This document shows positions 1 to 64,000 of a DNA stretch of 64,000 nt, in pieces; the stretch's first letter is position 1; every line of letters begins with the position of its first letter. Source of the DNA: Clostridia bacterium. Lineage in GTDB: Bacteria > Bacillota > Clostridia > Oscillospirales > Butyricicoccaceae. The position numbers were made by a program, and so were the translations under genes. The stretch covers positions 1-64,000 of the forward strand of contig JAFXDF010000026.1 in NCBI GenBank assembly GCA_017521295.1, in the 5' to 3' direction. The notes under the pieces are model-generated. The model was not told the DNA's origin and did no database searches. It saw only the letters and a list, made by a program, of their open reading frames with translations.

Positions 1-241
1 GGGCAGTGAGCATCAGAATGGGCGTGGCGCAACGACTGGCGCGAACCTTTCGTGCCACCTGATAACCGTCCATACCGGGCATCATCACGTCCAGGATCAG
101 CAGATCATAGACCCCCAGTTCGGCATATTCCGCACCGGTCTCTCCGTCATAAACTGCCTCCACCTGAAAACCCTTGGTCTCCAGCAGGGTCTTCAGCGAT
201 TCAGCCAGCAGCTTTTCATCTTCGATGATCAGGATCTTCAT
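1..241 (-). CDS. Response regulator, OmpR-type receiver domain (3' part outside window)
   Basis: The first 80 codons of a response regulator are visible; the gene runs off the left edge. The chain begins MKILIIEDE, giving the acidic pocket residues D8 and E9, and has the phosphoacceptor D51 in LLILDVMMPG, followed by the T/A switch region LMLTA at the edge. This is a standard CheY-like receiver as found in two-component systems. The DNA-binding half is not visible, so the OmpR/PhoB class is inferred from the PGMDG loop and from the TTTACAG direct repeat upstream. The start ATG follows GGAGGACTTGT. A TATAAT box lies on the minus strand at 266-271. It is divergent from the VTC operon and may control it. 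Confidence 0.88.
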   Translation of the reverse strand, partial: MKILIIEDEKLLAESLKTLLETKGFQVEAVYDGETGAEYAELGVYDLLILDVMMPGMDGYQVARKVRASRCATPILMLTA

Positions 242-310
242 ACAAGTCCTCCAAATACCTTTTTTATTATAATAAAATATCAGGCTGAAAGAAAGCTGAA
301 TTTTTGCAGG

Positions 311-328
311 TTTACAGTTCTTTTACAG
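311..328. promoter_or_regulatory. Direct repeat TTTACAG-N4-TTTACAG, candidate response-regulator box
   Basis: TTTACAG occurs twice, at 311-317 and 322-328, exactly 11 bp apart start to start. An 11-bp phased direct repeat is the usual operator form for OmpR/PhoP-family regulators. It lies midway between the divergent response regulator and the VTC operon, so it could serve autoregulation and operon control at once. A TAAAAT box at 369-374 is a candidate minus-10 for the rightward operon. Confidence 0.55.
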
Positions 329-359
329 AAATTTTCGGCAATTTCATGGTCGATTCAGC

Positions 360-385
360 CTTGCGCGCTAAAATGAAAGCGCAAG
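360..385 (+). promoter_or_regulatory. Inverted repeat CTTGCGC-N12-GCGCAAG before the VTC gene
   Basis: Perfect 7-bp arms at 360-366 and 379-385 flank a 12-nt spacer that contains the possible minus-10 TAAAAT. The right arm ends two bases before the ribosome-binding site AAAGGAGGG. It could be an operator or, if transcribed, a leader hairpin. Nothing further can be said from sequence. Confidence 0.35.
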
Positions 386-407
386 AAAGGAGGGCTTTTT
401 CACTTCT

Positions 408-1079
408 ATGGAGTTTCGACACGAATGGAAGCACGTGATCACCGAAGCCGACCGGATCGCCATCCGACAGCGTATGGGCGCCGTGGGGCGGCTCGATATC
501 CATGGCCAAGGCGGCAAATATCAGGTACGCAGCCTGTATTTTGACAATCTGCGTGACAAAGCACTGCAGGAAAAACTGAACGGTGTTTCCCGCCGGGAAA
601 AGTTCCGCATCCGCCTTTACGATCTGGATGACAGGGTCATCCATCTGGAATGCAAGCGCAAGATGGCCGGTCTGGGCCACAAGGACAGCTGTGCGCTGAC
701 CGCCGACGAAGCCCACGCCATTCAGCACGGACAGACCGACTGGATGGCCCGGGATGAACGAATGCTGGTGCGGGAGCTGCATCACAAAATGCGCACCCAG
801 GGGCTGGCGCCCAAAACACTGGTGGACTACACCCGGGAAGCCTTTGTGTACCCGGCAGGCAACGTGCGGGTCACCCTGGATCATCATATCCGCACAGGGC
901 TGCACCGCACCGATCTGCTGGACCCCCGCTGCCCCACCATTCCGGTCCCCGGCGACCCCATCCTGCTGGAGGTCAAGTGGGACGGCTTTCTCCCCGATGT
1001 GATCCGGGATGTGATCCAGCTGGATGGGGTGCGCAGCACGGCCTTTTCCAAATATGCCGCCTGCAGAATGTATGACTAA
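408..1079 (+). CDS. VTC-domain polyphosphate polymerase family protein
   Basis: This 223-residue protein has the paired basic and acidic motifs of the VTC/triphosphate-tunnel fold: SLYFDN near residue 43, KFRIRLY near 66, LECKRK near 82, VDYTREAF near 142, RVTLDHHIRTG near 154 and ILLEVKWDGFLP near 188. In yeast Vtc4 these residues line a tunnel that polymerises phosphate from ATP. Bacterial stand-alone VTC proteins are usually cytoplasmic and encoded beside DUF4956 and CotH proteins, exactly as here. The start follows AAAGGAGGG. Polyphosphate synthesis is inferred from the family and not shown for this protein. Confidence 0.85.
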   Translation: MEFRHEWKHVITEADRIAIRQRMGAVGRLDIHGQGGKYQVRSLYFDNLRDKALQEKLNGVSRREKFRIRLYDLDDRVIHLECKRKMAGLGHKDSCALTADEAHAIQHGQTDWMARDERMLVRELHHKMRTQGLAPKTLVDYTREAFVYPAGNVRVTLDHHIRTGLHRTDLLDPRCPTIPVPGDPILLEVKWDGFLPDVIRDVIQLDGVRSTAFSKYAACRMYD

Positions 1080-1102
1080 TTTGCGAGAATAAGGAGATTC
1101 TT

Positions 1103-1774
1103 ATGACCTTTCAGGATATTTTTAAGTCCAGCTTTCTGGAAAACATCAACAGCGTCACCATTCTGGATATGGTGATTGCCCTGGCACTGGCATTTGGCCT
1201 GGGCCTGTTCATCTTCCTCATCTATAAAAAGACCTATACCGGCGTGATGTATTCGTCCTCTTTCGGCGTGACCCTGGTGGCGTTGACCATGATCACCACC
1301 CTGGTGATTCTGGCTGTCACCTCCAACGTGGTGCTGTCGCTGGGTATGGTGGGCGCCTTGTCCATCGTCCGTTTCCGCACCGCCATCAAGGAGCCCCTAG
1401 ACATCGCGTTTCTCTTCTGGTCCATTGCCGTGGGCATCGTTCTGGCGGCAGGCATGATCCCCCTGGCCGTCATCGGCAGCGTGGTCATCGGTCTGGTACT
1501 GTTGGTGTTTGTCAATAAAAAAAGCCACCTGCATCCCTATATTCTGGTGCTGCAGTGCGATGGCCACCAGACCGAAGTGCAGGCCCGGGCTTTTTTGGAG
1601 CAGTACACCCAGCGGTGCGTTCTCAAGAGCAAAACCGCCCAGCGGGAACAGGTGGAGCTCAACCTGGAGATCCGGCTGAAAGAGGACAACACCGACTTTA
1701 TCAACGCCCTTTCCACCATGCCCGGTGTTTATTCGGCCGTTCTGGTAAGCTACAACGGCGATTATATGGGCTAA
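1103..1774 (+). CDS. DUF4956 domain membrane protein
   Basis: A 223-residue membrane protein with an amphipathic start, then hydrophobic segments near residues 20-38, 47-75, 100-120 and 120-136. The diagnostic DUF4956 stretch GALSIVRFRTAIKEP lies near residue 82. The last 80 residues are hydrophilic and probably cytoplasmic, with an ACT-like alternating pattern. RBS AAGGAG lies 6 bases before the ATG, 23 bp after the VTC gene, so the two are cotranscribed. The family always seems to travel with VTC and CotH proteins, but its molecular role is unknown; a membrane anchor or transport partner for polyphosphate is only a guess. Confidence 0.85.
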   Translation: MTFQDIFKSSFLENINSVTILDMVIALALAFGLGLFIFLIYKKTYTGVMYSSSFGVTLVALTMITTLVILAVTSNVVLSLGMVGALSIVRFRTAIKEPLDIAFLFWSIAVGIVLAAGMIPLAVIGSVVIGLVLLVFVNKKSHLHPYILVLQCDGHQTEVQARAFLEQYTQRCVLKSKTAQREQVELNLEIRLKEDNTDFINALSTMPGVYSAVLVSYNGDYMG

Positions 1775-1777
1775 CCT

Positions 1778-3589
1778 ATGTCGACACACAAGCATTTTGA
1801 CCGGATCTGTGCCCTGGCGGTGGCCGTTTGTCTTTTGGTGACCCTTTTGATGTACAGCGCGCCAAGTCTGGGCATCCGGGCGGCCGGCACACAGTTGGGC
1901 TATGAAAGCCGCCTGTTTTCCACCGACAGGGTGCACACCATTGATATCGCCATCGACGACTGGGAGGCCTTTTTATCCACCGCCCAGAGCGAAGAATACA
2001 CAGTGTGCGACGTGACGGTAGACGGAGAGCTGATCCAGGATGTGGGCATCCGCGGCAAGGGCAACACCTCCCTCAGCCAGGTATCCTCCATGGATTCCCG
2101 GCGGTACAGCTTCAAGGTGGAGTTCGATCAGTACGACAGCACCCGTTCCTATCACGGGCTGGATAAGCTGTGCCTCAACAATCTCATCCAGGACAACACG
2201 ATGATGAAGGACTATCTGACCTATCAGATGATGCTGTCCTTTGGGGCGGCGGCACCGCTGTGCAGCTTTGCGTACATCACCGTCAACGGTGAGGACTGGG
2301 GCCTCTATCTGGCGGTGGAGGCCATCGAGGACAGCTTTTTGCGACGCAACTACGGCAGCGACTACGGCCAGCTATACAAGCCCGACTCCATGAGCATGGG
2401 CGGCGGCCGCGGCAACGGCCGGGAGTTTGACATGAATGACTGGCAGGAGCAGCAGGAAAACGGCAACGGAGAATCTTCTATACCCGCACAGTCTTTCCCC
2501 GGCGGCCGGGGCGGAAACCGGGGACAGCCGGGCGGCATGGCAGAGGGTTTTGTTCCTCCAACGGGTCAGATACCGGGCAATTTTGACCCGTCGGCTATGT
2601 TCGGCCAGGGCGGGATGCCCTCCATGCCGGAAAACTTTGATCCTTCGACCATGTTTGGCGGCGGAAAAGGCGGCGGCTTTGGGGGCGGCATGGGCTCTTC
2701 CGATGTGAAACTGCAGTATATCGACGACGACCCAGACAGTTATGCCAACATTTTTGACAGCGCTAAAACCGATATCACCGCCGCCGACAAGACCCGGCTG
2801 ATCCAATCGCTGCAGGCCCTCAGCCAGATGGACAGCAGCGCTGTGAACATCGAGGCGGTCATCCGCTATTTCGTGGTGCACAATTACGTGGTCAACGGCG
2901 ACAGTTACACCGGCAACATGATTCACAACTACTACCTGTACGAAGAGGACGGGCTGCTGTCCATGCTGCCCTGGGACTACAACCTGGCCTACGGCGGATT
3001 CCAGAGCGGCAGCGCCGCCGCTTCGGTGAACGATGATATCGACGCACCTCTGTCCTGTTCGGGCAGCGGTGACCGGCCCATGATGGACTGGCTGCTGCAG
3101 GGCGACCAGTATACCCTGCTGTATCACAGCTTTTTCAGCGATTTTCTGGACAGCGTGGATCCCCAGGCCATCATCGACCAGGCTTACGGTCTCATCGCCC
3201 CTTACGTGGAGAAAGACCCCACCAGGTTCTGCACCGTTGACGCGTTTGAGGCCGGTGTCGGCGCTCTGAAAACCTTCTGCAGCCTGCGAACCCAGAGCGT
3301 CCGGGCACAGTTGGCCGGAGATGACACCCCCATCGACACCGGTGATTTGGATCTGTCGGCTATGGGCTCCATGAATATGGGCGGCGGAAAGGGCGGCGGC
3401 TTTGACCGGGAGCAATGGGAAGAAATCCCCGATCGCCAGCCCGGTCAGCAGATGCCAGACAGGGGCGAAATGCCGGTTCCCGGACAGCCCAGCACAGCAG
3501 CCCCGCAGAGCGGCAGTCTGATCCCGCTGGCGATCTCAGCCGTCGTCCTGCTTTTGGGTCTGTTGGCGGCCTTTCTATACAAACGTTAA
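1778..3589 (+). CDS. CotH kinase family protein, membrane-anchored
   Basis: This 603-residue protein starts with a signal-anchor (about residues 10-30) and ends with a transmembrane helix followed by LYKR, so most of it faces outward. The CotH protein-kinase-like core is split: RGKGNTS near 91 and WGLYLAVEAIEDSFLRR near 165, then HNYVVNGDSYTGN and LPWDYNLAYGG near 370-405, the last matching the metal-binding loop. Between the halves, residues about 205-308 form a Gly/Met/Pro-rich insertion with two copies of NFDPS(A/T)MFG; a second GGGKGGGF tract is near 535. Spore-coat CotH phosphorylates proteins; the substrate here is unknown. It starts 3 bp after the DUF4956 gene. Confidence 0.85.
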   Translation: MSTHKHFDRICALAVAVCLLVTLLMYSAPSLGIRAAGTQLGYESRLFSTDRVHTIDIAIDDWEAFLSTAQSEEYTVCDVTVDGELIQDVGIRGKGNTSLSQVSSMDSRRYSFKVEFDQYDSTRSYHGLDKLCLNNLIQDNTMMKDYLTYQMMLSFGAAAPLCSFAYITVNGEDWGLYLAVEAIEDSFLRRNYGSDYGQLYKPDSMSMGGGRGNGREFDMNDWQEQQENGNGESSIPAQSFPGGRGGNRGQPGGMAEGFVPPTGQIPGNFDPSAMFGQGGMPSMPENFDPSTMFGGGKGGGFGGGMGSSDVKLQYIDDDPDSYANIFDSAKTDITAADKTRLIQSLQALSQMDSSAVNIEAVIRYFVVHNYVVNGDSYTGNMIHNYYLYEEDGLLSMLPWDYNLAYGGFQSGSAAASVNDDIDAPLSCSGSGDRPMMDWLLQGDQYTLLYHSFFSDFLDSVDPQAIIDQAYGLIAPYVEKDPTRFCTVDAFEAGVGALKTFCSLRTQSVRAQLAGDDTPIDTGDLDLSAMGSMNMGGGKGGGFDREQWEEIPDRQPGQQMPDRGEMPVPGQPSTAAPQSGSLIPLAISAVVLLLGLLAAFLYKR

Positions 3590-3593
3590 CGCA

Positions 3594-3624
3594 AAAAGGG
3601 AGTCCCCGTGGGGGACTCCCTTTT
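3594..3624. terminator. Bidirectional rho-independent terminator
   Basis: A GGGAGTCCCC stem with a 3-nt GTG loop is flanked by AAAA on the left and TTTT on the right, so it works on both strands. It ends the CotH operon and the convergent Rnf operon. Confidence 0.9.
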
Positions 3625-3635
3625 GTCAGGTGTTG

Positions 3636-4127
3636 TTATGCCTTGAGGTCGATCCGGCGGATCATGATGGCGGCCAACACGCCGATGGCGATACCGGCCA
3701 GCGTTCCGCTGAGGATCAGGAAGGGCGCGTAATACCGGAGCACATCGGTACCCATGATCACGCAGGCCATGGCGATCTGTCCCAGATTGTGGAGCACACC
3801 GCCGGCCACGCTGACGGCCATGGTGGAGAACACCTTTGCCTGCTTCAGCAGTACCATGGCGGCAAAGCTGACGCTGGCACCGGTGATGCTGTACAGGATG
3901 CTGATGCCGTTGCCGAAAAGCAGGCCCACCAGAAACACACGGGTCAGAGAAATGACCACGGCTTCTTTCCAGCCCAGCTTATACAGGGCGAACACCACCA
4001 CGATATTGGCCAGACCCACCTTCACGCCGGGGATGGCAACCATGGCAGGGATCTGGCTTTCCACAAAGGAAAGGATCATGGCAAGGCTCACAGACAATGC
4101 CAGAAGCGACAGCTTGGATGCTTTCAT
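3636..4127 (-). CDS. Gx transporter family protein (heptaprenyl diphosphate synthase component I-like)
   Basis: A small membrane protein of 163 residues beginning MKASKLSLLALSVSLAMILS, with about five hydrophobic segments and the typical VKVGLANIVVVFALY and LGNGISILYSITG-like helices of the Hpre_diP_synt_I (Gx) family. An upstream in-frame ATG at 4178 exists, but the ATG at 4127 has GGAGGA eight bases ahead and avoids overlap with the previous gene. It closes the Rnf operon and follows the NusG-II protein, a pairing commonly seen with apbE and rnf genes. Members are suspected small-molecule permeases, perhaps for quinone or flavin-related substrates; the substrate is not established. Confidence 0.8.
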   Translation of the reverse strand: MKASKLSLLALSVSLAMILSFVESQIPAMVAIPGVKVGLANIVVVFALYKLGWKEAVVISLTRVFLVGLLFGNGISILYSITGASVSFAAMVLLKQAKVFSTMAVSVAGGVLHNLGQIAMACVIMGTDVLRYYAPFLILSGTLAGIAIGVLAAIMIRRIDLKA

Positions 4128-4146
4128 GCCAAAATCCTCCTTTCGT

Positions 4147-4506
4147 TCAGCTGATGAGATCCACGTCGTTTTTCTCACCGCCGTAGACGGTGACCGTCAG
4201 TTTGTTGGGCAGACAGGTGATGACCTGGCCGTCGGCACGGACCTTGCCCTGCTTGACGCACAGTTCATCGGGGCAATCTGCATGGCTGAGCCATGCCTGG
4301 CCGTTTTCGATCACCAGGGTGTTGGTACCGCCGTTGAGGGGGTAGGTGCCGTTGTCATAGAGACTGTACCGGGCCACCTCTTCCCCGTCCACCCGGACGA
4401 TGACGCCGGCCCCCGCTTCCCGGCCCAGATGGGAAACCAGGAAGAGGACGGCGGCCAGCAGCAGACATCCGCCGATCAGCAGGGCGTCCCAAAACCGCTT
4501 TTTCAT
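4147..4506 (-). CDS. NusG domain II-containing membrane-anchored protein
   Basis: This 119-residue protein has an N-terminal signal anchor (residues 7-26) and a small extracellular beta domain matching the NusG-II (DUF1312) family: VIVRVDGEEVARYSL, then SHADCPDELCVKQG with two cysteines five residues apart near 78 and 83, then CLPNKLTV. It is not the transcription factor NusG. Its ATG directly abuts the rnfA stop codon with no visible Shine-Dalgarno, so translation is probably coupled. The family is regularly encoded with Rnf, ApbE and Gx proteins, suggesting a part in assembly or electron transfer outside the membrane; that is inference. Confidence 0.82.
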   Translation of the reverse strand: MKKRFWDALLIGGCLLLAAVLFLVSHLGREAGAGVIVRVDGEEVARYSLYDNGTYPLNGGTNTLVIENGQAWLSHADCPDELCVKQGKVRADGQVITCLPNKLTVTVYGGEKNDVDLIS

Positions 4507-5064
4507 TTAAAAGGCAAACAGGGCCAGAGCCAGGATGGACGCAGCCATCAGCTGGATGGGCAGGCCGCGGAAAGCCTTAGGCACGTACTGCTCCTCGATC
4601 TTGGAGCGGATGCCGCAGAAGACCACCATGGCCAGCAGGAAGCCCAGGCCAACGGCCACAGAGGACACCAGAGCCTGCAGCAGGTCATAGCCCTCGGTGA
4701 CGTTGTTCAGGGTGACGCCCAGAACGGCGCTGTTCAGGGCCACCAGGGGGAACCAGACGCCCAGGCACTTCTTGGTGACGGCCTTGGCGGCAGCGCCCAC
4801 CAGGTAGGAAACAGCCAGAATGATGGCGACAAACACCAGGGTCTGCAGATACTCCAGACCGAAGGCGGCCAGCACAAAGTTGTTGACCAGCCAGGTGAAG
4901 AAGCCGGACAGGGTCATCACGACGGTGACGGCAATACCCATGACGGTGGCCTTTTTGGTGTCGCGGGAGGCACCCAGGAAGGTGCTCACACCCAGGAAGC
5001 TCTGCAGGGCGTAGTTATTCAGCAGGACGCCGCCCAGCAGGATGGCAAACAAAGATTTCTCCAT
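4507..5064 (-). CDS. rnfA: Rnf electron transport complex subunit RnfA
   Basis: RnfA is one of two homologous six-helix subunits that form the membrane core of the Rnf ferredoxin:NAD+ oxidoreductase and share a central iron-sulfur site. The 185-residue chain starts MEKSLFAILLGGVLLNNYAL and has LGVSTFLGASRDTKKAT and the LPIQLMAASILALALF end. Length fits the family. The ATG overlaps the rnfE stop and has GGAGGTTGAACAGTA ahead. In most clostridia rnfB follows rnfA; here a NusG-II gene takes that place. Confidence 0.93.
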   Translation of the reverse strand: MEKSLFAILLGGVLLNNYALQSFLGVSTFLGASRDTKKATVMGIAVTVVMTLSGFFTWLVNNFVLAAFGLEYLQTLVFVAIILAVSYLVGAAAKAVTKKCLGVWFPLVALNSAVLGVTLNNVTEGYDLLQALVSSVAVGLGFLLAMVVFCGIRSKIEEQYVPKAFRGLPIQLMAASILALALFAF

Positions 5065-5702
5065 TACTGTTCAACCTCCTCATTCTTGCAGCAGCAGACT
5101 TCCAGACCGGCGGCGGCACAGGCGGCGCTGTTGCCCTCCAGCTTAGGATTCTTGTGCAGCTTGGAAATGACGGCAGCCAGGATGGAATAGACCACAAAGC
5201 CGCCGGGAGCCTTGGTCATCACGGGGATGGTGTAACCCTGCAGGAAGGGGATGTCGAAACCGGCCACAGAGCCGCTGCCCAGCACTTCGCGGATCAGTCC
5301 CATAATGACCAGGATCACCAGGAAGCGCAGGCCGTTCTTGACGGCGCGGACAACACAGCCCTCGTCGGCGGTGCCGAAGATCAAAAGGTCAACGGCGGCC
5401 ACGGCCACATAGATGCCCAGCATCTGATAGACCTCGGGCAGCAGGGCGTTCATCAGCATCTGGACGATGGAGACAAAGCCGGTGACGATGATGACGCAGG
5501 CGGGGATGCGGGCACACTCAGGAATTACCTTCTTCAGGGCGGTGATGACCAGAGCGGACAGCACCATCACGATGAGGGCGGCCACGCCCATGGCCACGGC
5601 ACCCAGCAGGGTGGTGGTGGCGCCCATGGCGGTACAGGCGCCCAGGAACAGGATCAGCAGAGGATTCTCAGCGATCACACAGCACAGCTTTTTCTCGCTC
5701 AT
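5064..5702 (-). CDS. rnfE: Rnf electron transport complex subunit RnfE
   Basis: RnfE is the paralogue of RnfA with inverted topology in the Rnf core. The 212-residue protein has AENPLLILFLGACTAMGATTTLLGA near the start, IPECARIPACVIIVTGFVS near 60-78 and GFDIPFLQGYTIPVMTKAPGGF near 150-172. The paired cysteines expected near the central cluster are present (C66 region). After the last helix comes a Cys-rich cytoplasmic tail, AACAAAGLEVCCCKNEE, unusual in being so rich in cysteine. The start overlaps the end of rnfG and the RBS GGGAGGCG lies inside that gene. Confidence 0.92.
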   Translation of the reverse strand: MSEKKLCCVIAENPLLILFLGACTAMGATTTLLGAVAMGVAALIVMVLSALVITALKKVIPECARIPACVIIVTGFVSIVQMLMNALLPEVYQMLGIYVAVAAVDLLIFGTADEGCVVRAVKNGLRFLVILVIMGLIREVLGSGSVAGFDIPFLQGYTIPVMTKAPGGFVVYSILAAVISKLHKNPKLEGNSAACAAAGLEVCCCKNEEVEQ

Positions 5703-6985
5703 TCTGCAGCGCCTCCCTTCAGGATGTTATAAGCCTCGAAGATATCGTTGGTGGAAGTCTTCACGGCGTCGGAAGTCATGGTAGCGCCGGAGATCACAGC
5801 CTGCTCGCCGTTCCAGGTGTCGGTGGTCAGGCCCTGGAAGCCGGCCTTGTAAGCGGTGGGATCCAGCGTGTAGGTGCTGAAGTACTCAGCGTGGAAGATC
5901 AGCTCGTCGGCAGTCATGGCAACGATAGCGCCGTTTTCGTCGATGACATAGTAAACGCCCATGATCTCGTTGTCATAGCCGTAGCTGTGGGACACCAGAC
6001 CGTAATAGGTGGCGCCGTCCTTTGCCATGGTATAGGCATTGGTAACGGAATTGAACACGCCCTCCACGGGGATGGCGGTGATCTCGGCCCCCTCCAGCAG
6101 CAGGTTCAGACGCTGCTTGTCCTTGTCGGGATTGCCGGTGATGTTGGCCTCGGTATGAGCCTTGGCGGCATCGGCAACAGCGGCATAGTCGGCGGTAACG
6201 TCGGTGCCTTCGGTGTTGAAGATCTTCACGGAACCGGAAGCGTTGGTGACGGCCAGCAGGGTCACATCGCCTTCCTTGACGATGTAGCCGAAGCCGGAGC
6301 CGTTGCGGGCCTTCAGGATCTTCTGGATGGAAGCACCGTCACCCTCCAGCTCTTCGTACTGGGCAGCGCCGATGTTGTTCACCAGACCGGAGTGAGCCTG
6401 GGGCACCAGCTCCATCAGCAGCTGGTCGTCACTCTTGACGCCGGCAGCCATCATATCGTTGGCGATCAGCAGGTTCATGCCGTCCAGAACGGCGTCACGG
6501 AAGGCCACAGAGGAATAGGTACAACCGGCCACGATCTGCACGTCGGCCAGCGCGGAATCCTGGCCCACAAAGGAAGCGGGATACTCGGCGCCGAAGTCCT
6601 TGGACTCGGGATAGGCATCCAGCTGGACACCGGAGATCTTGCCCTCGGTGTTGACGCCGAAGGTCAGTTCGATGGGGTTGCCGGTGTAGCCCTTGGTGGT
6701 GGACATCTTCAGAGCGTAGCCCAGACCGGAGGTCTCTTTATAGACGGCCTTGACGGTTTCGGGGATGTCCACCAGAGTGGAAGCCACGCTGCCGTCGGCC
6801 ATGTAAATGGGCTCGAAATCGTCGGCCTCGGGCATAACGGCGAACAGGGGGCCGTAAGCCTGGGAGGCGTTGTTGGCCTCGATCATGGGGCCGGTGACGA
6901 AGTTCAGACCGAACATCGCCACAGCGAAAACAGCGAACAGTGCCACCAGAACGACGGCGGCCTTGCCGGTTTGTTTGTTAGCCAT
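5699..6985 (-). CDS. rnfG: RnfG with two FMN-binding domains
   Basis: RnfG carries a covalently bound FMN outside the membrane and links RnfD to the rest of the complex. Usual length is about 200 residues; this one has 428. After an N-terminal helix (about 8-30), a first FMN_bind domain spans residues 60-190 and has VAGCTYSS where SGATxTS is expected. A second, divergent FMN_bind domain spans about 290-425 and keeps the canonical flavinylation motif ISGATMTS. The chosen ATG (MANKQTGKAAVV) has GGGAGGTGTGAAGTA ahead and overlaps the rnfD stop by one base; an ATG at 7021 would lie inside rnfD. Whether domain 1 also binds flavin is open. Confidence 0.88.
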   Translation of the reverse strand: MANKQTGKAAVVLVALFAVFAVAMFGLNFVTGPMIEANNASQAYGPLFAVMPEADDFEPIYMADGSVASTLVDIPETVKAVYKETSGLGYALKMSTTKGYTGNPIELTFGVNTEGKISGVQLDAYPESKDFGAEYPASFVGQDSALADVQIVAGCTYSSVAFRDAVLDGMNLLIANDMMAAGVKSDDQLLMELVPQAHSGLVNNIGAAQYEELEGDGASIQKILKARNGSGFGYIVKEGDVTLLAVTNASGSVKIFNTEGTDVTADYAAVADAAKAHTEANITGNPDKDKQRLNLLLEGAEITAIPVEGVFNSVTNAYTMAKDGATYYGLVSHSYGYDNEIMGVYYVIDENGAIVAMTADELIFHAEYFSTYTLDPTAYKAGFQGLTTDTWNGEQAVISGATMTSDAVKTSTNDIFEAYNILKGGAAE

Positions 6986-7905
6986 TACTTCACACCTCCC
7001 AGAGGTTCTTTGGCGGTCCACTTTTCAATGAAGGGAGTCAGAATGTTCATGATCAGGATGGAGAAGGACACGCCTTCGGGATAAGCGCAGAAATAGCGGA
7101 TGATAAAGGTGATGACACCGCAGCCCAGGGCAAAAACGATGCGGCCGCGGGTGGTGATGGGAGTGGTCACGTAGTCGGTGGCCATGAAGATGGCACCGAT
7201 GAACAGACCGCCGGCCAGGATCTGGCTGAGAGCCATCATCACATCGCCGGTGAAGGCCAGATACAGCACGAACACGGTGGCGATGAACACCACGGGAGTG
7301 TGCCAGGTGATGACCTTGCGCACCAGCAGGTAGACGAAGCCGATGATGAGGGCCAGGATACAGGTCTCACCGATGGCGCCGCCGTGGAGGCCCAGGAACA
7401 GGTCCATCAGCTCCAGGGTCTCACCCTTGCCCAGCTGCTCCAGAGGCGTGGCGGAGGTGGTGAGGTCCACGATGGTGGGGTTGGCGCCGCCGGCGACGGC
7501 GGAGAAGGCCACCAGCATGAACACACGGCCGGTGATGGCGGGGTTGGCGAAGTTGCAGCCCAGGCCGCCGAACAGGCACTTGACGCAGATGATGGCGAAC
7601 AGGGTGCCGATGACGCACTGCCAGGCGGGCACGTTGGTGCTCAGGTTCAGGGCCAGCAGCAGGCCGGTGACCACGGCAGAGAAATCGCCGATGGTCTGCT
7701 TTCTCTTGGTGACGATGTTGAACAGTGCCTCACCCACCAGAGCGGTGATGACACAGGCGGTGATGACGATCAGGGACTTCAGGCCGAAGATCACCACGGA
7801 AGCCACGGTGGCCGGCAGCAGGGCGATGAGCACGTCCAGCATGATCCGGTTGGTGGAAGCGCCGCTGTGGATGTGCGGAGCGGCGGAAACAGTCAGTTTA
7901 GCCAC
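6985..7905 (-). CDS. rnfD: Rnf electron transport complex subunit RnfD
   Basis: RnfD is the large membrane subunit that carries a second covalent FMN and forms the ion-translocating unit. The 306-residue chain begins MAKLTVSAAPHIHSGAST and holds about nine to ten hydrophobic helices. The flavin attachment stretch reads TTSATPLEQL near residue 150, matching SGATPL of the family with Ser in place of Gly. FATDYVTTP-type residues (ATDYVTTPITTRGR) near 240 are conserved. It starts 3 bp after rnfC ends. Confidence 0.92.
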   Translation of the reverse strand: MAKLTVSAAPHIHSGASTNRIMLDVLIALLPATVASVVIFGLKSLIVITACVITALVGEALFNIVTKRKQTIGDFSAVVTGLLLALNLSTNVPAWQCVIGTLFAIICVKCLFGGLGCNFANPAITGRVFMLVAFSAVAGGANPTIVDLTTSATPLEQLGKGETLELMDLFLGLHGGAIGETCILALIIGFVYLLVRKVITWHTPVVFIATVFVLYLAFTGDVMMALSQILAGGLFIGAIFMATDYVTTPITTRGRIVFALGCGVITFIIRYFCAYPEGVSFSILIMNILTPFIEKWTAKEPLGGVK

Positions 7906-7908
7906 GGT

Positions 7909-9246
7909 TTATTTCCCCCCTTCAGCGTGTTCGGCTTTGTACTTCTTGACAAAGCGCTTGCCCTGCTTGTTGCTCTCCATCAGAGGCTTGTGAGCGGGGC
8001 AGACATAAGAGCAGCAGGCACACTCGATGCACTGGCCAACAGAGAACTCCTGCAGCTTGGCGAAGCGCACGTCCTCGTTCTCGCTCTCCATAGCACGGGC
8101 CAGAGCGGCGGGATTGAGGCTCACGGGGCAGTTGGCCACGCAGCGGCCGCAGCGGATGCAGGCGGTGGGCTCGTAGATCTTAGCTTCCTTCTCGGTGAGG
8201 AACAGCAGGGAGTTGGTGGCCTTCTTGGAGGGCTCGTCCATAGAGGCCACGGCAGCGCCCAGCATGGGGCCGCCGATGAGCACCTTGCCGGGCTCACAGG
8301 ACAGGCCGCCGGCCTGCTCCACCAGATAGCTGATGGGAGTACCGATGGGGGCGATCAGGTTCTTGGGCTCCTTGACGGCAGAACCGTCGATGGTGACGAT
8401 ACGGTCCACCAGAGGCATACCGGTCTCCATATACTGGGCCATCTTGGCGGTGGAGGACACGTTGATGATGATAACGCCCAGAGAGGCCATACGCTGGCCG
8501 CCCTTGACCACCTGGCCGGTGACGTTGTACAGCAGCACCTGCTTGGCACCCTGGGGATAGATGGCGGGCAGGATGAAGATCTCTGCCCAGTCCTCGCCGG
8601 CAAGGGCTTCCCGCAGCTTGTCAATGGCTTCCTGCTTGTTGTCCTCGATGCAGATGACGACCTTCTTGGCGTTCATCCACTTGTGCAGCAGGTGCACGCC
8701 CTTGACCACCAGATCGGTGTGATCCACCATCATACGGGTGTCGGAGGTGATGTAGGGCTCGCACTCGGCGGCGTTCACCAGGACGGTGTCGATCTGGTTC
8801 TTGCGGATGGCGTCCAGCTTGCCCCACAGGGGGAATGCGGCGCCGCCCAGGCCCACCACGCCGCTGTCCTTAACGGCGGCCAAAAAGCCGTCCACGTCGT
8901 CAAACACGGGGGGCTTCAGATTGGGATCCTGCTCCATCTTGCCGTCGCTCTCGATTTTAATGGTGAGGGCGGAGCGGCCGTCGGCCTGCTTCATGGGCTC
9001 GATGGCGGAGACGGTACCGGAAACGGTGGCGTGGACAGGGCAGGACATGCCCTCGCCGGGTTTTGCGATCAGCTGACCCACACGCACATAATCACCCACG
9101 GCCACGATGGGCTCGGCGGGAGATCCGGAGTGCATGTTCATTGGGAGCAGAACTTCCTTGGGGGGAGCAACACGGATAGGCTTGCAGCCGGCCGTGTGCT
9201 TGTTATGGTGCACTTTCAGCGTCGAAATATTTTTTCTGAACTGCAT
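7909..9246 (-). CDS. rnfC: Rnf electron transport complex subunit RnfC
   Basis: RnfC is the peripheral subunit thought to bind NAD(H) and FMN and to carry two [4Fe-4S] clusters. The 445-residue protein has the N-terminal barrel-sandwich (HHNKHTAGCKPIRV, then LLPMNMHSGSPAEPIV), the Rossmann-like GVVGLGGAAFPLWGKL near 127 and two cluster motifs, CIRCGRCVANCP near 365 and CIECACCSYVCP near 405. The tail is short and basic, unlike long proteobacterial RnfC. Start follows GAGGAGGAAGGAACCTG. A possible weak extra promoter lies in the 50-bp AT-rich gap upstream, with the palindrome TTATTTTAAAATAA at 9267-9280. Confidence 0.93.
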   Translation of the reverse strand: MQFRKNISTLKVHHNKHTAGCKPIRVAPPKEVLLPMNMHSGSPAEPIVAVGDYVRVGQLIAKPGEGMSCPVHATVSGTVSAIEPMKQADGRSALTIKIESDGKMEQDPNLKPPVFDDVDGFLAAVKDSGVVGLGGAAFPLWGKLDAIRKNQIDTVLVNAAECEPYITSDTRMMVDHTDLVVKGVHLLHKWMNAKKVVICIEDNKQEAIDKLREALAGEDWAEIFILPAIYPQGAKQVLLYNVTGQVVKGGQRMASLGVIIINVSSTAKMAQYMETGMPLVDRIVTIDGSAVKEPKNLIAPIGTPISYLVEQAGGLSCEPGKVLIGGPMLGAAVASMDEPSKKATNSLLFLTEKEAKIYEPTACIRCGRCVANCPVSLNPAALARAMESENEDVRFAKLQEFSVGQCIECACCSYVCPAHKPLMESNKQGKRFVKKYKAEHAEGGK

Positions 9247-9297
9247 CAGGTTCCTTCCTCCTCTTTTTATTTTAAAATAATAAATACTCGGGTATCA

Positions 9298-10356
9298 TCA
9301 ATTTGTAAACTTGTCCGCCAGTCCGTCGGTGTAACGGAGGGTGCCGTCATGCTCGATCCACAGCACATCCACACCGCCCAGCGCATTGGCCAGGGCCAGG
9401 CCGTCCTCATAGGACATGCAGAACAGGGCCGTGCTCAGCACGTCGGCCAGGCCGCTGTCCCGGGTGACCACGGTCACCGAGGCAAAGTATTCGGCGGGCC
9501 ACAGGGTATCCGGGTCGATGATGTGGTGGTACTGTTTGCCGCTCACCGCGAAAAACCGCTCGTAATTGCCCGAAGTGACACAGGCGGTGTCGGCAATCTT
9601 CAGAATGGCAGCGTAGCTGTTTTCGGGATCTTCCGGATCCTTGACAGCGGTATTCCAGCCGCTTCCGTCGGGCTTCTGGCCGATGATACGGATGTTGCCG
9701 CCGATGTTCAGCACATAGGATGCAGCACCCTGCTGCTGCAGGTATTCGGCCGCCTTTTCGGTGGCATAGCCCTTACCCACAGCGCCCACGTCAATGGCCG
9801 CCGCGGCATCGGCGAGCCGGACGGTGCCCTTCTCCGCGTCGATCTCCAGCAGGGAAATGTCGGTGTGGCGGGCAGCTTCTTCCAGGGCGTCCTGATCGGG
9901 CAGGGCCGCTGCCGAAGGATCGTCCAGGGCCTGGGTGCGGTGATCGTGCCAGATCTTCAGCACCGAGCCCAGCAGGATGTTCATTTCGCCGTCGGTTTTT
10001 TCATACAGATCCTTTGCATAGAGCAAAAAGTCAATGAGCTTGGGATCCACAGGCAGCGGATCGCCGCCGGCCAGGCGGTTGACGGTGCACAAATTGTTGA
10101 TGCCCGAATATTCATGATAGATGTCAAACAACTGATGATATTCGGTCAAAATGCCGGAAACCCCGGCAGAGAGTTCTTCGAATCTCTCGGCCGGGTCCCC
10201 TGCATAGCTATACACATAGGAGACGGTGTCGAACCAATTGAAATAGACCTTGCCCACAGGCTCGGTGGATTGATTCTCGTTCTGGGAGCAGCCTGCAAAA
10301 GAGGCAAGCAGCCCCAGCAAGCAAAACAAGAACAATCCCTTTTTCAGCCGATTCAA
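9298..10356 (-). CDS. apbE: ApbE family FAD:protein FMN transferase, lipoprotein
   Basis: ApbE uses FAD and Mg2+ to attach FMN to threonine in SGAT-type motifs, as needed for RnfG and RnfD, and acts outside the membrane. Motifs: DTVSYVYSYAG near the start, IDVGAVGKGYATE near 190, VLNIGGN near 216, TSGNYERFF near 258, HHIIDPDTLWPA near 272 (family form is IDPxTGxP, so Leu-Trp replaces Thr-Gly neighbours) and DSGLADVLSTALF near 297. An N-terminal signal ends SFAGC, a slightly atypical lipobox with Phe at -3. The start is taken as TTG at 10356, nine bases after AGGGG; a TTG at 10365 has no usable spacing. Confidence 0.9.
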   Translation of the reverse strand: MNRLKKGLFLFCLLGLLASFAGCSQNENQSTEPVGKVYFNWFDTVSYVYSYAGDPAERFEELSAGVSGILTEYHQLFDIYHEYSGINNLCTVNRLAGGDPLPVDPKLIDFLLYAKDLYEKTDGEMNILLGSVLKIWHDHRTQALDDPSAAALPDQDALEEAARHTDISLLEIDAEKGTVRLADAAAAIDVGAVGKGYATEKAAEYLQQQGAASYVLNIGGNIRIIGQKPDGSGWNTAVKDPEDPENSYAAILKIADTACVTSGNYERFFAVSGKQYHHIIDPDTLWPAEYFASVTVVTRDSGLADVLSTALFCMSYEDGLALANALGGVDVLWIEHDGTLRYTDGLADKFTN

Positions 10357-10392
10357 TTGGTTCAACCCCTAATATGTACAGAAATATTTGAT

Positions 10393-11421
10393 TTAGCGAG
10401 CGTAGTTGGCAGCCTGAGAAATAGCAGCCATCATGCCGGTGATCTGCATGGAGCAGCCAGCTTCCAGCAGAGCGGTGTCAACAGCGATCAGGTGACCGCC
10501 GGCTTCCTGGGTCTTCAGACCGGCAACCTCAGCAGCGGTCTTGCCAGCGCAGAAAGCGGAGAAGGCAGCGGACTGAGCATCCCACTCCTTCATGACGCCG
10601 TTACCGTCGTTGTCAACCTTACCCTCCATGCCGTACTCGGAGCCCAGCATACGCTTGGTATCCTTGTAGGAAGCCTCAACGATAGCGCCGGCGGTGTCGA
10701 TGGCGATCTTGGGCTGGACAGCATCGTTCAGAGCGGCCAGGATCTTGCCGTCAGCACCAACAACGGCAGCACCGAAGTCGGAGTACATGTTGACGGAACC
10801 GTTGCCCTCGGCAGAAGCAGCCTTGGACTCGGCGGCGGTGGACTTGGCAGCGACGCCCAGCTTGAAGCCTTCGCCGGCCTTGAAGGCCACGGCAGCCTTG
10901 TCTTCGCAAGCCTTGGCGACAGCGGAGATGAAGTCGGTGATCTGCATGGAGCAGCCGGCCTTCAGCAGAGCCTCGTCAACAGCGATCAGGTGGCCGCCGG
11001 CCTCCTGGGTCTTGATGGCCTTGACATCGGCAGCGGTCTTGCCCACGACATACTCTTCGAAAGCCTTGGCCTGAGCATCCCACTCCAGCATGACGCCATC
11101 GCCGTTGTTGTCGACCTTACCCTCCATACCATAGCGGGAGCCCAGCTCCATCTTGGTCTCGAAGGTCTTGGCAGTGTCAACAGCGCCGCCGGTGACATCC
11201 ATCTTGTTCTGAGCCACGTCGATGCGGCACATAACGATCTTGCCGTTGGCGTCCAGAACGACGGCAGCAACGGTAGCGTCGACCTGAGCGTTGTTCTCCT
11301 TGGAGGAAGCGGTGCTCAGCTCAACACCCATGCCCAGCTTGTAGTCGGCTTCCTTGGCGCCGCAGGCGGCCAGGGACAGCAGGCAGCAGGCAGCCAGCAT
11401 GATAGCGATGATTTTCTTCAT
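10393..11421 (-). CDS. Two-repeat lipoprotein next to apbE, possible FMN_bind-like protein
   Basis: This 342-residue protein has a signal peptide with lipobox LAAC (Cys20) and two homologous repeats of about 150 residues. Each repeat contains a beta-hairpin like that of FMN_bind domains (VAAVVLDANGKIVMCRID in repeat 1), an EF-hand-like loop (DNNGDGVMLEWD, DNDGNGVMKEWD), and a nearly identical block KTQEAGGHLIAVD..ALL.AGCSMQIT near residues 140 and 310. AGCSM resembles both VAGCTYSS of RnfG domain 1 and the flavinylation consensus. It is the first gene of the Rnf operon, after a strong promoter, with RBS GAGGG. Function is unknown; an extracytoplasmic flavoprotein or partner of Rnf is a hypothesis. 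Confidence 0.7.
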   Translation of the reverse strand: MKKIIAIMLAACCLLSLAACGAKEADYKLGMGVELSTASSKENNAQVDATVAAVVLDANGKIVMCRIDVAQNKMDVTGGAVDTAKTFETKMELGSRYGMEGKVDNNGDGVMLEWDAQAKAFEEYVVGKTAADVKAIKTQEAGGHLIAVDEALLKAGCSMQITDFISAVAKACEDKAAVAFKAGEGFKLGVAAKSTAAESKAASAEGNGSVNMYSDFGAAVVGADGKILAALNDAVQPKIAIDTAGAIVEASYKDTKRMLGSEYGMEGKVDNDGNGVMKEWDAQSAAFSAFCAGKTAAEVAGLKTQEAGGHLIAVDTALLEAGCSMQITGMMAAISQAANYAR

Positions 11422-11612
11422 AAAAAATCCCTCTTCTTAAATATATTTCGGTCAGCTTAGCCGCGCCGACGACAGCGTTTTCCCAGGCAGATTTGCTCCC
11501 GTTTGCTCGGTGCCTGTCTGTGTTTTTCCCGCCGTCAGTACAGTTTTGCCGGACCGTTTTTGACGTTTTGGAGGCGTGTTTTCCATTCAGTAAAAAAATA
11601 CGGAAAACATTC
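11422..11612 (-). promoter_or_regulatory. 190-nt untranslated leader of the Rnf operon
   Basis: Between the predicted transcription start near 11612 and the ATG at 11421 lies a leader with no gene. On the minus strand it has a stem CAGGCA...TGCCTG (11497-11529 region) enclosing a short CCG...CGG hairpin, and a second stem GTCGGC...GCTGAC nearer the gene. I could not match it to the FMN, cobalamin or c-di-GMP riboswitch consensus by eye. Confidence 0.3.
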
Positions 11613-11618
11613 TTTGAG

Positions 11619-11647
11619 ATTATACCATTTTTGCTGAAAACCGTCAA
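11619..11647 (-). promoter_or_regulatory. Sigma70 promoter of the lipoprotein-apbE-rnf operon
   Basis: On the minus strand TTGACG (11642-11647), a 17-bp spacer and a perfect TATAAT (11619-11624). This is among the best promoter matches in the window and should drive all nine minus-strand genes down to the terminator at 3594. Confidence 0.85.
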
Positions 11648-11727
11648 TAGACACTCCATTCTTTAGCACTTGTGCAGGATTGCAGAAAAAACGACTGTTC
11701 TTTTGCGCTATGTGACATAAAATTAAC

Positions 11728-11753
11728 AAAAGGCGGCCAAAAGACCGCCTTTT
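11728..11753 (-). terminator. Terminator of the sigma factor operon
   Basis: A stem AAAAGGCGG / CCGCCTTTT with an 8-nt loop lies 3 bases past the stop codon of the anti-sigma-like gene. A and T runs on both sides make it effective on the minus strand. Confidence 0.8.
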
Positions 11754-11756
11754 ATC

Positions 11757-12839
11757 CTATTTTTGAATATCTTCGTCCAGCAGGATCAGCTTTGCCGGGC
11801 GGTCGACCTCATCATACACGATCTGCCACAGGGCCTGGTACTCGGCCCAGGGGACACAGGTCACCAGATGTACGCCGTCGGTGGCCAGGGAATAAAACTC
11901 CATTTCGGTATCGTTTTCCAACTGCCAGGTCTCCCCGGTGCGGGTGTCCTGACACCAGACTTCCTGTTCCTCGTTTTTAATGTAATACAGAAAGTCCCCC
12001 GCCACTCCATCACAGTTGTAGCAAGGCATTTCCACCAGCCGGTCGTCGCCGTCGGGCCGCACCAGGAATACGGTGCTCCGGTCGGGCCATTCCTCGGATA
12101 CCGAAAACAGCACCTGGTCGTTGTGGCGGTAATAGTAGGCCGACACATGATCGGCCCCCTCCGGCAGGATGGATTTCCCGTTTTCGGTAAGGTCAAAGCG
12201 GTTTTCCGCCAGCGGCACCAGCACCAGCTGCCGCTCCCCTACCGTCAAATGTGTGTCGCTCCAGGCCATGTTGTCGTACAGCGCGCCATAGGGCAGTTTA
12301 TCGGTGACCGTGCCCAGCACCGCGCCGGTAACGCCGTCCACCAGAACCTCGGAGGCATATTCCTTCCACTTGTTATAGATGCGCACCACCACATCGTCGC
12401 CGTAAAGGCTGAAGCCGATATGGCTGCGGTCAAACAGCGGCGCGGTATAGAGCTTTTGGCTCTTGCCGGTGGCGTGGGGCTTGACAAACAGGCGGCGGCC
12501 CCGCTTGAAATAAACGCCGTATTCATTCACCAGCCAGCCGTCGGACTGCAGGGCGCCCAGTACCTTTTCGGTCTTTTCGCCGTCCCAGCAATACAGGCTG
12601 CCGTGACCGGCGTTGAAATAGTACCGGCCGTCGATGAAGTCTCCCGGCCAGGCGCTGCATCCGGCACGGAACAGGCCCAGCCGGTCGATGACCGTGCCGG
12701 ACAGGCCCACCACCAGAGCCAGACAGGCCGCAAGGGCGATAAGTCGTTTCCCCCTGTGGCGGGGCGGGCTGCTCATGGCCTCTTCCGGATATTTCGGGGC
12801 GATCTGCCCCAGGGCTTTCAGCAAACGCAGCTCTTTCAC
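11757..12839 (-). CDS. Membrane-anchored sigma-factor partner with large outer domain (putative anti-sigma)
   Basis: A 360-residue protein with a short cytoplasmic N-terminus (KELRLLKALGQIAPKYPEEA), one transmembrane helix near residues 32-50, and an outer domain of about 300 residues made of repeated beta-strand blocks such as GRYYFNAGHGSLYCWDGE and NEYGVYFKRGRRLFV, suggestive of a beta-propeller. The GTG start at 12839 overlaps the sigma-factor stop (GTGA) and has GGAGGGGG ahead, which fixes the start. The pairing with an ECF sigma factor and the single-pass layout suggest an anti-sigma factor that senses an outside signal; no ZAS motif is visible, so this is inference. Confidence 0.6.
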   Translation of the reverse strand: MKELRLLKALGQIAPKYPEEAMSSPPRHRGKRLIALAACLALVVGLSGTVIDRLGLFRAGCSAWPGDFIDGRYYFNAGHGSLYCWDGEKTEKVLGALQSDGWLVNEYGVYFKRGRRLFVKPHATGKSQKLYTAPLFDRSHIGFSLYGDDVVVRIYNKWKEYASEVLVDGVTGAVLGTVTDKLPYGALYDNMAWSDTHLTVGERQLVLVPLAENRFDLTENGKSILPEGADHVSAYYYRHNDQVLFSVSEEWPDRSTVFLVRPDGDDRLVEMPCYNCDGVAGDFLYYIKNEEQEVWCQDTRTGETWQLENDTEMEFYSLATDGVHLVTCVPWAEYQALWQIVYDEVDRPAKLILLDEDIQK

Positions 12840-13396
12840 AGGCAGACCCCCTCCTTTTCCAGCAGCTCCCGCAGCTTGTTCCGGGAGCGCAAAAGGGACA
12901 TTTTCACCTTGCTCTCGCTGACCGAGAGGCCCTTGGCGATGTCCTTTACCGGCATGAGAAACCAATAGCGGCGGAGAAAGATCACCCGTGCCTGCCGGGG
13001 CAGGCTCTCCAGAAACCCCTCCAGCAAGGCGGTCAATTCCCGTTCCTCCACCGCCCGTTCCACCGAGTCCGTGGCCGGAAGGCACTCTGACAGTTCTTCC
13101 AGCGCCAGGGGCAGCTGTCCTCCGCCCCGCTTTTGGGCGTGCTGCTTTTCCCAGCGGTTGAGGGCCAGATTGCGGGTGATGGTGCCGAAAAAGGCCCGCA
13201 GCAGGTCGGGCCGCTGGGGCGGCATACTTTCCCAGGCCCGGTGCCAGGTGTCGTTGACACACTCCTCGCTGTCCAGCCGATCCTGGAGCACATTGTGGGC
13301 GATGGTGCGGCAATAGGGGCCGTATTTCTCGTCGCTTTCGCGGATGGCCAGCTGATCTCTGGCCCAGTACAGTTCGATAATGGCTTGATCGTTCAC
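12836..13396 (-). CDS. ECF-type RNA polymerase sigma factor
   Basis: A 186-residue sigma70-family protein. Region 2 runs from about residue 5 to 75 (IIELYWARDQLAIRESDEKYG, then DSEECVNDTWHRAWE) and region 4 from about 120 to 175 (LESLPRQARVIFLRRYWF, then VKDIAKGLSVSESKVKMSLLRSR). No regions 1 or 3, as in ECF factors. The start is GTG at 13396, six bases after GGAGGA; earlier in-frame ATG codons lack a ribosome-binding site. It is cotranscribed with its membrane partner. A possible self-recognised promoter, TGTGAC-N18-TCTATAG, lies just upstream on the minus strand (13417-13447). Confidence 0.85.
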   Translation of the reverse strand: MNDQAIIELYWARDQLAIRESDEKYGPYCRTIAHNVLQDRLDSEECVNDTWHRAWESMPPQRPDLLRAFFGTITRNLALNRWEKQHAQKRGGGQLPLALEELSECLPATDSVERAVEERELTALLEGFLESLPRQARVIFLRRYWFLMPVKDIAKGLSVSESKVKMSLLRSRNKLRELLEKEGVCL

Positions 13397-13455
13397 GGCA
13401 CATCCTCCTTTCACCTCTATAGACCGCCTTTTTGCCGAAAGGTCACAACTGCGAA

Positions 13456-13484
13456 CGCCTGCCCGGCATTTCACCGGGCAGGCG
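13456..13484 (-). terminator. GC-rich hairpin after the kinase-acetyltransferase gene
   Basis: Perfect 11-bp arms CGCCTGCCCGG / CCGGGCAGGCG with a 7-nt loop sit 8 bases past the stop codon. There is no T-run on the minus strand, so this is either a weak terminator or a transcript-end stabilising hairpin. Confidence 0.5.
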
Positions 13485-13491
13485 CACATAG

Positions 13492-14586
13492 TTACTCCTT
13501 CAGTTCTTTCACATACAGCCGATCGACACCGCCTCCGTAGTTGACGATGTCTTTCAGATAGGTATAGCCGTATTTTTCATACAGGCCCACATGCTCCGAG
13601 GGGATGTATGTCCGCTCAAACCCCAGGGATTTGGCGTAATCGTTGGCATAGTCCACCAGTTTCTGGGAGATTCGCTGCCCCCGATAGGCCTCGGTGACAA
13701 ACAGGCTGGACACCCACGGATAAATCTCCGGCAGCGGATAATAGTCGGTTTTGAACAGCGATGCCATTCCCACGATTTTTCCGTCTATCCGTGCCACAAA
13801 CAAGGTCTCCCAATCGGTAAAAACCCAATTGTTCAGATTCTGCAGAGTGTGCTCCTTCACTTCTTCCCAGGAAAAGTGCTCCACAAACTCGATCAGCTGT
13901 CTGGCCAGGGGCGTATCCTTGTCCACCTTGCAGATCTCCGGCCCGGTCAGGCCGAAGTGCTGTTCCACCATCCGAAGGGTATCCTCCGGACGGCTGGCAT
14001 CGGTGCGCTCGATCCAGCGGTATTCGCTGGTCTTGATATCGGCAATCCGCCGTTCGTTGAGGGTGCGCAGCACCGTATTGCAGTTTTCTTTGGCTTTTTG
14101 CGGATCGGATGCGCTGTTGATATAATCGCGGAAGCCCTGATGGTCGGGGCGGTTGCAGTAGTCCTCGATCATATAGGAAACATCCCGGATCAAAAAGATG
14201 ACACGGGAGGGATCGGTCAGCCGCCGGGCCTCCTCCACCGTCATATGGCAGTCGCACACCACAGGGCGCTCCTGAGAAAGCCGGATCAGATCCAGCAGCA
14301 CATAATCCCACTGTTCCCGGGTGTTGTCGATGAGCCACTGCCGGTACGCCTCCACCGGCCGGCCAAAAAAGGCGTCGGCATCGGCGAAGCGCCTGTTCAT
14401 ATTGGGCTGGCTTACCGCATCGGACAGCGCCTGATGACCGTCGAAGTGTTTGTCGATGTCATAGAGCGTCAGACCGTATTTATCAGCCAGCGCCCGGGCG
14501 GCGGTGCTTTTCCCGCCGCAGGCCGTTCCTGTGATGAAATAAACATTTTTCAGATATGCTTTCAGTACATTATCTTGCAATACCAT
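13492..14586 (-). CDS. P-loop kinase fused to GNAT acetyltransferase
   Basis: A 364-residue two-domain protein. Residues 1-200 look like a small-molecule P-loop kinase: GTACGGKSTAARALADKYG (Walker A) near 19-37, LYDIDKHFDGH, WDYVLLDLIRL, VVCDCHMTVEEARRL and FLIRDVSYMIEDYCNRP. Residues about 215-355 form a GNAT N-acetyltransferase: ETLFVARIDGKIVGMASL, then PWVSSLFVTEAYRGQRISQKLVDYAN (acetyl-CoA loop) and EHVGLYEKYGYTY. Both halves look intact. Substrates are unknown; the pairing resembles modifying enzymes for small amino compounds. It is a single gene with RBS AAAGGAG, preceded by a perfect 11-bp inverted repeat. Confidence 0.75.
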   Translation of the reverse strand: MVLQDNVLKAYLKNVYFITGTACGGKSTAARALADKYGLTLYDIDKHFDGHQALSDAVSQPNMNRRFADADAFFGRPVEAYRQWLIDNTREQWDYVLLDLIRLSQERPVVCDCHMTVEEARRLTDPSRVIFLIRDVSYMIEDYCNRPDHQGFRDYINSASDPQKAKENCNTVLRTLNERRIADIKTSEYRWIERTDASRPEDTLRMVEQHFGLTGPEICKVDKDTPLARQLIEFVEHFSWEEVKEHTLQNLNNWVFTDWETLFVARIDGKIVGMASLFKTDYYPLPEIYPWVSSLFVTEAYRGQRISQKLVDYANDYAKSLGFERTYIPSEHVGLYEKYGYTYLKDIVNYGGGVDRLYVKELKE

Positions 14587-14626
14587 GGTATAGACTCCTT
14601 TATTAAATAGTTTTCTGCAGACGTTT

Positions 14627-14659
14627 GTGCATAGAACTATCTAATACCGTTCTATGCAC
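14627..14659. repeat. Perfect 11-bp inverted repeat GTGCATAGAAC-N11-GTTCTATGCAC
   Basis: Arms at 14627-14637 and 14649-14659 match without error, and sit 41 bp before the kinase-acetyltransferase gene. It has no T-run, so it is not a standard terminator. An operator for that gene or a hairpin in the read-through transcript from the histidine operon are both possible. Confidence 0.6.
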
Positions 14660-14692
14660 TTAGATATTCCGCAATTTTCTGAATGCCATCAT
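14660..14692 (-). CDS. Possible 10-residue peptide MMAFRKLRNI
   Basis: A tiny frame starts 16 bases after the histidinol-phosphatase stop, with AAGGAG nine bases before the ATG, and stops directly at the edge of the inverted repeat at 14627-14659. Placement of a good ribosome-binding site, a short basic peptide and a hairpin recalls leader peptides, but a chance occurrence or gene remnant is equally likely. Confidence 0.2.
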   Translation of the reverse strand: MMAFRKLRNI

Positions 14693-14708
14693 AGACTTTT
14701 TCTCCTTT

Positions 14709-15527
14709 TTATAATTTACAGAATTCCAACTGTCCCCGGGCGTTCAGCACTATCGCCCGGTCAAAGCCGCAGGCTTTGGCGTATTCGGCCGCCCGGTCAA
14801 AGGCAAACAGCAGGCCTGCCGCGGTGTGGGCGTCGGCGGTGAGGATAACCTCTCCGCCCAGTTCCTTCCACCGCTTCAGCAGGAAGGGCGCAGGATAGAA
14901 CTCCTCCCGATAGCCCCGGGCCACACCGCCGGTGTTAATCTCCAGTGCCTGCACCTTGCCGGCAGCCGCCTCCAGCGCTGCCAGCGCGGCGGTCCGGTAG
15001 CGGGGATGGTTCTCATCAAAGAACCGGCCGTCGCCGTTGAGCTTTTTGATCAGGTCGAAGTGTCCCAGAACGGTGGGGCGCTGCCGGGCCACGTCCGCCA
15101 CAGCGGCGAAGTACATCTCGGCCATAGCAAGACCGTCACCGCCGAAGTCATCAAAAGCCGCCTGCAGGGTCTCCAGATTGTGATCCACCGAATGGCGGAT
15201 GCCGCTGGGGCCGGTGACATAGTGGGCGCTGCCCACGGTATAGTCCCACTCGGCAGGGTTTTCATCCGACCACTGATCCCACTCCAGACCGCACAGGACG
15301 GTAAGCCGACCGGCGTATTCTTCATTGAGCCGGGCGATCTCTTCCCGGTAGCGGGCGGTGTTTTCAACAGTCATGCAATAGCTGTCATCGTGGGGCGTGT
15401 GGCTGTGGCCCGACAGGCCCAGCACCTTGATGCCCTGGGCCGCTGCAGCTGCCGCCATCTCTGCCGGGGTGTTTTTGCCGTCACACAGATTGGTGTGGCA
15501 GTGTACGGTACATTCCAGATAGGTCAT
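14709..15527 (-). CDS. hisJ: Histidinol-phosphatase, PHP family
   Basis: This 272-residue metal-dependent phosphatase would remove phosphate from L-histidinol phosphate, the step before HisD. The PHP motifs are visible: [18 protein letters not shown] at the start (H-x-H), [10 protein letters not shown] near 37, GLEWDQW near 82, EINTGG near 200 and TADAHT near 232. It overlaps the hisIE stop (ATGA) and is the last gene of the histidine operon, supplying the phosphatase that a separate HisB N-domain provides in enterobacteria. The symbol follows the Bacillus-type enzyme. Confidence 0.85.
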
Positions 15528-16159
15528 TGCATGCGCTCCTGCTTGATCTTCTTGTCGATGACGTGGCGTTTGGCCTCTTCGGTGATGACATCCTCCAGAG
15601 AAATGCCCATCTCCACCATCAGCACCAGAATGTGATAGGCCAGGTCGGCGATCTCGTAAACGGTTTCGTCCTTGTCATTCTTGGCGGCGCCGATGAGCAC
15701 CTCGGTGCACTCCTCGCCCACCTTTTTCAGGATCTTGTCCTTGCCTTTTTCAAAGAGATAGGTGGTGTAGCTGCCCTCCTTGGGTTGGGCTTTGCGGCCT
15801 TCGATGAGACGGTAGAGGCCCTCCCAGCTGAACTGCTTGACCTCGGGGCTTACATAGGCCTCATTGAAGAAGCAGCTTTCGGCACCGGTGTGGCAGGCAG
15901 GGCCGTTTTTGACCACCTCCACCACCAGAGCGTCGCCGTCGCAGTCGGCGGTGATGGACACCACCTTCTGCACGTTGCCGGAGGTCTCGCCCTTGCGCCA
16001 GATCTCCTGGCGGCTGCGGCTCCAGAACACCGTGCGGCCCTCGGCAATGGTGAGGGCCAGGGTCTCGGCGTTCATATAGGCCAGGGTCAGCACTTCCTTG
16101 GTATAATGATCCTGCACGATGGCAGGGATCAGACCGTTTGCGTCATATTTCAGTTCCAT
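15524..16159 (-). CDS. hisI: Bifunctional phosphoribosyl-AMP cyclohydrolase / phosphoribosyl-ATP pyrophosphatase
   Basis: HisIE carries out steps 2 and 3 of histidine synthesis. The N-terminal cyclohydrolase (about 1-105) has [15 protein letters not shown], the zinc motif region [11 protein letters not shown] and [11 protein letters not shown]. The C-terminal pyrophosphatase (about 110-205) has [18 protein letters not shown], then [18 protein letters not shown] and [18 protein letters not shown] with the metal-binding acidic residues. Length of 211 fits the fused form. Start follows GCGAGGAAAACGACT. Confidence 0.93.
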
Positions 16160-16174
16160 AGTCGTTTTCCTCGC

Positions 16175-16930
16175 TTACAGGCGCATTTCCACGCCGTTTT
16201 CCCGCAGATACCGCTTCAGATCCTTGATGTCCACCTGTTTGGTGTGGAAGATGCTGGCCGCCAGTCCGGCGTCCATGCCCTTGTGTCTGAAAAGCTCCAC
16301 GAAGTCTTCCTTTTTGCCTGCGCCGCCCGAGGCGATGATGGGCACGCTGACCAGGCTGGCCACGGCGTCCAGCAGCTCCAGGTCGAAGCCGTTTTTCACG
16401 CCGTCGGTGTCGATGGAGTTGATGACCAGCTCACCGGCTCCGTTTTTCACGCCGCGGACGATCCAGTCCAGGGCGTCGATGCCGGTATTTTCCCGGCCGC
16501 CCTTGGCAAACAGCATGAACTTGCCCTCCATCCGCTTGATGTCACAGGACAGCACCACGCACTGATCGCCGTATTTTTTGGCGGCTTCGCCGATGATGGC
16601 GGGGTTGCGGATGGCGCCCGAGTTGACGCTGACCTTGTCGGCGCCGCACTTGAGCACCCGGTCAAAATCCTCCAGGCTGTTGATGCCGCCGCCCACGGTG
16701 AGGGGGATGAAAATCTCGCTGGCCACCCGGGTGAGAATGTCGGTGAACAGGGTCCGGCCCTCCACGCTGGCAGTGATATCGTAAAACACCAGCTCGTCGG
16801 CGCCGGCCTGGTTGTAAAACCGGGCCATTTCCACCGGGTCGGCCATGTCCCGGAGGCCCTCAAAATTGGTGCCCTTGACCACCCGGCCGTTTTTTACGTC
16901 CAGGCAGGGAATGATGCGTTTGGTGATCAT
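16175..16930 (-). CDS. hisF: Imidazole glycerol phosphate synthase subunit HisF
   Basis: HisF is the cyclase (beta-alpha)8 barrel that combines PRFAR with ammonia from HisH. The 251-residue chain has the catalytic aspartates in IPCLDVKNGRVVKG (D11) and INSIDTDGVKNGFD (near D130), the phosphate loops GGGINSLEDFDRVL and IIASGGAGKKEDF. It overlaps the hisA stop (ATGA) and has AAAAGGAGG ahead. Confidence 0.96.
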   Translation of the reverse strand: MITKRIIPCLDVKNGRVVKGTNFEGLRDMADPVEMARFYNQAGADELVFYDITASVEGRTLFTDILTRVASEIFIPLTVGGGINSLEDFDRVLKCGADKVSVNSGAIRNPAIIGEAAKKYGDQCVVLSCDIKRMEGKFMLFAKGGRENTGIDALDWIVRGVKNGAGELVINSIDTDGVKNGFDLELLDAVASLVSVPIIASGGAGKKEDFVELFRHKGMDAGLAASIFHTKQVDIKDLKRYLRENGVEMRL

Positions 16931-17655
16931 GCGCGAACCTCCTTTTGTACCAGCTGCACCGCACGCTGCAGGTCCAGCTTTCCGGTATACAGGGCCTTGC
17001 CCAGGATGGCGCCCCAGGCGCCCATGCGCTCCAGATCCAGCAGCTCACTTTCAAAGCTGATGCCGCCGGAAGCGATGATGTTCAGGCCCTGAATGGCGGT
17101 GAGCTCCCTGTACAGTTCCAGGTTGGTGCCCATTTCGGCGCCGTCCCGGCTGATGTCGGTATAGATGACGGTCTGCACACCGGCATCCCGCAATCTGCTG
17201 CAGAAGTCCACACCGCGCTCTGCGGACAGCTCTTTCCAGCCGTTGATGGCAACCAAGCCGTCCCGGGCATCAACGCCCACGGCGATGTGCTTGCCGTACT
17301 TCTGTGCCATACGTTCTGTAAAGTCAAAATCCTTTACTGCAATTGTGCCCAGGATACACCGCTCCACGCCCAGATCCAGATAGCGCCGGATGCGCTCCTC
17401 GGTGCGAATACCGCCGCCAACTTCTACCGACAAGTTTGATGCCTTTACAACGCTCTTTATTACTTCAAAATTGGCGGTAGTACTGTCCTTGGCGCCGTCC
17501 AGATCCACCACGTGGAGGTTTCTGGCCCCGGCGGCGGCAAAGGCCTTCGCCTGCTGCGCCGGATCGTCGCCGTAAACCGTCATTTTGTCATAATCGCCCT
17601 GGAACAGGCGGACCACTTTGCCGCCCCGCAGGTCAATGGCAGGTAACAATTCCAT
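16927..17655 (-). CDS. hisA: ProFAR isomerase HisA
   Basis: HisA isomerises ProFAR to PRFAR. The 242-residue barrel starts MELLPAIDLRGGKVVRL with the catalytic Asp8, has VGGGIRTEERIRRYL near 78, IAVGVDARDGLVAING near 123 with the second catalytic Asp, and IIASGGISFESELLDL near 200. RBS GGAGGAACCCCT. It lies between hisH and hisF and overlaps hisF. Confidence 0.96.
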   Translation of the reverse strand: MELLPAIDLRGGKVVRLFQGDYDKMTVYGDDPAQQAKAFAAAGARNLHVVDLDGAKDSTTANFEVIKSVVKASNLSVEVGGGIRTEERIRRYLDLGVERCILGTIAVKDFDFTERMAQKYGKHIAVGVDARDGLVAINGWKELSAERGVDFCSRLRDAGVQTVIYTDISRDGAEMGTNLELYRELTAIQGLNIIASGGISFESELLDLERMGAWGAILGKALYTGKLDLQRAVQLVQKEVRA

Positions 17656-17668
17656 AGGGGTTCCTCCC

Positions 17669-18277
17669 TTACAGCTCGCCGAAGGCCTTCAGCAGGCGCA
17701 GGCCGGTGTCGCCGCTCTTTTCCGGGTGGAACTGGGTGCCCCACACCAGGCCCTGCCGCACCACGCCGGTGACGGTGAGGCCGTACTCGCTGGTAGCCAG
17801 GGTAGATTCGGCACAGTCCTTGCCGTAAAAGCTGTGGACGTAATAGACGTATTCGCCGTCCTTCACATACTTGAACAGGGGGTCATCCTTGACGATCTTC
17901 AAAGCGTTCCAGCCGATATGGGGGACCTTGAGGCTCTTGTCCTCCAGATCCTCGGCCAGGGAGGCGATCTTTCCGGGGACAAAGCCCAGGCCCTCGTGAC
18001 GGCCATACTCGCAGCTTTCATCAAAGAGCAGCTGCATACCCAGGCAGATGCCCAGCAGGGGCTTTTTCCGCACTTCTTCCCGGATGAGGGGCACCAGGCC
18101 GGTGTCCACCAGCTTCTGCATGGCGTCGCCAAAGGCGCCCACGCCGGGCAGGATGATCTTGTCGGCGGCCCGGATCTCCTCGGGATCGCCGGTGATCTTG
18201 CTCTCCAGGCCCAGACAGGCCAGACTGGACCGCAGGCTGAACAGGTTGCCCACGCCGTAATCAATGATTGCAATCAT
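17669..18277 (-). CDS. hisH: Imidazole glycerol phosphate synthase subunit HisH
   Basis: HisH is the glutaminase subunit that feeds ammonia to HisF. The class I amidotransferase triad is visible: Cys in LLGICLGMQLLFDES near 80, His and Glu in GTQFHPEKSG near 183. The start MIAIIDYGVGNLFSL is typical, and RBS AAGGAGG precedes the ATG. Length 202 is normal. Confidence 0.96.
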   Translation of the reverse strand: MIAIIDYGVGNLFSLRSSLACLGLESKITGDPEEIRAADKIILPGVGAFGDAMQKLVDTGLVPLIREEVRKKPLLGICLGMQLLFDESCEYGRHEGLGFVPGKIASLAEDLEDKSLKVPHIGWNALKIVKDDPLFKYVKDGEYVYYVHSFYGKDCAESTLATSEYGLTVTGVVRQGLVWGTQFHPEKSGDTGLRLLKAFGEL

Positions 18278-18288
18278 ATGTAACCTCC

Positions 18289-18879
18289 TTAAATGAGGGT
18301 TCCCTTGGTGCTGGGGATCTGATCCTCGAAGCCGGGCTCAAAGGCTACCGCCTGGCGCAGGGCCCGGGCCATGCCCTTGAAGCAGGCCTCCAGAATATGG
18401 TGGGTGTTGTCCCCTGCCAGCTGGTTGAAATGATATGCGCCGGGGCAGTTGCGGACAAAGCCGGCCCAGAACTCTTTCCCCAGTTCGGTGTCAAAGTTAC
18501 CGATCTGCTCGGCGGGGAGCGTTACCTGCCAGCCCAGATGGGCCCGGCCGGACAGATCCACGGCGCACAGCATCAGCGTTTCGTCCATGGGCAGGATCAT
18601 GCTGCCGTAGCGGTTGATGCCCCGCATATCGCCCAGGGCCTGGGCAAAGCAGCGGCTCAGAACGATGGCGCAGTCCTCCACCGTGTGGTGGGCGTCCACC
18701 TGGATATCGCCGTCGCACTTGACGGTCAGATCAAAGCGGCCGTGGCGGGCAAACAGTTCCAGCATGTGGTCCAGAAAGCCGCAGCCGGTGCTGATATCGG
18801 CCTCTCCCCGGCCGTCCAGAACAAGGGTGGCGGTGATTTTGGTTTCTTTGGTGTTTCGGGTGATGGATGCCTGTCGCAC
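18289..18879 (-). CDS. hisB: Imidazoleglycerol-phosphate dehydratase HisB
   Basis: This 196-residue monofunctional dehydratase has the manganese-binding repeats CGFLDHMLELFARHG near 43 and DIQVDAHHTVEDCAI near 63, plus FNQLAGDNTHHILEACFKG near 155. The start is taken as GTG (MRQASITRNTKETK), eight bases after AAGGAG; ATG codons at 18885 and 18897 are also in frame, but the first is too close to the Shine-Dalgarno and the second overlaps hisC. The phosphatase domain of enterobacterial HisB is absent and is replaced by the PHP enzyme at the operon end. Confidence 0.93.
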   Translation of the reverse strand: MRQASITRNTKETKITATLVLDGRGEADISTGCGFLDHMLELFARHGRFDLTVKCDGDIQVDAHHTVEDCAIVLSRCFAQALGDMRGINRYGSMILPMDETLMLCAVDLSGRAHLGWQVTLPAEQIGNFDTELGKEFWAGFVRNCPGAYHFNQLAGDNTHHILEACFKGMARALRQAVAFEPGFEDQIPSTKGTLI

Positions 18880-18893
18880 AGTCATCGCTCCTT

Positions 18894-19952
18894 TCATGCC
18901 CCAAGCTCCCGCAAGGCGGTGAGCAGGGCGTTCATCTGTTGGTCGGAGCCCACGGTGATCCGCAGGCGGTTTTCCAGCCGGGGCTTGTCAAAATGCCGAA
19001 CCAGAATGCCCTTTTCCTTCAGCTTGCGGTAGAGCTCGCCGCCGGGGATGCGGCTGCTTTTGGCAAAGAGGAAGTTGGCCTTAGAATCGGTGAGGTCAAA
19101 GCCCATCTTTTCCAGCTCGGCTGCCGTGCGGTCACGGGTCTCGGCCACAGCGGAGGTGCATTTTTGGAAATATTCCTCATCCTCCATGGCGGCAATGCCG
19201 GCCAGGCAGGTGAGGCGGTTGACGTTATAGGGGTTGAAGCTGAACTTGATGCGGTTGAGATCGGCGATCAGGTCGGGATTTCCCATGGCGAAGCCCAGTC
19301 GGGCGCCGGCCAGCGAGCGGGACTTGGAACAGGTCTGCACCACCAGCAGGTTGTCATACTTGCCGATGAGGGACGCGGCGCTTTCACCGCCGAAGTCCAC
19401 ATAGGCCTCGTCCACGATGACCACATTGTCCGGGTTGGCCCGCAGCACGGCTTCGATCTCCGAAAGGGGCAGGCAGATGCCGGTGGGGGCGTTGGGATTG
19501 GCGATCATGACGGTGCACTTCAGGCCCCGGTACAGGCCGGTGTCCACCGAGAAGTCTTCCCGCAGGGGCAGGACATTGGAAGGCACGTTCAGCATGGAGC
19601 ACCAGGTCTTGTAGCAGCCGTAGGTGATATCGCTGTAAGCCAGAGGGGTCTCCTCGTCGCAGAAGGCACGAAGTGCGAACCACAGCACCTCGTCGCTGCC
19701 GTTGCCCACGGTGACCTGCTCCGGCCGCAGGCCAAAGCGCTTCGCGATAGCGGCAATGAGGGCCTTGCAGTCGGGGTCGGAATACAGGTAAAGCTTGGCC
19801 ACTTCGGCCTTACCGATGACCTTCATCACGCCGGGTGCCGGCGGAAAGGGGCTCTCGTTGGTGTTCAGTTTAATGTACTGCATGTCCTGGGGCTGCTCCC
19901 CGGGAACATAGGGCTGCAGGGCAGCCAGGCTTTTGGTGAAAAAGCGGCTCAT
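18894..19952 (-). CDS. hisC: Histidinol-phosphate aminotransferase HisC
   Basis: A fold-type I PLP enzyme of 352 residues. Visible features are NTNESPFPPAPGVM near 30, VTVGNGSDEVLWFAL near 80, NPNAPTGICLP near 150, VIVDEAYVDFGG near 178 and TCSKSRSLAGARLGFA near 208 with the PLP-binding lysine, then KANFLFAKSS and RITVGSDQQMNALL near the end. It overlaps the hisD stop by four bases. Confidence 0.95.
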   Translation of the reverse strand: MSRFFTKSLAALQPYVPGEQPQDMQYIKLNTNESPFPPAPGVMKVIGKAEVAKLYLYSDPDCKALIAAIAKRFGLRPEQVTVGNGSDEVLWFALRAFCDEETPLAYSDITYGCYKTWCSMLNVPSNVLPLREDFSVDTGLYRGLKCTVMIANPNAPTGICLPLSEIEAVLRANPDNVVIVDEAYVDFGGESAASLIGKYDNLLVVQTCSKSRSLAGARLGFAMGNPDLIADLNRIKFSFNPYNVNRLTCLAGIAAMEDEEYFQKCTSAVAETRDRTAAELEKMGFDLTDSKANFLFAKSSRIPGGELYRKLKEKGILVRHFDKPRLENRLRITVGSDQQMNALLTALRELGA

Positions 19953-21238
19953 TGGGCGCCCTCCTCTTCAAACCGGACGGTGACGCTGCGGGCGTGGCCC
20001 TCCAGGCCCTCCTCCCGGGCAAAGGCGGCGATGGGTCGTGCCACCTGCTCCAGAGCGTCACGGGTATAGTAAATGAACTGGGATTTCTTGATGAAATCAT
20101 CCACGCCCAGGGGGCTGGAGAACCGGGCGGTGCCCGAAGTAGGCAGGGTGTGGTTGGGCCCGGCAAAATAGTCGCCCAGGGCCTCGGGGGCGTTTTTGCC
20201 CAGGAAAATGCTGCCGGCGTTTTTGATCTTGCTCAAAATGGCAAAGGGGTCGTCGGTGCAGATCTCCAGATGTTCGGGGGCAATGCGGTTGGCGGCCTCA
20301 ATGGCCTCGTCCAGGGAGTCGCACAGCAGAATCTTGGAGTTGTTTTCGATGCTCTTGCGGGCGATGGGCTCCCGGGGCAGCAGGGAGAGCTGACGCTCCA
20401 CCTCCGCCTGGACTGCTTTGGCCAGCGCCATACTGTCGGTAGCCAGGACGGCCGAGGCCATCACATCGTGTTCGGCCTGGCTCAGCAGGTCGGCGGCCAC
20501 CCATTTGGCGTCGCAGCTGCCGTCGGCCAGCACCAGGATCTCGCTGGGGCCGGCGATCATGTCAATGCCCACCTTGCCGAACACCTTGCGCTTGGCGGTG
20601 GCAACGAAAATGCCGCCGGGGCCCACAATCTTGTCCACGGCAGGGATGGTTTCGGTGCCGTAAGCCAGGGCAGCCACGGCCTGGGCGCCGCCCACCTTAA
20701 AGATCTTGTCCACACCGGCAATGGCGGCGGCGGCAAGGGCGGTGGAACTGACGGCACCATCCTGTTCAGGAGGCGTCACCAGGACGATCTCCTTGACGCC
20801 AGCGATCTTGGCCGGGATGACATTCATCAGAATGGTGGAGGGGAAGGCCACAGGGCTGCGGGGCACGCAGATACCCACCTTTTCGATGGGGGTGTACCGC
20901 TGGCCCAGGACGATGCCCGGCTTGTCGGTAAGCACCACATCCTGCCGCACCTGGGCCCGGTGAAAGGCTTCAATGTTGGCGGCAGCCTGCCGCAGGGTTT
21001 CCAACAGCCCGGGGGCCACCTGCATCACGGCACGGGCGATCTCCCCGTCGGAGACCTGCAGGTCAGACAGCTTCACGCCGTCAAACTTTTCGGTATACTC
21101 CAACAGGGCGGTATCACCGTTTTTGCGGACTGCTTCAATAACGGCATCCACAGCGGCAGAAACGTTTTCTTCGGCCTGGATATCACGGTTGAGGATCTGT
21201 TCTTCGGAAAGCTCCTTCAGCTTCAGAATGGGGATCAT
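19949..21238 (-). CDS. hisD: Histidinol dehydrogenase HisD
   Basis: HisD performs the last two oxidations to histidine with NAD+ and zinc. The 429-residue chain has IGICVPRSPVAFPSTILM near 117, VGGAQAVAALAYGTETI near 180, DMIAGPSEILVLADG near 222, LLSQAEHDVMASAVL near 250 with zinc ligands, NRIAPEHLEICTDD near 320 with the catalytic Glu-His, and GPNHTLPTSGTARF near 365. It overlaps hisZG by four bases. Confidence 0.96.
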   Translation of the reverse strand: MIPILKLKELSEEQILNRDIQAEENVSAAVDAVIEAVRKNGDTALLEYTEKFDGVKLSDLQVSDGEIARAVMQVAPGLLETLRQAAANIEAFHRAQVRQDVVLTDKPGIVLGQRYTPIEKVGICVPRSPVAFPSTILMNVIPAKIAGVKEIVLVTPPEQDGAVSSTALAAAAIAGVDKIFKVGGAQAVAALAYGTETIPAVDKIVGPGGIFVATAKRKVFGKVGIDMIAGPSEILVLADGSCDAKWVAADLLSQAEHDVMASAVLATDSMALAKAVQAEVERQLSLLPREPIARKSIENNSKILLCDSLDEAIEAANRIAPEHLEICTDDPFAILSKIKNAGSIFLGKNAPEALGDYFAGPNHTLPTSGTARFSSPLGVDDFIKKSQFIYYTRDALEQVARPIAAFAREEGLEGHARSVTVRFEEEGAQ

Positions 21239-22794
21239 CCGATCACCTCCTGCAGTTTTTCCAAAAGGGTGGTCAGCGCCTGCTTTTTAAAGGTATAGCT
21301 GGCCTTGTTGGCGATAAACCGGGCGCTGATGGGAAGGAACTCGGTGAGCACCTTCAGGTCGTTTTCCTTCAGAGTGGTACCGGTCTCCACGATGTCCACG
21401 ATCACATCGGACAGGCCCAGGATGGGAGCCAGCTCAATGGAACCGTTGAGCTTGATGATATCGATATCCCGGCCCTGACCGGCGTAATATTCCTTGGCGA
21501 TGTTGACGAACTTAGTGGCCACCCGCAGGGCACGGCCGGGGTCATCCACAAAGTCGGTGCGGCCGGCAACGCACATGCGGCACTTGCCCAGGCCGGTGTC
21601 CAGCAGCTCGTACACGTCGGCGGAGGACTCGGTGAGGATGTCCTTGCCCACGATGCCCACGTCGGCGGCACCGTGCTCCACGTAAATGGCAACATCGGAG
21701 GGCTTCACCAGGAAATAGCGGATGCCGGCTTCCCGGTTTTCCACCACCAGCTTGCGGGTGTCGTTGTAGTTTTCGGCGCAGCCGTAACCCACGCTGGCCA
21801 GCAGGTTGTAAACCTTGTCGCCCAGGCGGCCCTTGGGCAGGGCCACGTTGAGCATGGTCTGCTCTTCAGCCACAGGAACGGCTTCCAGCCGGTCCAGATC
21901 ATCCAGATAAAGGGCAAAGCCCACGGCAGAGATGCCGGGGGTGAACTTGCGGGCCAGCAGGTCATAGCGGCCGCCCTTGAGCACCGGCGAAGCCAAACCG
22001 GACAGATAGCCCTGGAACACCAGGCCGTTGTAATATTCCATATCGCCGGCCAGGGACAGGTCCACCGTGACGGTCTCCCCTTCCCGGGGCAGCTGACGGC
22101 ACAGGCCGGCCAGTTCGGACAGAGCCTGGGCCATCTGGTCATTTTTCACCAGCGCACCGGCGCGGGTGAGGGTGTACTCCACGGGACCGGACAACTCCAG
22201 CAGGGCGCACAGATCCTCAGCGCCGGTCAGGCCGGCCTTTTGCGCCTCCTGCCGCAGGCCGTGAGCGCTCTTGCGGCGGATCTGCTCCAACAGCGCAGGC
22301 CGCAGGCCCTCCTGCACCTTCAAGGCATCCAGCAGGCCGGTGAGGAAGCCCATGTGGGACAGCTCCAGACGGCAGTCTGTGCCGCAGAGGGCCAGGGCGT
22401 CCAGGGCCAGCCGCAGCTGATCCCGCACATCCTCCTGGGTGAAGGTGCCCATGCACTCCAGACCCATCTGGTCGATCTCCACAAAGGTGTGGCTCTCACG
22501 GCTGGGGCGGTAAACCTTTTCATTGTAATAATACTTTTCACAGCAGCCGGGGGCGGGCTGAACGTTCTTGGCGATGGAAAGGGTCACGTCGGGCTTGAGG
22601 GCCAGCAGGCGGCCGTCCAGATCGGTAAAGGTCAGCACCTGTTCGGAGGCCAGAAAGCTCCGGTTCTGCTGATACAGGCCGTATTCCTCGAAGCGGCCCA
22701 TGTGATATTTGCGGTAGCCGGCCCGTTCGGCCAAGGCCCGCAGCTGAAGGGCCGTGCGCTCGGCCCGTTTGAGAATGCTCAGATCAAAGTTCAT
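21235..22794 (-). CDS. hisG: ATP phosphoribosyltransferase: regulatory HisZ fused to short-form catalytic HisG
   Basis: First step of histidine synthesis. Residues about 1-308 are HisZ, a histidyl-tRNA-synthetase-like regulatory subunit: RFEEYGLY, LTFTDLDGRLLALKPDVTLSIAK, YYNEKVYR, GDMEYYNGLVFQGY and GGRYDLLARKF. Residues about 315-519 are short-form HisG: NVALPKGRLGDKVYNLL, YFLVKPSDVAIYVEHGAADVGIVGKD and the phosphoribosyl loop IVDIVETGTTLKENDL. Normally these are two genes whose products form an octamer. The reading frame is continuous with a linker of about ten residues. Start ATG at 22794 follows AAAGGATG; an ATG at 22833 would sit on the promoter. Confidence 0.92.
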   Translation of the reverse strand: MNFDLSILKRAERTALQLRALAERAGYRKYHMGRFEEYGLYQQNRSFLASEQVLTFTDLDGRLLALKPDVTLSIAKNVQPAPGCCEKYYYNEKVYRPSRESHTFVEIDQMGLECMGTFTQEDVRDQLRLALDALALCGTDCRLELSHMGFLTGLLDALKVQEGLRPALLEQIRRKSAHGLRQEAQKAGLTGAEDLCALLELSGPVEYTLTRAGALVKNDQMAQALSELAGLCRQLPREGETVTVDLSLAGDMEYYNGLVFQGYLSGLASPVLKGGRYDLLARKFTPGISAVGFALYLDDLDRLEAVPVAEEQTMLNVALPKGRLGDKVYNLLASVGYGCAENYNDTRKLVVENREAGIRYFLVKPSDVAIYVEHGAADVGIVGKDILTESSADVYELLDTGLGKCRMCVAGRTDFVDDPGRALRVATKFVNIAKEYYAGQGRDIDIIKLNGSIELAPILGLSDVIVDIVETGTTLKENDLKVLTEFLPISARFIANKASYTFKKQALTTLLEKLQEVIG

Positions 22795-22831
22795 AGCGGC
22801 AGTACATCCTTTTATTCCTGATAATACCTGC

Positions 22832-22872
22832 ATTATACTTTACTATGGTAAAAAAGTAAAGCACTAAAGTGC
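22832..22872 (-). promoter_or_regulatory. Histidine operon promoter with flanking dyads
   Basis: Minus strand TTTACT (22855-22860), 17-bp spacer, TATAAT (22832-22837). The transcript leader would be only about 30 nt, leaving no room for a T-box or attenuator. Dyads overlap it: CTTTAC...GTAAAG around the spacer and GCACT-AA-AGTGC at 22861-22872 just upstream, both possible repressor sites. Confidence 0.75.
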
Positions 22873-22914
22873 ACAGTTTTTTCCGGAAAATCCTGGTTTT
22901 TCCGGCTATCCAAA

Positions 22915-22951
22915 CAAAAAAGCCACAGCCAACCCAAAGGCTGACTGTGGC
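22915..22951 (-). terminator. Terminator of the ArAE-like gene
   Basis: Stem GCCACAG / CTGTGGC with an inner AGCC/GGCT pairing, followed on the minus strand by seven T residues, 6 bp past the stop codon. Confidence 0.85.
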
Positions 22952-22956
22952 AGGGC

Positions 22957-23571
22957 TTATTTGCTTGCTTCCTCTTCGGCGATCTCCTCCAGCACATCCT
23001 CCAGCTGTTCCTCCAGCCGGTCGATCTGAGCCTCCAGCATGGCAGCCTCCTGCTTGGGCTCCAGGGGGCTGGGCCAGATCTTGTTGATGGCCAGGGACAG
23101 AGCCACGCCGATACCGGTATCGATGATACGGGCGATGGTGTAGCTGATGTAGCGCTCGGGGATCACGGTGTCCAGCACCACGAAGAACACCACCGCGCCG
23201 GGCTGGATGGCGCCGTTGGCGCCGAACATCTGGTGGGCGTACAGCACCAGGAACAGACCCACGGCCACGGCGATCCACTCGGGAATGGGCAGACCGGACA
23301 GGTGGGTCAGCCAATAGACCGGGATGACCACCAGGCCGCCGATGAGGGTGCCGATAAAGCGGTTTCCGCCGCTCTGCAGGCCGCCCTTCCACACGTTGCC
23401 CATGCCGAATACGGCACCGATACAGGCAAAGCAGGGATTGACGGTCAGGGGCGTATAATCATTGATCAGGCCGTAAATGATGGCGATCAGCGTTGCCGAG
23501 ATCACCGTTTTTACGGTACGCATACCCACTTTGGGAAAGGTCACAAAGGGGCGCTTCTGCTTCTGTTCCAT
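22957..23571 (-). CDS. Aromatic acid exporter family protein (FUSC/ArAE_1-like)
   Basis: A 204-residue membrane protein starting with a soluble basic patch (MEQKQKRPFVTFPKVGMRTVKT), then about five to six hydrophobic helices. GMGNVWKGGLQSGGNRFIGTLIGG near 57-80 is the typical FUSC/ArAE signature. The C-terminus from about 165 is an acidic coiled coil (AQIDRLEEQLEDVLEEIAEEE). The large cytoplasmic domain of long FUSC proteins is missing, as in other small clostridial members. Substrate unknown; aromatic acid export is a family guess. RBS is weak. Confidence 0.75.
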   Translation of the reverse strand: MEQKQKRPFVTFPKVGMRTVKTVISATLIAIIYGLINDYTPLTVNPCFACIGAVFGMGNVWKGGLQSGGNRFIGTLIGGLVVIPVYWLTHLSGLPIPEWIAVAVGLFLVLYAHQMFGANGAIQPGAVVFFVVLDTVIPERYISYTIARIIDTGIGVALSLAINKIWPSPLEPKQEAAMLEAQIDRLEEQLEDVLEEIAEEEASK

Positions 23572-23657
23572 GGTCGTTCACTCTCTTTATCCTATAATCA
23601 TCGAAAAAACACTATGTTTTAGAATAGGCCTTTCCCGTTGGTTTGTCAAGGTTTTCG

Positions 23658-24227
23658 TCATTTGCTCCGCCAATAGTCAAGAAACGCGCTTCCTTCGGTG
23701 ACATAAAGCGTACTTTCACCAATCAACGGATAATCCCACATTTCCATCGCCGCAACGGACTTCCACCCCCGTGAAAACCGCACGCACAAACCTAAGGAAC
23801 CGTCGATCATATCCGCATCCTGACGAAACACTTTCAGGTTTAATTCCCGTTCACCCAGTCGGGTAAAGGCACCGTTTACGTGCTTTTTGCTATAATCAAG
23901 GGGATAGTCGGCCATTGGTGTACGTGCCGAACCGGTAAGCCACTTACCGTACAGGTAGGAACGGTGAACTTTCAGATCCAACGCTACCTCCACCGGTGTA
24001 AAGGGCGCCTCCTCGCAATAGACCTGTACCGTCTGCCGGCAGGAAACAGGGGTGTAATACCACACGGTAAAGGCAAGAAAGCTCACCATCAACAAACCAA
24101 TAACCCGCCAGCCCCATTTTTCGGCTCGCACACTTTTCTTTGCATAGCACCAGCAGAAAAAAACGGCCAGCACCACAAGGACAATGCCCGCAATGAGCAT
24201 CAAACGTGTTCTGTATTGTTGATCCAT
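23658..24227 (-). CDS. Membrane protein of unknown function
   Basis: I do not recognise a family. The 189-residue protein has two N-terminal hydrophobic helices (about 8-27 and 40-60) and a soluble domain of about 125 residues with HRSYLYGKWLTGSARTPM and LNLKVFRQDADMIDGSLGLCVRFSRG, suggesting a beta-rich outer or inner domain. RBS AAAGGAGCCGCC supports the start. It lies 21 bp after another small membrane protein and is probably cotranscribed with it. Confidence 0.6.
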   Translation of the reverse strand: MDQQYRTRLMLIAGIVLVVLAVFFCWCYAKKSVRAEKWGWRVIGLLMVSFLAFTVWYYTPVSCRQTVQVYCEEAPFTPVEVALDLKVHRSYLYGKWLTGSARTPMADYPLDYSKKHVNGAFTRLGERELNLKVFRQDADMIDGSLGLCVRFSRGWKSVAAMEMWDYPLIGESTLYVTEGSAFLDYWRSK

Positions 24228-24248
24228 GGCGGCTCCTTTCTGAAAGGC

Positions 24249-24677
24249 TTAGAAATCACCGATAAAGTCGTGCTCGGCGTCCATCAGATCCCAGATGTAG
24301 TCAAAGCACAGGCCGCCCTCCTCGGTGGTGAGGAAGAAGGGATCCTTGCGGATGGTATCGGTGGAATTGATGGTCAGGGTCTCCACCAGTTCCCCCTTTT
24401 CATCGGTAAAGGTCATACGGAACCGATAGCCCATCTCCAGAATGGAGATGCCGGTGCGGCGTACGGGGACGCTCTGAATGTTCTCTACAATATAGGTAAT
24501 GTCCTTCTGCTTGGTGATCTCGCTTTCCGAGCCGGTGTTGCCGTCAAAAATGGTGATGGCGGCGATATCCGCAGGGTCTACGCCCTTCAGAAAGGTCACA
24601 GGGGCATAGTAATAGGCGACCAGGATCAACAGCAGGATCGGAAACCAGGTCCACTTTATAATTTTCCAGAAACGCAT
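24249..24677 (-). CDS. Small membrane-anchored protein of unknown function (DUF5301-like)
   Basis: A 142-residue protein with one N-terminal helix (about 8-25) and a soluble domain: ITIFDGNTGSESEITKQKD, then RFRMTFTDEKGELVETLTIN and DPFFLTTEEGGLCFDYIWDLM. The pattern resembles small clostridial proteins with a calculated strand-rich domain that respond to nothing known. RBS AAGGAGG and a good promoter at 24726-24754 support a real gene. Confidence 0.6.
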   Translation of the reverse strand: MRFWKIIKWTWFPILLLILVAYYYAPVTFLKGVDPADIAAITIFDGNTGSESEITKQKDITYIVENIQSVPVRRTGISILEMGYRFRMTFTDEKGELVETLTINSTDTIRKDPFFLTTEEGGLCFDYIWDLMDAEHDFIGDF

Positions 24678-24725
24678 GGGGGCATCCTCCTTGTCGCGTA
24701 CGGGGCGACTGGTATGATTTTCTTT

Positions 24726-24754
24726 ATTCTAACATATTTTTTCCGGAGAAACAA
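24726..24754 (-). promoter_or_regulatory. Promoter of the two small membrane protein genes
   Basis: Minus strand TTGTTT (24749-24754), 17-bp spacer, TAGAAT (24726-24731). Divergent from the SPFH promoter 12 bp away. Confidence 0.65.
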
Positions 24755-24765
24755 CCAGAAACCGC

Positions 24766-24794
24766 TTGACAGGCCAATATTGTCATGATATGAT
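24766..24794 (+). promoter_or_regulatory. Promoter of the SPFH operon
   Basis: TTGACA (24766-24771), 17-bp spacer, TATGAT (24789-24794). The minus-10 runs into a 16-bp palindrome. Confidence 0.85.
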
Positions 24795-24808
24795 TTTGAT
24801 ATCAAAAT
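24793..24808. promoter_or_regulatory. 16-bp perfect palindrome ATTTTGATATCAAAAT at the SPFH transcription start
   Basis: Two 8-bp half sites meet without a gap, covering the end of the minus-10 box and the predicted start point, an ideal place for a repressor. The operon itself encodes a ribbon-helix-helix protein that could bind it. Confidence 0.65.
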
Positions 24809-24829
24809 AACTCGAGAGGAGAAAGAGAT

Positions 24830-25858
24830 ATGAACGAGAAGGTTTTGAACAAAAATAAAAACGGTATGCTGGTGCTGCTGCTGGTGATCCTGGGGTATGC
24901 GGCCGGCATCGGCGGCGTTGTCTTTATGGCCGCTTTCGGCTATTTCCTGGGTTGGCTGTTCGTTCCCATCATGATCGTCCTGATCGCCTGGCTGGCGCTG
25001 GGCTGGATCCTGCTGTGCGGTCTGAAGGTGCTCAAGCCCCAGGAGGCTCTGGTGCTCACCCTGTTCGGCAAATATGTAGGCACCCTGAAGGGTGAGGGCT
25101 TCTACTGGGTCAACCCCTTCTGCACGGCCGTCAATCCCGCCGCCAAGACCAAGCTGAACCAGAGCGGTGACGTGGACGGCGGCAGCCACGGCAAGTCCAT
25201 CGTGCTCAATGCCGGTCAGCAGGTCAACATGGCTGAAATGCCCTCCAAAAAGGTCTCTCTGAAGATCATGACCCTGAACAACGCCCGTCAGAAGATCAAC
25301 GACTGCCTGGGCAACCCGGTGGAGATCGGCATCGCCGTCATGTGGCGTGTCACCGACACCGCAAAGGCGGTCTTCAACGTGGACAACTATAAGGAATACC
25401 TGTCCCTGCAGTGCGACAGCGCCCTGCGGAACATCGTCCGCATCTACCCCTATGACGTGGCACCCAACGTGGACACCACCGGCGACGGTCATGCCGACGA
25501 GGGCAGCCTGCGGGGCTCCAGCGAAGTGGTGGCCGCCCGCATCCGGGACGAGATCCAGTCCAAGGTAGCCGAGGCCGGTCTGGAGATCATCGAGGCCCGC
25601 ATCACCTATCTGGCCTATGCGCCCGAGATCGCGGCCGTCATGCTGCAGCGTCAGCAGGCTTCCGCCATCATCGACGCCCGCAAGATGATCGTGGACGGCG
25701 CCGTTGGCATGGTGGAAATGGCGCTGGAGCGCCTCAACGAAGGTCAGCTGGTGAACCTGGACGAGGAGCGCAAGGCCGCCATGGTGTCCAACCTGCTGGT
25801 GGTGCTGTGCGGCAACCATGACGCCCAGCCCATCGTCAACACCGGCAGCCTGTATTAA
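24830..25858 (+). CDS. SPFH (band 7) domain membrane protein
   Basis: A 342-residue protein with two adjacent transmembrane helices near residues 14-35 and 38-62, then an SPFH domain from about 70 to 290: LKPQEALVLTLFGKYVGTLKGEGFYWVNPF at its start, PVEIGIAVMWRVTDTAKAVFNVDNY, and the C-terminal helix EAGLEIIEARITYLAYAPEIAAVMLQRQQA. SPFH proteins form large rings at the membrane and often attend membrane protein quality control. It heads an operon with a tiny membrane protein, a YbjQ protein and a ribbon-helix-helix protein, an arrangement seen in many bacteria. RBS GGAGAAAGAG. Confidence 0.88.
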   Translation: MNEKVLNKNKNGMLVLLLVILGYAAGIGGVVFMAAFGYFLGWLFVPIMIVLIAWLALGWILLCGLKVLKPQEALVLTLFGKYVGTLKGEGFYWVNPFCTAVNPAAKTKLNQSGDVDGGSHGKSIVLNAGQQVNMAEMPSKKVSLKIMTLNNARQKINDCLGNPVEIGIAVMWRVTDTAKAVFNVDNYKEYLSLQCDSALRNIVRIYPYDVAPNVDTTGDGHADEGSLRGSSEVVAARIRDEIQSKVAEAGLEIIEARITYLAYAPEIAAVMLQRQQASAIIDARKMIVDGAVGMVEMALERLNEGQLVNLDEERKAAMVSNLLVVLCGNHDAQPIVNTGSLY

Positions 25859-25861
25859 GCC

Positions 25862-26086
25862 ATGAAGAAAAAGGGTTTGGTAGGCGCGGTGGTTTCCGCG
25901 CTGTGCATCCTGCTCTATTACGGCGCCGCACTGGTGCTGTTCGCCCTCATCCCCGACTTCCCCTGGTGGGGAAAGGTGCTGCTGAGCCTGATCCCCCTGG
26001 GCGTGTGCGCGGTGGTGGTCCTGGTGCTGGTACAGCGCATCCGGGAGCTGAAGAGCGGCGAGACCGATGATCTGGACAAGTATTAA
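25862..26086 (+). CDS. Small two-helix membrane protein
   Basis: A 74-residue protein with two hydrophobic helices (about 8-29 and 35-57) around a DFPWWGK turn, then a charged tail RELKSGETDDLDKY. It starts 3 bp after the SPFH gene and ends just before the YbjQ gene's AAGGAGG, so it is part of the operon. No family recognised. Confidence 0.75.
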   Translation: MKKKGLVGAVVSALCILLYYGAALVLFALIPDFPWWGKVLLSLIPLGVCAVVVLVLVQRIRELKSGETDDLDKY

Positions 26087-26098
26087 GGAGGAAACGCT

Positions 26099-26413
26099 AT
26101 GCTGATCGTGACAACTGATTATATCGCAGGCAAGGAACTGGAAATGCTGGGCATCGTCAAGGGCAGCACCATCCAGACCAAGCATCTGGGCAAAGACATC
26201 ACCCAGAGCTTCAAGACTCTGGTGGGCGGCGAGCTGACGGCCTATACCGAAATGATGAACGACGCCCGGGCTCTGGCCACCAAGCGGATGGTGCAGGAGG
26301 CCGAGGCCATGGGCGCGGACGCCATCGTGGGCGTGCGCTACGGCTCTGCCGCCGTGATGCAGGCCGCCGCCGAAGTCATGGCCTACGGCACCGCCGTCAA
26401 GTTCCGGGTGTGA
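26099..26413 (+). CDS. YbjQ family protein (heavy-metal-binding domain-like)
   Basis: A 104-residue member of the DUF74/YbjQ family, which forms pentameric rings. Conserved features are [24 protein letters not shown] at the start, [23 protein letters not shown] and the end [22 protein letters not shown] with family-typical small residues. Despite the old name, metal binding is not proven. RBS AAGGAGG. Confidence 0.9.
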
Positions 26414-26417
26414 TCTT

Positions 26418-26618
26418 ATGGCAGACAACAAGAAGCAGATCCCGCTGCGGCTCTCCCCCAAGCTGTATGCCGCCATCGCCGCCTGGGCGGAGGACGATTT
26501 CCGCTCGGTAAACGGTCAGATCGAGTATCTGCTCACCGAGTGTGTCCGCCAGCGGAAGAAAAACGGAAAGTATGTCTCCGACGAGATTGACATGCCGATA
26601 GAACTGGATATTGAATGA
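26418..26618 (+). CDS. Ribbon-helix-helix (Arc-type) protein
   Basis: A 66-residue protein with an Arc/MetJ fold: strand [15 protein letters not shown], helix [22 protein letters not shown], then a charged tail. Proteins of this group are often mis-annotated as PTS subunits. Strand residues that would contact DNA are present. It is the fourth gene of the SPFH operon and a candidate repressor for the palindrome at 24793-24808; that link is inference. Confidence 0.78.
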
Positions 26619-26619
26619 A

Positions 26620-26655
26620 AAAGCCGCCGCACCCACGGGTGCGGCGGTATTTTGT
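26620..26655. terminator. Bidirectional terminator
   Basis: Stem CCGCCGCACC / GGTGCGGCGG with a 4-nt loop, A-rich on the left and TATTTTG on the right. Ends the SPFH operon and the convergent anti-sigma-like gene. Confidence 0.85.
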
Positions 26656-27528
26656 TTACTGAAATCCGTCCATGACCTGCTGTACAGTTTCCAACAGGGC
26701 AGTTTCATCTTTATCGTTGAAGTACATAGCTACACTGGCATTATTGCAGTTCATGAACGTCCGTGCACACCAAAAGTCGTGATTGGGGTACCGGCCGAAG
26801 GCAATGGTGTACTCCATGCCGGACGCTGTCTTCCGGGTTTCCAACGGCCCATACTCTGCCGCATCCATATCCGGATCTTCCGGTATCGACTGGGTATACC
26901 GCATAATACCGCCATCTTCGTCTGTGTAGAGATGTGCATCCAAACCGATGTGCACACCGTTTAGGGAGTAACTGGAACTCAAATCGACTCCATTCAGACC
27001 TCCCCACGTGGGAACCGCCAGATACAGGCTGCAGTGATACGTCGTAATGACCGTCCCGTTTTTGTCCGCCATGTTGCTCACGCCTTTTCCTGCCCCTTCC
27101 AAAGCAGTATTGTCAAGTACGTTGTACCCCATGAAGGTTTCTGCCTCCTCCCAGCTGTCGAAGTACAAATATCCGTCCTGAGGCGCACGCGACCCATTCA
27201 GCGACTCGATATACCGCACCCGCTGCCACAGTTCTTCCGAAAAGGTTTCCCCCGGAACGTGGTTGGGATTCTCCACCACAAAACCATCCTTTTTGTTTTC
27301 CAATTGTAAATATTCCGGCAACTCTTCCGCGCTGTAGTGATTCACCGTAAAGTATTTTGCAACCGCCGCGCCAACGGGGAGCACCACCATCAGCGCCAGG
27401 CAAGCCGCTACGGCCACGGGGCGCAGCCAGCCCGTTTTCTTCCGGGGCGCGTTCGCCCGTTCCATCAGACTATCCACCGCGCTTTCCGGCACGGTGATGC
27501 GCTCCAGTTCCATGTTATAGCGATTCAT
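26656..27528 (-). CDS. Membrane protein paired with ECF sigma factor (putative anti-sigma)
   Basis: A 290-residue protein with a short inner N-terminus (MELERITVPESAVDSLMERA), one transmembrane helix near residues 37-57 and an outer domain of 230 residues containing GYNVLDNTALEGAGKGVSN and DKNGTVITTYHCSLYLAV. The ATG overlaps the sigma-factor stop (ATGA), so the two are translationally coupled. Organisation matches clostridial sigma/anti-sigma pairs with DUF4367-like outer domains. The anti-sigma role is inferred from pairing. Confidence 0.62.
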   Translation of the reverse strand: MNRYNMELERITVPESAVDSLMERANAPRKKTGWLRPVAVAACLALMVVLPVGAAVAKYFTVNHYSAEELPEYLQLENKKDGFVVENPNHVPGETFSEELWQRVRYIESLNGSRAPQDGYLYFDSWEEAETFMGYNVLDNTALEGAGKGVSNMADKNGTVITTYHCSLYLAVPTWGGLNGVDLSSSYSLNGVHIGLDAHLYTDEDGGIMRYTQSIPEDPDMDAAEYGPLETRKTASGMEYTIAFGRYPNHDFWCARTFMNCNNASVAMYFNDKDETALLETVQQVMDGFQ

Positions 27529-27983
27529 GCTTCATCCTCCTCGATCCAGTTTTTCAGCAGGGCACGGGCACGGTGGAGCCGCATCCGCAGGGTGCTTTCC
27601 TTGACCCCCAGCAGCTCCGCGCACTCCTTTGTGCTGTACCCCTCGTAATAATGCAGATAGACCGCCGCCCGCAGACCCTTTGGCAGGCGGTCGATGAGCT
27701 CCCGCAGGGTCTCCCCCGCCGCATCCGATGCAGGGATGGTTTCGGGCAGCTCCTCCCGCCGTTTGTACCAGGGCGACCGCAACCTGCTGCGGCACAGATT
27801 GGCGGTGACCTTCAGCAGCCAGGCCCGCTCCCGGGCTTCATCCGGGAACTCCGGCTGTTTTCGCAGCCATTGGAGGAACACCTCCTGCCAGACGTCATCG
27901 GCCTCATTGGGGCAGATGCTGATGGCCATGCGGTACACCCGGTCGCCCTGCCGGGCGATCAGCTCCTTCAATTTATCCTGCAA
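27525..27983 (-). CDS. ECF-type RNA polymerase sigma factor
   Basis: A 152-residue sigma70-family protein with region 2 (QGDRVYRMAISICPNEADDVWQ and VFLQWLRKQPEF, about 12-55) and region 4 (RLPKGLRAAVYLHYYEGYS, CAELLGVKESTLRMRLHRAR, about 95-148). The TTG at 27983 has AAGGAGGG nine bases ahead. An ATG at 28025 lies at the predicted minus-10 and is rejected as start. Upstream is TGTGAC-N19-TTATATAG, similar to the motif before the first sigma gene. Confidence 0.82.
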   Translation of the reverse strand: MQDKLKELIARQGDRVYRMAISICPNEADDVWQEVFLQWLRKQPEFPDEARERAWLLKVTANLCRSRLRSPWYKRREELPETIPASDAAGETLRELIDRLPKGLRAAVYLHYYEGYSTKECAELLGVKESTLRMRLHRARALLKNWIEEDEA

Positions 27984-28057
27984 GGGCAGCTCCCTCCTTT
28001 CCGTATACTGAAAACCGGCTTTCATCTATATAACGCACAGAACCAGCCTTTTGTCAC

Positions 28058-28085
28058 AAAAAAACGCCCCGCGGGGCGCTTTTTA
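28058..28085. terminator. Terminator CGCCCC-GC-GGGGCG
   Basis: A 6-bp GC stem with seven A on the left and TTTTT on the right, overlapping the stop codon of the XRE gene. It isolates the sigma gene promoter from the convergently-placed upstream transcript. Confidence 0.8.
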
Positions 28086-28844
28086 TGATTCATACTTTTT
28101 TGCCAGATACCAAATCGGCGGCAGCAGGGTCAGGATGAGGACCAGTGCCATGACCTGACCGCTGTTTGCCGCCCAGAAAACGGGCACCCATCGGCTGCCC
28201 GCCAGCCACAGCAACGGCGAAAGCCACATACCCAACAGGCTCCACCACCGGAGATACCACAGGATATACGGCCAGTTGCGGTTGTTGAACGCCATCCCAG
28301 GCAGATTCATCCGCAGAGGCCCATCACTGAAAGCACCGATGCGGTTTTCATCATAATACCGTGGTAGCCGCTCCCGGACATACAGCCAGAAAAAACCGCT
28401 GAACACCCCGCATATTACCATGACCAGCCCCAGGCCTTCCAAAAGCGCCCGGGTGCTTTCCTCCATGGTCAGCAGTCCCAGCATCTCCAGTATCGCCATT
28501 CCCACCGCTGACAACCAGAGGATCAGGTTTTTCTTTCGCAAACGGCGCTCCGGTTCCGGGTCGGACAGGGCCACCGCCTTTTTCACCAGCGCTTCGATCT
28601 GTTGGGGTGACAGATCGCCCATATCCACCCGGCGGCATTCCAGAAGCTCGGTGGCCGTCACGCCCAAGGCCTGGGCCAACGGCACCATCAGTGCCACGTC
28701 GGGAAGGCTCAGGCCCCGTTCCCATTTGGACACCGCCTTATCGGTGACCATCACCGTCTGGGCAAGTTCTTTTTGGGTCATTCCCTTTTCTTTTCGCAGT
28801 TGGGCCACAAAAGCGCCAAACCGCTCTTTATCCAGTTGATACAT
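28083..28844 (-). CDS. XRE-family regulator fused to a membrane domain
   Basis: A 253-residue protein. Residues 6-62 are an XRE helix-turn-helix (RKEKGMTQKELAQTVMVTDKAVSKWERGLSLPD). After a linker (LSPQQIEALVKKAVALSDPE) come four or more hydrophobic helices from about residue 108 to 250, so the regulator is tethered to the membrane. Start ATG at 28844 follows AGAGGTGAGCGTA. It is divergent from the DUF2974 gene, and an inverted repeat lies on both promoters, which points to direct control of that gene and itself. Confidence 0.8.
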   Translation of the reverse strand: MYQLDKERFGAFVAQLRKEKGMTQKELAQTVMVTDKAVSKWERGLSLPDVALMVPLAQALGVTATELLECRRVDMGDLSPQQIEALVKKAVALSDPEPERRLRKKNLILWLSAVGMAILEMLGLLTMEESTRALLEGLGLVMVICGVFSGFFWLYVRERLPRYYDENRIGAFSDGPLRMNLPGMAFNNRNWPYILWYLRWWSLLGMWLSPLLWLAGSRWVPVFWAANSGQVMALVLILTLLPPIWYLAKKYES

Positions 28845-28864
28845 TACGCTCACCTCTTGCACAT

Positions 28865-28893
28865 ATCATAGCCCGAGCAGGACAGCTGCGCAA
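28865..28893 (-). promoter_or_regulatory. Promoter of the XRE-membrane regulator
   Basis: Minus strand TTGCGC (28888-28893), 17-bp spacer, TATGAT (28865-28870). Its minus-35 touches the left arm of the inverted repeat at 28891. Confidence 0.7.
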
Positions 28894-28916
28894 CCGACCA
28901 ACGGTGGAATCGGTTG
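28891..28916. promoter_or_regulatory. Operator-like inverted repeat CAACCGA-N12-TCGGTTG between divergent promoters
   Basis: Perfect 7-bp arms at 28891-28897 and 28910-28916. The left arm overlaps the minus-35 of the leftward promoter and the right arm the minus-35 of the rightward promoter, so one bound dimer could control both. Confidence 0.7.
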
Positions 28917-28942
28917 ATTTTTGCCCTGCCGATTGGTATACT
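28914..28942 (+). promoter_or_regulatory. Promoter of the DUF2974 gene
   Basis: TTGATT (28914-28919), 17-bp spacer, TATACT (28937-28942), 30 bp before the ATG. Confidence 0.75.
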
Positions 28943-28971
28943 GGTTAAAAACCTTGCTTGGGAGGGCGCTT

Positions 28972-30066
28972 ATGGACAACATCATCACCTATGCCGAAAG
29001 CTGTCTGGACACCTTTGAGCAGAAGCCCTTCTGCGACGTGGACAGCCTCGTTCTGTCCTGTCTGGCCTATCTGGATATTCCCGCCCAGCTGGCGGCAGGC
29101 CGCACCTGGCGTGGCCTGCGTCTGGCCGAGCTGTACCGGGCGGAGCACTTTGACCGCCTGTTTTCGGTGACCTTCGCCCCTCAAAAGACCCGGGAACTGC
29201 TGACCGCTCTGGCGGCCAGCCCCCGGTTCCGCGACATTCGGGTGATGGGCTATACCGCCACCCTGGACGCCGTCCGGGAAAAGCAGTTTTCTGCCATGAC
29301 CTTCCGTCTGGCGCCCAAGCTGTCCTATATCGCCTTTCGCGGCACCGACTCCACCCTGGTGGGCTGGAAGGAGGATTTCAACATGGCCTTCCGCACGCCG
29401 GTGCCTGCACAGGAAGCCGCCCGGGTCTATCTCACCGCCGCCGCCCTCCACTGCCCCGGACAGATTTTGCTGGGCGGACACTCCAAGGGCGGCAATCTGG
29501 CGGTCTACGCGGCGGCATTCTGTGGAAAGCGGCTGCAAAAGCGCATCGGCACAGTCTATTCCCACGACGGGCCGGGCTTTTTGCCCGAGGTGTTGGAAAG
29601 CGACGGCTTATCCAGCATCGTGGACCGCATCCAAAAGACCCTGCCCCAGTCCTCGGTGGTGGGCATGCTTCTGGAGCACCAGGAGCGCTATAAAATCATC
29701 AAAAGCAAGGGCGTCAGCCTGCTGCAGCACGACCCCTTCACCTGGGAGGTCAAAGACGGCGCGTTTCTGCCGTTGGAGCATCTGACGGTGGATGCCCGGC
29801 ACCTGGACCGCACCCTCACGGCCTGGCTGCAGCAGATGGACCACGGCCAGCGGGAGCGTATGGTGGACGCGCTCTTCGGCATCCTCAGCAGCACCGATGT
29901 GCGCACCTTTGACCAGCTGCGCACCGACTGGCACAAGACCATCCCGGCGGTGGCCCGGGAGGCCGCCAAGCTGGACCAGGAGACCCGGGAGCTGCTCTTC
30001 CGGGCGCTGAAGGAGCTGGCCGCCCTCAGTCTGAAAACCCTGCCGGCCTCGCTGAAAAAGGAATAA
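28972..30066 (+). CDS. DUF2974 (Mbeg1-like) alpha/beta hydrolase
   Basis: A 364-residue cytoplasmic protein of the lipase-like alpha/beta hydrolase fold. The nucleophile elbow is GGHSKGGNLAVYAA near residue 165 (Ser within G-H-S-K-G), preceded by LSYIAFRGTDSTLVGWKEDFNM near 120 and followed by YSHDGPGFLPEV near 190. Family members are annotated Mbeg1-like, and their substrates are unknown. The ATG at 28972 has GGGAGGGCGCTT ahead; an in-frame ATG at 28921 lies inside the promoter. Confidence 0.85.
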   Translation: MDNIITYAESCLDTFEQKPFCDVDSLVLSCLAYLDIPAQLAAGRTWRGLRLAELYRAEHFDRLFSVTFAPQKTRELLTALAASPRFRDIRVMGYTATLDAVREKQFSAMTFRLAPKLSYIAFRGTDSTLVGWKEDFNMAFRTPVPAQEAARVYLTAAALHCPGQILLGGHSKGGNLAVYAAAFCGKRLQKRIGTVYSHDGPGFLPEVLESDGLSSIVDRIQKTLPQSSVVGMLLEHQERYKIIKSKGVSLLQHDPFTWEVKDGAFLPLEHLTVDARHLDRTLTAWLQQMDHGQRERMVDALFGILSSTDVRTFDQLRTDWHKTIPAVAREAAKLDQETRELLFRALKELAALSLKTLPASLKKE

Positions 30067-30069
30067 AGA

Positions 30070-30104
30070 AAAGCAGGATACCCCAATGGGGTATCCTGCT
30101 TTTT
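30070..30104. terminator. Terminator of the DUF2974 gene
   Basis: Long perfect stem AAAGCAGGATACCCC / GGGGTATCCTGCTTT with a 3-nt AAT loop and a T-run. Confidence 0.9.
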
Positions 30105-30106
30105 GA

Positions 30107-30121
30107 TGCCGGCGGTGGGAC
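30107..30121. repeat. 15-bp copy of the tRNA-Leu 3' end (TGCCGGCGGTGGGAC)
   Basis: Identical to 30258-30272 inside the tRNA-Leu gene, in the same orientation, 151 bp away, and likewise placed directly behind a strong terminator hairpin. It looks like a remnant of a duplicated tRNA or of recombination at the tRNA end. Confidence 0.6.
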
Positions 30122-30222
30122 ACCTTCGCGCCAAGTGCCGCCACAAGTGGCGGTTGCGCTTCGGAATGGCGCCTGCGGGCGCGCATCTCACCCGGTGGGT
30201 TCTCGTCCTCACCGCACAAAGC
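30122..30222. other. Structured GC-rich intergenic block
   Basis: No gene. The block contains a perfect hairpin CCGCCAC-AA-GTGGCGG (30138-30153), a GCGCC-TGCG-GGCGC hairpin and a CACCCGGTGGGT dyad. It could be a dispersed intergenic repeat or part of a structured RNA. Confidence 0.4.
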
Positions 30223-30251
30223 AAAAAGGCACCCCGTTGGGGTGCCTTTTT
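30223..30251 (-). terminator. Terminator of tRNA-Leu
   Basis: Stem AAAGGCACCCC / GGGGTGCCTTT with a 3-nt loop, followed on the minus strand by TTTTTGCTTT. Confidence 0.85.
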
Positions 30252-30254
30252 CTT

Positions 30255-30341
30255 TGGTGCCGGCGGTGGGACTCGAACCCACATGATGTTGCCATCGGCG
30301 GATTTTGAGTCCGCTACGTCTACCAGTTCCATCACGCCGGC
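30255..30341 (-). tRNA. tRNA-Leu (anticodon CAA)
   Basis: An 87-nt class II tRNA including encoded CCA. Acceptor stem GCCGGCG / CGCCGGC, anticodon stem GCGGA / TCCGC enclosing CTCAAAA with anticodon CAA (reads UUG), a long variable arm, and the T-loop GGTTCGAGTCC. Own promoter and terminator flank it. Confidence 0.96.
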
Positions 30342-30358
30342 AAATGGTTTACCATAAT

Positions 30359-30387
30359 AGTATAATGTATCTGATCAAAAAAAACAA
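30359..30387 (-). promoter_or_regulatory. Promoter of tRNA-Leu
   Basis: Minus strand TTGTTT (30382-30387), 17-bp spacer, TATACT (30359-30364), 18 bp before the mature 5' end. Confidence 0.75.
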
Positions 30388-30411
30388 GCCCTATTTTTTG
30401 CAGTTTTTCGA

Positions 30412-30440
30412 TTGCTCCCGATGGTATTTTAAGGTATACT
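30412..30440 (+). promoter_or_regulatory. Promoter of the amidohydrolase operon
   Basis: TTGCTC (30412-30417), 17-bp spacer, TATACT (30435-30440), 36 bp before the first ATG. Confidence 0.7.
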
Positions 30441-30476
30441 GAAGCTGAATTATTATATGTATCAGAGGTGTGTATC

Positions 30477-32114
30477 ATGTCTCTTTGGATCAAAAACGCG
30501 AAAATCGCCACCATGAATGACCAGATGCCCGAAGCTTCCTCGGCCGTGGTCATCGGCGACTTCTTTGCCTATGTGGGCGACGAGCAGGGCGCCGAGGCCT
30601 TTCTGCGGGAGCATCCCCAGCAGAATCTGCAGGAGCTGGACTGCAAGGGCCAGTTCGTAATGCCCGGCATCAACGACAGCCACATGCATTATATGCACTA
30701 CTGCAAGGCCAAGATGGGTGCCGACCTTTCGGGCTGCGGCTCGCTGGCCGAGGTCATTGACCGGATGAAAGACTTCTTTGACAATCGCTATGACAAGGCC
30801 TCCGGCCTCTGGGTCACCGGCGAAGGCTGGAACCAGGACCACTTTGCCGACGAAAACCGCTTCCCCACCTGTGCCGATCTGGACAAGGTCACCACCGAGT
30901 ATCCCATTCTGATCATGCGCACCTGCTTCCACATCGGCGTGCTCAACTCCAAGGCCATGGAACTGCTGGGCATTGACCGGAACACCGTGGGCAAGTACGG
31001 CGAGTTTGCCGATCGATTCCCCAACGGGGAGCCCAACGGTGTGGTGAAGGAAATGGTGCTGGACGCCATCAAGTGCGACCTGCCCGCCCCCAGCCTGGAG
31101 CAGCTGCTGGACAAGCTGGTGGAGTACCAGACCGATCTGTTCGAGGCAGGCATCACCAGTGTCCACAGCGACGACTTCAAATACTTCCCTGACGGCGGCG
31201 CCTATACCATGATGGAGCGCATCAGAGAGGCCTCCGACCGAGGCATATTCAAGCTGCGTCTGGCCGAGCAGGCCCTGATGTACGACCTCAAGGAAATGGA
31301 GACCTTCTTTGACGAGTACGGCTGGGACAACAGCTTTGGCAACCGCAAGTTCAAGATCAACACCATCAAGATCCTGTCCGACGGCTCTCTGGGTGCCCGC
31401 ACCGCTTATCTGCGCAAACCCTATACCGACGATCCCTCCACCCGGGGCCTGCTGCTCTTCGAGCCCGAAATGCTGGACGCCATGGTGCTGAAGGCCCATG
31501 AGAACAACATGCCGGTGGCTGTCCACGCCATCGGCGACGCCGCCATCGAGCTGTGCCTGGACGCCATCGAAAAGGCTCAGAAGGCCCTTCCCCACCTGAA
31601 GCCCCGTCACGGCATCGTCCACTGCCAGATCACCGACAAGGCCCTGCTCAAACGATTTAAGGAACTGGATGTCATCGCCTATATCCAGCCGGTGTTCATC
31701 GACTACGATATGCACATCGTCTTTGACCGGGTGGGCGACGCGCTGGGCCGCACGTCCTACGCCTGGAAGACCCTGATCGAAAGCGGCGTGCCCACCTCCT
31801 TCGGCACCGACTGCCCGGTGGAGCTGTTTGATCCCCGGAGAGGTATCTTCTGCGCCGTCACCGGCTGCGACACCAAGGGCCGGGGCCCCCTGTGGCCCGA
31901 CCAGCTGCTCTCCCGGCAGCAGGCCCTGTACGGTTACACGGTGGGCAGCGCCTATGCCTCCGGCGAGGAGACCGTCAAGGGCATGATCGCCCCCGGCATG
32001 TGCGCCGACTTCGCCCTCTGGGATACCGATCTGCTCACCTGCCCCGCAAAGGATATTCTGACCGCACAGGTCCATGCAACTTACATCAACGGAGAATGTG
32101 TGTTTTCCCGATAA
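30477..32114 (+). CDS. Amidohydrolase family protein (YtcJ-like)
   Basis: A 545-residue metal-dependent hydrolase of the Amidohydro_3 group. Metal and active-site motifs: PGINDSHMH near 63 (H-x-H), FHIGVLNSKAMELLG near 150, a lysine region KINTIKILSDGSLGAR near 285, VHAIGDAAIELCL near 345, HCQITDKALL near 380 and FGTDCPVELFDP near 440 with the last Asp. Start at 30477 follows GAGGTG. A paralogue follows 12 bp later. Substrate is unknown; such enzymes hydrolyse amide or cyclic amide bonds. Confidence 0.87.
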   Translation: MSLWIKNAKIATMNDQMPEASSAVVIGDFFAYVGDEQGAEAFLREHPQQNLQELDCKGQFVMPGINDSHMHYMHYCKAKMGADLSGCGSLAEVIDRMKDFFDNRYDKASGLWVTGEGWNQDHFADENRFPTCADLDKVTTEYPILIMRTCFHIGVLNSKAMELLGIDRNTVGKYGEFADRFPNGEPNGVVKEMVLDAIKCDLPAPSLEQLLDKLVEYQTDLFEAGITSVHSDDFKYFPDGGAYTMMERIREASDRGIFKLRLAEQALMYDLKEMETFFDEYGWDNSFGNRKFKINTIKILSDGSLGARTAYLRKPYTDDPSTRGLLLFEPEMLDAMVLKAHENNMPVAVHAIGDAAIELCLDAIEKAQKALPHLKPRHGIVHCQITDKALLKRFKELDVIAYIQPVFIDYDMHIVFDRVGDALGRTSYAWKTLIESGVPTSFGTDCPVELFDPRRGIFCAVTGCDTKGRGPLWPDQLLSRQQALYGYTVGSAYASGEETVKGMIAPGMCADFALWDTDLLTCPAKDILTAQVHATYINGECVFSR

Positions 32115-32126
32115 AGGAGGATCATC

Positions 32127-33758
32127 ATGAGCAAACTGGCACTGTTTAACGGAAAAATTTATGTAGAAAAGGGCGTTTATGCCCAGGCCCTGTGGGCGGA
32201 GGACGGCATCATCGTGGGCGTAGGCCGCAACGAGGATGTCCCCGCCGAGTTCCACGCCTATGAGGTCATCGACTGCCAGGGCAGAACGGTGATCCCCGGC
32301 CTCAACGACAGTCATCTGCATCTGGTGAAGATCGGCACCCGTCTGGGTCAGCCCAACATCACCGGCGCCACCTCCATGGACGATCTGGTGCAGCGGATGC
32401 GGGACTATATCGCCGCCAACCCCGAGCGCTGCGCCCAGGGTGTTTCCTCCACCGGCTGGAACCAGGATCTGTTCACCGACGAAAAGCGTATCCCCAACCG
32501 CTACGATCTGGACCGCATCACCACTGACATTCCGGTGGTGCTCAGCCGTATCTGCGGCCACGTGGCCTCTGCCAACTCCAAGGCGCTGGAGCTGCTTGGT
32601 CTGGACAAGGAAGGTCGGCAGATCGAGGGCGGCACCATCGAGACCGATGAAAACGGCGTGCCCAACGGCATTTTCACCGAGGGCGGCACCGGTATTCCCT
32701 ACACCATCATGCCCCAGATCGACACCGCCGCCATGGTGAAGGACTTTGAGATCGGCAGTCAGTACGCCCTGTCCCGGGGCATCACCTCGGTGCAGTCCAA
32801 CGACGCCGGCAACTCCTCCTACCCCAAGCCGGTGGTCATTCAGATGCTGGCTGACCTGTGCTGCCAGGGCAAGATGCCCCTGCGCTACCGGGCCCAGGTG
32901 AGCTTTGACTCTCCCGAAGAGCTGGAGGCCTTTGCCGCCGCCGGCGGCTTTGACCAGCCCGAAGGCTGCGACCCCAATGTGTTCACCCTGGGTTCTGTGA
33001 AGCTGTTCAAGGACGGCTCCCTGGGCGGCCGCACCGGCACCATGCGCCACGAATATCTGGACGATCCCGGCAACTACGGCGTGGAGAGCACCTCCGACGC
33101 TCTGATGGACGCCTTCTGCCAGGTGGCCGACAAGTACGGCCTCCAGGTCACCACCCACGTCATCGGCGACAAGGCGGTGGAAGACACGGTGGGCAACTAC
33201 GAAAAGGTGCTGCATGAGGGCAAGAACCCCCTGCGTCACGCCCTCATCCACTGCCAGATCACCGACCGTCCCCTGCTGGAACGCATCGTCAAGGCCGATA
33301 TTCCCGTCATGTATCAGCCCATCTTCCTGGATTATGACATGCACGCCGTCATCCCCCGGTGCGGCGAGGCGCTGTCCTCCACCTCCTACGCCTTCAAGAC
33401 GGTGGGCGATCTGGGCGGCAGCGTTTCCTATGGCACCGACAGCCCGGTGGAGGACTGCAACCCCTTCCCCAACATCTATTCCGCCGTCACCCGCAAGGAC
33501 AAGAACGGCTTCCCCGAGGGCGGCTTCTTCCCCCAGGAATGCGTGGATGTGGAGACCGCCATTGACGCCTACACCGCCGGCTCTGCCTTTGTAGAGTTCC
33601 ACGAGCAGGACAAGGGCCGCCTCAAGCCCGGCTATTTTGCCGATCTGGTGGTGCTGGACACCGATATTTTCACCTGTGATCCCATGAAGATCCGTGACAT
33701 CCTGCCGGTGCTCACCGTGGTGGGCGGCAAGGTGGCCTTCAGAAAGGAAGAAGTATGA
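32127..33758 (+). CDS. Amidohydrolase family protein, paralogue of the preceding gene
   Basis: A 543-residue protein with the same motif set: PGLNDSHLHL near 57, RICGHVASANSKALELLG near 145, KLFKDGSLGGRTG near 293, THVIGDKAVEDTVG near 340, HCQITDRPLLERI near 375 and YGTDSPVEDCNPFPNIY near 435. The two enzymes probably arose by tandem duplication and diverged, since they differ through most of the sequence outside motifs. RBS AAAGGAGG. The stop overlaps the next gene. Confidence 0.87.
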   Translation: MSKLALFNGKIYVEKGVYAQALWAEDGIIVGVGRNEDVPAEFHAYEVIDCQGRTVIPGLNDSHLHLVKIGTRLGQPNITGATSMDDLVQRMRDYIAANPERCAQGVSSTGWNQDLFTDEKRIPNRYDLDRITTDIPVVLSRICGHVASANSKALELLGLDKEGRQIEGGTIETDENGVPNGIFTEGGTGIPYTIMPQIDTAAMVKDFEIGSQYALSRGITSVQSNDAGNSSYPKPVVIQMLADLCCQGKMPLRYRAQVSFDSPEELEAFAAAGGFDQPEGCDPNVFTLGSVKLFKDGSLGGRTGTMRHEYLDDPGNYGVESTSDALMDAFCQVADKYGLQVTTHVIGDKAVEDTVGNYEKVLHEGKNPLRHALIHCQITDRPLLERIVKADIPVMYQPIFLDYDMHAVIPRCGEALSSTSYAFKTVGDLGGSVSYGTDSPVEDCNPFPNIYSAVTRKDKNGFPEGGFFPQECVDVETAIDAYTAGSAFVEFHEQDKGRLKPGYFADLVVLDTDIFTCDPMKIRDILPVLTVVGGKVAFRKEEV

Positions 33759-34525
33759 TCGTTTATTTTACCGGCACCGGCAACAGCCGCCGTGCCGCCC
33801 AGCTGCTGGCAAGCCGCCTGGGCCGCCCCCTCACCGATGCCTTTTCCTATATCCGGGAGGGCAAACAGCTTTCTCTGACCTCCGAACAACCCTGGATCTT
33901 TGTGTCGCCCACCTATGGCTGGCAGCTGCCCCATGTGTTCCGGGATCTGATCCTCAACGCCGACCTGCAAGGCAGCCGTGATGCCTATTTCGTCATGACC
34001 TGCGGCGCGGGCGTGGGCAACGCCGAGCAGTATCTGCGGCAGCTGTGCGACAAAAAGGGCCTGTCCTTCAAGGGTCTGCAGCCCCTGGTGATGCCCGAAA
34101 ACTACATCGCCATGTTCCCCGTGCCCGACGAGCGGGCGGCAGGCGTCCTCATCAAAAAGGCCGACAAGCAGCTGGAGCGTGCCGTGCCCCTCATGGCCCA
34201 AGGCCTGGCGCTGCCCGCGGTAAAGGCCGGTCTGGCCGGAAAGGCCATGTCGGGCGTGGTCAACACGGTGTTCACCCGGGGCGTGGTGACGGCAAAGCCC
34301 TTCCGGGTCACCGCCGACTGCACCGGCTGCGGCAAGTGTACCCGCGTGTGCCCCCAGAACAACATCAGCCTGGCCACCGGCCGGCCGGTGTGGAGCGCCG
34401 AGTGCATCCACTGCATGGCCTGTATCAACCACTGCCCCGCCAAGGCCATTGAGTACGGCAAAAAGAGCGTGGGCAAGCCCCGTTATCTGTGCCCCGAATG
34501 GAAGGAAACCAAAGAAAATGACTGA
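33755..34525 (+). CDS. EFR1-type flavodoxin-ferredoxin protein
   Basis: A 256-residue redox protein. Residues 1-160 resemble a flavodoxin (YFTGTGNSRRAAQLLASRLG phosphate loop at 4-23, then SPTYGWQLPHVF near 50 and MTCGAGVGNAEQYL near 78). The C-terminal part has two 4Fe-4S ferredoxin motifs, CTGCGKCTRVCPQ near 190 and CIHCMACINHCPA near 217. It fits EFR1 family single-chain electron carriers common in anaerobes. The ATG overlaps the amidohydrolase stop (ATGA). Confidence 0.88.
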   Translation: MIVYFTGTGNSRRAAQLLASRLGRPLTDAFSYIREGKQLSLTSEQPWIFVSPTYGWQLPHVFRDLILNADLQGSRDAYFVMTCGAGVGNAEQYLRQLCDKKGLSFKGLQPLVMPENYIAMFPVPDERAAGVLIKKADKQLERAVPLMAQGLALPAVKAGLAGKAMSGVVNTVFTRGVVTAKPFRVTADCTGCGKCTRVCPQNNISLATGRPVWSAECIHCMACINHCPAKAIEYGKKSVGKPRYLCPEWKETKEND

Positions 34526-35663
34526 AAAACTGTACTACAATGACCCTTTTTTGAAGGAGTTCACCGCCACCGTTCTGTCCTGTGAGCAGGACAAGGGCAG
34601 CTGGAAGGTCACCCTGGACCGGACGGCTTTTTACCCCGAAGGGGGCGGCCAGCCCACCGACTTTGGCACCCTGGGCGGCGCTGCCATCACCGATGTCCGG
34701 GAAAAAGAGGGTGTCATCCTCCACACCTGCGACAAGGCGCTGACGGTGGGCGACACCGTCACCGGCGTCATCGACTGGGCTCGGCGGTTTGACCACATGC
34801 AGCAGCACTCCGGCGAGCACATCGTCAGCGGTATCATCTGTGCCCGGTACGGCTGCGACAACGTGGGCTTCCATCTGGGCAAGGACATTGTGACCATCGA
34901 CTTCAACCACGATATTTCTCCCGATGACCTGCCCGCCATCGAGGCCCAGGCCAACGCCTTCATCTGGAGCGACACCCCCATTGACATCCGGTTTTTGGAA
35001 GGCGAAGCCCTGCAGCAGGCTGAGTACCGCTCCAAAAAGTTCATCCCCGGCCAGGTGCGGCTGGTGGCCTTCCCCGGCGCCGACTGCTGCGCCTGCTGCG
35101 GCACCCATGTGCTGCGCTCCGGTCAGGTGGGCCTTATCAAATTGCTGTCCTGCCAGAAGTTCCGGGAGGGCGTCCGCATGGAGCTGCTCTGCGGCAAGCG
35201 AGCCTTTGACTACCTGTCGGGCACCTGGGAACAAAATCTGGCGGTATCCCGTGCGCTTTCGGCCAAGCCCCTCCAGACGGCTGCCGCCGTGGAGCGGCTG
35301 CAGGGCGAACTGGAGAGCGTCAAGCTGCGCGCCGCCACGCTGGAGACTGCCGATTTTGCCCGCAAGGCTGAGGCGCACGCCGGCAAGGGCGACATCGTGC
35401 TCTTTGAGGGCCCTATGAGCGCCGACTCTGTCCGCCGGCTGTGCGACGCCGTGCTGGAGACCTGCGGCGGACGGTGCGCCGTGTTCGCCGGCGAGGATGG
35501 CAGCTTCAAGTACGCCGTTGGCATCCGTGAGGGCGATGTGCGTCCCCTGGTCAAGGAGCTGAACGCCGCACTGAACGGCCGCGGCGGCGGCAAGCCCAAC
35601 TTCGCCCAGGGCAGCGTTGCCGCAAGCGAAGCGGACATCAAAGTCTTTTTTGAAAAGAATTGA
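34518..35663 (+). CDS. Alanyl-tRNA editing protein with DHHA1 domain (AlaX-L type)
   Basis: A 381-residue protein related to the editing half of alanyl-tRNA synthetase, likely to deacylate Ser-tRNA(Ala). N-terminal beta barrel has AFYPEGGGQPTDFGTL near 36; zinc ligands are in QQHSGEHIVSG near 95 (H-x3-H) and CCACCGTHV near 190 (C-x3-H). The C-terminal 110 residues form a DHHA1 domain (GGRCAVFAGEDGSFKYAVG and GRGGGKPNFAQGS). It starts inside the end of the EFR1 gene, so the operon has four genes. Confidence 0.9.
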   Translation: MTEKLYYNDPFLKEFTATVLSCEQDKGSWKVTLDRTAFYPEGGGQPTDFGTLGGAAITDVREKEGVILHTCDKALTVGDTVTGVIDWARRFDHMQQHSGEHIVSGIICARYGCDNVGFHLGKDIVTIDFNHDISPDDLPAIEAQANAFIWSDTPIDIRFLEGEALQQAEYRSKKFIPGQVRLVAFPGADCCACCGTHVLRSGQVGLIKLLSCQKFREGVRMELLCGKRAFDYLSGTWEQNLAVSRALSAKPLQTAAAVERLQGELESVKLRAATLETADFARKAEAHAGKGDIVLFEGPMSADSVRRLCDAVLETCGGRCAVFAGEDGSFKYAVGIREGDVRPLVKELNAALNGRGGGKPNFAQGSVAASEADIKVFFEKN

Positions 35664-35670
35664 AAACCTC

Positions 35671-35701
35671 TTGACTGTTCCCCTGGGGGTGGGTGTATCC
35701 T
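35671..35701 (+). promoter_or_regulatory. MerR-type promoter with 19-bp spacer
   Basis: TTGACT (35671-35676), a 19-bp spacer centred on CCCC-T-GGGG, and TATCCT (35696-35701). An over-long spacer with a central dyad is the hallmark of promoters twisted open by MerR-family activators; here it precedes a MerR gene and suggests autoregulation. Confidence 0.7.
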
Positions 35702-35720
35702 GACGGCAGAGGTGATCGAT

Positions 35721-36584
35721 ATGCAGTTGAATGCGCTTTGCAAAGTTTGCGGTTTGACGAAAAAAGCTGTGGAATATTATGTGGATCAGCAGCTGGTGCG
35801 GCCTCAAGTTTTGCAAAATGGCTATCGGGATTTTTCCCAACAGGATGCGGAACTGCTGAAAAAAGTAGCAATTCTTCGTCGACTGGGGCTGTCGGTGCAA
35901 ACCATCCGCACAGTTTTTCTCCAGGATCCACAAACCGCGCTGCAGCAAGTGACGCAGCAAAAAGCTGCTCATTTGGCTGTGGAGCAGGAACGGCTTTCTC
36001 TTCTGCGCAGCCTTGCGGATACACAAGACTGGGATGCCATCCGACAGCAGTTGGATATTGCCGAAAAGAAACAGGCCATTCTGTTCCGGCTGCTCAATGC
36101 CTTTCCGGGCTGCTACGGCAATTACCTCCGCCTCCATTTTGCAAAGTTTCTGGATCTGCCCATAGAAAGTATAGAACAGCAACAGGCCTTTGAGACGGTG
36201 GTCCACTATCTGGACAATGTGGATTTTACACTTTCTCCCGACCTTCGTGATTATCTGGAACAAGCCGCACGCGTATTGGATCAGCAGGCCGAAGAAAAAA
36301 TCGCTGCCAATATGGAAGGTATCATCAATGACCCGGAGGCCTATCTTGCCGAACACAAAGACGAATTGGATGCCTATCTGGTTTACAAGACTTCTGAAGC
36401 GCACAAGGATTCCCCCGCTTGTCGGCTTCAGGAGCAGCTTCATCAGCTGCATCAACAAAAGGGCTACTACGATGTATTCCTTCCTGCCATGAAGCGGCTG
36501 AGTCCTTCTTATGCTGCCTATTGCCAAGGCTTGGAAGCTGCAAATCAAGTTTTTCTGCAACATTATCCCAACGCTTCCTTGTAA
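35721..36584 (+). CDS. MerR-family transcriptional regulator
   Basis: A 287-residue regulator. The N-terminal winged helix (LCKVCGLTKKAVEYYVDQQLVRP, then GYRDFSQQDAELLKKVAILRRLGLSVQTI) spans residues 5-70, followed by the usual coiled coil and a large C-terminal domain of about 170 residues with no recognised ligand-binding motif. The ATG at 35721 has GAGGTG six bases ahead; a GTG at 35712 is in frame but overlaps that site. Base composition is lower in GC than the preceding operon. Confidence 0.85.
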   Translation: MQLNALCKVCGLTKKAVEYYVDQQLVRPQVLQNGYRDFSQQDAELLKKVAILRRLGLSVQTIRTVFLQDPQTALQQVTQQKAAHLAVEQERLSLLRSLADTQDWDAIRQQLDIAEKKQAILFRLLNAFPGCYGNYLRLHFAKFLDLPIESIEQQQAFETVVHYLDNVDFTLSPDLRDYLEQAARVLDQQAEEKIAANMEGIINDPEAYLAEHKDELDAYLVYKTSEAHKDSPACRLQEQLHQLHQQKGYYDVFLPAMKRLSPSYAAYCQGLEAANQVFLQHYPNASL

Positions 36585-36592
36585 TAACAAAA

Positions 36593-36622
36593 GCCCCTCA
36601 CCGGTCGGTGAGGGGCGATTTT
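36593..36622. terminator. Bidirectional terminator
   Basis: Stem GCCCCTCACCG / CGGTGAGGGGC with a 2-nt loop centre, AAAA on the left, TTTTT on the right. Shared by the MerR gene and the M18 peptidase gene. Confidence 0.88.
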
Positions 36623-36630
36623 TATGAAAC

Positions 36631-38028
36631 TCAGGCGTTCTGCAGGAAGGCGCGGTAGCCCTTGTAGGCCTCGTAAACGTCGGCCTTGGAGCTGACCTCG
36701 TAGGGGGCGTGCATGCTCAGCAGGGCAACGCCGCTGTCGATGACATCCATGCCGTACTTGGCCATGATGTAGGCGATGGTGCCGCCGCCGCCCACGTCCA
36801 CCTTGCCCAGCTCGCAGAACTGGTAGGACACGTTGGCCTCGTCCATGATGGCGCGGATCTTGGCCACGTACTCGGCGTTGGCGTCATTGGAGCCGCCCTT
36901 GCCGCGGGAGCCGGTGAACTTGTTGAAGGTCATGCCCCGGGACAGGAAGGCGGAGGAGCGCTTCTCAAAAGCGTCGGCATACAGGGGATCGTAGCCGGCA
37001 CTGACGTCGGAGGACAGCATCTTGGAGTTCTGCAGGCAGCGGCGCACAGCCAGGAAGGACTCGCCCTGGGTGGCGGCGATCAGCTCAGCAACCACATTCT
37101 CAAAGAAGTTGGCCTGCATACCGGTGGCGCCCACAGAGCCGATCTCCTCCTTGTCTACCAGCAGGCAGCAGGAGGTGCGCTTGAGGGGCTTGTCCTCATC
37201 CAGCATAGCCACCAGAGAGGTGTAAGAACAGACGCGGTCATCCTGGCCGTAAGCCAGGATCATGCTGCGGTCCAGGCCGCAGTCACGGGCCTTGCCGGCG
37301 GGAACGATCTCCAGCTCGGCGGACAGGAAGTCCTCTTCGGCCATGGCATACTTTTCCTTCAGCAGGTACAGAACGTTGGCCTTGACGGCTTCCTTCTGGT
37401 CCTTTTCCAGCTTGCTCTCTTCCAGAGGACGGTTGCCCACCAGCAGGTCCAGGCCCTCGCCGGTGATAACGGTGGAAGCCTTCTTGTCCATCTGATTGGC
37501 TGCCAGGTGCACCAGCAGATCGGAGAACACCAGAACGGGATCGGTCTCATCCTCACCGATGACCACATCAATGACGGTGCCGTCCTTCTTGGCCAGAGCG
37601 CCGTGGATGGCCATGGGCTGAGCGACCCACTGATACTTCTTGATGCCGCCGTAATAATGGGTGTCCAGATAGGCCTGGCCCTCGTTCTCGTACAGGGGAT
37701 TCTGCTTCACGTCCACACGGGGAGAGTCGATGTGAGCACCCAGGATGTTCATGCCGGCCTCCAGGGGCTCTTCGCCCAGCTGGAACAGAGCCAGGGCCTT
37801 GCCCATGCAGGTGGCGTAGATCTTGTCGCCGGCGCCCAGACGGCGGCGGGCCTTCAGGGCGGTCTCCAGAGGGATGTAGCCGGCGGCCTCGGCCATCTTG
37901 ACAGCCTCGGTGACGCACTCACGCTCGGTCTTGCCCTTGTCCAGGAAGGTCTTGTAGCCGGCGTTCAGAGCCTCCAGGGCCTCCAGATCTGCGGCGTTGT
38001 ATTTTTTCCATGCGGTTTTGTATTCCAT
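36631..38028 (-). CDS. M18 family aminopeptidase (aspartyl aminopeptidase-like)
   Basis: A 465-residue cytoplasmic zinc peptidase. Metal ligands and catalytic residues are visible in LGAHIDSPRVDV near 95 (H-x-D), GEDETDPVLVF near 157, VDKEEIGSVGATGMQ near 290 (Glu-Glu), LSSDVSAGYDPLY near 335 and LLSMHAPYEVSSK near 440. It removes N-terminal acidic or neutral residues from peptides in family members. Start has GGAGCGAAACAACA ahead and a good promoter. Confidence 0.92.
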   Translation of the reverse strand: MEYKTAWKKYNAADLEALEALNAGYKTFLDKGKTERECVTEAVKMAEAAGYIPLETALKARRRLGAGDKIYATCMGKALALFQLGEEPLEAGMNILGAHIDSPRVDVKQNPLYENEGQAYLDTHYYGGIKKYQWVAQPMAIHGALAKKDGTVIDVVIGEDETDPVLVFSDLLVHLAANQMDKKASTVITGEGLDLLVGNRPLEESKLEKDQKEAVKANVLYLLKEKYAMAEEDFLSAELEIVPAGKARDCGLDRSMILAYGQDDRVCSYTSLVAMLDEDKPLKRTSCCLLVDKEEIGSVGATGMQANFFENVVAELIAATQGESFLAVRRCLQNSKMLSSDVSAGYDPLYADAFEKRSSAFLSRGMTFNKFTGSRGKGGSNDANAEYVAKIRAIMDEANVSYQFCELGKVDVGGGGTIAYIMAKYGMDVIDSGVALLSMHAPYEVSSKADVYEAYKGYRAFLQNA

Positions 38029-38067
38029 TGTTGTTTCGCTCCTTTTATATAGGTCTCAGATACAGTC

Positions 38068-38097
38068 ATTGTATCGTGATTGTAGCTATTTTGTCAA
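38068..38097 (-). promoter_or_regulatory. Promoter of the M18 aminopeptidase gene
   Basis: Minus strand TTGACA (38092-38097), 18-bp spacer, TACAAT (38068-38073). Confidence 0.75.
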
Positions 38098-38173
38098 GGT
38101 CATGAAATTTAGAGAAAATAGGAATTATTTTTATTTTCACTATTGACTTTTCAAAAAATTGTGGTATTATAAT

Positions 38174-38192
38174 ATCAAGAATCATTCTTGAT
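38174..38192. promoter_or_regulatory. Fur/PerR-type operator ATCAAGAAT-C-ATTCTTGAT
   Basis: A perfect 9-1-9 palindrome lying just past the minus-10 TATAAT (38168-38173) and before the RBS of a Fur-family gene. The length and one-base centre fit Fur and PerR boxes, although the half site differs from the Bacillus PerR consensus. Autoregulation and control of rubrerythrin are likely. Confidence 0.75.
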
Positions 38193-38209
38193 TTGAAAGG
38201 AGTGACCGG

Positions 38210-38566
38210 ATGACCAAACAGCAAACATTGATCTGTGACATTCTGGCCAATGTATGCGATCACCTGACCGCTGAAGAAGTTTTCTTCCGGGCCCGGGAGC
38301 AGATGCCAAACATCGCCATGGGCACGGTTTACCGCAATCTCAACCAGCTGGCCGCCGACCGGCAGATCCGCCGCCTCACCGTTCCCGGACAGCCAGACCG
38401 CTACGACCGCAACCCCATGCCCCACGGCCATCTGGTCTGCCAGACCTGCGGCAAGCTGCAGGACCTCTTTCTCCCCGACCTGATCCCCTATCTGGAAAAG
38501 GCCGCCGGCGAGAATATCACCCACTACGAGTTGACAATGGGACATATTTGTGCCCATTGCAAATAA
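38210..38566 (+). CDS. Fur-family regulator (PerR-like)
   Basis: A 118-residue metal-dependent repressor. The winged helix holds [30 protein letters not shown] near 20-50, followed by [23 protein letters not shown] with the H-x-H metal site and the C-x2-C pair; the final CAHC gives the second zinc pair. It is short at the N-terminus for the family. The operator at 38174 and the downstream rubrerythrin gene argue for a peroxide-sensing (PerR) role rather than iron control. Confidence 0.87.
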
Positions 38567-38612
38567 AACTAATCTACAAAACACATTTTACACATTTTCA
38601 GGAGGAACGATT

Positions 38613-39146
38613 ATGAATCTGAAGGGTACCAAGACTGAACAGAACCTGTGGACTGCTTTTGCCGGCGAGAGCCAGGCCCGCAACAAGTACACCTATTTCG
38701 CATCCGTGGCCAAGAAGGAAGGCTATGAGCAGATCTCTGCCATCTTCCTGGAGACCGCCGAGAACGAGAAGGAGCACGCCAAACTGTGGTTCAAGGCTCT
38801 GGGCGAGCTGGGCGGCACCGCCGACAACCTGAAGGCCGCTGCCGAGGGCGAGAACTACGAGTGGACCGACATGTACGCCACCTTTGCCAAGGAGGCCGAG
38901 GAAGAGGGCTTCACCGCTCTGGCTGCTCAGTTCCGCATGGTGGCTCAGATCGAGAAGGCTCACGAGGCCCGCTACCTGGCCCTGCTGGACAATGTCCAGA
39001 TGCAGAAGGTCTTTGAAAAGTCCGAGGAAGTCATGTGGAAGTGCCGCAACTGCGGTCACCTGGTCATCGGCAAGAAGGCTCCCGGCGTCTGCCCCGTCTG
39101 CGCCCATCCCCAGAGCTTCTTCGAGATCGAGTCCAAGAACTATTAA
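38613..39146 (+). CDS. rbr: Rubrerythrin
   Basis: Rubrerythrin reduces hydrogen peroxide using a di-iron centre and a rubredoxin-like FeCys4 site, protecting strict anaerobes. The 177-residue chain has the ferritin-like helices [17 protein letters not shown] near 15 and [18 protein letters not shown] near 47, the second E-x2-H pair in [12 protein letters not shown] near 110, and the C-terminal [23 protein letters not shown]. Start has AGGAGG seven bases ahead. It lies 46 bp after the Fur-family gene. Confidence 0.95.
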
Positions 39147-39157
39147 TGAAAGAAACG

Positions 39158-39186
39158 AAAGCCCGCCGCGATTTGCGGCGGGCTTT
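39158..39186. terminator. Bidirectional terminator
   Basis: Stem AAGCCCGCCGC / GCGGCGGGCTT with a 5-nt loop and flanking A and T runs. Confidence 0.88.
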
Positions 39187-39187
39187 T

Positions 39188-39367
39188 CTATTTCTTGAAC
39201 AAATCGCGCAAACGGTGTCGGCAATAAACGAGGCGCGTCACAGCGACCACGCGCTTCCACTGTTGGCATTCTTCGCAAAAATCCAATTCATCGGACAGCA
39301 AATACCACCACGCAGGATAATGGGTGCCGTCCAGCTTGTTCAAGCATTTCGGACATAGCTCTGCCAC
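39188..39367 (-). CDS. Small zinc-ribbon protein of unknown function
   Basis: A 59-residue protein with two cysteine pairs, CPKC near 5 and CEEC near 34, around a hydrophobic YPAWWYLLSDELDF core, and a basic tail RHRLRDLFKK. The GTG start at 39367 has GAGGTG six bases ahead; a GTG at 39376 overlaps that site. Cys spacing fits one structural zinc. No family recognised; it is divergent from a ribbon-helix-helix gene, with an 11-bp inverted repeat upstream. Confidence 0.6.
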   Translation of the reverse strand: MAELCPKCLNKLDGTHYPAWWYLLSDELDFCEECQQWKRVVAVTRLVYCRHRLRDLFKK

Positions 39368-39394
39368 GATTCTCACCTCAACATCAGTTTATCA

Positions 39395-39422
39395 AATATG
39401 CATTGTAAATGCAATGCATATT
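39395..39422. promoter_or_regulatory. Inverted repeat AATATGCATTG-N6-CAATGCATATT
   Basis: Perfect 11-bp arms lie in the likely leftward promoter, between a possible minus-35 TTGCAT and minus-10 GATAAA of the zinc-ribbon gene. Likely operator. Confidence 0.6.
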
Positions 39423-39449
39423 TTGTTTTTACTTTACAATAAGATAAAA

Positions 39450-39467
39450 GCAATACGATTGTATTGC
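39450..39467. promoter_or_regulatory. Inverted repeat GCAATAC-GATT-GTATTGC
   Basis: Perfect 7-bp arms directly before the RBS GAGGTG of the ribbon-helix-helix gene, at a place where a repressor or a leader hairpin could block translation or transcription. Confidence 0.5.
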
Positions 39468-39478
39468 GAGGTGTTTTT

Positions 39479-39649
39479 ATGGGCAAGTTCCAGATTCCGG
39501 TAACGCCATCCACCACCAACAAAACCATCCGATTCCCCAACGACGTGATCGACGCGGTGGAAAAGGCGATCCAAGGCAAGGAATGTACCTTTTCGGCTTT
39601 TGTTATCGCCGCTGTCCGGGCGGCACTGGAGGATCTCGAAGAATCCTGA
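39479..39649 (+). CDS. Small ribbon-helix-helix protein (YlcI/YnfO-like)
   Basis: A 56-residue protein: strand TNKTIRFPNDVIDAVE, helix KAIQGKECTFSAFVIAAVRAALEDLEE. The layout is Arc-like and points to a dimeric DNA-binding protein. ATG follows GAGGTG with five bases between. It is flanked by inverted repeats that it might bind. Confidence 0.72.
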   Translation: MGKFQIPVTPSTTNKTIRFPNDVIDAVEKAIQGKECTFSAFVIAAVRAALEDLEES

Positions 39650-39658
39650 TCGCAAAAC

Positions 39659-39687
39659 AAAAACCCCAACCGAACGGTTGGGGTTTT
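39659..39687. terminator. Bidirectional terminator
   Basis: Stem AAACCCCAACCG / CGGTTGGGGTTT with a 2-nt loop. Ends the ribbon-helix-helix gene and the ylxM-ffh-rpsP-khpA operon. Confidence 0.88.
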
Positions 39688-39692
39688 CTCTT

Positions 39693-39938
39693 TTAGTCCA
39701 AGATGTCGACCATGACGCGCTTGTCGTCACGCAGACCCATGGCCTTGATCAAAGTGCGGATCTCTTTGGCGATCCGACCCTGGCGACCAATGACTCTGCC
39801 CATATCCTCGGCAGCCACTCGCAGCTGCAGAGTGATGGAATTGCCGTTCTCCAGCACGTTCACCTGAATCTCTTCGGGCTTCTCGACCAGATTGCCGACA
39901 ATGTAGGTCAGCATCTCATTGATGCCGGCGATCTCCAT
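39693..39938 (-). CDS. khpA: KH-domain RNA-binding protein KhpA
   Basis: An 81-residue single KH domain with the GxxG-type loop in EDMGRVIGRQGRIAKEIRTLIKAMG near 48-70. KhpA works with KhpB in cell-wall growth and sRNA binding in Firmicutes. It sits 3 bp after rpsP, its usual place. In many genomes rimM, trmD and rplS follow, but here a terminator closes the operon. Confidence 0.93.
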   Translation of the reverse strand: MEIAGINEMLTYIVGNLVEKPEEIQVNVLENGNSITLQLRVAAEDMGRVIGRQGRIAKEIRTLIKAMGLRDDKRVMVDILD

Positions 39939-39941
39939 AGC

Positions 39942-40181
39942 TTACAGGACACCGGCCTTCTTCAGCAGAATGCGGACGGTATCGGTGGGCTGAGCGCCAT
40001 CCTTGATCCACTTCTGAGCGGCCTCGGCGTTGACAACGACCTCAGCGGGCTCCTTCAGGGGGTTGTAAGTGCCGATCTCCTCGATGAAACGGCCATCACG
40101 GGGATAACGGGAATCTGCCACCACGATACGATAGAAAGGAGCCTTCTTGGCACCCATTCTTCTCAGTCTGATCTTAACCAT
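39942..40181 (-). CDS. rpsP: 30S ribosomal protein S16
   Basis: A 79-residue protein starting [25 protein letters not shown], the universal S16 signature. The ATG at 40181 has GGAGGTG ahead, and a GTG at 40193 overlaps that ribosome-binding site. C-terminal ILLKKAGVL is typical of the short form. Confidence 0.97.
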
Positions 40182-40247
40182 ACTTCTTTTCACCTCCGTA
40201 ATTTGAATCGAATCTATCTGAGTTTTTACTCACAAATGTTGTGCCCC

Positions 40248-41588
40248 TTAATAGGGGAACTTAAAGCCCGAGCGCTTCATCTTTTTCATGGCGCCGGGGG
40301 CGGAGAACTGCTTCATCATCCGCTGCATCTGGTCAAACTGCTTCAGCAGGCGGTTGACGTCCTCGATCTTCATGCCGCAGCCGGCGGCGATACGCTTTTT
40401 CCGGCTGTACTTGATGATATCGGGCTTGGCGCGCTCTTCGGGGGTCATGGACAGGATGATGGCCTCCAGTCGGGAGAAAGCCTTTTCGTCCACCTTGGCG
40501 TTCTGGATGGCCTTTTTGTCGATGCCGGGAACCATACCCAGAACGTCCTGGATACTGCCCATGTTCTGCACCTGCTTCAGCTGGTCCAGGAAGTCGTTCA
40601 GGTTCATCTTGCCGGAACGCATCTTCTTTTCCAGCTCGGCAGCCTGCTTCTCGTCAAAGGCATCCTGTGCCTTTTCCACCAGGGTGAGCACGTCGCCCAT
40701 GCCCAGGATCCGGGAAGCCATGCGGTCGGGATAGAAGGGCTCGATGGCATCCAGCTTTTCGCCCATACCAACGAACTTGATGGGCTTGCCGGTGACGGCC
40801 TTGATGGACAGAGCGGCGCCGCCGCGGGCGTCGCCATCCAGCTTGGTCATCAGCACCGAGTCGATGCCCAGGGCATCGTTAAAGGCCGAAGCTGCGTTGA
40901 CGGCGTCCTGGCCGGTCATGCCGTCCACCACCAGCATGATCTCGTGGGGCTTGACGGCAGATTTGATGTTTTTCAGCTCGTCCATCAGCGCCTCGTCGAT
41001 GTGCAGACGGCCGGCGGTGTCCAGCAGCAACAGGTCGTTGCCGTGGGCGCGGGCGTGCTCAAAGGCGTGCTGCGCGATGGCGATGGGGTCGCCCTGGCCT
41101 TCCTCGTAAACGGGGATGCCCAGCTGCTCACCAACGATCTTCAGCTGCTGTACGGCGGCGGGACGGTACACGTCACAGGCGCACAGCAGGGGGCGGCGGC
41201 CGTCCTTTTTCTTGAACCAGCCGGCCAGCTTGGCGATGTTGGTGGTCTTACCTGCACCCTGGAGACCCACGAACATGATGACCGTGGGGGGACGGTTGGC
41301 CATGTGCACACGGCTCTGGCTGCCGCCCATCAGGTTGCACAGCTCGTCGTTGACGATCTTGATGACCTGCTGGGCAGGGGTCAGGCTCTCCAGAATATCG
41401 GAGCCGATAGCCTTTTCGGTGACCGTCTTGACGAAGTCCTTGACCACCTTGAAGTTGACGTCGGCCTCCAGCAGGGCAAGACGGACTTCCCGCATGGCCT
41501 CCTTGACGTCATTCTCGGTGAGGCGGCCCTTGGAGCGCAGCTTTTTAAACGCGTTATTAAGTTTTTCGCTTAATCCTTCAAAAGCCAT
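40248..41588 (-). CDS. ffh: Signal recognition particle GTPase Ffh
   Basis: Ffh binds signal peptides and SRP RNA and delivers ribosomes to FtsY. The 446-residue chain has the N domain (1-90), the GTPase domain with GLQGAGKTTNIAKLA near 107, DTAGRLHIDEALM near 188 and TKLDGDARGGAALS near 246, and a Met-rich M domain ending QMQRMMKQFSAPGAMKKMKR. It starts 3 bp after ylxM. Confidence 0.97.
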   Translation of the reverse strand: MAFEGLSEKLNNAFKKLRSKGRLTENDVKEAMREVRLALLEADVNFKVVKDFVKTVTEKAIGSDILESLTPAQQVIKIVNDELCNLMGGSQSRVHMANRPPTVIMFVGLQGAGKTTNIAKLAGWFKKKDGRRPLLCACDVYRPAAVQQLKIVGEQLGIPVYEEGQGDPIAIAQHAFEHARAHGNDLLLLDTAGRLHIDEALMDELKNIKSAVKPHEIMLVVDGMTGQDAVNAASAFNDALGIDSVLMTKLDGDARGGAALSIKAVTGKPIKFVGMGEKLDAIEPFYPDRMASRILGMGDVLTLVEKAQDAFDEKQAAELEKKMRSGKMNLNDFLDQLKQVQNMGSIQDVLGMVPGIDKKAIQNAKVDEKAFSRLEAIILSMTPEERAKPDIIKYSRKKRIAAGCGMKIEDVNRLLKQFDQMQRMMKQFSAPGAMKKMKRSGFKFPY

Positions 41589-41591
41589 AGG

Positions 41592-41951
41592 TTACTTCAT
41601 TTCTCCGGTCAGAGCGAGGATGGTATCCACGTTCTTGGCGATTTCGAAATTTCGGAGCTTGGCGTTGACCTGGGCGATGTAGGCGGCGGCCTGCCGGATC
41701 TCATCCAGCTTGCTCTCATAGCTGCCGTACTTCTTCACCAGGCCCAGCTTATCCTCGGTATCCCGGAGGATGGTCTCGCTGCGCACGATGGCGTCACGGA
41801 CGCCCTGGCGGGAAATACCCGCGTGCTCGGCGATCTCCGCAAGGGAGAGATCCTCGTTATAATAAAGGTCAAACAGCTCCTTCTGCTTGTCGGTGAGCAG
41901 TTCGCCGTAGTAGTCGTACAGCATGGACATGTGGAAGGTGTCGCTTTTCAT
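41592..41951 (-). CDS. ylxM: YlxM/p13-like helix-turn-helix protein (UPF0122)
   Basis: A 119-residue protein with a sigma region 4-like helix-turn-helix (LLTDKQKELFDLYYNEDLSLAEIAEHAGISRQGVRDAI). YlxM is always encoded directly before ffh in Firmicutes and stimulates SRP assembly in some. RBS AAAGGGGAGAG and a clear promoter precede it. Confidence 0.93.
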   Translation of the reverse strand: MKSDTFHMSMLYDYYGELLTDKQKELFDLYYNEDLSLAEIAEHAGISRQGVRDAIVRSETILRDTEDKLGLVKKYGSYESKLDEIRQAAAYIAQVNAKLRNFEIAKNVDTILALTGEMK

Positions 41952-41998
41952 TCTTCTCTCCCCTTTCTGTAAAGTAATTTCCCTTTACAACAGGAAGT

Positions 41999-42027
41999 AT
42001 CATACATGAAAACCGGCCAAAAGTCAA
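41999..42027 (-). promoter_or_regulatory. Promoter of the ylxM-ffh-rpsP-khpA operon
   Basis: Minus strand TTGACT (42022-42027), 17-bp spacer, TATGAT (41999-42004). The leader contains GTAAAG-N8-CTTTAC. Confidence 0.78.
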
Positions 42028-42103
42028 GAGAAAAGCGAAAATTTCACGGAGAATTTTTGCGGGTTTTTGACAGGTTTTTGCACAGATTCACCAAGGATAC
42101 CTC

Positions 42104-42140
42104 TTGACACATAATACTATGTATTGTATAGTATTGTCAA
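42104..42140 (+). promoter_or_regulatory. PadR operon promoter with nested dyads
   Basis: TTGACA (42104-42109), 17-bp spacer, TATAGT (42127-42132). A perfect repeat AATACTAT-N7-ATAGTATT (42113-42135) covers spacer and minus-10, and the outer ends CTTGACA / TGTCAAG also pair. This is a strong autoregulatory site for the PadR gene that follows. Confidence 0.8.
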
Positions 42141-42152
42141 GGAGGTGACGGG

Positions 42153-42458
42153 ATGGATATTCAGCTGAAACGGGGCATCCTGGAGATCTGCGTTCTCAAG
42201 GCGTTGGAGAAGCAGGATTCCTACGGTTATCAGATCATCAAGGACCTCTCTCCGGCGGTGACGCTGTCGGAATCCACCCTCTATCCCATCCTCAAGCGGA
42301 TGCAGAGTGCCGGGTGCATTGCCGAATATTCGGTGGAGCACAACGGACGGCTGCGGAAATATTACCACCTGACCCCGGTGGGCGAAGGACGCATTCAGGA
42401 CTTTCTGGTGGAATGGGAGGAAGTCCGCCGGGCATACGAGTATATAAGAGGTGAATGA
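42153..42458 (+). CDS. PadR-family transcriptional regulator
   Basis: A 101-residue winged-helix repressor without the C-terminal extension (PadR-s2 type): KRGILEICVLKALEKQDSYGYQIIKDL, SESTLYPILKRMQSAGCI and RKYYHLTPVGEGRI. ATG follows AAGGAGG. It precedes a HAAS/DUF4097 membrane protein, a very common pairing in which the regulator controls the envelope protein. Confidence 0.93.
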   Translation: MDIQLKRGILEICVLKALEKQDSYGYQIIKDLSPAVTLSESTLYPILKRMQSAGCIAEYSVEHNGRLRKYYHLTPVGEGRIQDFLVEWEEVRRAYEYIRGE

Positions 42459-42459
42459 T

Positions 42460-43383
42460 ATGACCAGATACGATTTTGAAGACTGGCTGCGGTACCGTCT
42501 GTCTGACCTCCCCCAGGAGGAAGTGGACCGCATCGCGGCGTTTTATATGGATGCCATCGAGGCGCGGATGGAGGATGGCATGACCGAAGAGCAGGCCATC
42601 TATGACCTGGGCGAGCCCGAGGCCCTGCTGGAAGAGATCCGGGCCGATCTGCCCCGGCACGTGATCTACAAGCCGGTGCACAAGAGCACCCGGCCCGCAA
42701 ACCGCAAGAGTCGGATCATGACCCTGATTCTGGTGGCGGCCATTCTGGGCGTTGCTCTGCCGGCGCTGGTGATGGTGCTCAACTTCTCCCCGGTGCGGCG
42801 TTCCCAGATCATCTACGAAGCGGTTAGCGTCCCCGTCGAGGCCCCTGCGATCAGCTGGGAAGGTGACGAAAGCGAGTACACCTTTGACCCCTCCGTTCAT
42901 GGGCTGAACAAGGTGGAGATCAGTGCCGCTCTGGGCCGGGTGTCGGTAGAGCCCTGCGACGACAACTGGGTGCACGTGATCGGCAACGACGGCTCCTTTG
43001 ACGCCAACGTCCGGGGCACCACCCTGTATGTGGAGAATGTCAACGACGATCTGCTGGTGCGGATGCCCATGGCCTGGTATCTGCGGCTGAGCATCGACAG
43101 CGATGTGGGCGATGTGGAGATCTATGAGATCACCGCCGCCACCCTGGACGTCAGTGCCGACCTGGGCAACATCTTTCTGCACAATGTCACCGCCGCCGAG
43201 CGGATCAACCTGGCCGCCGATGTGGGCAATATCGAAGGCTCGCTGAAGTATCGCCAGGAGGATTACTGCATCGACGTGTCGGTGGACCTGGGCCAGTGCA
43301 ACCTCACCGACTCGGTGAACGACGGCACGCCCCTCACCATCGCCGCCGATCTGGGATCGGTGAAGATCGCGTTTGAAGACTGA
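42460..43383 (+). CDS. HAAS-domain membrane protein with DUF4097 beta-strand repeats
   Basis: A 307-residue protein. Residues 1-65 form the HAAS (DUF1700) helical domain (YDFEDWLRYRLSDLPQEEVDRI and MTEEQAIYDLGEPEALLEEIR). A transmembrane helix follows near 82-103. The outer part repeats short beta strands: LNKVEISAALGRVSVEPC, LSIDSDVGDVEIYEI, LDVSADLGNIFLHNV, INLAADVGNIEGSLK, typical of DUF4097 right-handed beta solenoids. The ATG follows AGAGGTG. Function is unknown; such pairs respond to cell-envelope stress in some species. Confidence 0.85.
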   Translation: MTRYDFEDWLRYRLSDLPQEEVDRIAAFYMDAIEARMEDGMTEEQAIYDLGEPEALLEEIRADLPRHVIYKPVHKSTRPANRKSRIMTLILVAAILGVALPALVMVLNFSPVRRSQIIYEAVSVPVEAPAISWEGDESEYTFDPSVHGLNKVEISAALGRVSVEPCDDNWVHVIGNDGSFDANVRGTTLYVENVNDDLLVRMPMAWYLRLSIDSDVGDVEIYEITAATLDVSADLGNIFLHNVTAAERINLAADVGNIEGSLKYRQEDYCIDVSVDLGQCNLTDSVNDGTPLTIAADLGSVKIAFED

Positions 43384-43397
43384 GAAAGGAGTCTGCC

Positions 43398-43730
43398 ATG
43401 GCAAAACTGGAACGCACCATTCGTGGAAATCTGGAGGATATTCTGCACACCATTGACCGGGAACTGCTGGAAGGCAGCATCTCTGCCAGTTATGAGGACG
43501 GAAGTGACTACACCGCAGACGGCGTCCGCTGTGCCGTTCGGGTTTATGAGCGGTACAGTTATTCGGGCGGCAACCGGGTAAGCATGAGCATCACGCTTTT
43601 CGGCAAGGATGATCTGTGGCATCTTTGCGCCATCACCTCCGGCGGCAGCCAGGCAACGTTCTTCAAGATCAACACCTGGGGCGAAGAAGCCTTCCTGGAA
43701 AAGCTTTCTGATATTGTAAACCGGCTCTGA
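43398..43730 (+). CDS. DUF6054-like cytoplasmic protein
   Basis: A 110-residue soluble protein with SISASYEDGSDYTADGVRCAVRVYERYSYSGGNRVSMSITLFG and a C-terminal ITSGGSQATFFKINTWGEEAFL block characteristic of the family. No catalytic motif is seen. It starts 14 bp after the HAAS gene with AAAGGAG and is likely part of the PadR operon. Confidence 0.75.
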   Translation: MAKLERTIRGNLEDILHTIDRELLEGSISASYEDGSDYTADGVRCAVRVYERYSYSGGNRVSMSITLFGKDDLWHLCAITSGGSQATFFKINTWGEEAFLEKLSDIVNRL

Positions 43731-43739
43731 GCAACAAGA

Positions 43740-43766
43740 AAAGCACCCCAATAGGGGTGCTTTTTT
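43740..43766. terminator. Bidirectional terminator
   Basis: Stem AAGCACCCC / GGGGTGCTT with a 4-nt loop and six T on the right. Confidence 0.85.
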
Positions 43767-43769
43767 GTT

Positions 43770-44711
43770 TTAATAGAAGGTGGCCACTTCCTGGGCAGGG
43801 GCTTCGGCAGGCTCCACCGAGATCACCTGCAGCACGGGGCCGCGCTTTTCGTAAACAGGGCTGAACTTGATGGCCACCTTGGCGGTGACGGTGATCCAGT
43901 CCTTGCTCTCGAAGTCCATGGGCTTGTCCCACTGACAGGCCAGGCCGGTAAAGGTGATATCGTCCTCGCAGCAGACCATCAGATAGCGGCCGCAGAGGAA
44001 GGTCTTGGGGGGCAGCTTCTGGCTCTTGACGGCCATGCCCTTGAAGCGCAGGGTCTTGCCCTCATACTTGGCTTCTTCTTCGGAGATATCCCGGTACCAG
44101 ATGGCGTAGTCCTCTTCCTTGATGTCCACGATGTCGGCCTCAAGATCAAAGGGCAGGGGATCTTCCAGCTCGTCATAGACCACATCGCCGTTTTCCATCT
44201 CATAGGCGATGTCGCACTTGCGGCTGACGCCCCGGATGATCTTGTGGACCTCCACCTTATCCAGGTCGTCCTTGGCGCGGTTGAGGACGATCATCTCGCA
44301 GCTCTTCAGCTTGTCCACCGTCAGCTGGCGCATATTGGCGTTGTAGCTGAGGAAGGTGTTGGCGTCGGCGAAGCAGATCTCCTGGTAGATGACCCAGTCC
44401 ACCGGCATGGCGTTGTACAGGTCGTCCAGCAGCCACATGCCGTTGTACTCCAGCACCACCCGCTGAGGGTTGTGCTTCATCTGCAGCTTCGCCAGATAGT
44501 CGGGGTTCAGCTGTTCGGGCTCCTCCAGCACTTCCACAAACACGTTGTGGGCGGCAAACTTATCGGGCTCGTACTCCTCTACGCCTTCTTCGCACAACAG
44601 CAGCAGGGTGCGCTCGCCGGCGTTGAAGCGCTCGTCCTCCAGGGTCTCCTGGATAAACTTGGTCTTGCCGGCCTCCAAAAAACCGGTAAACAGATAGACA
44701 GGCAGCTCCAT
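43770..44711 (-). CDS. CobW-like GTPase fused to a YcgQ/DUF1980-like domain
   Basis: A 313-residue fusion. Residues 1-195 are a COG0523/CobW P-loop domain (YLFTGFLEAGKTKFIQETL with Walker A, EYNGMWLLDDLYN, CEMIVLNRAKDDLD). The cysteine motif GCxCC of metallochaperone GTPases is absent and the NKxD box is degenerate (LNRAKDD). Residues about 205-313 resemble the C-terminal domain of YcgQ/TIGR03943: GKTLRFKGMAVKSQ, FLCGRYLMVCCEDDITFTGLACQ and a terminal aromatic VATFY. YcgQ proteins work with YcgR permeases in metal handling. It follows a second CobW gene by one base. Confidence 0.75.
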   Translation of the reverse strand: MELPVYLFTGFLEAGKTKFIQETLEDERFNAGERTLLLLCEEGVEEYEPDKFAAHNVFVEVLEEPEQLNPDYLAKLQMKHNPQRVVLEYNGMWLLDDLYNAMPVDWVIYQEICFADANTFLSYNANMRQLTVDKLKSCEMIVLNRAKDDLDKVEVHKIIRGVSRKCDIAYEMENGDVVYDELEDPLPFDLEADIVDIKEEDYAIWYRDISEEEAKYEGKTLRFKGMAVKSQKLPPKTFLCGRYLMVCCEDDITFTGLACQWDKPMDFESKDWITVTAKVAIKFSPVYEKRGPVLQVISVEPAEAPAQEVATFY

Positions 44712-44712
44712 C

Positions 44713-46002
44713 TTATTCCACCCCGAACAGAGCCTTCATGGCAGAGGTGTCGATCTTGGAGCCGATGACGCACAGACGGCCCATGGTGGAGGCAGCGCCC
44801 AGACGGACGTTTTCCTCACCGGGGACATAGTCAAAGTGAATCCACTTGCCGTCCTGGCCTTCCACGATACCCTTGGCACGCAGCACGGCGCCGTAGATGC
44901 CGCTGGTGAACTGGCTCAGAATGTCCTCGATCTCCTCAACAGAGAACTTGCGGGTGGTCTCCACGCCCCAGGAGGTAAAGACCTCGTCGGCGTGATGATG
45001 GTGATGATCGTGACCGTGGTGGTGGCCGCAGCTGCACTCGCCCTCGTGGTCGTGGTGATGATGCTCGTGGTCATGATCGTGGCCGCAGCTGCACTCCTCG
45101 TCGTGGTCGTGGTGGTGATGATGCTCGTGATCGTGATCGTGGCCGCAGCAGCACTCCTCGTCGTGGTCGTGATGGTGATGATGCTCGTGGTCGTGATCGT
45201 GACCGCAGGAGCACTCCTCGTCGTGGTCGTGGTGGTGATGATGCTCATGATCGTGATCGTGACCGCAGCAGCACTCCTCGTCGTGGTCGTGATGGTGATG
45301 ATGCTCATGATCGTGATCGTGACCGCAGCAGCACTCCTCGTCGTGGTCGTGATGGTGATGATGCTCGTGAGCTTCCTTTTCCAGCAGCGCAAGTTCGGCC
45401 TCCAGAGTGTTCTTCTTCTCCATGGTCTCCAGCATCTGCTTGCCGGTGAGATCTTCCCAGGGAGTGGTGATGACAGAGGCAGTCTCGTTGTGGGTGCGCA
45501 GCAGGGCAACCACATCCTGCAGCTTCTTTTCGCTCATGCCGGTAGTGCGGGAAAGCACGATGCAGCTGGCATGCTCGATCTGGTCGTTGAAGAACTCACC
45601 GAAGTTCTTCATATACATCTTGCACTTGTTGGCGTCTGCCACGGTGGTGAAGCCGTTGAGAACGGCCTCTTCCATCTCCAGGCCCTGGACGGCACGGATC
45701 ACGTCAGACAGCTTGCCCACGCCGGAGGGCTCGATGAGGATCCGGTCGGGATGATACTGCTCCAGCACCTGGCGCAGAGCCTTGCCGAAGTCGCCCACCA
45801 GGCTGCAGCAGATGCAGCCGGAGTTCATCTCGGTGATTTCGATGCCGGCGTCCTGGAGGAAACCGCCGTCGATACCGATCTCACCAAACTCGTTTTCGAT
45901 GAGCACCAGCTTTTCGCCCTTGTAGGCCTCTTCGATGAGCTTTTTGATCAGCGTGGTCTTGCCTGCGCCCAAAAAGCCGGAAAAAATGTCGATCTTGGTC
46001 AT
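44713..46002 (-). CDS. CobW/COG0523 GTPase with a His/Cys-rich repeat array
   Basis: A 429-residue metallochaperone GTPase. Walker A is GFLGAGKTTLIKK near 9, the metal motif is GCICCSLVG near 62 and EPSGVGKLSDV near 93. Residues about 212-338 are a metal-binding array of six units of the form DEEC(C/S)CGHDHDHEHHHHHDH, followed by the CobW C-terminal domain (GVETTRKFSVEEIEDI, AKGIVEGQDGKWIHFDYVPG). Zinc- or nickel-linked COG0523 proteins often have short His runs, but an array this long is exceptional. RBS AAGGAAGCG and a good promoter precede it. Confidence 0.92.
   Translation of the reverse strand: MTKIDIFSGFLGAGKTTLIKKLIEEAYKGEKLVLIENEFGEIGIDGGFLQDAGIEITEMNSGCICCSLVGDFGKALRQVLEQYHPDRILIEPSGVGKLSDVIRAVQGLEMEEAVLNGFTTVADANKCKMYMKNFGEFFNDQIEHASCIVLSRTTGMSEKKLQDVVALLRTHNETASVITTPWEDLTGKQMLETMEKKNTLEAELALLEKEAHEHHHHHDHDEECCCGHDHDHEHHHHHDHDEECCCGHDHDHEHHHHHDHDEECSCGHDHDHEHHHHHDHDEECCCGHDHDHEHHHHHDHDEECSCGHDHDHEHHHHDHEGECSCGHHHGHDHHHHHADEVFTSWGVETTRKFSVEEIEDILSQFTSGIYGAVLRAKGIVEGQDGKWIHFDYVPGEENVRLGAASTMGRLCVIGSKIDTSAMKALFGVE
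45007..45372 (-). repeat. 60-bp in-frame tandem repeat encoding the His/Cys array
   Basis: Five units of exactly 60 bp run in phase from 45061 to 45360, with a shortened sixth unit at 45007-45060. The units at 45241-45300 and 45301-45360 are identical, a sign of recent duplication or homogenisation. Copy number probably varies between strains. Confidence 0.95.
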
Positions 46003-46049
46003 GTTTTCGCTTCCTTTTTATATTAAAATTAATTTTTCACTAATTTTAT

Positions 46050-46077
46050 ATTATAACACAGGAAAGATAGATGGCAA
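46050..46077 (-). promoter_or_regulatory. Promoter of the CobW gene pair
   Basis: Minus strand TTGCCA (46072-46077), 16-bp spacer, TATAAT (46050-46055), with an AT-rich leader. No Zur-type palindrome is obvious. Confidence 0.7.
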
Positions 46078-46155
46078 AGGCTTTTTTTGTGAATTTATTC
46101 GTAGTATAATATTTTGTATGAAATTATACTGAAACGCAGCAGGAGGTACTCCACG

Positions 46156-47550
46156 ATGAACAATCAGCTGGAACGGAAATACGGCCTCTTTACCGCCATC
46201 TGCATGGTGGTGGGCATCGTCATCGGCTCGGGCGTCTTTTTCAAGGCCCAGACCATTCTCACCCGCACCGGCGGCGATATGCCCCTGGGCATTCTGGCCT
46301 GGCTCATCGGCGGCGCCATCATGCTGGTGTGCCTTTTGACCTTTGCCTTCATGGGGCAGAAATATGAGCGGGTCAACGGCCTGGTGGATTATTCGGAAGC
46401 CACCGTAGGCCCCAAGTACGGCTATTACGTGGGCTGGTTCGCTTCCATTATTTATTATCCCACCCTGACCATGGCCCTGGCCTGGCTGTCCGCCCGGTAC
46501 ACCCTGGAGTTTCTGGTGTCGGTGAACCCCCACCTGCCGCTGGTGATCCCGGCTGCCCAGGGCGGCTGCGTCATCGGTCCGGAATGTATGGTGCTGACCC
46601 TGTTTTTCCTGTGCTTTACCTTTACCCTCAACAGCCTTTCCCCCAAGCTGGCGGGCAAATTCCAGACCAGCACCACCATCATCAAGCTGATCCCCCTGGC
46701 CCTGATGGCCGTGGTGGGCGTGATCTACGGCCTGTCCACCGGTATGCTGCAGCAGAACTTTACCCAGGTGGCAGTGGTGGACGGCGGCGTCCAGGGCAAT
46801 CCCCTGTTTGCGGCTGTATGCTCCACCGCCTTTGCCTATGAGGGCTGGATCATCGCCACCTCCATCAACGCCGAACTGAAAAACGCCAAGCGCAACCTGC
46901 CCCGCGCGCTGATCATCGGCGGCTTTATCATCGTGGCGGTCTATCTCTGCTATTATATCGGCGTGGCCGGCGGCGCTTCCAACCAGCAGCTCATCGACCA
47001 GGGCGCTACGGTGGCATTCACCAATATTTTCGGCAATGTGCTGGGCAATATCCTCAACCTGTTCATCGCCATCTCCTGCCTGGGCACCTGCAACGGTCTG
47101 ATGCTGGGCTGCACCCGTGGCATTTATGCCCTGGCCATCCGCGGCGAGGGTATGGCTCCCGCGACCTTCTCCCAGGTGGACAAGGAGACCAACATGCCCC
47201 ATAACTCGGCCATCATCGCGCTGATGGCCTGCGGCGTCTGGTTCCTGTACTTCTATCTGTCCAACCTGGCGGGCACCTGGAGCGGCGCATTTGTCTTTGA
47301 CCCCACCGAGCTGCCCATCATCACCATCTATCTGATGTATCTTCCCATGTTCATCCAGTGGATGCGCAAGGAAAAAGACCAGCCCCTGCTCAAGCGGTTC
47401 ATCATGCCGACGCTGGCCTTCTGCGGCTCGGTGTTCATGGTCATCGCCTGCATCGTCAGCCACAAGTGGGGCTGCTTCTGGTATCTGATCGTATTCGCCG
47501 TGGTCATGTTCTTTGGCTGGCTGGTGAACAAGAAAAAGAAAATCGCTTAA
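46156..47550 (+). CDS. APC family amino acid permease
   Basis: A 464-residue transporter with about 12 hydrophobic helices. Helix 1 has the glycine-rich substrate loop CMVVGIVIGSGVFFKAQTIL, and helix 6 region reads FAYEGWIIATSINAELKNAKRNLPRALI, both typical of the APC superfamily (LAT-like). Start at 46156 has AGGAGG nine bases ahead; a TATAAT box is at 46105-46110 without a clear minus-35. Substrate cannot be read from sequence. It converges on the DUF917 and AroM genes. Confidence 0.88.
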   Translation: MNNQLERKYGLFTAICMVVGIVIGSGVFFKAQTILTRTGGDMPLGILAWLIGGAIMLVCLLTFAFMGQKYERVNGLVDYSEATVGPKYGYYVGWFASIIYYPTLTMALAWLSARYTLEFLVSVNPHLPLVIPAAQGGCVIGPECMVLTLFFLCFTFTLNSLSPKLAGKFQTSTTIIKLIPLALMAVVGVIYGLSTGMLQQNFTQVAVVDGGVQGNPLFAAVCSTAFAYEGWIIATSINAELKNAKRNLPRALIIGGFIIVAVYLCYYIGVAGGASNQQLIDQGATVAFTNIFGNVLGNILNLFIAISCLGTCNGLMLGCTRGIYALAIRGEGMAPATFSQVDKETNMPHNSAIIALMACGVWFLYFYLSNLAGTWSGAFVFDPTELPIITIYLMYLPMFIQWMRKEKDQPLLKRFIMPTLAFCGSVFMVIACIVSHKWGCFWYLIVFAVVMFFGWLVNKKKKIA

Positions 47551-47561
47551 TCGAACGAAAG

Positions 47562-47590
47562 AAACGCTCCGGAGTATTCCGGAGCGTTTT
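47562..47590. terminator. Bidirectional terminator
   Basis: Stem AACGCTCCGGA / TCCGGAGCGTT with a 4-nt loop and flanking A and T runs. Confidence 0.87.
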
Positions 47591-47592
47591 TC

Positions 47593-48657
47593 TTATTCCT
47601 GCCAAAGTTTTTTGCCCACGGCCTTTTCGCAGGGCTCGTACAGCTCGGGCAGGAACATACCCCGTCCCAGCTTGAGCCGGGCTTTTGGCACGCAGACTGC
47701 TGCCACATTCTGACCGGCCCGGATCTGTGCCGAGCAGACGGGCACACATTCGTCCAGATCGATGAAGGTCACCAGATCGGGGAAGGTAGCCAGCCGCTGT
47801 CCGGCCCGCTGGGCAGTCATGTATTCGTTCATAAAGTCCACTTCCAAGGGGCCCTCGTCGGTGTCCACCGTCACCAGGCCCACATCAAAGCCGCCGCTGA
47901 TCTTCAGCGAAACGTCGGTGACCCTGCCCCGTCCCAGCACCCGGCAGTCCAAAAGATCGGCCAGCGCGGCCAGCAGTTTGTCCGCATCGTCCATATTCTG
48001 CTGCCAGACACTGCCCACCTCCATGGCCTGGGAGATACAGCCCACGGCGCTGTTTTGACGGAAGTAGCCTGCTGTTGCCGGGTTACGCAGCACGGTAACA
48101 TAGCCGCCGGCCAGGGTGGCGGCGTTGCGCACAGCGGCAGAGGTCTGCTCCACCGTTCCGGTGACCGTCAGGGCGATCTCGGAAGAGCCCTTGCCGCCGG
48201 CGGCCGTCTGGACGGACTTGTAGCCCGGCAGGGCATGAAGGCCCATGGCACCCATGACGCCGGTGGGATGGGCGCGGCCGTTGCAGGCGGTATCCACCAT
48301 GGGCTTGCCGGTGAGGGCCGCCACCATCCAGCCGTTGGTGATGCTGTGACCGCCGTTTTCGTTGGTGACAAAGGCGGCAATGCTTCGGTCATCGGCCGCC
48401 AGAAAGCTGTCGTAAACCTGCTGATAGTGCCGCTCCTGGACGCAGGAGTCGGGAGATGCCGGCGAACCCACCAGCGAGGCGGTGACCAGCAGGTCCTCCT
48501 CCTTCAGCTCGTCCAAAGACACAAAGCGCACCGGGCCGGTTTTGAGCACCAGATCCAAAATCTCCCGGCCGCCCTCCGGCAGGCCGCCTCCTCCGCCGCC
48601 CAAAAACCAGCCGCCCAGCAGCATCTGTTCGCCGTTTTCTCTCGTCAGTTCAAACAT
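47593..48657 (-). CDS. DUF917 family protein (S-methyl thiohydantoin desulfurase-like)
   Basis: A 354-residue protein. The N-terminal part has LLGGWFLGGGGGGLPEGG near 14 (a six-Gly loop), LVTASLVGSPASPDSC near 50, and VTNENGGHSITNGWMVAA near 92 followed by VDTACNGRAHPTGVMGAMG. These are the conserved blocks of PF06032/DUF917, a group linked to hydantoin and thiohydantoin breakdown. The ATG at 48657 follows AAAGGAGG. It overlaps the AroM gene by 13 bp and the two are surely cotranscribed. Confidence 0.83.
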   Translation of the reverse strand: MFELTRENGEQMLLGGWFLGGGGGGLPEGGREILDLVLKTGPVRFVSLDELKEEDLLVTASLVGSPASPDSCVQERHYQQVYDSFLAADDRSIAAFVTNENGGHSITNGWMVAALTGKPMVDTACNGRAHPTGVMGAMGLHALPGYKSVQTAAGGKGSSEIALTVTGTVEQTSAAVRNAATLAGGYVTVLRNPATAGYFRQNSAVGCISQAMEVGSVWQQNMDDADKLLAALADLLDCRVLGRGRVTDVSLKISGGFDVGLVTVDTDEGPLEVDFMNEYMTAQRAGQRLATFPDLVTFIDLDECVPVCSAQIRAGQNVAAVCVPKARLKLGRGMFLPELYEPCEKAVGKKLWQE

Positions 48658-49322
48658 AAAAGTTCCTCCTTTGCCAGTTGGCACAGCACTTCCCGGGGCA
48701 AAACGGCCGGCAGGCCGCAGGCCTCGGCCACCCGTTTGTGTGCCAGGGTATAGCCGAAGCAGTCCAGGCAGATCAGCCCGGCCCCCTGCTGTTTCAGTTG
48801 GTTGACAGCCGCCGTTACGGCCTGCTCGTTTCCGAAGGGATCGGCCACGGCCAGCAGCACATCGGGCGCGCCGCAGTCGGCCCACCAGCCGGCGATCTGA
48901 CGGCGCTGCTCTTCGTTGGGGATGAGCACCCCCACCGGAATCCCCGGTCTCAGCGCCGCCTGCCGCTGACAGAGGCCGGGGTACAAAATGGTTTTTTTAT
49001 GAATATAGGTGGGAAAATTGCCGGTACAGGCCATGAGGTGCAGATCGGCCCCCTCCCGCTCGGCCCGGGTGATGCAGTCCTGGAGCCGGGCGAATATCCT
49101 GTCGGCCGACAGCGCGATCTGGCGGCTGTCCCCGGCCATCCGGGTCACCAGCAGCTCTCCCCTGCCCTCATAGCCGCAGAGCTGTTCGGCCTCGGCCCGG
49201 GTCAGACCGTCCAGGGCACCGTACTGGCGCAGTTCCCAGCCCGCGGGCAGCAGCTGCCGCAGGTCACCGGCGATATCCTCCCGTGGTGTCTGACCGATGG
49301 TCAGCATGGCGATCACAGGCAT
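48645..49322 (-). CDS. AroM family protein
   Basis: A 225-residue protein starting MPVIAMLTIGQTPREDIAGDL, the conserved AroM opening, with LLVTRMAGDSRQIALS near 67, LMACTGNFP near 105 (Cys in a racemase-like position) and GLICLDCFGYTLAHKR near 187 (second Cys). The Asp/Glu racemase-like fold and adjacency to DUF917 suggest racemisation or ring chemistry on a hydantoin-like compound; this is inference. The start follows GGGGAGAGG. Confidence 0.85.
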   Translation of the reverse strand: MPVIAMLTIGQTPREDIAGDLRQLLPAGWELRQYGALDGLTRAEAEQLCGYEGRGELLVTRMAGDSRQIALSADRIFARLQDCITRAEREGADLHLMACTGNFPTYIHKKTILYPGLCQRQAALRPGIPVGVLIPNEEQRRQIAGWWADCGAPDVLLAVADPFGNEQAVTAAVNQLKQQGAGLICLDCFGYTLAHKRVAEACGLPAVLPREVLCQLAKEELLCLN

Positions 49323-49347
49323 GGTCCTCTCCCCTTTCCTATTCTTT

Positions 49348-49376
49348 ATCATACCCGACAACCGGCCGGGGCGCAA
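49348..49376 (-). promoter_or_regulatory. Promoter of the AroM-DUF917 operon
   Basis: Minus strand TTGCGC (49371-49376), 17-bp spacer, TATGAT (49348-49353). Confidence 0.72.
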
Positions 49377-49423
49377 GCGTCTCCGGAAAATTGTTAATTT
49401 TTCACCGGTTTGCGCCTTTGTGT

Positions 49424-49452
49424 TTGCAATTATTGCCGCTATATGATATGAT
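49424..49452 (+). promoter_or_regulatory. Promoter of the parvulin gene
   Basis: TTGCAA (49424-49429), 17-bp spacer, TATGAT (49447-49452). Confidence 0.75.
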
Positions 49453-49482
49453 AATTTGGCTAATTTTAAAGGAGTGATCATT

Positions 49483-50793
49483 TTGCAGAGTCCTTTTCAT
49501 ACCGAAGCGCCCGAAAAGGTGCGCGAAGTCTCCGAGGTTGCCCCCGCCAAAGCCCATCACGGCGAAGGCCCCCGCGGCATCTTTCTGTCCGTACTATTTC
49601 TGGCCCTGCTGGGTCTGTTGGTCTGGGGCTGCGCCCAGGTGTTCCTGGACCCCACGGCCCATTATCCTTACCATACCATCGACCGCAAGGAAGAGGTTCA
49701 GCAGCCCTCCGACGGCGGCAGCCAGGCCGGTGATGTGAGCGGCGGCGAAAGCGCCTCTTCCGCCACCACCCTGCAGCCTGTGACCCTGCTGGCTTCCAAC
49801 ACCGGCGTGGGCGGCACCGAAGTTGCCGGCTGGGACAACATCGTGGCCCGTTATGGCGACCATGAGCTGACCAACCAGCAGTTCATCCTCTATTATTGGG
49901 ACTGCTTCTATAACCTGTACGATGCCTACGGCACCAACCTGTTCTCCATGCTGAACGTTGCCGCCCCCTTTGACCAGCAGTCTCTGGACGGCGTGCAGAC
50001 CTGGCACGAGTATTTCTCTGAAATGGCCGTCCAGACCTGGATGCAGACCATGCAGCTGTGCGACGAAGCCGCCAAGAACGACTATACGCTGATCGATTCC
50101 GAGCTGGAATATCTGGATTCCTCCATCGCCGCCATCGACAACTATCTGGTGGAAGGTACCCACAAGACCCGTGATGATTACCTCCAGCAGATGTTCGACC
50201 CCTGTGTGGATGAAGCGGGCTACCGTGCCTATAACCAGAATCTGCTGCTGGCCAACAGCTACGCCGACAGCCGGTATCTGGAGATCTATCAGGCAAACTA
50301 TGACGAGACCCTGCCCCTGACCTACTGCGTCAACGTACGTCATATTCTGATCTCTGCCGAGGATGCCTCCAACGCCGACAGCATGGCCGCCGCCAAAAAG
50401 CAGGCCGAGGACCTGTACGCCCAGTGGCAGCAGAACCCCACCGAGGACAACTTCATCGCCATGGCCGGCGAGCACACCCAGGATCCCGGCTCTCAGGAGA
50501 CCGGCGGCCTGTACGAGGATGTCTATCCCGGTCAGATGGTCACCAACTTCAACGACTGGTGCTTTGACGAAAGCCGCCAGACCGGCGACCACGGCATCGT
50601 GGAGACCGAATACGGCTACCACATCATGTACTTCGTGGGCGATAGCGAGACCGTTTACGAGGATCCCAATGACGCCGTTGCCGGCGGTATCTACGACGCC
50701 TGGCTGAACGACCTGTTCGCCGTGGAGGATCTGGAGAATCTGTCCAAGAACGCCGTCTTTACCGAAAAGGCAAAGCTGCCCTCCGCTGAATAA
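49483..50793 (+). CDS. Membrane-anchored parvulin-type peptidyl-prolyl isomerase
   Basis: A 436-residue outward-facing foldase. A TTG start eight bases after AAAGGAG is the only well-placed initiator. A cytoplasmic stretch of about 32 residues precedes one transmembrane helix (about 36-55), then a Ser/Gly-rich linker, a helical chaperone-like region, and the rotamase domain at about 280-400: VRHILISAEDASN, EDNFIAMAGEHTQDPGSQETGGL and GIVETEYGYHIMYFVG. Unlike PrsA it has no lipobox. It probably assists folding of secreted proteins. Confidence 0.88.
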   Translation: MQSPFHTEAPEKVREVSEVAPAKAHHGEGPRGIFLSVLFLALLGLLVWGCAQVFLDPTAHYPYHTIDRKEEVQQPSDGGSQAGDVSGGESASSATTLQPVTLLASNTGVGGTEVAGWDNIVARYGDHELTNQQFILYYWDCFYNLYDAYGTNLFSMLNVAAPFDQQSLDGVQTWHEYFSEMAVQTWMQTMQLCDEAAKNDYTLIDSELEYLDSSIAAIDNYLVEGTHKTRDDYLQQMFDPCVDEAGYRAYNQNLLLANSYADSRYLEIYQANYDETLPLTYCVNVRHILISAEDASNADSMAAAKKQAEDLYAQWQQNPTEDNFIAMAGEHTQDPGSQETGGLYEDVYPGQMVTNFNDWCFDESRQTGDHGIVETEYGYHIMYFVGDSETVYEDPNDAVAGGIYDAWLNDLFAVEDLENLSKNAVFTEKAKLPSAE

Positions 50794-50800
50794 TCCCATA

Positions 50801-50836
50801 AAAATGCCCCTCACCCACCGGGTGAGGGGTTGTTTT
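50801..50836. terminator. Bidirectional terminator
   Basis: Stem CCCCTCACCC / GGGTGAGGGG with a 3-nt loop, AAAA left and TTTT right. Confidence 0.86.
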
Positions 50837-51545
50837 ATTGTCCGATGAGGAGTTTTTGATATTCAGCCCGGTCGGTGTATTGCGGAGCAACATGGGAGAT
50901 GTTAAAATCTCCTCGCTTGCGCATATACAAGGGCTGTTCCAGCCCGGGCAGGTGCAGAATAAACTGGGCATAAGACTTTTCCCATGTGATTTCCGCTGTG
51001 AAATCCAGCAATTCTCCGTCCAAGAAAAAGGTTCGGTTCTCCCTCTCTGTCCAGGTACCTTCATCCACCAGGCGGTTGTCGATGTACAACTCATACCGTT
51101 CACCGGGCTGCAAATCAGCCGACAGGGTCACCAGATAGGGTTCCGCATCGCTCCGCTCAGGTACATGCTGCCAGCAACCCCGGATGGTGTCGGGATCACC
51201 GCTGTACTTTGGTGCCCGCTGCCCTTCCACAATTCCAATCAGGCCCAAAAAGAACACCACCAGCAGACAGATAAGGACGATCTTCATCGTATTGTCCTGT
51301 TGGAGAGTTTCCGCCTCGTTCTGCGACTCCGCAGGCAGTTCCGCGCCCTTGAATAATTCATCCAGGGTCAGGCCCAATTCTGCGGCCAGCGGCTCCAGCA
51401 GAGATACCTCCGGGAAGCCCAGGCCCCGCTCCCATTTGGAAACGGTGGTGTGGCTCACGTGCAGCCGGTTGGCAAGCTGCTCCTGGGTCAGCCCCTTTTC
51501 CTTACGGGCTTTGGCGATGAGCACGCCGGTCTTTTTCTGATCCAC
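50835..51545 (-). CDS. XRE-family regulator with transmembrane helix and outer domain
   Basis: A 236-residue protein. Residues 5-62 are an XRE helix-turn-helix (KARKEKGLTQEQLANRLHVSHTTVSKWERGLGFPE). A single transmembrane helix lies near 88-105, followed by an outer domain of about 130 residues (GCWQHVPERSDAEPYLVTL, RYELYIDNRLVDEGTW). This layout suggests a one-component membrane sensor. It is divergent from a MATE transporter gene, with a perfect inverted repeat exactly between the two promoters. Confidence 0.82.
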   Translation of the reverse strand: MDQKKTGVLIAKARKEKGLTQEQLANRLHVSHTTVSKWERGLGFPEVSLLEPLAAELGLTLDELFKGAELPAESQNEAETLQQDNTMKIVLICLLVVFFLGLIGIVEGQRAPKYSGDPDTIRGCWQHVPERSDAEPYLVTLSADLQPGERYELYIDNRLVDEGTWTERENRTFFLDGELLDFTAEITWEKSYAQFILHLPGLEQPLYMRKRGDFNISHVAPQYTDRAEYQKLLIGQ

Positions 51546-51569
51546 AGGCTTCCCTCCTTTCTTAACTGT

Positions 51570-51598
51570 ATTTTAGCAAAAATCCCTGCAATAGGCAA
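51570..51598 (-). promoter_or_regulatory. Promoter of the XRE membrane regulator
   Basis: Minus strand TTGCCT (51593-51598), 17-bp spacer, TAAAAT (51570-51575). Confidence 0.7.
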
Positions 51599-51613
51599 TC
51601 GACGGAGCGTCGA
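51599..51613. promoter_or_regulatory. Operator-like TCGACG-GAG-CGTCGA between divergent promoters
   Basis: A perfect 6-3-6 dyad that abuts the minus-35 of the XRE promoter on one side and ends six bases before the minus-35 of the MATE promoter on the other. Confidence 0.65.
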
Positions 51614-51618
51614 AAGGG

Positions 51619-51647
51619 TTGTTTTTCCTGAAAAAGAGGCGTATAAT
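51619..51647 (+). promoter_or_regulatory. Promoter of the MATE transporter gene
   Basis: TTGTTT (51619-51624), 17-bp spacer, TATAAT (51642-51647). The predicted start is only about ten bases before the ATG, so the mRNA leader is very short. Confidence 0.75.
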
Positions 51648-51664
51648 CCCCTTGGGTGATTGAT

Positions 51665-53050
51665 ATGTCAACGAAATTCAAAGAGAACTATCTGGCCCCC
51701 AAGGCCTTTTATCAAAAGATCGCCGCCATTGCCCTGCCCCTGGCCGCCCAGCAGATCCTGAACCAGGGTGCCGGCTTTGTGGACACCATCATGGTGAGCC
51801 ATGTGGGCGGCGTGGGCGCTGTGGCGGTGGCCACCCAGCTGGACAACCTTCTGGGCACGGTCTCTTTCGGCATCAATGCCGGCATCAATATCTACTCCGC
51901 TCAGTTTTACGGTGCCAGAGACTGGAAAAGTCTGAAGAAGTGTTTCGGCTTCCAGCTGCTGATGAACTTCCTCAACTTTCTGGTGTTCTTTTCGGTGGCG
52001 CAGCTGTTCGGCATGGGTGTTCTGTCCTTCTACAGCAGCGGCGACCGGGCGCTGATCGAACTGGGCTGGCAGTATCTGCGCATCTCTTCCTGCGGCTATC
52101 TGTTCAACTGCGTCATCAACGCCTATTCCTTTATGTATCGGGCTATCCACCGGACCAAAGTGCCCATGTACATCGGTCTGTGCGTCAATCTGCTCAACGC
52201 CGGGCTGAACTTTTTGCTGATCTTCGGTCATCTGGGACTTCCCCGGATGGGCGTGGCAGGCGCGGCGCTGGCTACCGTCATTGCCAACGGCTTTGGCGCG
52301 GTGGCCCACATCGTCTATGCCTTTGTCACCAAGCAGCCCTTCCTCGGAAACCTCCGGGAACTCACCGACTGGGACCGGATATTCCTCTTCCCCATCGTCC
52401 GCAGGATGATCCCGCTGATCCTCAACGAGGCCATGTTCGGCCTGGGCAATTCCATGTATGTGAAAGCCTACGGCCTGCTGGGCGGCGCCGCGCTGGAGAT
52501 CTACAAGATTGGAAACACGGTGGGCAATTTCTTCTACATCGCCGTTCTGGGCATGAACAACGCGGTGGGCCTTTTGGTGGGCGAGCAGCTTGGAAAAAAG
52601 GATCTGGAGGGTGCCCGGAGAACCGTCCGATACCTCTTCCCCCTGTCGGGGGTGCTGGCCGTTCTGGTATCGGTGCTCATCGCTCTGTTTGCCGGGCCCA
52701 TGGTATCGCTGTTCGATCTGGCAGATACCTCCATCGCCGCAGCCTCGGTGCTGATGGTGCGGCTGTTCGCCCTTCGCATCGCCTTCCGGCTGTTCAACGT
52801 GATCTTTATGGCCACCCTGCGGGCAGGCGGCGATTCCATCTTCCTGATGTTCCTGGACTGCGGCGTGCTGTGGCTGGTGGGCGTGCCTCTGGCTTTTGCA
52901 GGCGTTTACCTGCTGCACATCCAGACCATCGGCGGTCTGTTTGCCCTGCTGCAGCTGGAGCAGCTGGTGCGTATGGGCATCGGCTATCTCCGTTACCGCC
53001 AGGGCACCTGGTGCCGCAATCTGACGATGGAGACCCAGAAAAAGGCTTAA
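51665..53050 (+). CDS. MATE family efflux transporter
   Basis: A 461-residue membrane protein with two homologous bundles of six helices: IAALPLAAQQILNQGAGFVDTIMVSHVGGVGAVAVA-like start near 18-55, and the second bundle opening at RRMIPLILNEAMFGLGNSMYVKAYG near 240. MATE proteins export cationic drugs or metabolites using Na+ or H+. The ATG at 51665 is preferred to the GTG at 51656, which lies at the transcription start. The divergent XRE gene is a likely regulator. Confidence 0.92.
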   Translation: MSTKFKENYLAPKAFYQKIAAIALPLAAQQILNQGAGFVDTIMVSHVGGVGAVAVATQLDNLLGTVSFGINAGINIYSAQFYGARDWKSLKKCFGFQLLMNFLNFLVFFSVAQLFGMGVLSFYSSGDRALIELGWQYLRISSCGYLFNCVINAYSFMYRAIHRTKVPMYIGLCVNLLNAGLNFLLIFGHLGLPRMGVAGAALATVIANGFGAVAHIVYAFVTKQPFLGNLRELTDWDRIFLFPIVRRMIPLILNEAMFGLGNSMYVKAYGLLGGAALEIYKIGNTVGNFFYIAVLGMNNAVGLLVGEQLGKKDLEGARRTVRYLFPLSGVLAVLVSVLIALFAGPMVSLFDLADTSIAAASVLMVRLFALRIAFRLFNVIFMATLRAGGDSIFLMFLDCGVLWLVGVPLAFAGVYLLHIQTIGGLFALLQLEQLVRMGIGYLRYRQGTWCRNLTMETQKKA

Positions 53051-53063
53051 ACCGCACAAAAAG

Positions 53064-53092
53064 AAAACCGGCTCTTTCGAGCCGGTTTTTTG
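53064..53092. terminator. Bidirectional terminator
   Basis: Stem AAAACCGGCTC / GAGCCGGTTTT with a 4-nt loop and a T-run. Confidence 0.88.
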
Positions 53093-53101
53093 TGTTTGGT
53101 T

Positions 53102-53629
53102 TTAGATCTCAGCCACCAGCAGGCCGTAGCCGCCGTCGCTTCTCTGATACACCACGCAGGGCTTGCCGTCCCGCTCGGTGTTGACGAAGAAGAAGAAGCT
53201 GTGGCCCAGCAGATTCATCTGCAGGATAGCATCCTCGATGGTCATGGGCTTGCTGACCACGGTCTTTTCACGGACCAGCTCAAACTCTTCCTCATGATAA
53301 TCGTCCATGGCCTCCACGGTCTTGGCGAAGGATTCATGGCGGATGCGCTTGGCCAGCTTGGTCTTGTTCTTCTGGATCTGGCGGTCGATGGAAGCCACCG
53401 CACCGTCGATGGAAGCCTGCATATCGGAAGTCCGTTCCTTGGCACGGAAGTACATTCCGCGCACTTCAAAGGCGATCTCAGCGGTCTGCATACCGCGCTC
53501 GGTGGAGAAGGTTACCTGCACCACAGGTTCGTCGCCAAAAAACTTGCCCAGTTTTTCCACCTTACGGGTGGCGTAAGCGGCCATGGAGTCGGACACGTTC
53601 ATTTTTCTGCCGTAGATGTCAATCTTCAT
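53102..53629 (-). CDS. hpf: Long-form ribosome hibernation promoting factor
   Basis: HPF pairs idle 70S ribosomes into 100S dimers. The 175-residue chain has the N-terminal fold (MKIDIYGRKMNVSDSMAAYA, VQVTFSTERGMQTAEIAFE, about 1-100) and the C-terminal dimerisation domain (EFELVREKTVVSKPMTIEDAILQMNLLGHSFFFFVN, about 118-172), which defines the long form. ATG follows AAAGGAG. Confidence 0.95.
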   Translation of the reverse strand: MKIDIYGRKMNVSDSMAAYATRKVEKLGKFFGDEPVVQVTFSTERGMQTAEIAFEVRGMYFRAKERTSDMQASIDGAVASIDRQIQKNKTKLAKRIRHESFAKTVEAMDDYHEEEFELVREKTVVSKPMTIEDAILQMNLLGHSFFFFVNTERDGKPCVVYQRSDGGYGLLVAEI

Positions 53630-53639
53630 GTGTGACACT

Positions 53640-53920
53640 CCTTTGCTATTTGGTATATTTATCATATCATATTTGTGCAGGAAAAGCCAGACTTTTTTGT
53701 GCGTTTATGCCAGAAAAAAACTTTTTTCTTTTGCGCACCGTTCGACGCGTTTTTTACCCGCCGGGGTGTATTCTGTAAATGCGGAGGGCGGATCACCCTC
53801 GGGTGGCCGACATGGTCGCTCGTCGGACGCACAGCGTTCGGCACCGTTCATATCTTTATCCCCACAAAACCGGCCCTGTGCCGGACTTGGCGTTCACCTG
53901 GTGGGCGCCCCTTTTTTATG
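53640..53920 (+). ncRNA. Gene-free structured region, possible non-coding RNA
   Basis: No protein gene is convincing here. From about 53750 the DNA is full of stems: CCGAC...GTCGG, ACGC-ACA-GCGT, CCGGC-CCTGT-GCCGG (53871-53885), and a last hairpin GGCG...CGCC followed by TTTTTT at 53909-53917 that reads as a plus-strand terminator. Together they suggest a transcribed RNA of about 200 nt or a dispersed intergenic repeat. It does not look like SRP RNA, tmRNA or RNase P RNA. Confidence 0.3.
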
Positions 53921-53952
53921 CAAAAAAGGACGGCACTTGGCCGTCCTTTTGG
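53921..53952 (-). terminator. Terminator of the FRG-domain gene
   Basis: Stem AAAGGACGGC / GCCGTCCTTT with a short loop; A and T runs on both sides, directly before the stop codon. Confidence 0.82.
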
Positions 53953-53953
53953 T

Positions 53954-54874
53954 TTATACGCCGCTGAGATTTTTCTGATAGTCGAACCGATAGATGCGCT
54001 CGATGTGCTTACCTACGCCGTCCAGGCCGGGGAACAGAGATTTTCCGTTGATGCCCAGCATGTTCAGCTCCCGGACGATCTGCTGCTTGGCGCAGACGGG
54101 GATGACGAACTGATACAGGAAGTCGTCGCTGTCATCGCCGTCGCAGGGCGGGCAGTCCTCATCAAGCAGCTTCATGTAATTTTGCTCATCGATCATCTGC
54201 TGGAAGGGGCGCATATCGTTGCCCCAGACCATGAACCAGCTGGACTGGGCCGACATTCTGCCGTCGAACAGATAGGGCGAGTACAAAAAGGGCAGCTCCA
54301 TGGGGCTGGTGGTGCAGACGCCGTTTTCACAGGGTGCAAAGCCCATCAGAGTGCTGATGGCCTCCCTTCTGGCGGACTCGTCGTCAATGAAGTCATAAGC
54401 GGGATCCAGGGTCTTGATGTGGCGGTTGTAGTTCAGCCGGTTGAGCATCCACACCACGGCGTCCTCCTGCCGGCTGTTGTTCTCACAGGCAAAATACAGG
54501 GCCACCAGGGGATTTTCCGACCAGTCCAGAAACCGGGTGGGCACGCCGTAATGCTGGGCCAGCTCCACCCACCAGATGTCGCTTTCGTCCCGGTTCTGGG
54601 TCACATAAGCCGCCGCCTCCTGCCGGAAATGCTGCAGGATGCGCTGTTCGGTGGAAAAGGTCAGATACTTCCGGGCGCTTTCGTCCCAACCCTCGTACTG
54701 CTCGCCGATCTCCCGGAAAATGCCGGGCAAAAGGGGCCATGAAACGTGGGCCATGCCCCGGTATAAAAACTTGCTGGACACGGGGTTGTTGAGGCCGCCG
54801 TCTTTGGCGTACGCTTTGTCCAGCCTGCGGATGATCTCCAGATACTGGGAGACACTCGTGATCTCTTTCTGCAT
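53954..54874 (-). CDS. FRG domain-containing protein
   Basis: A 306-residue soluble protein. The FRG signature is present: KFLYRGMAHVSWPLLPGIFRE near 35 (Tyr-Arg-Gly), then the helical QRILQHFRQEAAAYV and WWVELAQHYGVPTRFLDWSENPLVALYFAC near 102-130. The C-terminal half is variable (SPMELPFLYSPYLFDGRMSAQSSWFMVW). FRG domains are scattered in phages and near restriction and defence genes and have no proven activity. Here it stands alone beside a broken ABC gene. Start follows AAGGGAGG. Confidence 0.82.
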   Translation of the reverse strand: MQKEITSVSQYLEIIRRLDKAYAKDGGLNNPVSSKFLYRGMAHVSWPLLPGIFREIGEQYEGWDESARKYLTFSTEQRILQHFRQEAAAYVTQNRDESDIWWVELAQHYGVPTRFLDWSENPLVALYFACENNSRQEDAVVWMLNRLNYNRHIKTLDPAYDFIDDESARREAISTLMGFAPCENGVCTTSPMELPFLYSPYLFDGRMSAQSSWFMVWGNDMRPFQQMIDEQNYMKLLDEDCPPCDGDDSDDFLYQFVIPVCAKQQIVRELNMLGINGKSLFPGLDGVGKHIERIYRFDYQKNLSGV

Positions 54875-54936
54875 AAAACGACCTCCCTTGCTGATTTCAG
54901 TTTAGCAAGGGAGGCCGGGGTTGTCAAGGGAGAGAC

Positions 54937-55476
54937 TTATCCGTAATATTGTGCCTGCAAAGCAAAGAGCTGGGCGTATTCTCCGCCGCGGGCCATAAGT
55001 GCGTCATGGGTGTCCAGTTCGGTAAGCCGCCCCTTTGCAAAGACCGCTACCCGGTCGCAAAACCGGGCTGAGGACATGCGGTGGGAAATATAAACGGCGG
55101 TTTTCCCTGCCACCAGCGCGGCAAACTGCCGGTACAATTCATACTCTGCCCGGGGATCCAGGGCGGCGGCAGGCTCGTCCAGCACCACAATGGGCGCTTC
55201 CCGATACAGCGCCCGAGCCAGGGCGATCTTTTGCCCCTCTCCGCCCGACGGCTCAAAACCGTCCTCTTCAAACAGTTTGCTCACATGGGTATGAATCCTC
55301 TTTGGCAGACTGTCCAGCCTGGGTCCCATTCCCACCTGCCGAAGCAGTAATTCTACCCTATGGTCATCGGCCGGAAGGGCCAGTGCCACGTTATCCCGTA
55401 AGGACATGGAAAAAAGCCGATAGTCCTGGCTGTTCCGCTCGTAAAAGTTTACAAATTTCTCCAAATTTAGGCACAA
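54937..55476 (-). pseudogene. Truncated ABC transporter ATP-binding protein
   Basis: The frame encodes only the rear part of an exporter-type ABC protein: Q-loop region NSQDYRLFSMSLRDNVAL, signature EPSGGEGQKIALARALY, Walker B PIVVLDEPAAALDP, H-loop AVYISHRMSSAR and the C-terminal tail. The transmembrane domain and Walker A are missing, so it cannot bind ATP normally. The open frame begins with a TTG without ribosome-binding site, just behind an unrelated hairpin. It is read as the relic of a deletion that removed the first two thirds of the gene. Confidence 0.78.
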
Positions 55477-55484
55477 GAAATTCT

Positions 55485-55517
55485 CCCCCGAAAGCGTGAC
55501 TTTCGGGGGTATTTTTT
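55485..55517 (+). terminator. Orphan terminator-like hairpin at the ABC deletion edge
   Basis: Stem CCCCCGAAAG / CTTTCGGGGG with a 5-nt loop followed by TATTTTTT on the plus strand, yet no plus-strand gene leads into it. It may be a leftover from the deleted neighbour and protects the V-ATPase promoter from read-through. Confidence 0.6.
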
Positions 55518-55565
55518 CGCCTTTTTCCAGAAATCAATAGAATATTTTTCTCAATTTTGCATATA

Positions 55566-55580
55566 CTACCAAAATGGTAG
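55566..55580. promoter_or_regulatory. Inverted repeat CTACCA-AAA-TGGTAG upstream of the V-ATPase promoter
   Basis: Perfect 6-3-6 dyad centred about 46 bp upstream of the minus-35 box. Possible regulator site. Confidence 0.4.
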
Positions 55581-55618
55581 AGACTATAGCATTTTCATGC
55601 TAAGTGCACAAAGTTTTA

Positions 55619-55647
55619 TTGACCAAACCCGATATGTTTGGTATAAT
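55619..55647 (+). promoter_or_regulatory. V-ATPase operon promoter with dyad in the spacer
   Basis: TTGACC (55619-55624), 17-bp spacer, TATAAT (55642-55647). The spacer holds CCAAAC-N7-GTTTGG (55623-55641), an arrangement that would let a repressor block polymerase. Confidence 0.82.
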
Positions 55648-55681
55648 TAACAATAACAACCACTGAAAGAGGGGTGAAACC

Positions 55682-55990
55682 ATGCTGGATGATACCATCC
55701 GTAAAATCAAGGAAGCGGAAGAGGCGGCCGAACAGGAAAAGGCAGCCTGTCGCGCCCGGCTCCAGCGTATGCTTGCCGATGCCGAACAAGATGCAGCCGC
55801 CATGACTGTTCAGGCAGAAGAGACCCTCCGTCAGGAACAGGCTGTGCTGCTGGATCAGGCGGAACAAGAAGCTGCCGCCATTCGCAGCCAGATCCTGGAA
55901 AAAGCCTATCAGGAATGTGATCTGCTGCGGGCACAGGTCCGACGAAACGACGGTCGTGCCATCGAGGTCATCCTGACAAAGGGGGTGTAG
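55682..55990 (+). CDS. V-type ATPase subunit H/G-like (peripheral stalk coiled coil)
   Basis: A 102-residue charged helical protein (IRKIKEAEEAAEQEKAACRARLQRMLADAEQDA), almost all heptad-like, as expected for the stalk subunit that pairs with subunit E (AhaH/NtpF-like naming varies). First gene of the operon, with RBS AGAGGGGTG. Confidence 0.75.
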   Translation: MLDDTIRKIKEAEEAAEQEKAACRARLQRMLADAEQDAAAMTVQAEETLRQEQAVLLDQAEQEAAAIRSQILEKAYQECDLLRAQVRRNDGRAIEVILTKGV

Positions 55991-55993
55991 CCT

Positions 55994-57916
55994 TTGGCCA
56001 TTGTCAAAATGAAAGCACTTTCCTTGCTGGTGCCGCTGGAGGATCACAAGGCCCTCCTCCGGGATCTGCAGCGGCTGGGCTGTGTGGCGCTGGAGACTGC
56101 CGAGGCAGAAGGCTTCCAGGCGCTCCCGGCCCAGGCAGGGGATCTGCGGCAGACCATTCGTGAGGTCCAGCGCGCACTGGAGATCCTGGGGCGCTTTGTC
56201 CCCCGGAAAAAGCCGCTGCTCTCCCCCAGACGGGACATTTCTGCGCAGGATTTCTGGGACGAAGGTCTTTGGAATGCCGGTCTGGACAGCGCCCGGCGTA
56301 TCGGGCAGTATCAGCAGACGCTGGACACACTGTCCGCCCGGGAGACCCAGCTGCAGGCACAACGACTGGGTCTGCTGCCCTGGCAGCATCATTCGCTGCC
56401 CCTGGAGACCCAGGGCACCCGCACCACCCGCCTGCTCCCCGGCACTTTGCCTGCAGCGATTGCCCTTCCGGCAGTCCAGGAAAGCCTGCAGCAGACGGCG
56501 AACACCGCCATTCTGCAGCCCATCAGTTCCGACAAGGATCTGCATTATCTGGTACTGCTGTTCCATGAAAGCCAGGAAAAGGAGGCCATGGATCATCTTC
56601 GGCCCATGGGCTTTGCCCTTCCCGGCTGGAAAGGCCTGGAAGGCACCGCAGCGGATAATATCCGGCGCATCGACCTGGAGCTGGACCGTATCAAGGGCCA
56701 GCAGCAGGCGGCAAGACAGGGCATCCTGGCCCTGGGTGACCAATATGAGGGGCTGGAGACCACCCTGGACCGGCTGTCCCAGCTGCTTTCCCGGGAGGAA
56801 GCTACCGAACGGCTGCGCAGCCGGGGCAGCGTGGCACTGCTGAAGGGCTGGATGCCCGCAGCCCGGGAGGGAGACTTCCTTCGGCTCATGGAAAAAAACG
56901 ACTGTGCCTGGCAGCTGCGGGAGCCCGAACAGGAGGAATATCCCCAGGTCCCGGTGTCCCTGCAAAACAATTTCCTCACCCGCCCGCTGAGCATGGTCAC
57001 CGATATGTACTCCCTTCCGGCCTACGGCTCGCTGGATCCCAACCCGCTGATGGCTCCCTTCTTCATCTTCTTCTATGGCTTTATGATGGCCGACATGGGC
57101 TACGGCATTCTGATGATGCTGGCCTCCTATATCATTTTGAAGAAGGCAAAGCCCCACGGGCCCACCATGCGGCACATGATCCCGCTGCTGGGACTGTGCG
57201 GCGTCAGCACCTTTGTGATGGGTGCGCTGACCGGCGGCTTTTTCGGCGATCTGCTGCCCCAGCTGGCCATGATGTTAAATCCCGACACCACCTTTACCGC
57301 CATGCCCGCCCTGTTTTCTCCGCTGGATGATGCCCTGGCCGTGCTGGTGGGCTCGCTGGCCATCGGCCTCTGCCAGATCTTCACCGGCATGGGCATCAAT
57401 GTCTACAAGCAGGTCAAGCGGGGCGAGATCATGGCTGCCATCTGCAACGAGGGCGCCTGGTTCGCCGTATTTGCCCTCTTCGCCATCGGCCTGCTGGCAG
57501 GGCAGCTGAAGATCGCCGGTATCGCCATCGGCGTGATCCTGATTCTCACCCAGGGCTATGGCAAAAAAGGCATTGTGGGCAAGCTGATGGGCATCGGTGG
57601 CTCGCTGTACAGCAACATCACCGGCTACTTCAGCGATATTTTGTCCTATTCCCGCCTGATGGCCCTCATGCTGGCCGGCGCGGTCATCGCGCAGGTGTTC
57701 AACACCCTGGGCGGCATCACCGGCAACGTGATTTTGTTCTTTGTCATCTCCATGGTGGGCAACGGCATCAACTTTGCCCTCAACCTGCTGGGCTGCTTCG
57801 TCCACGATATGCGCCTGCAGTGTCTGGAGTTTTTCAACCGGTTCTATGAGGACGGCGGCAAGCCCTTCCGGCCTTTGTGTACCGATACCCAGCACGTGAA
57901 TATCATTCAAGAATAA
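55994..57916 (+). CDS. ntpI: V-type ATP synthase subunit I
   Basis: The large stator membrane subunit that forms the ion half-channels. The 640-residue protein has a soluble N-terminal half (about 1-335, MAIVKMKALSLLVPLEDHKALLRDLQ) and a membrane half with seven or eight helices, including FFIFFYGFMMADMGYGILM, GGFFGDLLPQLA, and YFSDILSYSRLMALMLAGAVIAQVFN with the conserved Arg. NCFVHDMRLQCLEFFNRFYEDGG-like end is typical. The start is TTG (TTGGCCATTGTC), after GGGGGTG. Length is normal. Confidence 0.92.
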   Translation: MAIVKMKALSLLVPLEDHKALLRDLQRLGCVALETAEAEGFQALPAQAGDLRQTIREVQRALEILGRFVPRKKPLLSPRRDISAQDFWDEGLWNAGLDSARRIGQYQQTLDTLSARETQLQAQRLGLLPWQHHSLPLETQGTRTTRLLPGTLPAAIALPAVQESLQQTANTAILQPISSDKDLHYLVLLFHESQEKEAMDHLRPMGFALPGWKGLEGTAADNIRRIDLELDRIKGQQQAARQGILALGDQYEGLETTLDRLSQLLSREEATERLRSRGSVALLKGWMPAAREGDFLRLMEKNDCAWQLREPEQEEYPQVPVSLQNNFLTRPLSMVTDMYSLPAYGSLDPNPLMAPFFIFFYGFMMADMGYGILMMLASYIILKKAKPHGPTMRHMIPLLGLCGVSTFVMGALTGGFFGDLLPQLAMMLNPDTTFTAMPALFSPLDDALAVLVGSLAIGLCQIFTGMGINVYKQVKRGEIMAAICNEGAWFAVFALFAIGLLAGQLKIAGIAIGVILILTQGYGKKGIVGKLMGIGGSLYSNITGYFSDILSYSRLMALMLAGAVIAQVFNTLGGITGNVILFFVISMVGNGINFALNLLGCFVHDMRLQCLEFFNRFYEDGGKPFRPLCTDTQHVNIIQE

Positions 57917-57922
57917 CGATAA

Positions 57923-58414
<492 letters not shown>

Positions 58415-58441
58415 TTCTCTGACAAACGAGGAGGAACGCCT

Positions 58442-59026
58442 ATGAACGGCATGGACAACATCCTCCGCCGCATCCGGGAGGACGCACAGCGTGAAATGGA
58501 TGCCATGCAGCAGGAGGCCCTGGAAAAGCGGGAAGCCATCCTGGCCCGGGGCCGGGAGCAATCGGAACGGCTATTGGCCGAGGGTCGGCAGAAAAACCTT
58601 CAGCTGGCCGAAGGCCGCAAGGCCCGACTGATCAGCGCCGCCAACATGGAATCCCGGCAGGTGCTGCTGTACAACAAACAAAAATACATTGATGAAGTCT
58701 TTACCCTGGCCAAAAAACGCATCGAAGCCCTGCCCTGGGCGGACTATGCCGAATATCTGGCACAGTGGATCGCCCATTCTGCCGAGACCGGCACCGAAAC
58801 GGTGATCCTGTCAGAGCGCAACCGGGAAAAGATGGGCCAGCTGGTGATCCAGCGGGCCAACACCCTCCGGGAAGGCGGCGCCTTTACCCTTGCGGCAGAG
58901 ACCCGGGACATTCAGGGGGTCATCCTTCGCCGGGGCAGTGTGGAGATCAACGGCAGTCTGGACTACCGGTTCGGTCTGCTGCGGGAACGCCTTGCCACCG
59001 AAGTGGCCCAAGTGTTGTTTCAGTGA
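58442..59026 (+). CDS. ntpE: V-type ATP synthase subunit E
   Basis: Peripheral stalk subunit of 194 residues: long N-terminal helix (REDAQREMDAMQQEALEKREAILARG) and a C-terminal alpha/beta domain with VILSERNREKMGQLVIQR and GVILRRGSVEINGSLDYRFGLLRERL, the last block characteristic of the family. RBS GAGGAGG. Confidence 0.92.
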   Translation: MNGMDNILRRIREDAQREMDAMQQEALEKREAILARGREQSERLLAEGRQKNLQLAEGRKARLISAANMESRQVLLYNKQKYIDEVFTLAKKRIEALPWADYAEYLAQWIAHSAETGTETVILSERNREKMGQLVIQRANTLREGGAFTLAAETRDIQGVILRRGSVEINGSLDYRFGLLRERLATEVAQVLFQ

Positions 59027-59053
59027 CCGAAAGACGCGAAAGGAGGGGTATTT

Positions 59054-60049
59054 TTGACAAAAACCGTGAAAGATGAACGATACCTCTGCGTTTCGGCCTA
59101 CGTTCGGGCTCTGGAGGCACAGCTTTTGACCGATGGCGACCTGCAGCGCATGATCGATGCCGACGATGTTCGGGAGGCCATCCGGGTGCTCACCGACCAC
59201 GGATACCCGGAAATGGCCCCCCATATGGTCTCGCTGGAGGACACCCTCCGGCACCATCGGGAGGCGCTGATGGCATCCCTTTCGGACTTCCTGCCGGAAG
59301 GCGGACTGCTGGATCTGTTACGCATCCGCTATGACTACCACAACGCCAAGGTGGCCCTCAAGGCCCTGTGGACCGATGTGGACGCCACCCGGCTGCTGAT
59401 GGGCGGTGGACGGCTGGAGCCCCTGTGGCTGTACCAGACCCTCTGCACCGGCGAGGATCAAAAGCTGCCCCCCGTCATGGAGCAGGCCGTACAGGAGGCC
59501 AGAGAACGGGTGGGTGCCACCCTGGATCCCCAAAAGGGCGATTTGCTGCTGGACAAAGCGGCCTTTGCCGAGCAAAGTGCCCTGGCAGAAGCCGTGGGCA
59601 GTCCCTTCCTTCTGGACTATGTGGCCCTGCTCATCGACACCGCCAACCTGCAGGCTGCCGTCCGCATCCTGCGGATGGGAAAGGTTGCCATTCTGCTGGA
59701 GGAATCGCTCCTTCCCGGCGGCACGGTGGCCCAAGACCGGCTGCTGGAAAGCGCCCGTGCAGGCACCATCGCCGACCTTTACGCCGCCTCTCCCCTGGAG
59801 GAAGCGGCAGGTTTGGGCCAGCAAGCCCTGTCGGGCGGCGGCCTGACCGCCTTTGAAAAGGCCTGTGACGACGCCCAGAATGCCTTTTTACAGAGGGCCA
59901 TGCTGATTCCCTTCGGCCCCGAGCCGGTGCTGGCGTTTGTTGCCGCACGGGAGCAGGAGATGCGCAACGTGCGCATCATTATCAGCGGGAAGCTGGCAAA
60001 GCTGCCCGCCTCCACCATTCGGGAAAGGATGCGTGAGGCTTATGTCTAA
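59054..60049 (+). CDS. ntpC: V-type ATP synthase subunit C
   Basis: This 331-residue all-helical subunit (V-ATPase d homologue) links the central shaft to the K ring. Conserved parts are YLCVSAYVRALEAQLLT near 10, LRIRYDYHNAKVALKAL near 88, FLLDYVALLIDTANLQAAVRILRMGK near 170, and the end AFVAAREQEMRNVRIIISGKLAKLP. The start is TTG with AGGAGGGG ahead. It overlaps the next gene by 8 bp. Confidence 0.92.
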   Translation: MTKTVKDERYLCVSAYVRALEAQLLTDGDLQRMIDADDVREAIRVLTDHGYPEMAPHMVSLEDTLRHHREALMASLSDFLPEGGLLDLLRIRYDYHNAKVALKALWTDVDATRLLMGGGRLEPLWLYQTLCTGEDQKLPPVMEQAVQEARERVGATLDPQKGDLLLDKAAFAEQSALAEAVGSPFLLDYVALLIDTANLQAAVRILRMGKVAILLEESLLPGGTVAQDRLLESARAGTIADLYAASPLEEAAGLGQQALSGGGLTAFEKACDDAQNAFLQRAMLIPFGPEPVLAFVAAREQEMRNVRIIISGKLAKLPASTIRERMREAYV

Positions 60050-60350
60050 AATCGCCGTGCTGGGCGACCGGGACAGCATCCTGGGCTTTAAGGCCCTGGG
60101 GCTGGAGGTCCTGTTCGCAGAGGACCGGGACCGGGCGGCCAAAGAGCTGCACCGGCTGGCCCGGGAGGAATATGCCATCATCTATATCACCGAAGATCTG
60201 GCCCAAACCATGATGGCTGATATTGAGAAATACCACGACAAGCCCGCACCGGCGGTCATTTTGATCCCCGGCCGGAGCGGCAGCCTGGGTGTGGCCCAGG
60301 GGGCGTTAAAGGCGGCTGTGGAGCGCGCTGTGGGCGCCGACATTTCATAG
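60042..60350 (+). CDS. ntpF: V-type ATP synthase subunit F
   Basis: A 102-residue alpha/beta protein of the central shaft: [35 protein letters not shown] and [14 protein letters not shown] are all typical. The start lies inside the end of the subunit C gene, with GGAAAGGATG nearby. Subunit naming follows the archaeal/bacterial A-F scheme; in the Enterococcus scheme the same gene is ntpG. Confidence 0.9.
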
Positions 60351-60366
60351 GAAGGGAGTTTTTTGC

Positions 60367-62142
60367 ATGAGCGGAACCATTGTGAAGGTCTCCGGCCCGC
60401 TGGTAGTCGCCGAGGGTCTGGAGCACGCCAACATGGCCGACGTGGTGCGGGTAGGCGAACACCGCCTGATCGGTGAGATCTTGAACATGACCGGCGGCCG
60501 CGCCTCCATTCAGGTTTATGAAGAGACCTCCGGTCTGGGCCCCGGTGCACGGGTGGATACCACCTGCGCACCCTTGAGTGTGGAGCTGGGCCCCGGCCTG
60601 ATCCAGAATATTTACGACGGCATCCAGCGTCCGCTGGAGGAGATCATGAAAAAGTCGGGCGCCAACCTGGCCCGCGGCGTGGAGGTTCCCGCCCTGGATC
60701 CCGACAAGCTGTGGCACTTCGTCCCGGTGGCCAAGGCCGGTGACAGGGTGCGGGGCGGCGACGTGCTGGGCACCGTTCAGGAGACCCCTGTGGTGCTCCA
60801 CAAGATCATGGTACCCGTCAAGCTGTCGGGCACGCTGACCTCCATCATCGCAGAGGGTGACTACACCATCCGGGAGATCGTGGCCCATCTGAATGATGAA
60901 AAGGGCATCGACCACCCCTTGACCATGGTGCAGAAATGGCCCGTCCGGGTGGGCCGACCCTATCAGAAGAAATTCCCGCCGGTCCAGCCCCTGCAGTCGG
61001 GCCAACGGGTCATCGATACCATGTTCCCCATCGCAAAGGGCGGCACCGCCGCCGTCCCCGGCCCCTTTGGCTCGGGCAAAACGGTGGTACAGCACCAGCT
61101 GGCAAAGTGGTCTGACGTGGACATCGTCATCTACATCGGCTGTGGCGAGCGTGGCAACGAAATGACCGACGTTCTCCGGGAATTCCCCGAGCTGGTGGAC
61201 CCCCGAACGGGCGAGAGCCTGATGAAGCGCACCGTGCTCATCGCCAACACCTCCGATATGCCGGTTGCCGCCCGGGAAGCCAGCGTTTATACCGGCATCA
61301 CCATCGCAGAGTACTTCCGGGATATGGGCTATGACGTGGCGGTTATCGCCGACTCCACCTCCCGCTGGGCCGAGGCGCTCCGGGAAATGTCGGGCCGACT
61401 GGAAGAGATGCCCGGCGAGGAAGGCTATCCTGCCTATCTGGCCTCCCGGTTGGCCCAGTTCTATGAGCGGGCCGGTATGGTGCAGACTCTGGGCTCGGAG
61501 GAGCGTCGCGGCTCCATCACCGCCGTGGGTGCCGTCTCTCCTCCCGGCGGCGACCTGTCCGAGCCGGTGGCACAGGGCACCATGCGCATCGTCAAGGTGT
61601 TCTGGTCACTGGATGCCTCCCTGGCCTACCGCCGCCACTTCCCGGCCATCAACTGGCTCAACTCCTATTCCCTCTATCTGGACAGCATGAAGCCCTGGCT
61701 GGATGAACACTTTGGCCCCGAGTTCCTCCGCAACCGCAACGCCGCCATGGCCATGCTGCAGAGCGAAAACGAGCTGCAGGAGATCGTCCAGCTGGTGGGT
61801 AAGGACGCCCTCTCCCCCGCCGACCAGCTGACCCTGGAGGTTGCCAAAATGGTCCGGGAGGACTTCCTCCAGCAGAACGCCTTTATGGACGTGGACAGCT
61901 ATTCCGACCGCACCCGGCAGAAGCTGCTGCTGGGACTGATCCTGGACTATGACCGGCAGTGCCGGGAGGCCATCGGTAAGGGCGCAGCCCTGCAGCCCCT
62001 GCTGGACATCCCCGCCCGGGAAGAGATCGGCCGCGCCAAATATGTAGAAGCCGATGCATATGAGCAGGAATACGCCCGCATTGCCGACCAGATGACCCAA
62101 CAGATCGCCGCCATTGCAGAGAAAGCAGGTGAAACGCTGTGA
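60367..62142 (+). CDS. ntpA: V-type ATP synthase catalytic subunit A
   Basis: The catalytic subunit, 591 residues. P-loop [17 protein letters not shown] near 234, the extra non-homologous region typical of A subunits (about 110-190), catalytic Glu in [15 protein letters not shown] near 260, and [22 protein letters not shown] near 330. It produces or uses ATP at the interface with subunit B. RBS AAGGGAG. Confidence 0.97.
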
Positions 62143-63512
62143 AAGAATACAGAACGATCCACGAAATATCCGGCCCGCTGATGATAGTGGAGCAGGTCAG
62201 CAACGTCACCTACGACGAGCTGGCCGAGATCGAGCTTTCCGACGGCAGCATCCGCCGCTGCAAGGTGCTGGAGGTCAACGGCGACAAGGCCGTGGTCCAG
62301 CTGTTTGAAAGCTCGGCAGGCATCAACCTGCGGGACAGTAAGATCCGTTTTCTGGGCCATCCGCTGGAGCTGGCCGTGTCCGGCGATATGCTGGGCCGTG
62401 TCTTCAACGGCATGGGCCAGCCCATTGACGGCGGCCCCGCCATTCTGGCCGAAAAGCGGCTGGACATCAACGGCTCTCCCATCAATCCCGCCGCCCGCAA
62501 CTATCCCAACGAGTTCATCCAGACGGGCATTTCCACCATCGACGGTCTGAACACCCTGGTGCGGGGACAGAAGCTGCCCATTTTCTCGGGCTCGGGCCTG
62601 CCCCACGCCCAGCTGGCGGCCCAGATCGCCCGTCAGGCAAGGGTGCTGGATGGGGAATCCAATTTTGCGGTGGTGTTCGCCGCCATCGGCATCACCTTTG
62701 AGGAGGCCGAATACTTTATCTCCGATTTCAAGCGCACCGGCGCCATTGACCGCACGGTGCTGTTCACCAATCTGGCCAACGACCCGGCGGTCGAACGTAT
62801 CGCCACCCCCCGTATGGCCCTCACCGCCGCCGAATATCTGGCCTTTGAAAAGGGGATGCACGTTCTGGTCATCCTCACCGACATCACCAACTATGCCGAG
62901 GCGCTGCGGGAGGTCTCTGCCGCCCGTAAGGAAGTTCCCGGCCGCCGTGGCTATCCCGGCTATCTGTACACCGACCTGGCCACCATGTACGAGCGTGCCG
63001 GCCGCAAGCTGGGGCTGGAGGGCTCCATCACTATGATCCCCATCCTCACCATGCCCGAGGATGACAAGACCCATCCCATCCCCGACCTGACCGGCTACAT
63101 CACCGAGGGACAGATCATCCTGTCCCGGGACCTGTACCGCAAGGGCGTTCTGCCGCCGGTGGACGTGCTGCCCTCCCTGTCCCGTTTGAAGGACAAGGGC
63201 GTGGGCGTGGGCAAGACCCGGGAGGATCACGCCCCCACCATGAACCAGCTGTTTGCCGCCTATGCTTCTGGCAAGGAGGCCAAAGAGCTGATGACCATTC
63301 TGGGCGAGGCCGCCCTGTCCCCCACCGACCTGCTGTACGCCAAGTTTGCCGAGGAGTTTGAAAAGCGCTATGTCTCCCAGGGCAGCGAGGAAAACCGGGA
63401 CATCTTCCAGACGCTGGATCTGGGCTGGGAGCTGCTGCGCATCCTGCCCCGCGGTGAATTAAAGCGTATCAAGGGCGAAATGGTGGACAAATATTATCCT
63501 GTCCGGGAGTGA
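62139..63512 (+). CDS. ntpB: V-type ATP synthase subunit B
   Basis: The non-catalytic partner of subunit A, 457 residues, without a functional P-loop ([17 protein letters not shown] in its place near 150). Other blocks: [21 protein letters not shown] near 88, [40 protein letters not shown] near 250 and [22 protein letters not shown] near 305. The GTG start overlaps the subunit A stop (GTGA). Confidence 0.97.
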
Positions 63513-63523
63513 GGTGAGCATTT

Positions 63524-64000
63524 ATGGCCAACACCACCATCAATCCCACCCGGATGGAGCTGACCCGGCTGAAAGGCCGTCTGCGCACCGCCTCCCGGGG
63601 ACACAAGCTGCTGAAGGATAAGCGGGACGAGCTGATGAAGCAGTTTCTGGAGATCGTCCGCCGCAACAAGGAGCTTCGGAAGCGGGTGGAGCGGGGTCTG
63701 GAGCAGGCCAACGGGGCCTTTACCATCGCTGCCGCCGTCATGAGCCCCGAAATGCTGGAGCAGTCCCTGCTCTATCCCAAGCAGAGCGTGGAGCTGGAGG
63801 TGGGCAGCCGCAACATGATGAGCGTCAATGTGCCCACCTACACCTTCCACACCCGCAACGAGGACCCTGCCGACATTTTCCCTTACGGCTTTGCCCAGAC
63901 CTCCGGCGAGCTGGATGCGGCCCTGGAGGCCCTGTCCAGTGTGTTCCGGGATATGCTGGAGCTGGCTGAGGTGGAAAAAACCATGCAGCTGCTGGCCCAG
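63524..64000 (+). CDS. ntpD: V-type ATP synthase subunit D (3' end outside window)
   Basis: The first 159 codons of the coiled-coil central shaft subunit: PTRMELTRLKGRLRTASRGHKLLKDKRDELM is the diagnostic opening, and YTFHTRNEDPADIFPYGFAQTSGELDAAL follows. The gene starts with GAGGTG before the ATG, 11 bp after subunit B, and continues past the right edge. Confidence 0.95.
   Translation, partial: MANTTINPTRMELTRLKGRLRTASRGHKLLKDKRDELMKQFLEIVRRNKELRKRVERGLEQANGAFTIAAAVMSPEMLEQSLLYPKQSVELEVGSRNMMSVNVPTYTFHTRNEDPADIFPYGFAQTSGELDAALEALSSVFRDMLELAEVEKTMQLLAQ

Follow-up and report, generated by a model that had tools for sequence, protein, structure and literature searches.

A COG0523-type protein with a His/Cys-rich repeat insert and its near-obligate DUF1980-fused partner: a putative metal-handling pair in Clostridia

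For most COG0523 proteins, neither clients nor partners have been identified (PMC9164220). Stretches of up to 29 His were reported in 2009 (Haas et al., PMC2770081). CobW2 of Cupriavidus metallidurans binds about seven Zn per protein and is described as a zinc-storage protein (PMC11340326). We analysed a 64,000-nucleotide stretch of a Clostridia bacterium genome (the window), in which gene A encodes a COG0523-type protein with a His/Cys-rich insert and is followed by gene B (Table 1). Like CobW2, protein A is a COG0523 protein with an internal His-rich region predicted to be disordered, a likeness drawn from the published description. In contrast, CobW2 is proteobacterial and Zur-regulated, and the available part of the report mentions no DUF1980 partner (PMC11340326). 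E. coli YjiA was the single match in a PDB sequence search with gene A and also the best Foldseek match of the P-loop domain model, ahead of HypB and UreG, whereas YjiA has 318 aa and no comparable insert. HypB and UreG share the G3E fold with protein A, and some of them have His-stretches; nickel binds to the one in B. japonicum HypB (PMC2770081). They differ from protein A in their clients, and protein A possesses the COG0523 CxCC and a CobW_C domain. Another comparable system is the pair of an ArsP_1-type permease and a DUF1980/TIGR03943 protein, represented by YcgR/YcgQ in B. subtilis and ScfAB in S. pyogenes. The genes scfA/ycgR and scfB/ycgQ are linked, and their function is unknown (PMC5584981). 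DUF1980_C is common to this pair and gene B, and insert-less relatives have a permease of the same Pfam family joined to a B-like N-domain, but the window-type operon has no permease. Among the papers searched, none mentions DUF1980 together with CobW, or TIGR03943.

Table 1. Positions of the features of the A–B operon in the window
Feature	Position	Strand	Basis
Gene A, 429-aa COG0523/CobW-type protein containing the His/Cys-rich insert	44713..46002	-	ORF; Pfam
Gene A G3E P-loop domain, aa 1-180	45463..46002	-	Pfam; AlphaFold model, Foldseek
Gene A P-loop GFLGAGKTT, aa 9-17	45952..45978	-	52/56 relatives identical
Gene A GCICC metal motif, aa 62-66	45805..45819	-	Present in 56/56 relatives
Gene A degenerate G4 motif SRTT, aa 151-154 (NKxD expected)	45541..45552	-	Relatives compared
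Gene A His/Cys/acid-rich insert, aa 210-340, predicted disordered	44983..45375	-	Composition; AlphaFold
60-bp tandem array, 6.5 copies	44984..45370	-	TRF; 74-nt exact repeat
Gene A CobW_C domain, aa 342-426	44725..44979	-	Pfam
Gene B, fusion of DUF1980_C with a CobW-like P-loop domain that lacks CxCC	43770..44711	-	ORF; Pfam; NCBIfam; AlphaFold
Gene B DUF1980_C domain, aa 191-307, mainly beta, conserved MTCC	43791..44141	-	Pfam; alignment; model
Promoter-like site TTGCCA-16-TATAAT, TG before -10, also in L006 upstream region	46050..46077	-	Upstream sequence
Terminator-like hairpin 3' of gene B, common to convergent gene	43737..43766	.	Sequence

The assignment of gene A to the CobW family, proposed in the first-pass annotation, is supported by the invariant GCICC motif and by Pfam matches above the cut-off for both cobW (2e-37, 129 bits) and CobW_C (2.3e-6, 27.8 bits), which flank the insert on either side. 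The Walker B motif is ILIEPSGVG, and its E91 is invariant among the 56 relatives. The guanine-specificity motif NKxD is stated to be intact in the G3E family (Haas et al., PMC2770081), but an intact NKxD was found in none of the 56 relatives, insert-bearing and insert-less together; in the comparison, the YjiA-like outgroup alone keeps it, as NKTD. We thus name protein A a COG0523-type P-loop protein on the basis of its domain content and do not claim that it is a GTPase. Protein A also falls below the curated cut-offs of the NCBIfam equivalogs ZigA (76 vs 600 bits) and CobW (89.5 vs 332.1 bits). Since the AlphaFold model is weak at residues 38–70 as well as in the insert, no geometry of the metal site is claimed. 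A long antisense ORF (44836-46026, + strand) simply mirrors the His/Asp codons of gene A.

The insert consists of 131 residues, comprising 60 His, 15 Cys, and 43 Asp/Glu, with no Lys or Arg. Its pLDDT of approximately 35 indicates that it is probably disordered. TRF detected one strong array with a period of 60, 90% matches, and a score of 585, far beyond chance. The array encodes five units of DEEC(C/S)CGHDHDHEHHHH(H)DH and a degenerate sixth, EGECSCGHHHGHDHHHHHAD, in agreement with the six-unit, 60-bp repeat recognized earlier. The first-pass annotation had also described two identical DNA units, and two or three Cys with about ten His per unit. The identity holds for the first two 60-bp units in the EHHHHHDHDEECCCGHDHDH register, whereas the two most similar units in the DEEC register are one base apart; the Cys count is correct for the full units, but their His number is nine. 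The two identical units lie inside a 74-nt exact direct repeat (45293-45366 and 45233-45306), and because a typical short read is longer than this, gross collapse of the assembly is not obviously expected.

A profile search with the gene A N-domain in 243 genomes of the class gave matches at E <= 1e-40 in 61 genomes and at 1e-94 or better in 42, and the insert-bearing subfamily was found in these 42 genomes. The inserts were surveyed in 41 genes including that of the window. The His-rich stretch was present in all 40 complete genes, the window included; the remaining gene, from genome G121, is cut at a contig end. In the 36 genes with a clear end motif, the insert contains 20–60 His (median 37; the window has the maximum) and 0–15 Cys (median 6). 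The insert-type copy of G154, fetched separately with its flanks, has 31 His in all. A further 80 loci from a contig search were left out of these frequencies, because they had been found partly by His-rich patterns. The His/Cys insert is therefore a trait of the subfamily and no peculiarity of the window genome. The range of 20–60 His among the inserts amounts to a natural series in which a dependence of metal-buffering capacity on reservoir size could be examined, and named isolates with the A–B module include Lachnospira multipara ATCC 19207 and Gemmiger formicilis MCC627. An assembly break or N gaps occur within the His/Cys repeat at loci L134, L010, L148, and L151 (N gaps in the latter two), suggesting that draft genomes may often lack this gene or carry it in pieces. 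The gene of G003 likewise runs to a contig end.

Gene B, which had been left out of the first-pass annotation, starts 1 nt past the stop of gene A. Searched with the whole protein, Pfam detected DUF1980_C (4e-22, 78.9 bits against a gathering threshold of 25.9) and a weak cobW match (23.5 bits), and matched no permease or membrane domain; the match to the TIGR03943 permease subunit covers only positions 94–219 of the 221 in the model and is below the curated cut-off (82.4 vs 88.8 bits). The AlphaFold model has a mean pLDDT of 92.5, and its N-domain fold resembles those of HypB and YjiA (Z 13.3 over 162–174 residues). The lysine of the P-loop and a glutamate resembling that of Walker B are kept, and CxCC is absent. 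A pair of neighbouring cysteines in the DUF1980 part is invariant in the alignment. Gene B was found in all 42 genomes with a strong gene A match, and without gene A in only one genome (G123), where it lies near the contig start. Among 86 gene A loci from the genus and contig-search set, gene B lies on the same strand in 82 (79 downstream and 3 upstream), and the remaining four run into contig edges; the median gap between the two frames in the 79 downstream cases is 4 nt. Gene B is thus a near-obligate partner of the insert-bearing gene A. No third conserved neighbour was found among the 86 loci. The next-largest neighbour cluster (9 loci) was rejected as a candidate, consisting of reverse-strand ORFs that lie mostly over the A–B pair. 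A single promoter-like site lies 5' of gene A, and a hairpin resembling a terminator lies 3' of gene B. Near the operon, neither a B. subtilis-like Zur box nor a common upstream palindrome was found, and no Rfam riboswitch matched in 42000-48000.

The insert-less relatives (L098–L109) provided insight into the origin of the pair. In these loci, the B N-domain lies mostly within a frame of approximately 530 aa, and Pfam analysis of three of them (L102, L103, and L107) showed that this frame is a fusion of cobW with an ArsP_1 permease. In L102, DUF1980 is encoded as a separate protein. A Fur-family gene is present at several insert-less loci (Pfam-confirmed in L102 and L107), together with genes of the zinc-transport type, namely an ABC-3 permease and an ABC ATPase in L107 and ZnuA in L103. 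The ZnuA-family protein of L103 (7138-7920, - strand), encoded near the insert-less gene A, has a His/Asp repeat of its own, DDKYDHDDKYDHDD. A FastTree phylogeny, computed once from the N-terminal 185 residues, placed the window-type gene A sequences in one clade with the insert-less ones outside (support 0.86). The permease fusion, the separate DUF1980, and the adjacent Fur-family and zinc-ABC genes make the window operon look remodelled from metal transport. The simplest reading, with the direction inferred from sequence comparison, is that an ancestral operon, in which the B N-domain would have been fused to an ArsP_1-type permease and DUF1980 would have been separate, lost the permease, joined DUF1980_C to the B N-domain, and acquired the insert in gene A. 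Three genomes (G154, G217, and G222) contain an operon of each kind, one insert-bearing and one permease-linked, and would be useful for comparing them. The near-obligate partner and the trail of domain fusions leading to a permease offer a concrete pair to test.

In the window genome, which is 88% complete, neither an ABC-3 zinc permease nor ArsP_1 was detected, and the only Fur-family protein is encoded beside a rubrerythrin-like gene. The link to zinc consequently rests on the relatives. The Fur-family gene (PerR-like by NCBIfam, below the cut-off) and the following rubrerythrin-like ORF, named by sequence, occupy 38210-39146 (+ strand). A distribution of the A–B module complementary to that of ABC-3 zinc permeases was considered and rejected: 185 of the 243 class genomes have such a permease, including many with the module, so the distribution is uninformative.

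The best joint explanation of these observations, which we regard as probable though far from secure, is that the A–B operon, derived from a remodelled permease operon, encodes a pair of proteins that handle metal in the cytosol, zinc being the likeliest. Protein A would hold metal loosely on its disordered reservoir of His, Cys, Asp, and Glu, and the metal may pass from there through the GCICC site of the P-loop domain, with nucleotide binding and hydrolysis gating its loading or release. Protein B, without CxCC and with DUF1980_C, would serve as a dedicated partner or client adaptor of protein A. Storage with nucleotide-gated delivery is plausible by analogy and the best reading of the insert, because of its composition, its predicted disorder, and the precedent of CobW2 (PMC11340326). 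The earlier view of the insert as a metal sponge agrees with the same precedent and with the occurrence of a His/Cys/acid insert, predicted to be disordered, in every relative read. Zinc is suggested as the metal by CobW2 and by the genes beside the insert-less relatives. What the sequences themselves show is the anatomy of the two genes, their conserved pairing, and the changed domain architecture; the metal and its binding, the direction of evolution, the contact between A and B, and the gating are inferences. A bolder proposal, which we consider doubtful, is that the two proteins assemble into an asymmetric P-loop heterodimer whose logic would resemble that of the signal recognition particle with its receptor. 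The two unequal nucleotide-using subunits would then move metal among the disordered reservoir, the CxCC site, and the DUF1980 domain, and would make up a soluble two-component store arising from a permease-stripped transport operon.

The insert may instead be a metallothionein-like sink for excess Zn, Ni, Cd, or Cu; the P-loop domain would then govern release or turnover and not delivery to a client. The mixed His/Cys ligands and high potential capacity would fit such a role, steady expression would be in keeping with a strong promoter-like site that lacks a Zur box, and the ArsP_1-type permease of the insert-less relatives resembles Cu/Zn efflux families, although below their cut-off. However, the conserved CxCC and P-loop are what delivery would predict, and some insert-less relatives adjoin uptake genes and Fur-family regulators; we consider the sink unlikely.

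A nickel or cobalt chaperone like HypB or CobW, serving a hydrogenase, a urease, or a B12 enzyme, appears still less probable. The folds of A and B do resemble HypB and UreG, and the HypB His-stretch binds nickel (PMC2770081), but the conserved neighbours showed no gene for a hydrogenase, a urease, or B12, and the transport genes linked to the insert-less relatives belong to zinc-uptake families.

The six-unit array occurs in each of three congeners, the window, L006, and L007, and so lends no direct support to the tuning by repeat number proposed in the first-pass annotation. The mean identity among units within a genome is 0.87 in the window, 0.82 in L006, and 0.86 in L007, compared to 0.78–0.83 between congeners for units at the same position and 0.89–0.91 for the N-domain DNA. 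These values are consistent with homogenisation of the repeat units, which would be clearest in the window and L007. It is very improbable that the repeat has expanded passively, as low-complexity sequence prone to slippage, with no selected function: the units and motifs vary widely among species, and within-genome units are the more alike in two of the three genomes, but all bounded inserts stay rich in His and acidic residues despite their differing motifs, usually with Cys and with at most three Lys/Arg. Elsewhere in the window, a PadR regulator gene is followed by a gene whose product has a HAAS domain and weakly matches DUF4097 (42153-43383, + strand).
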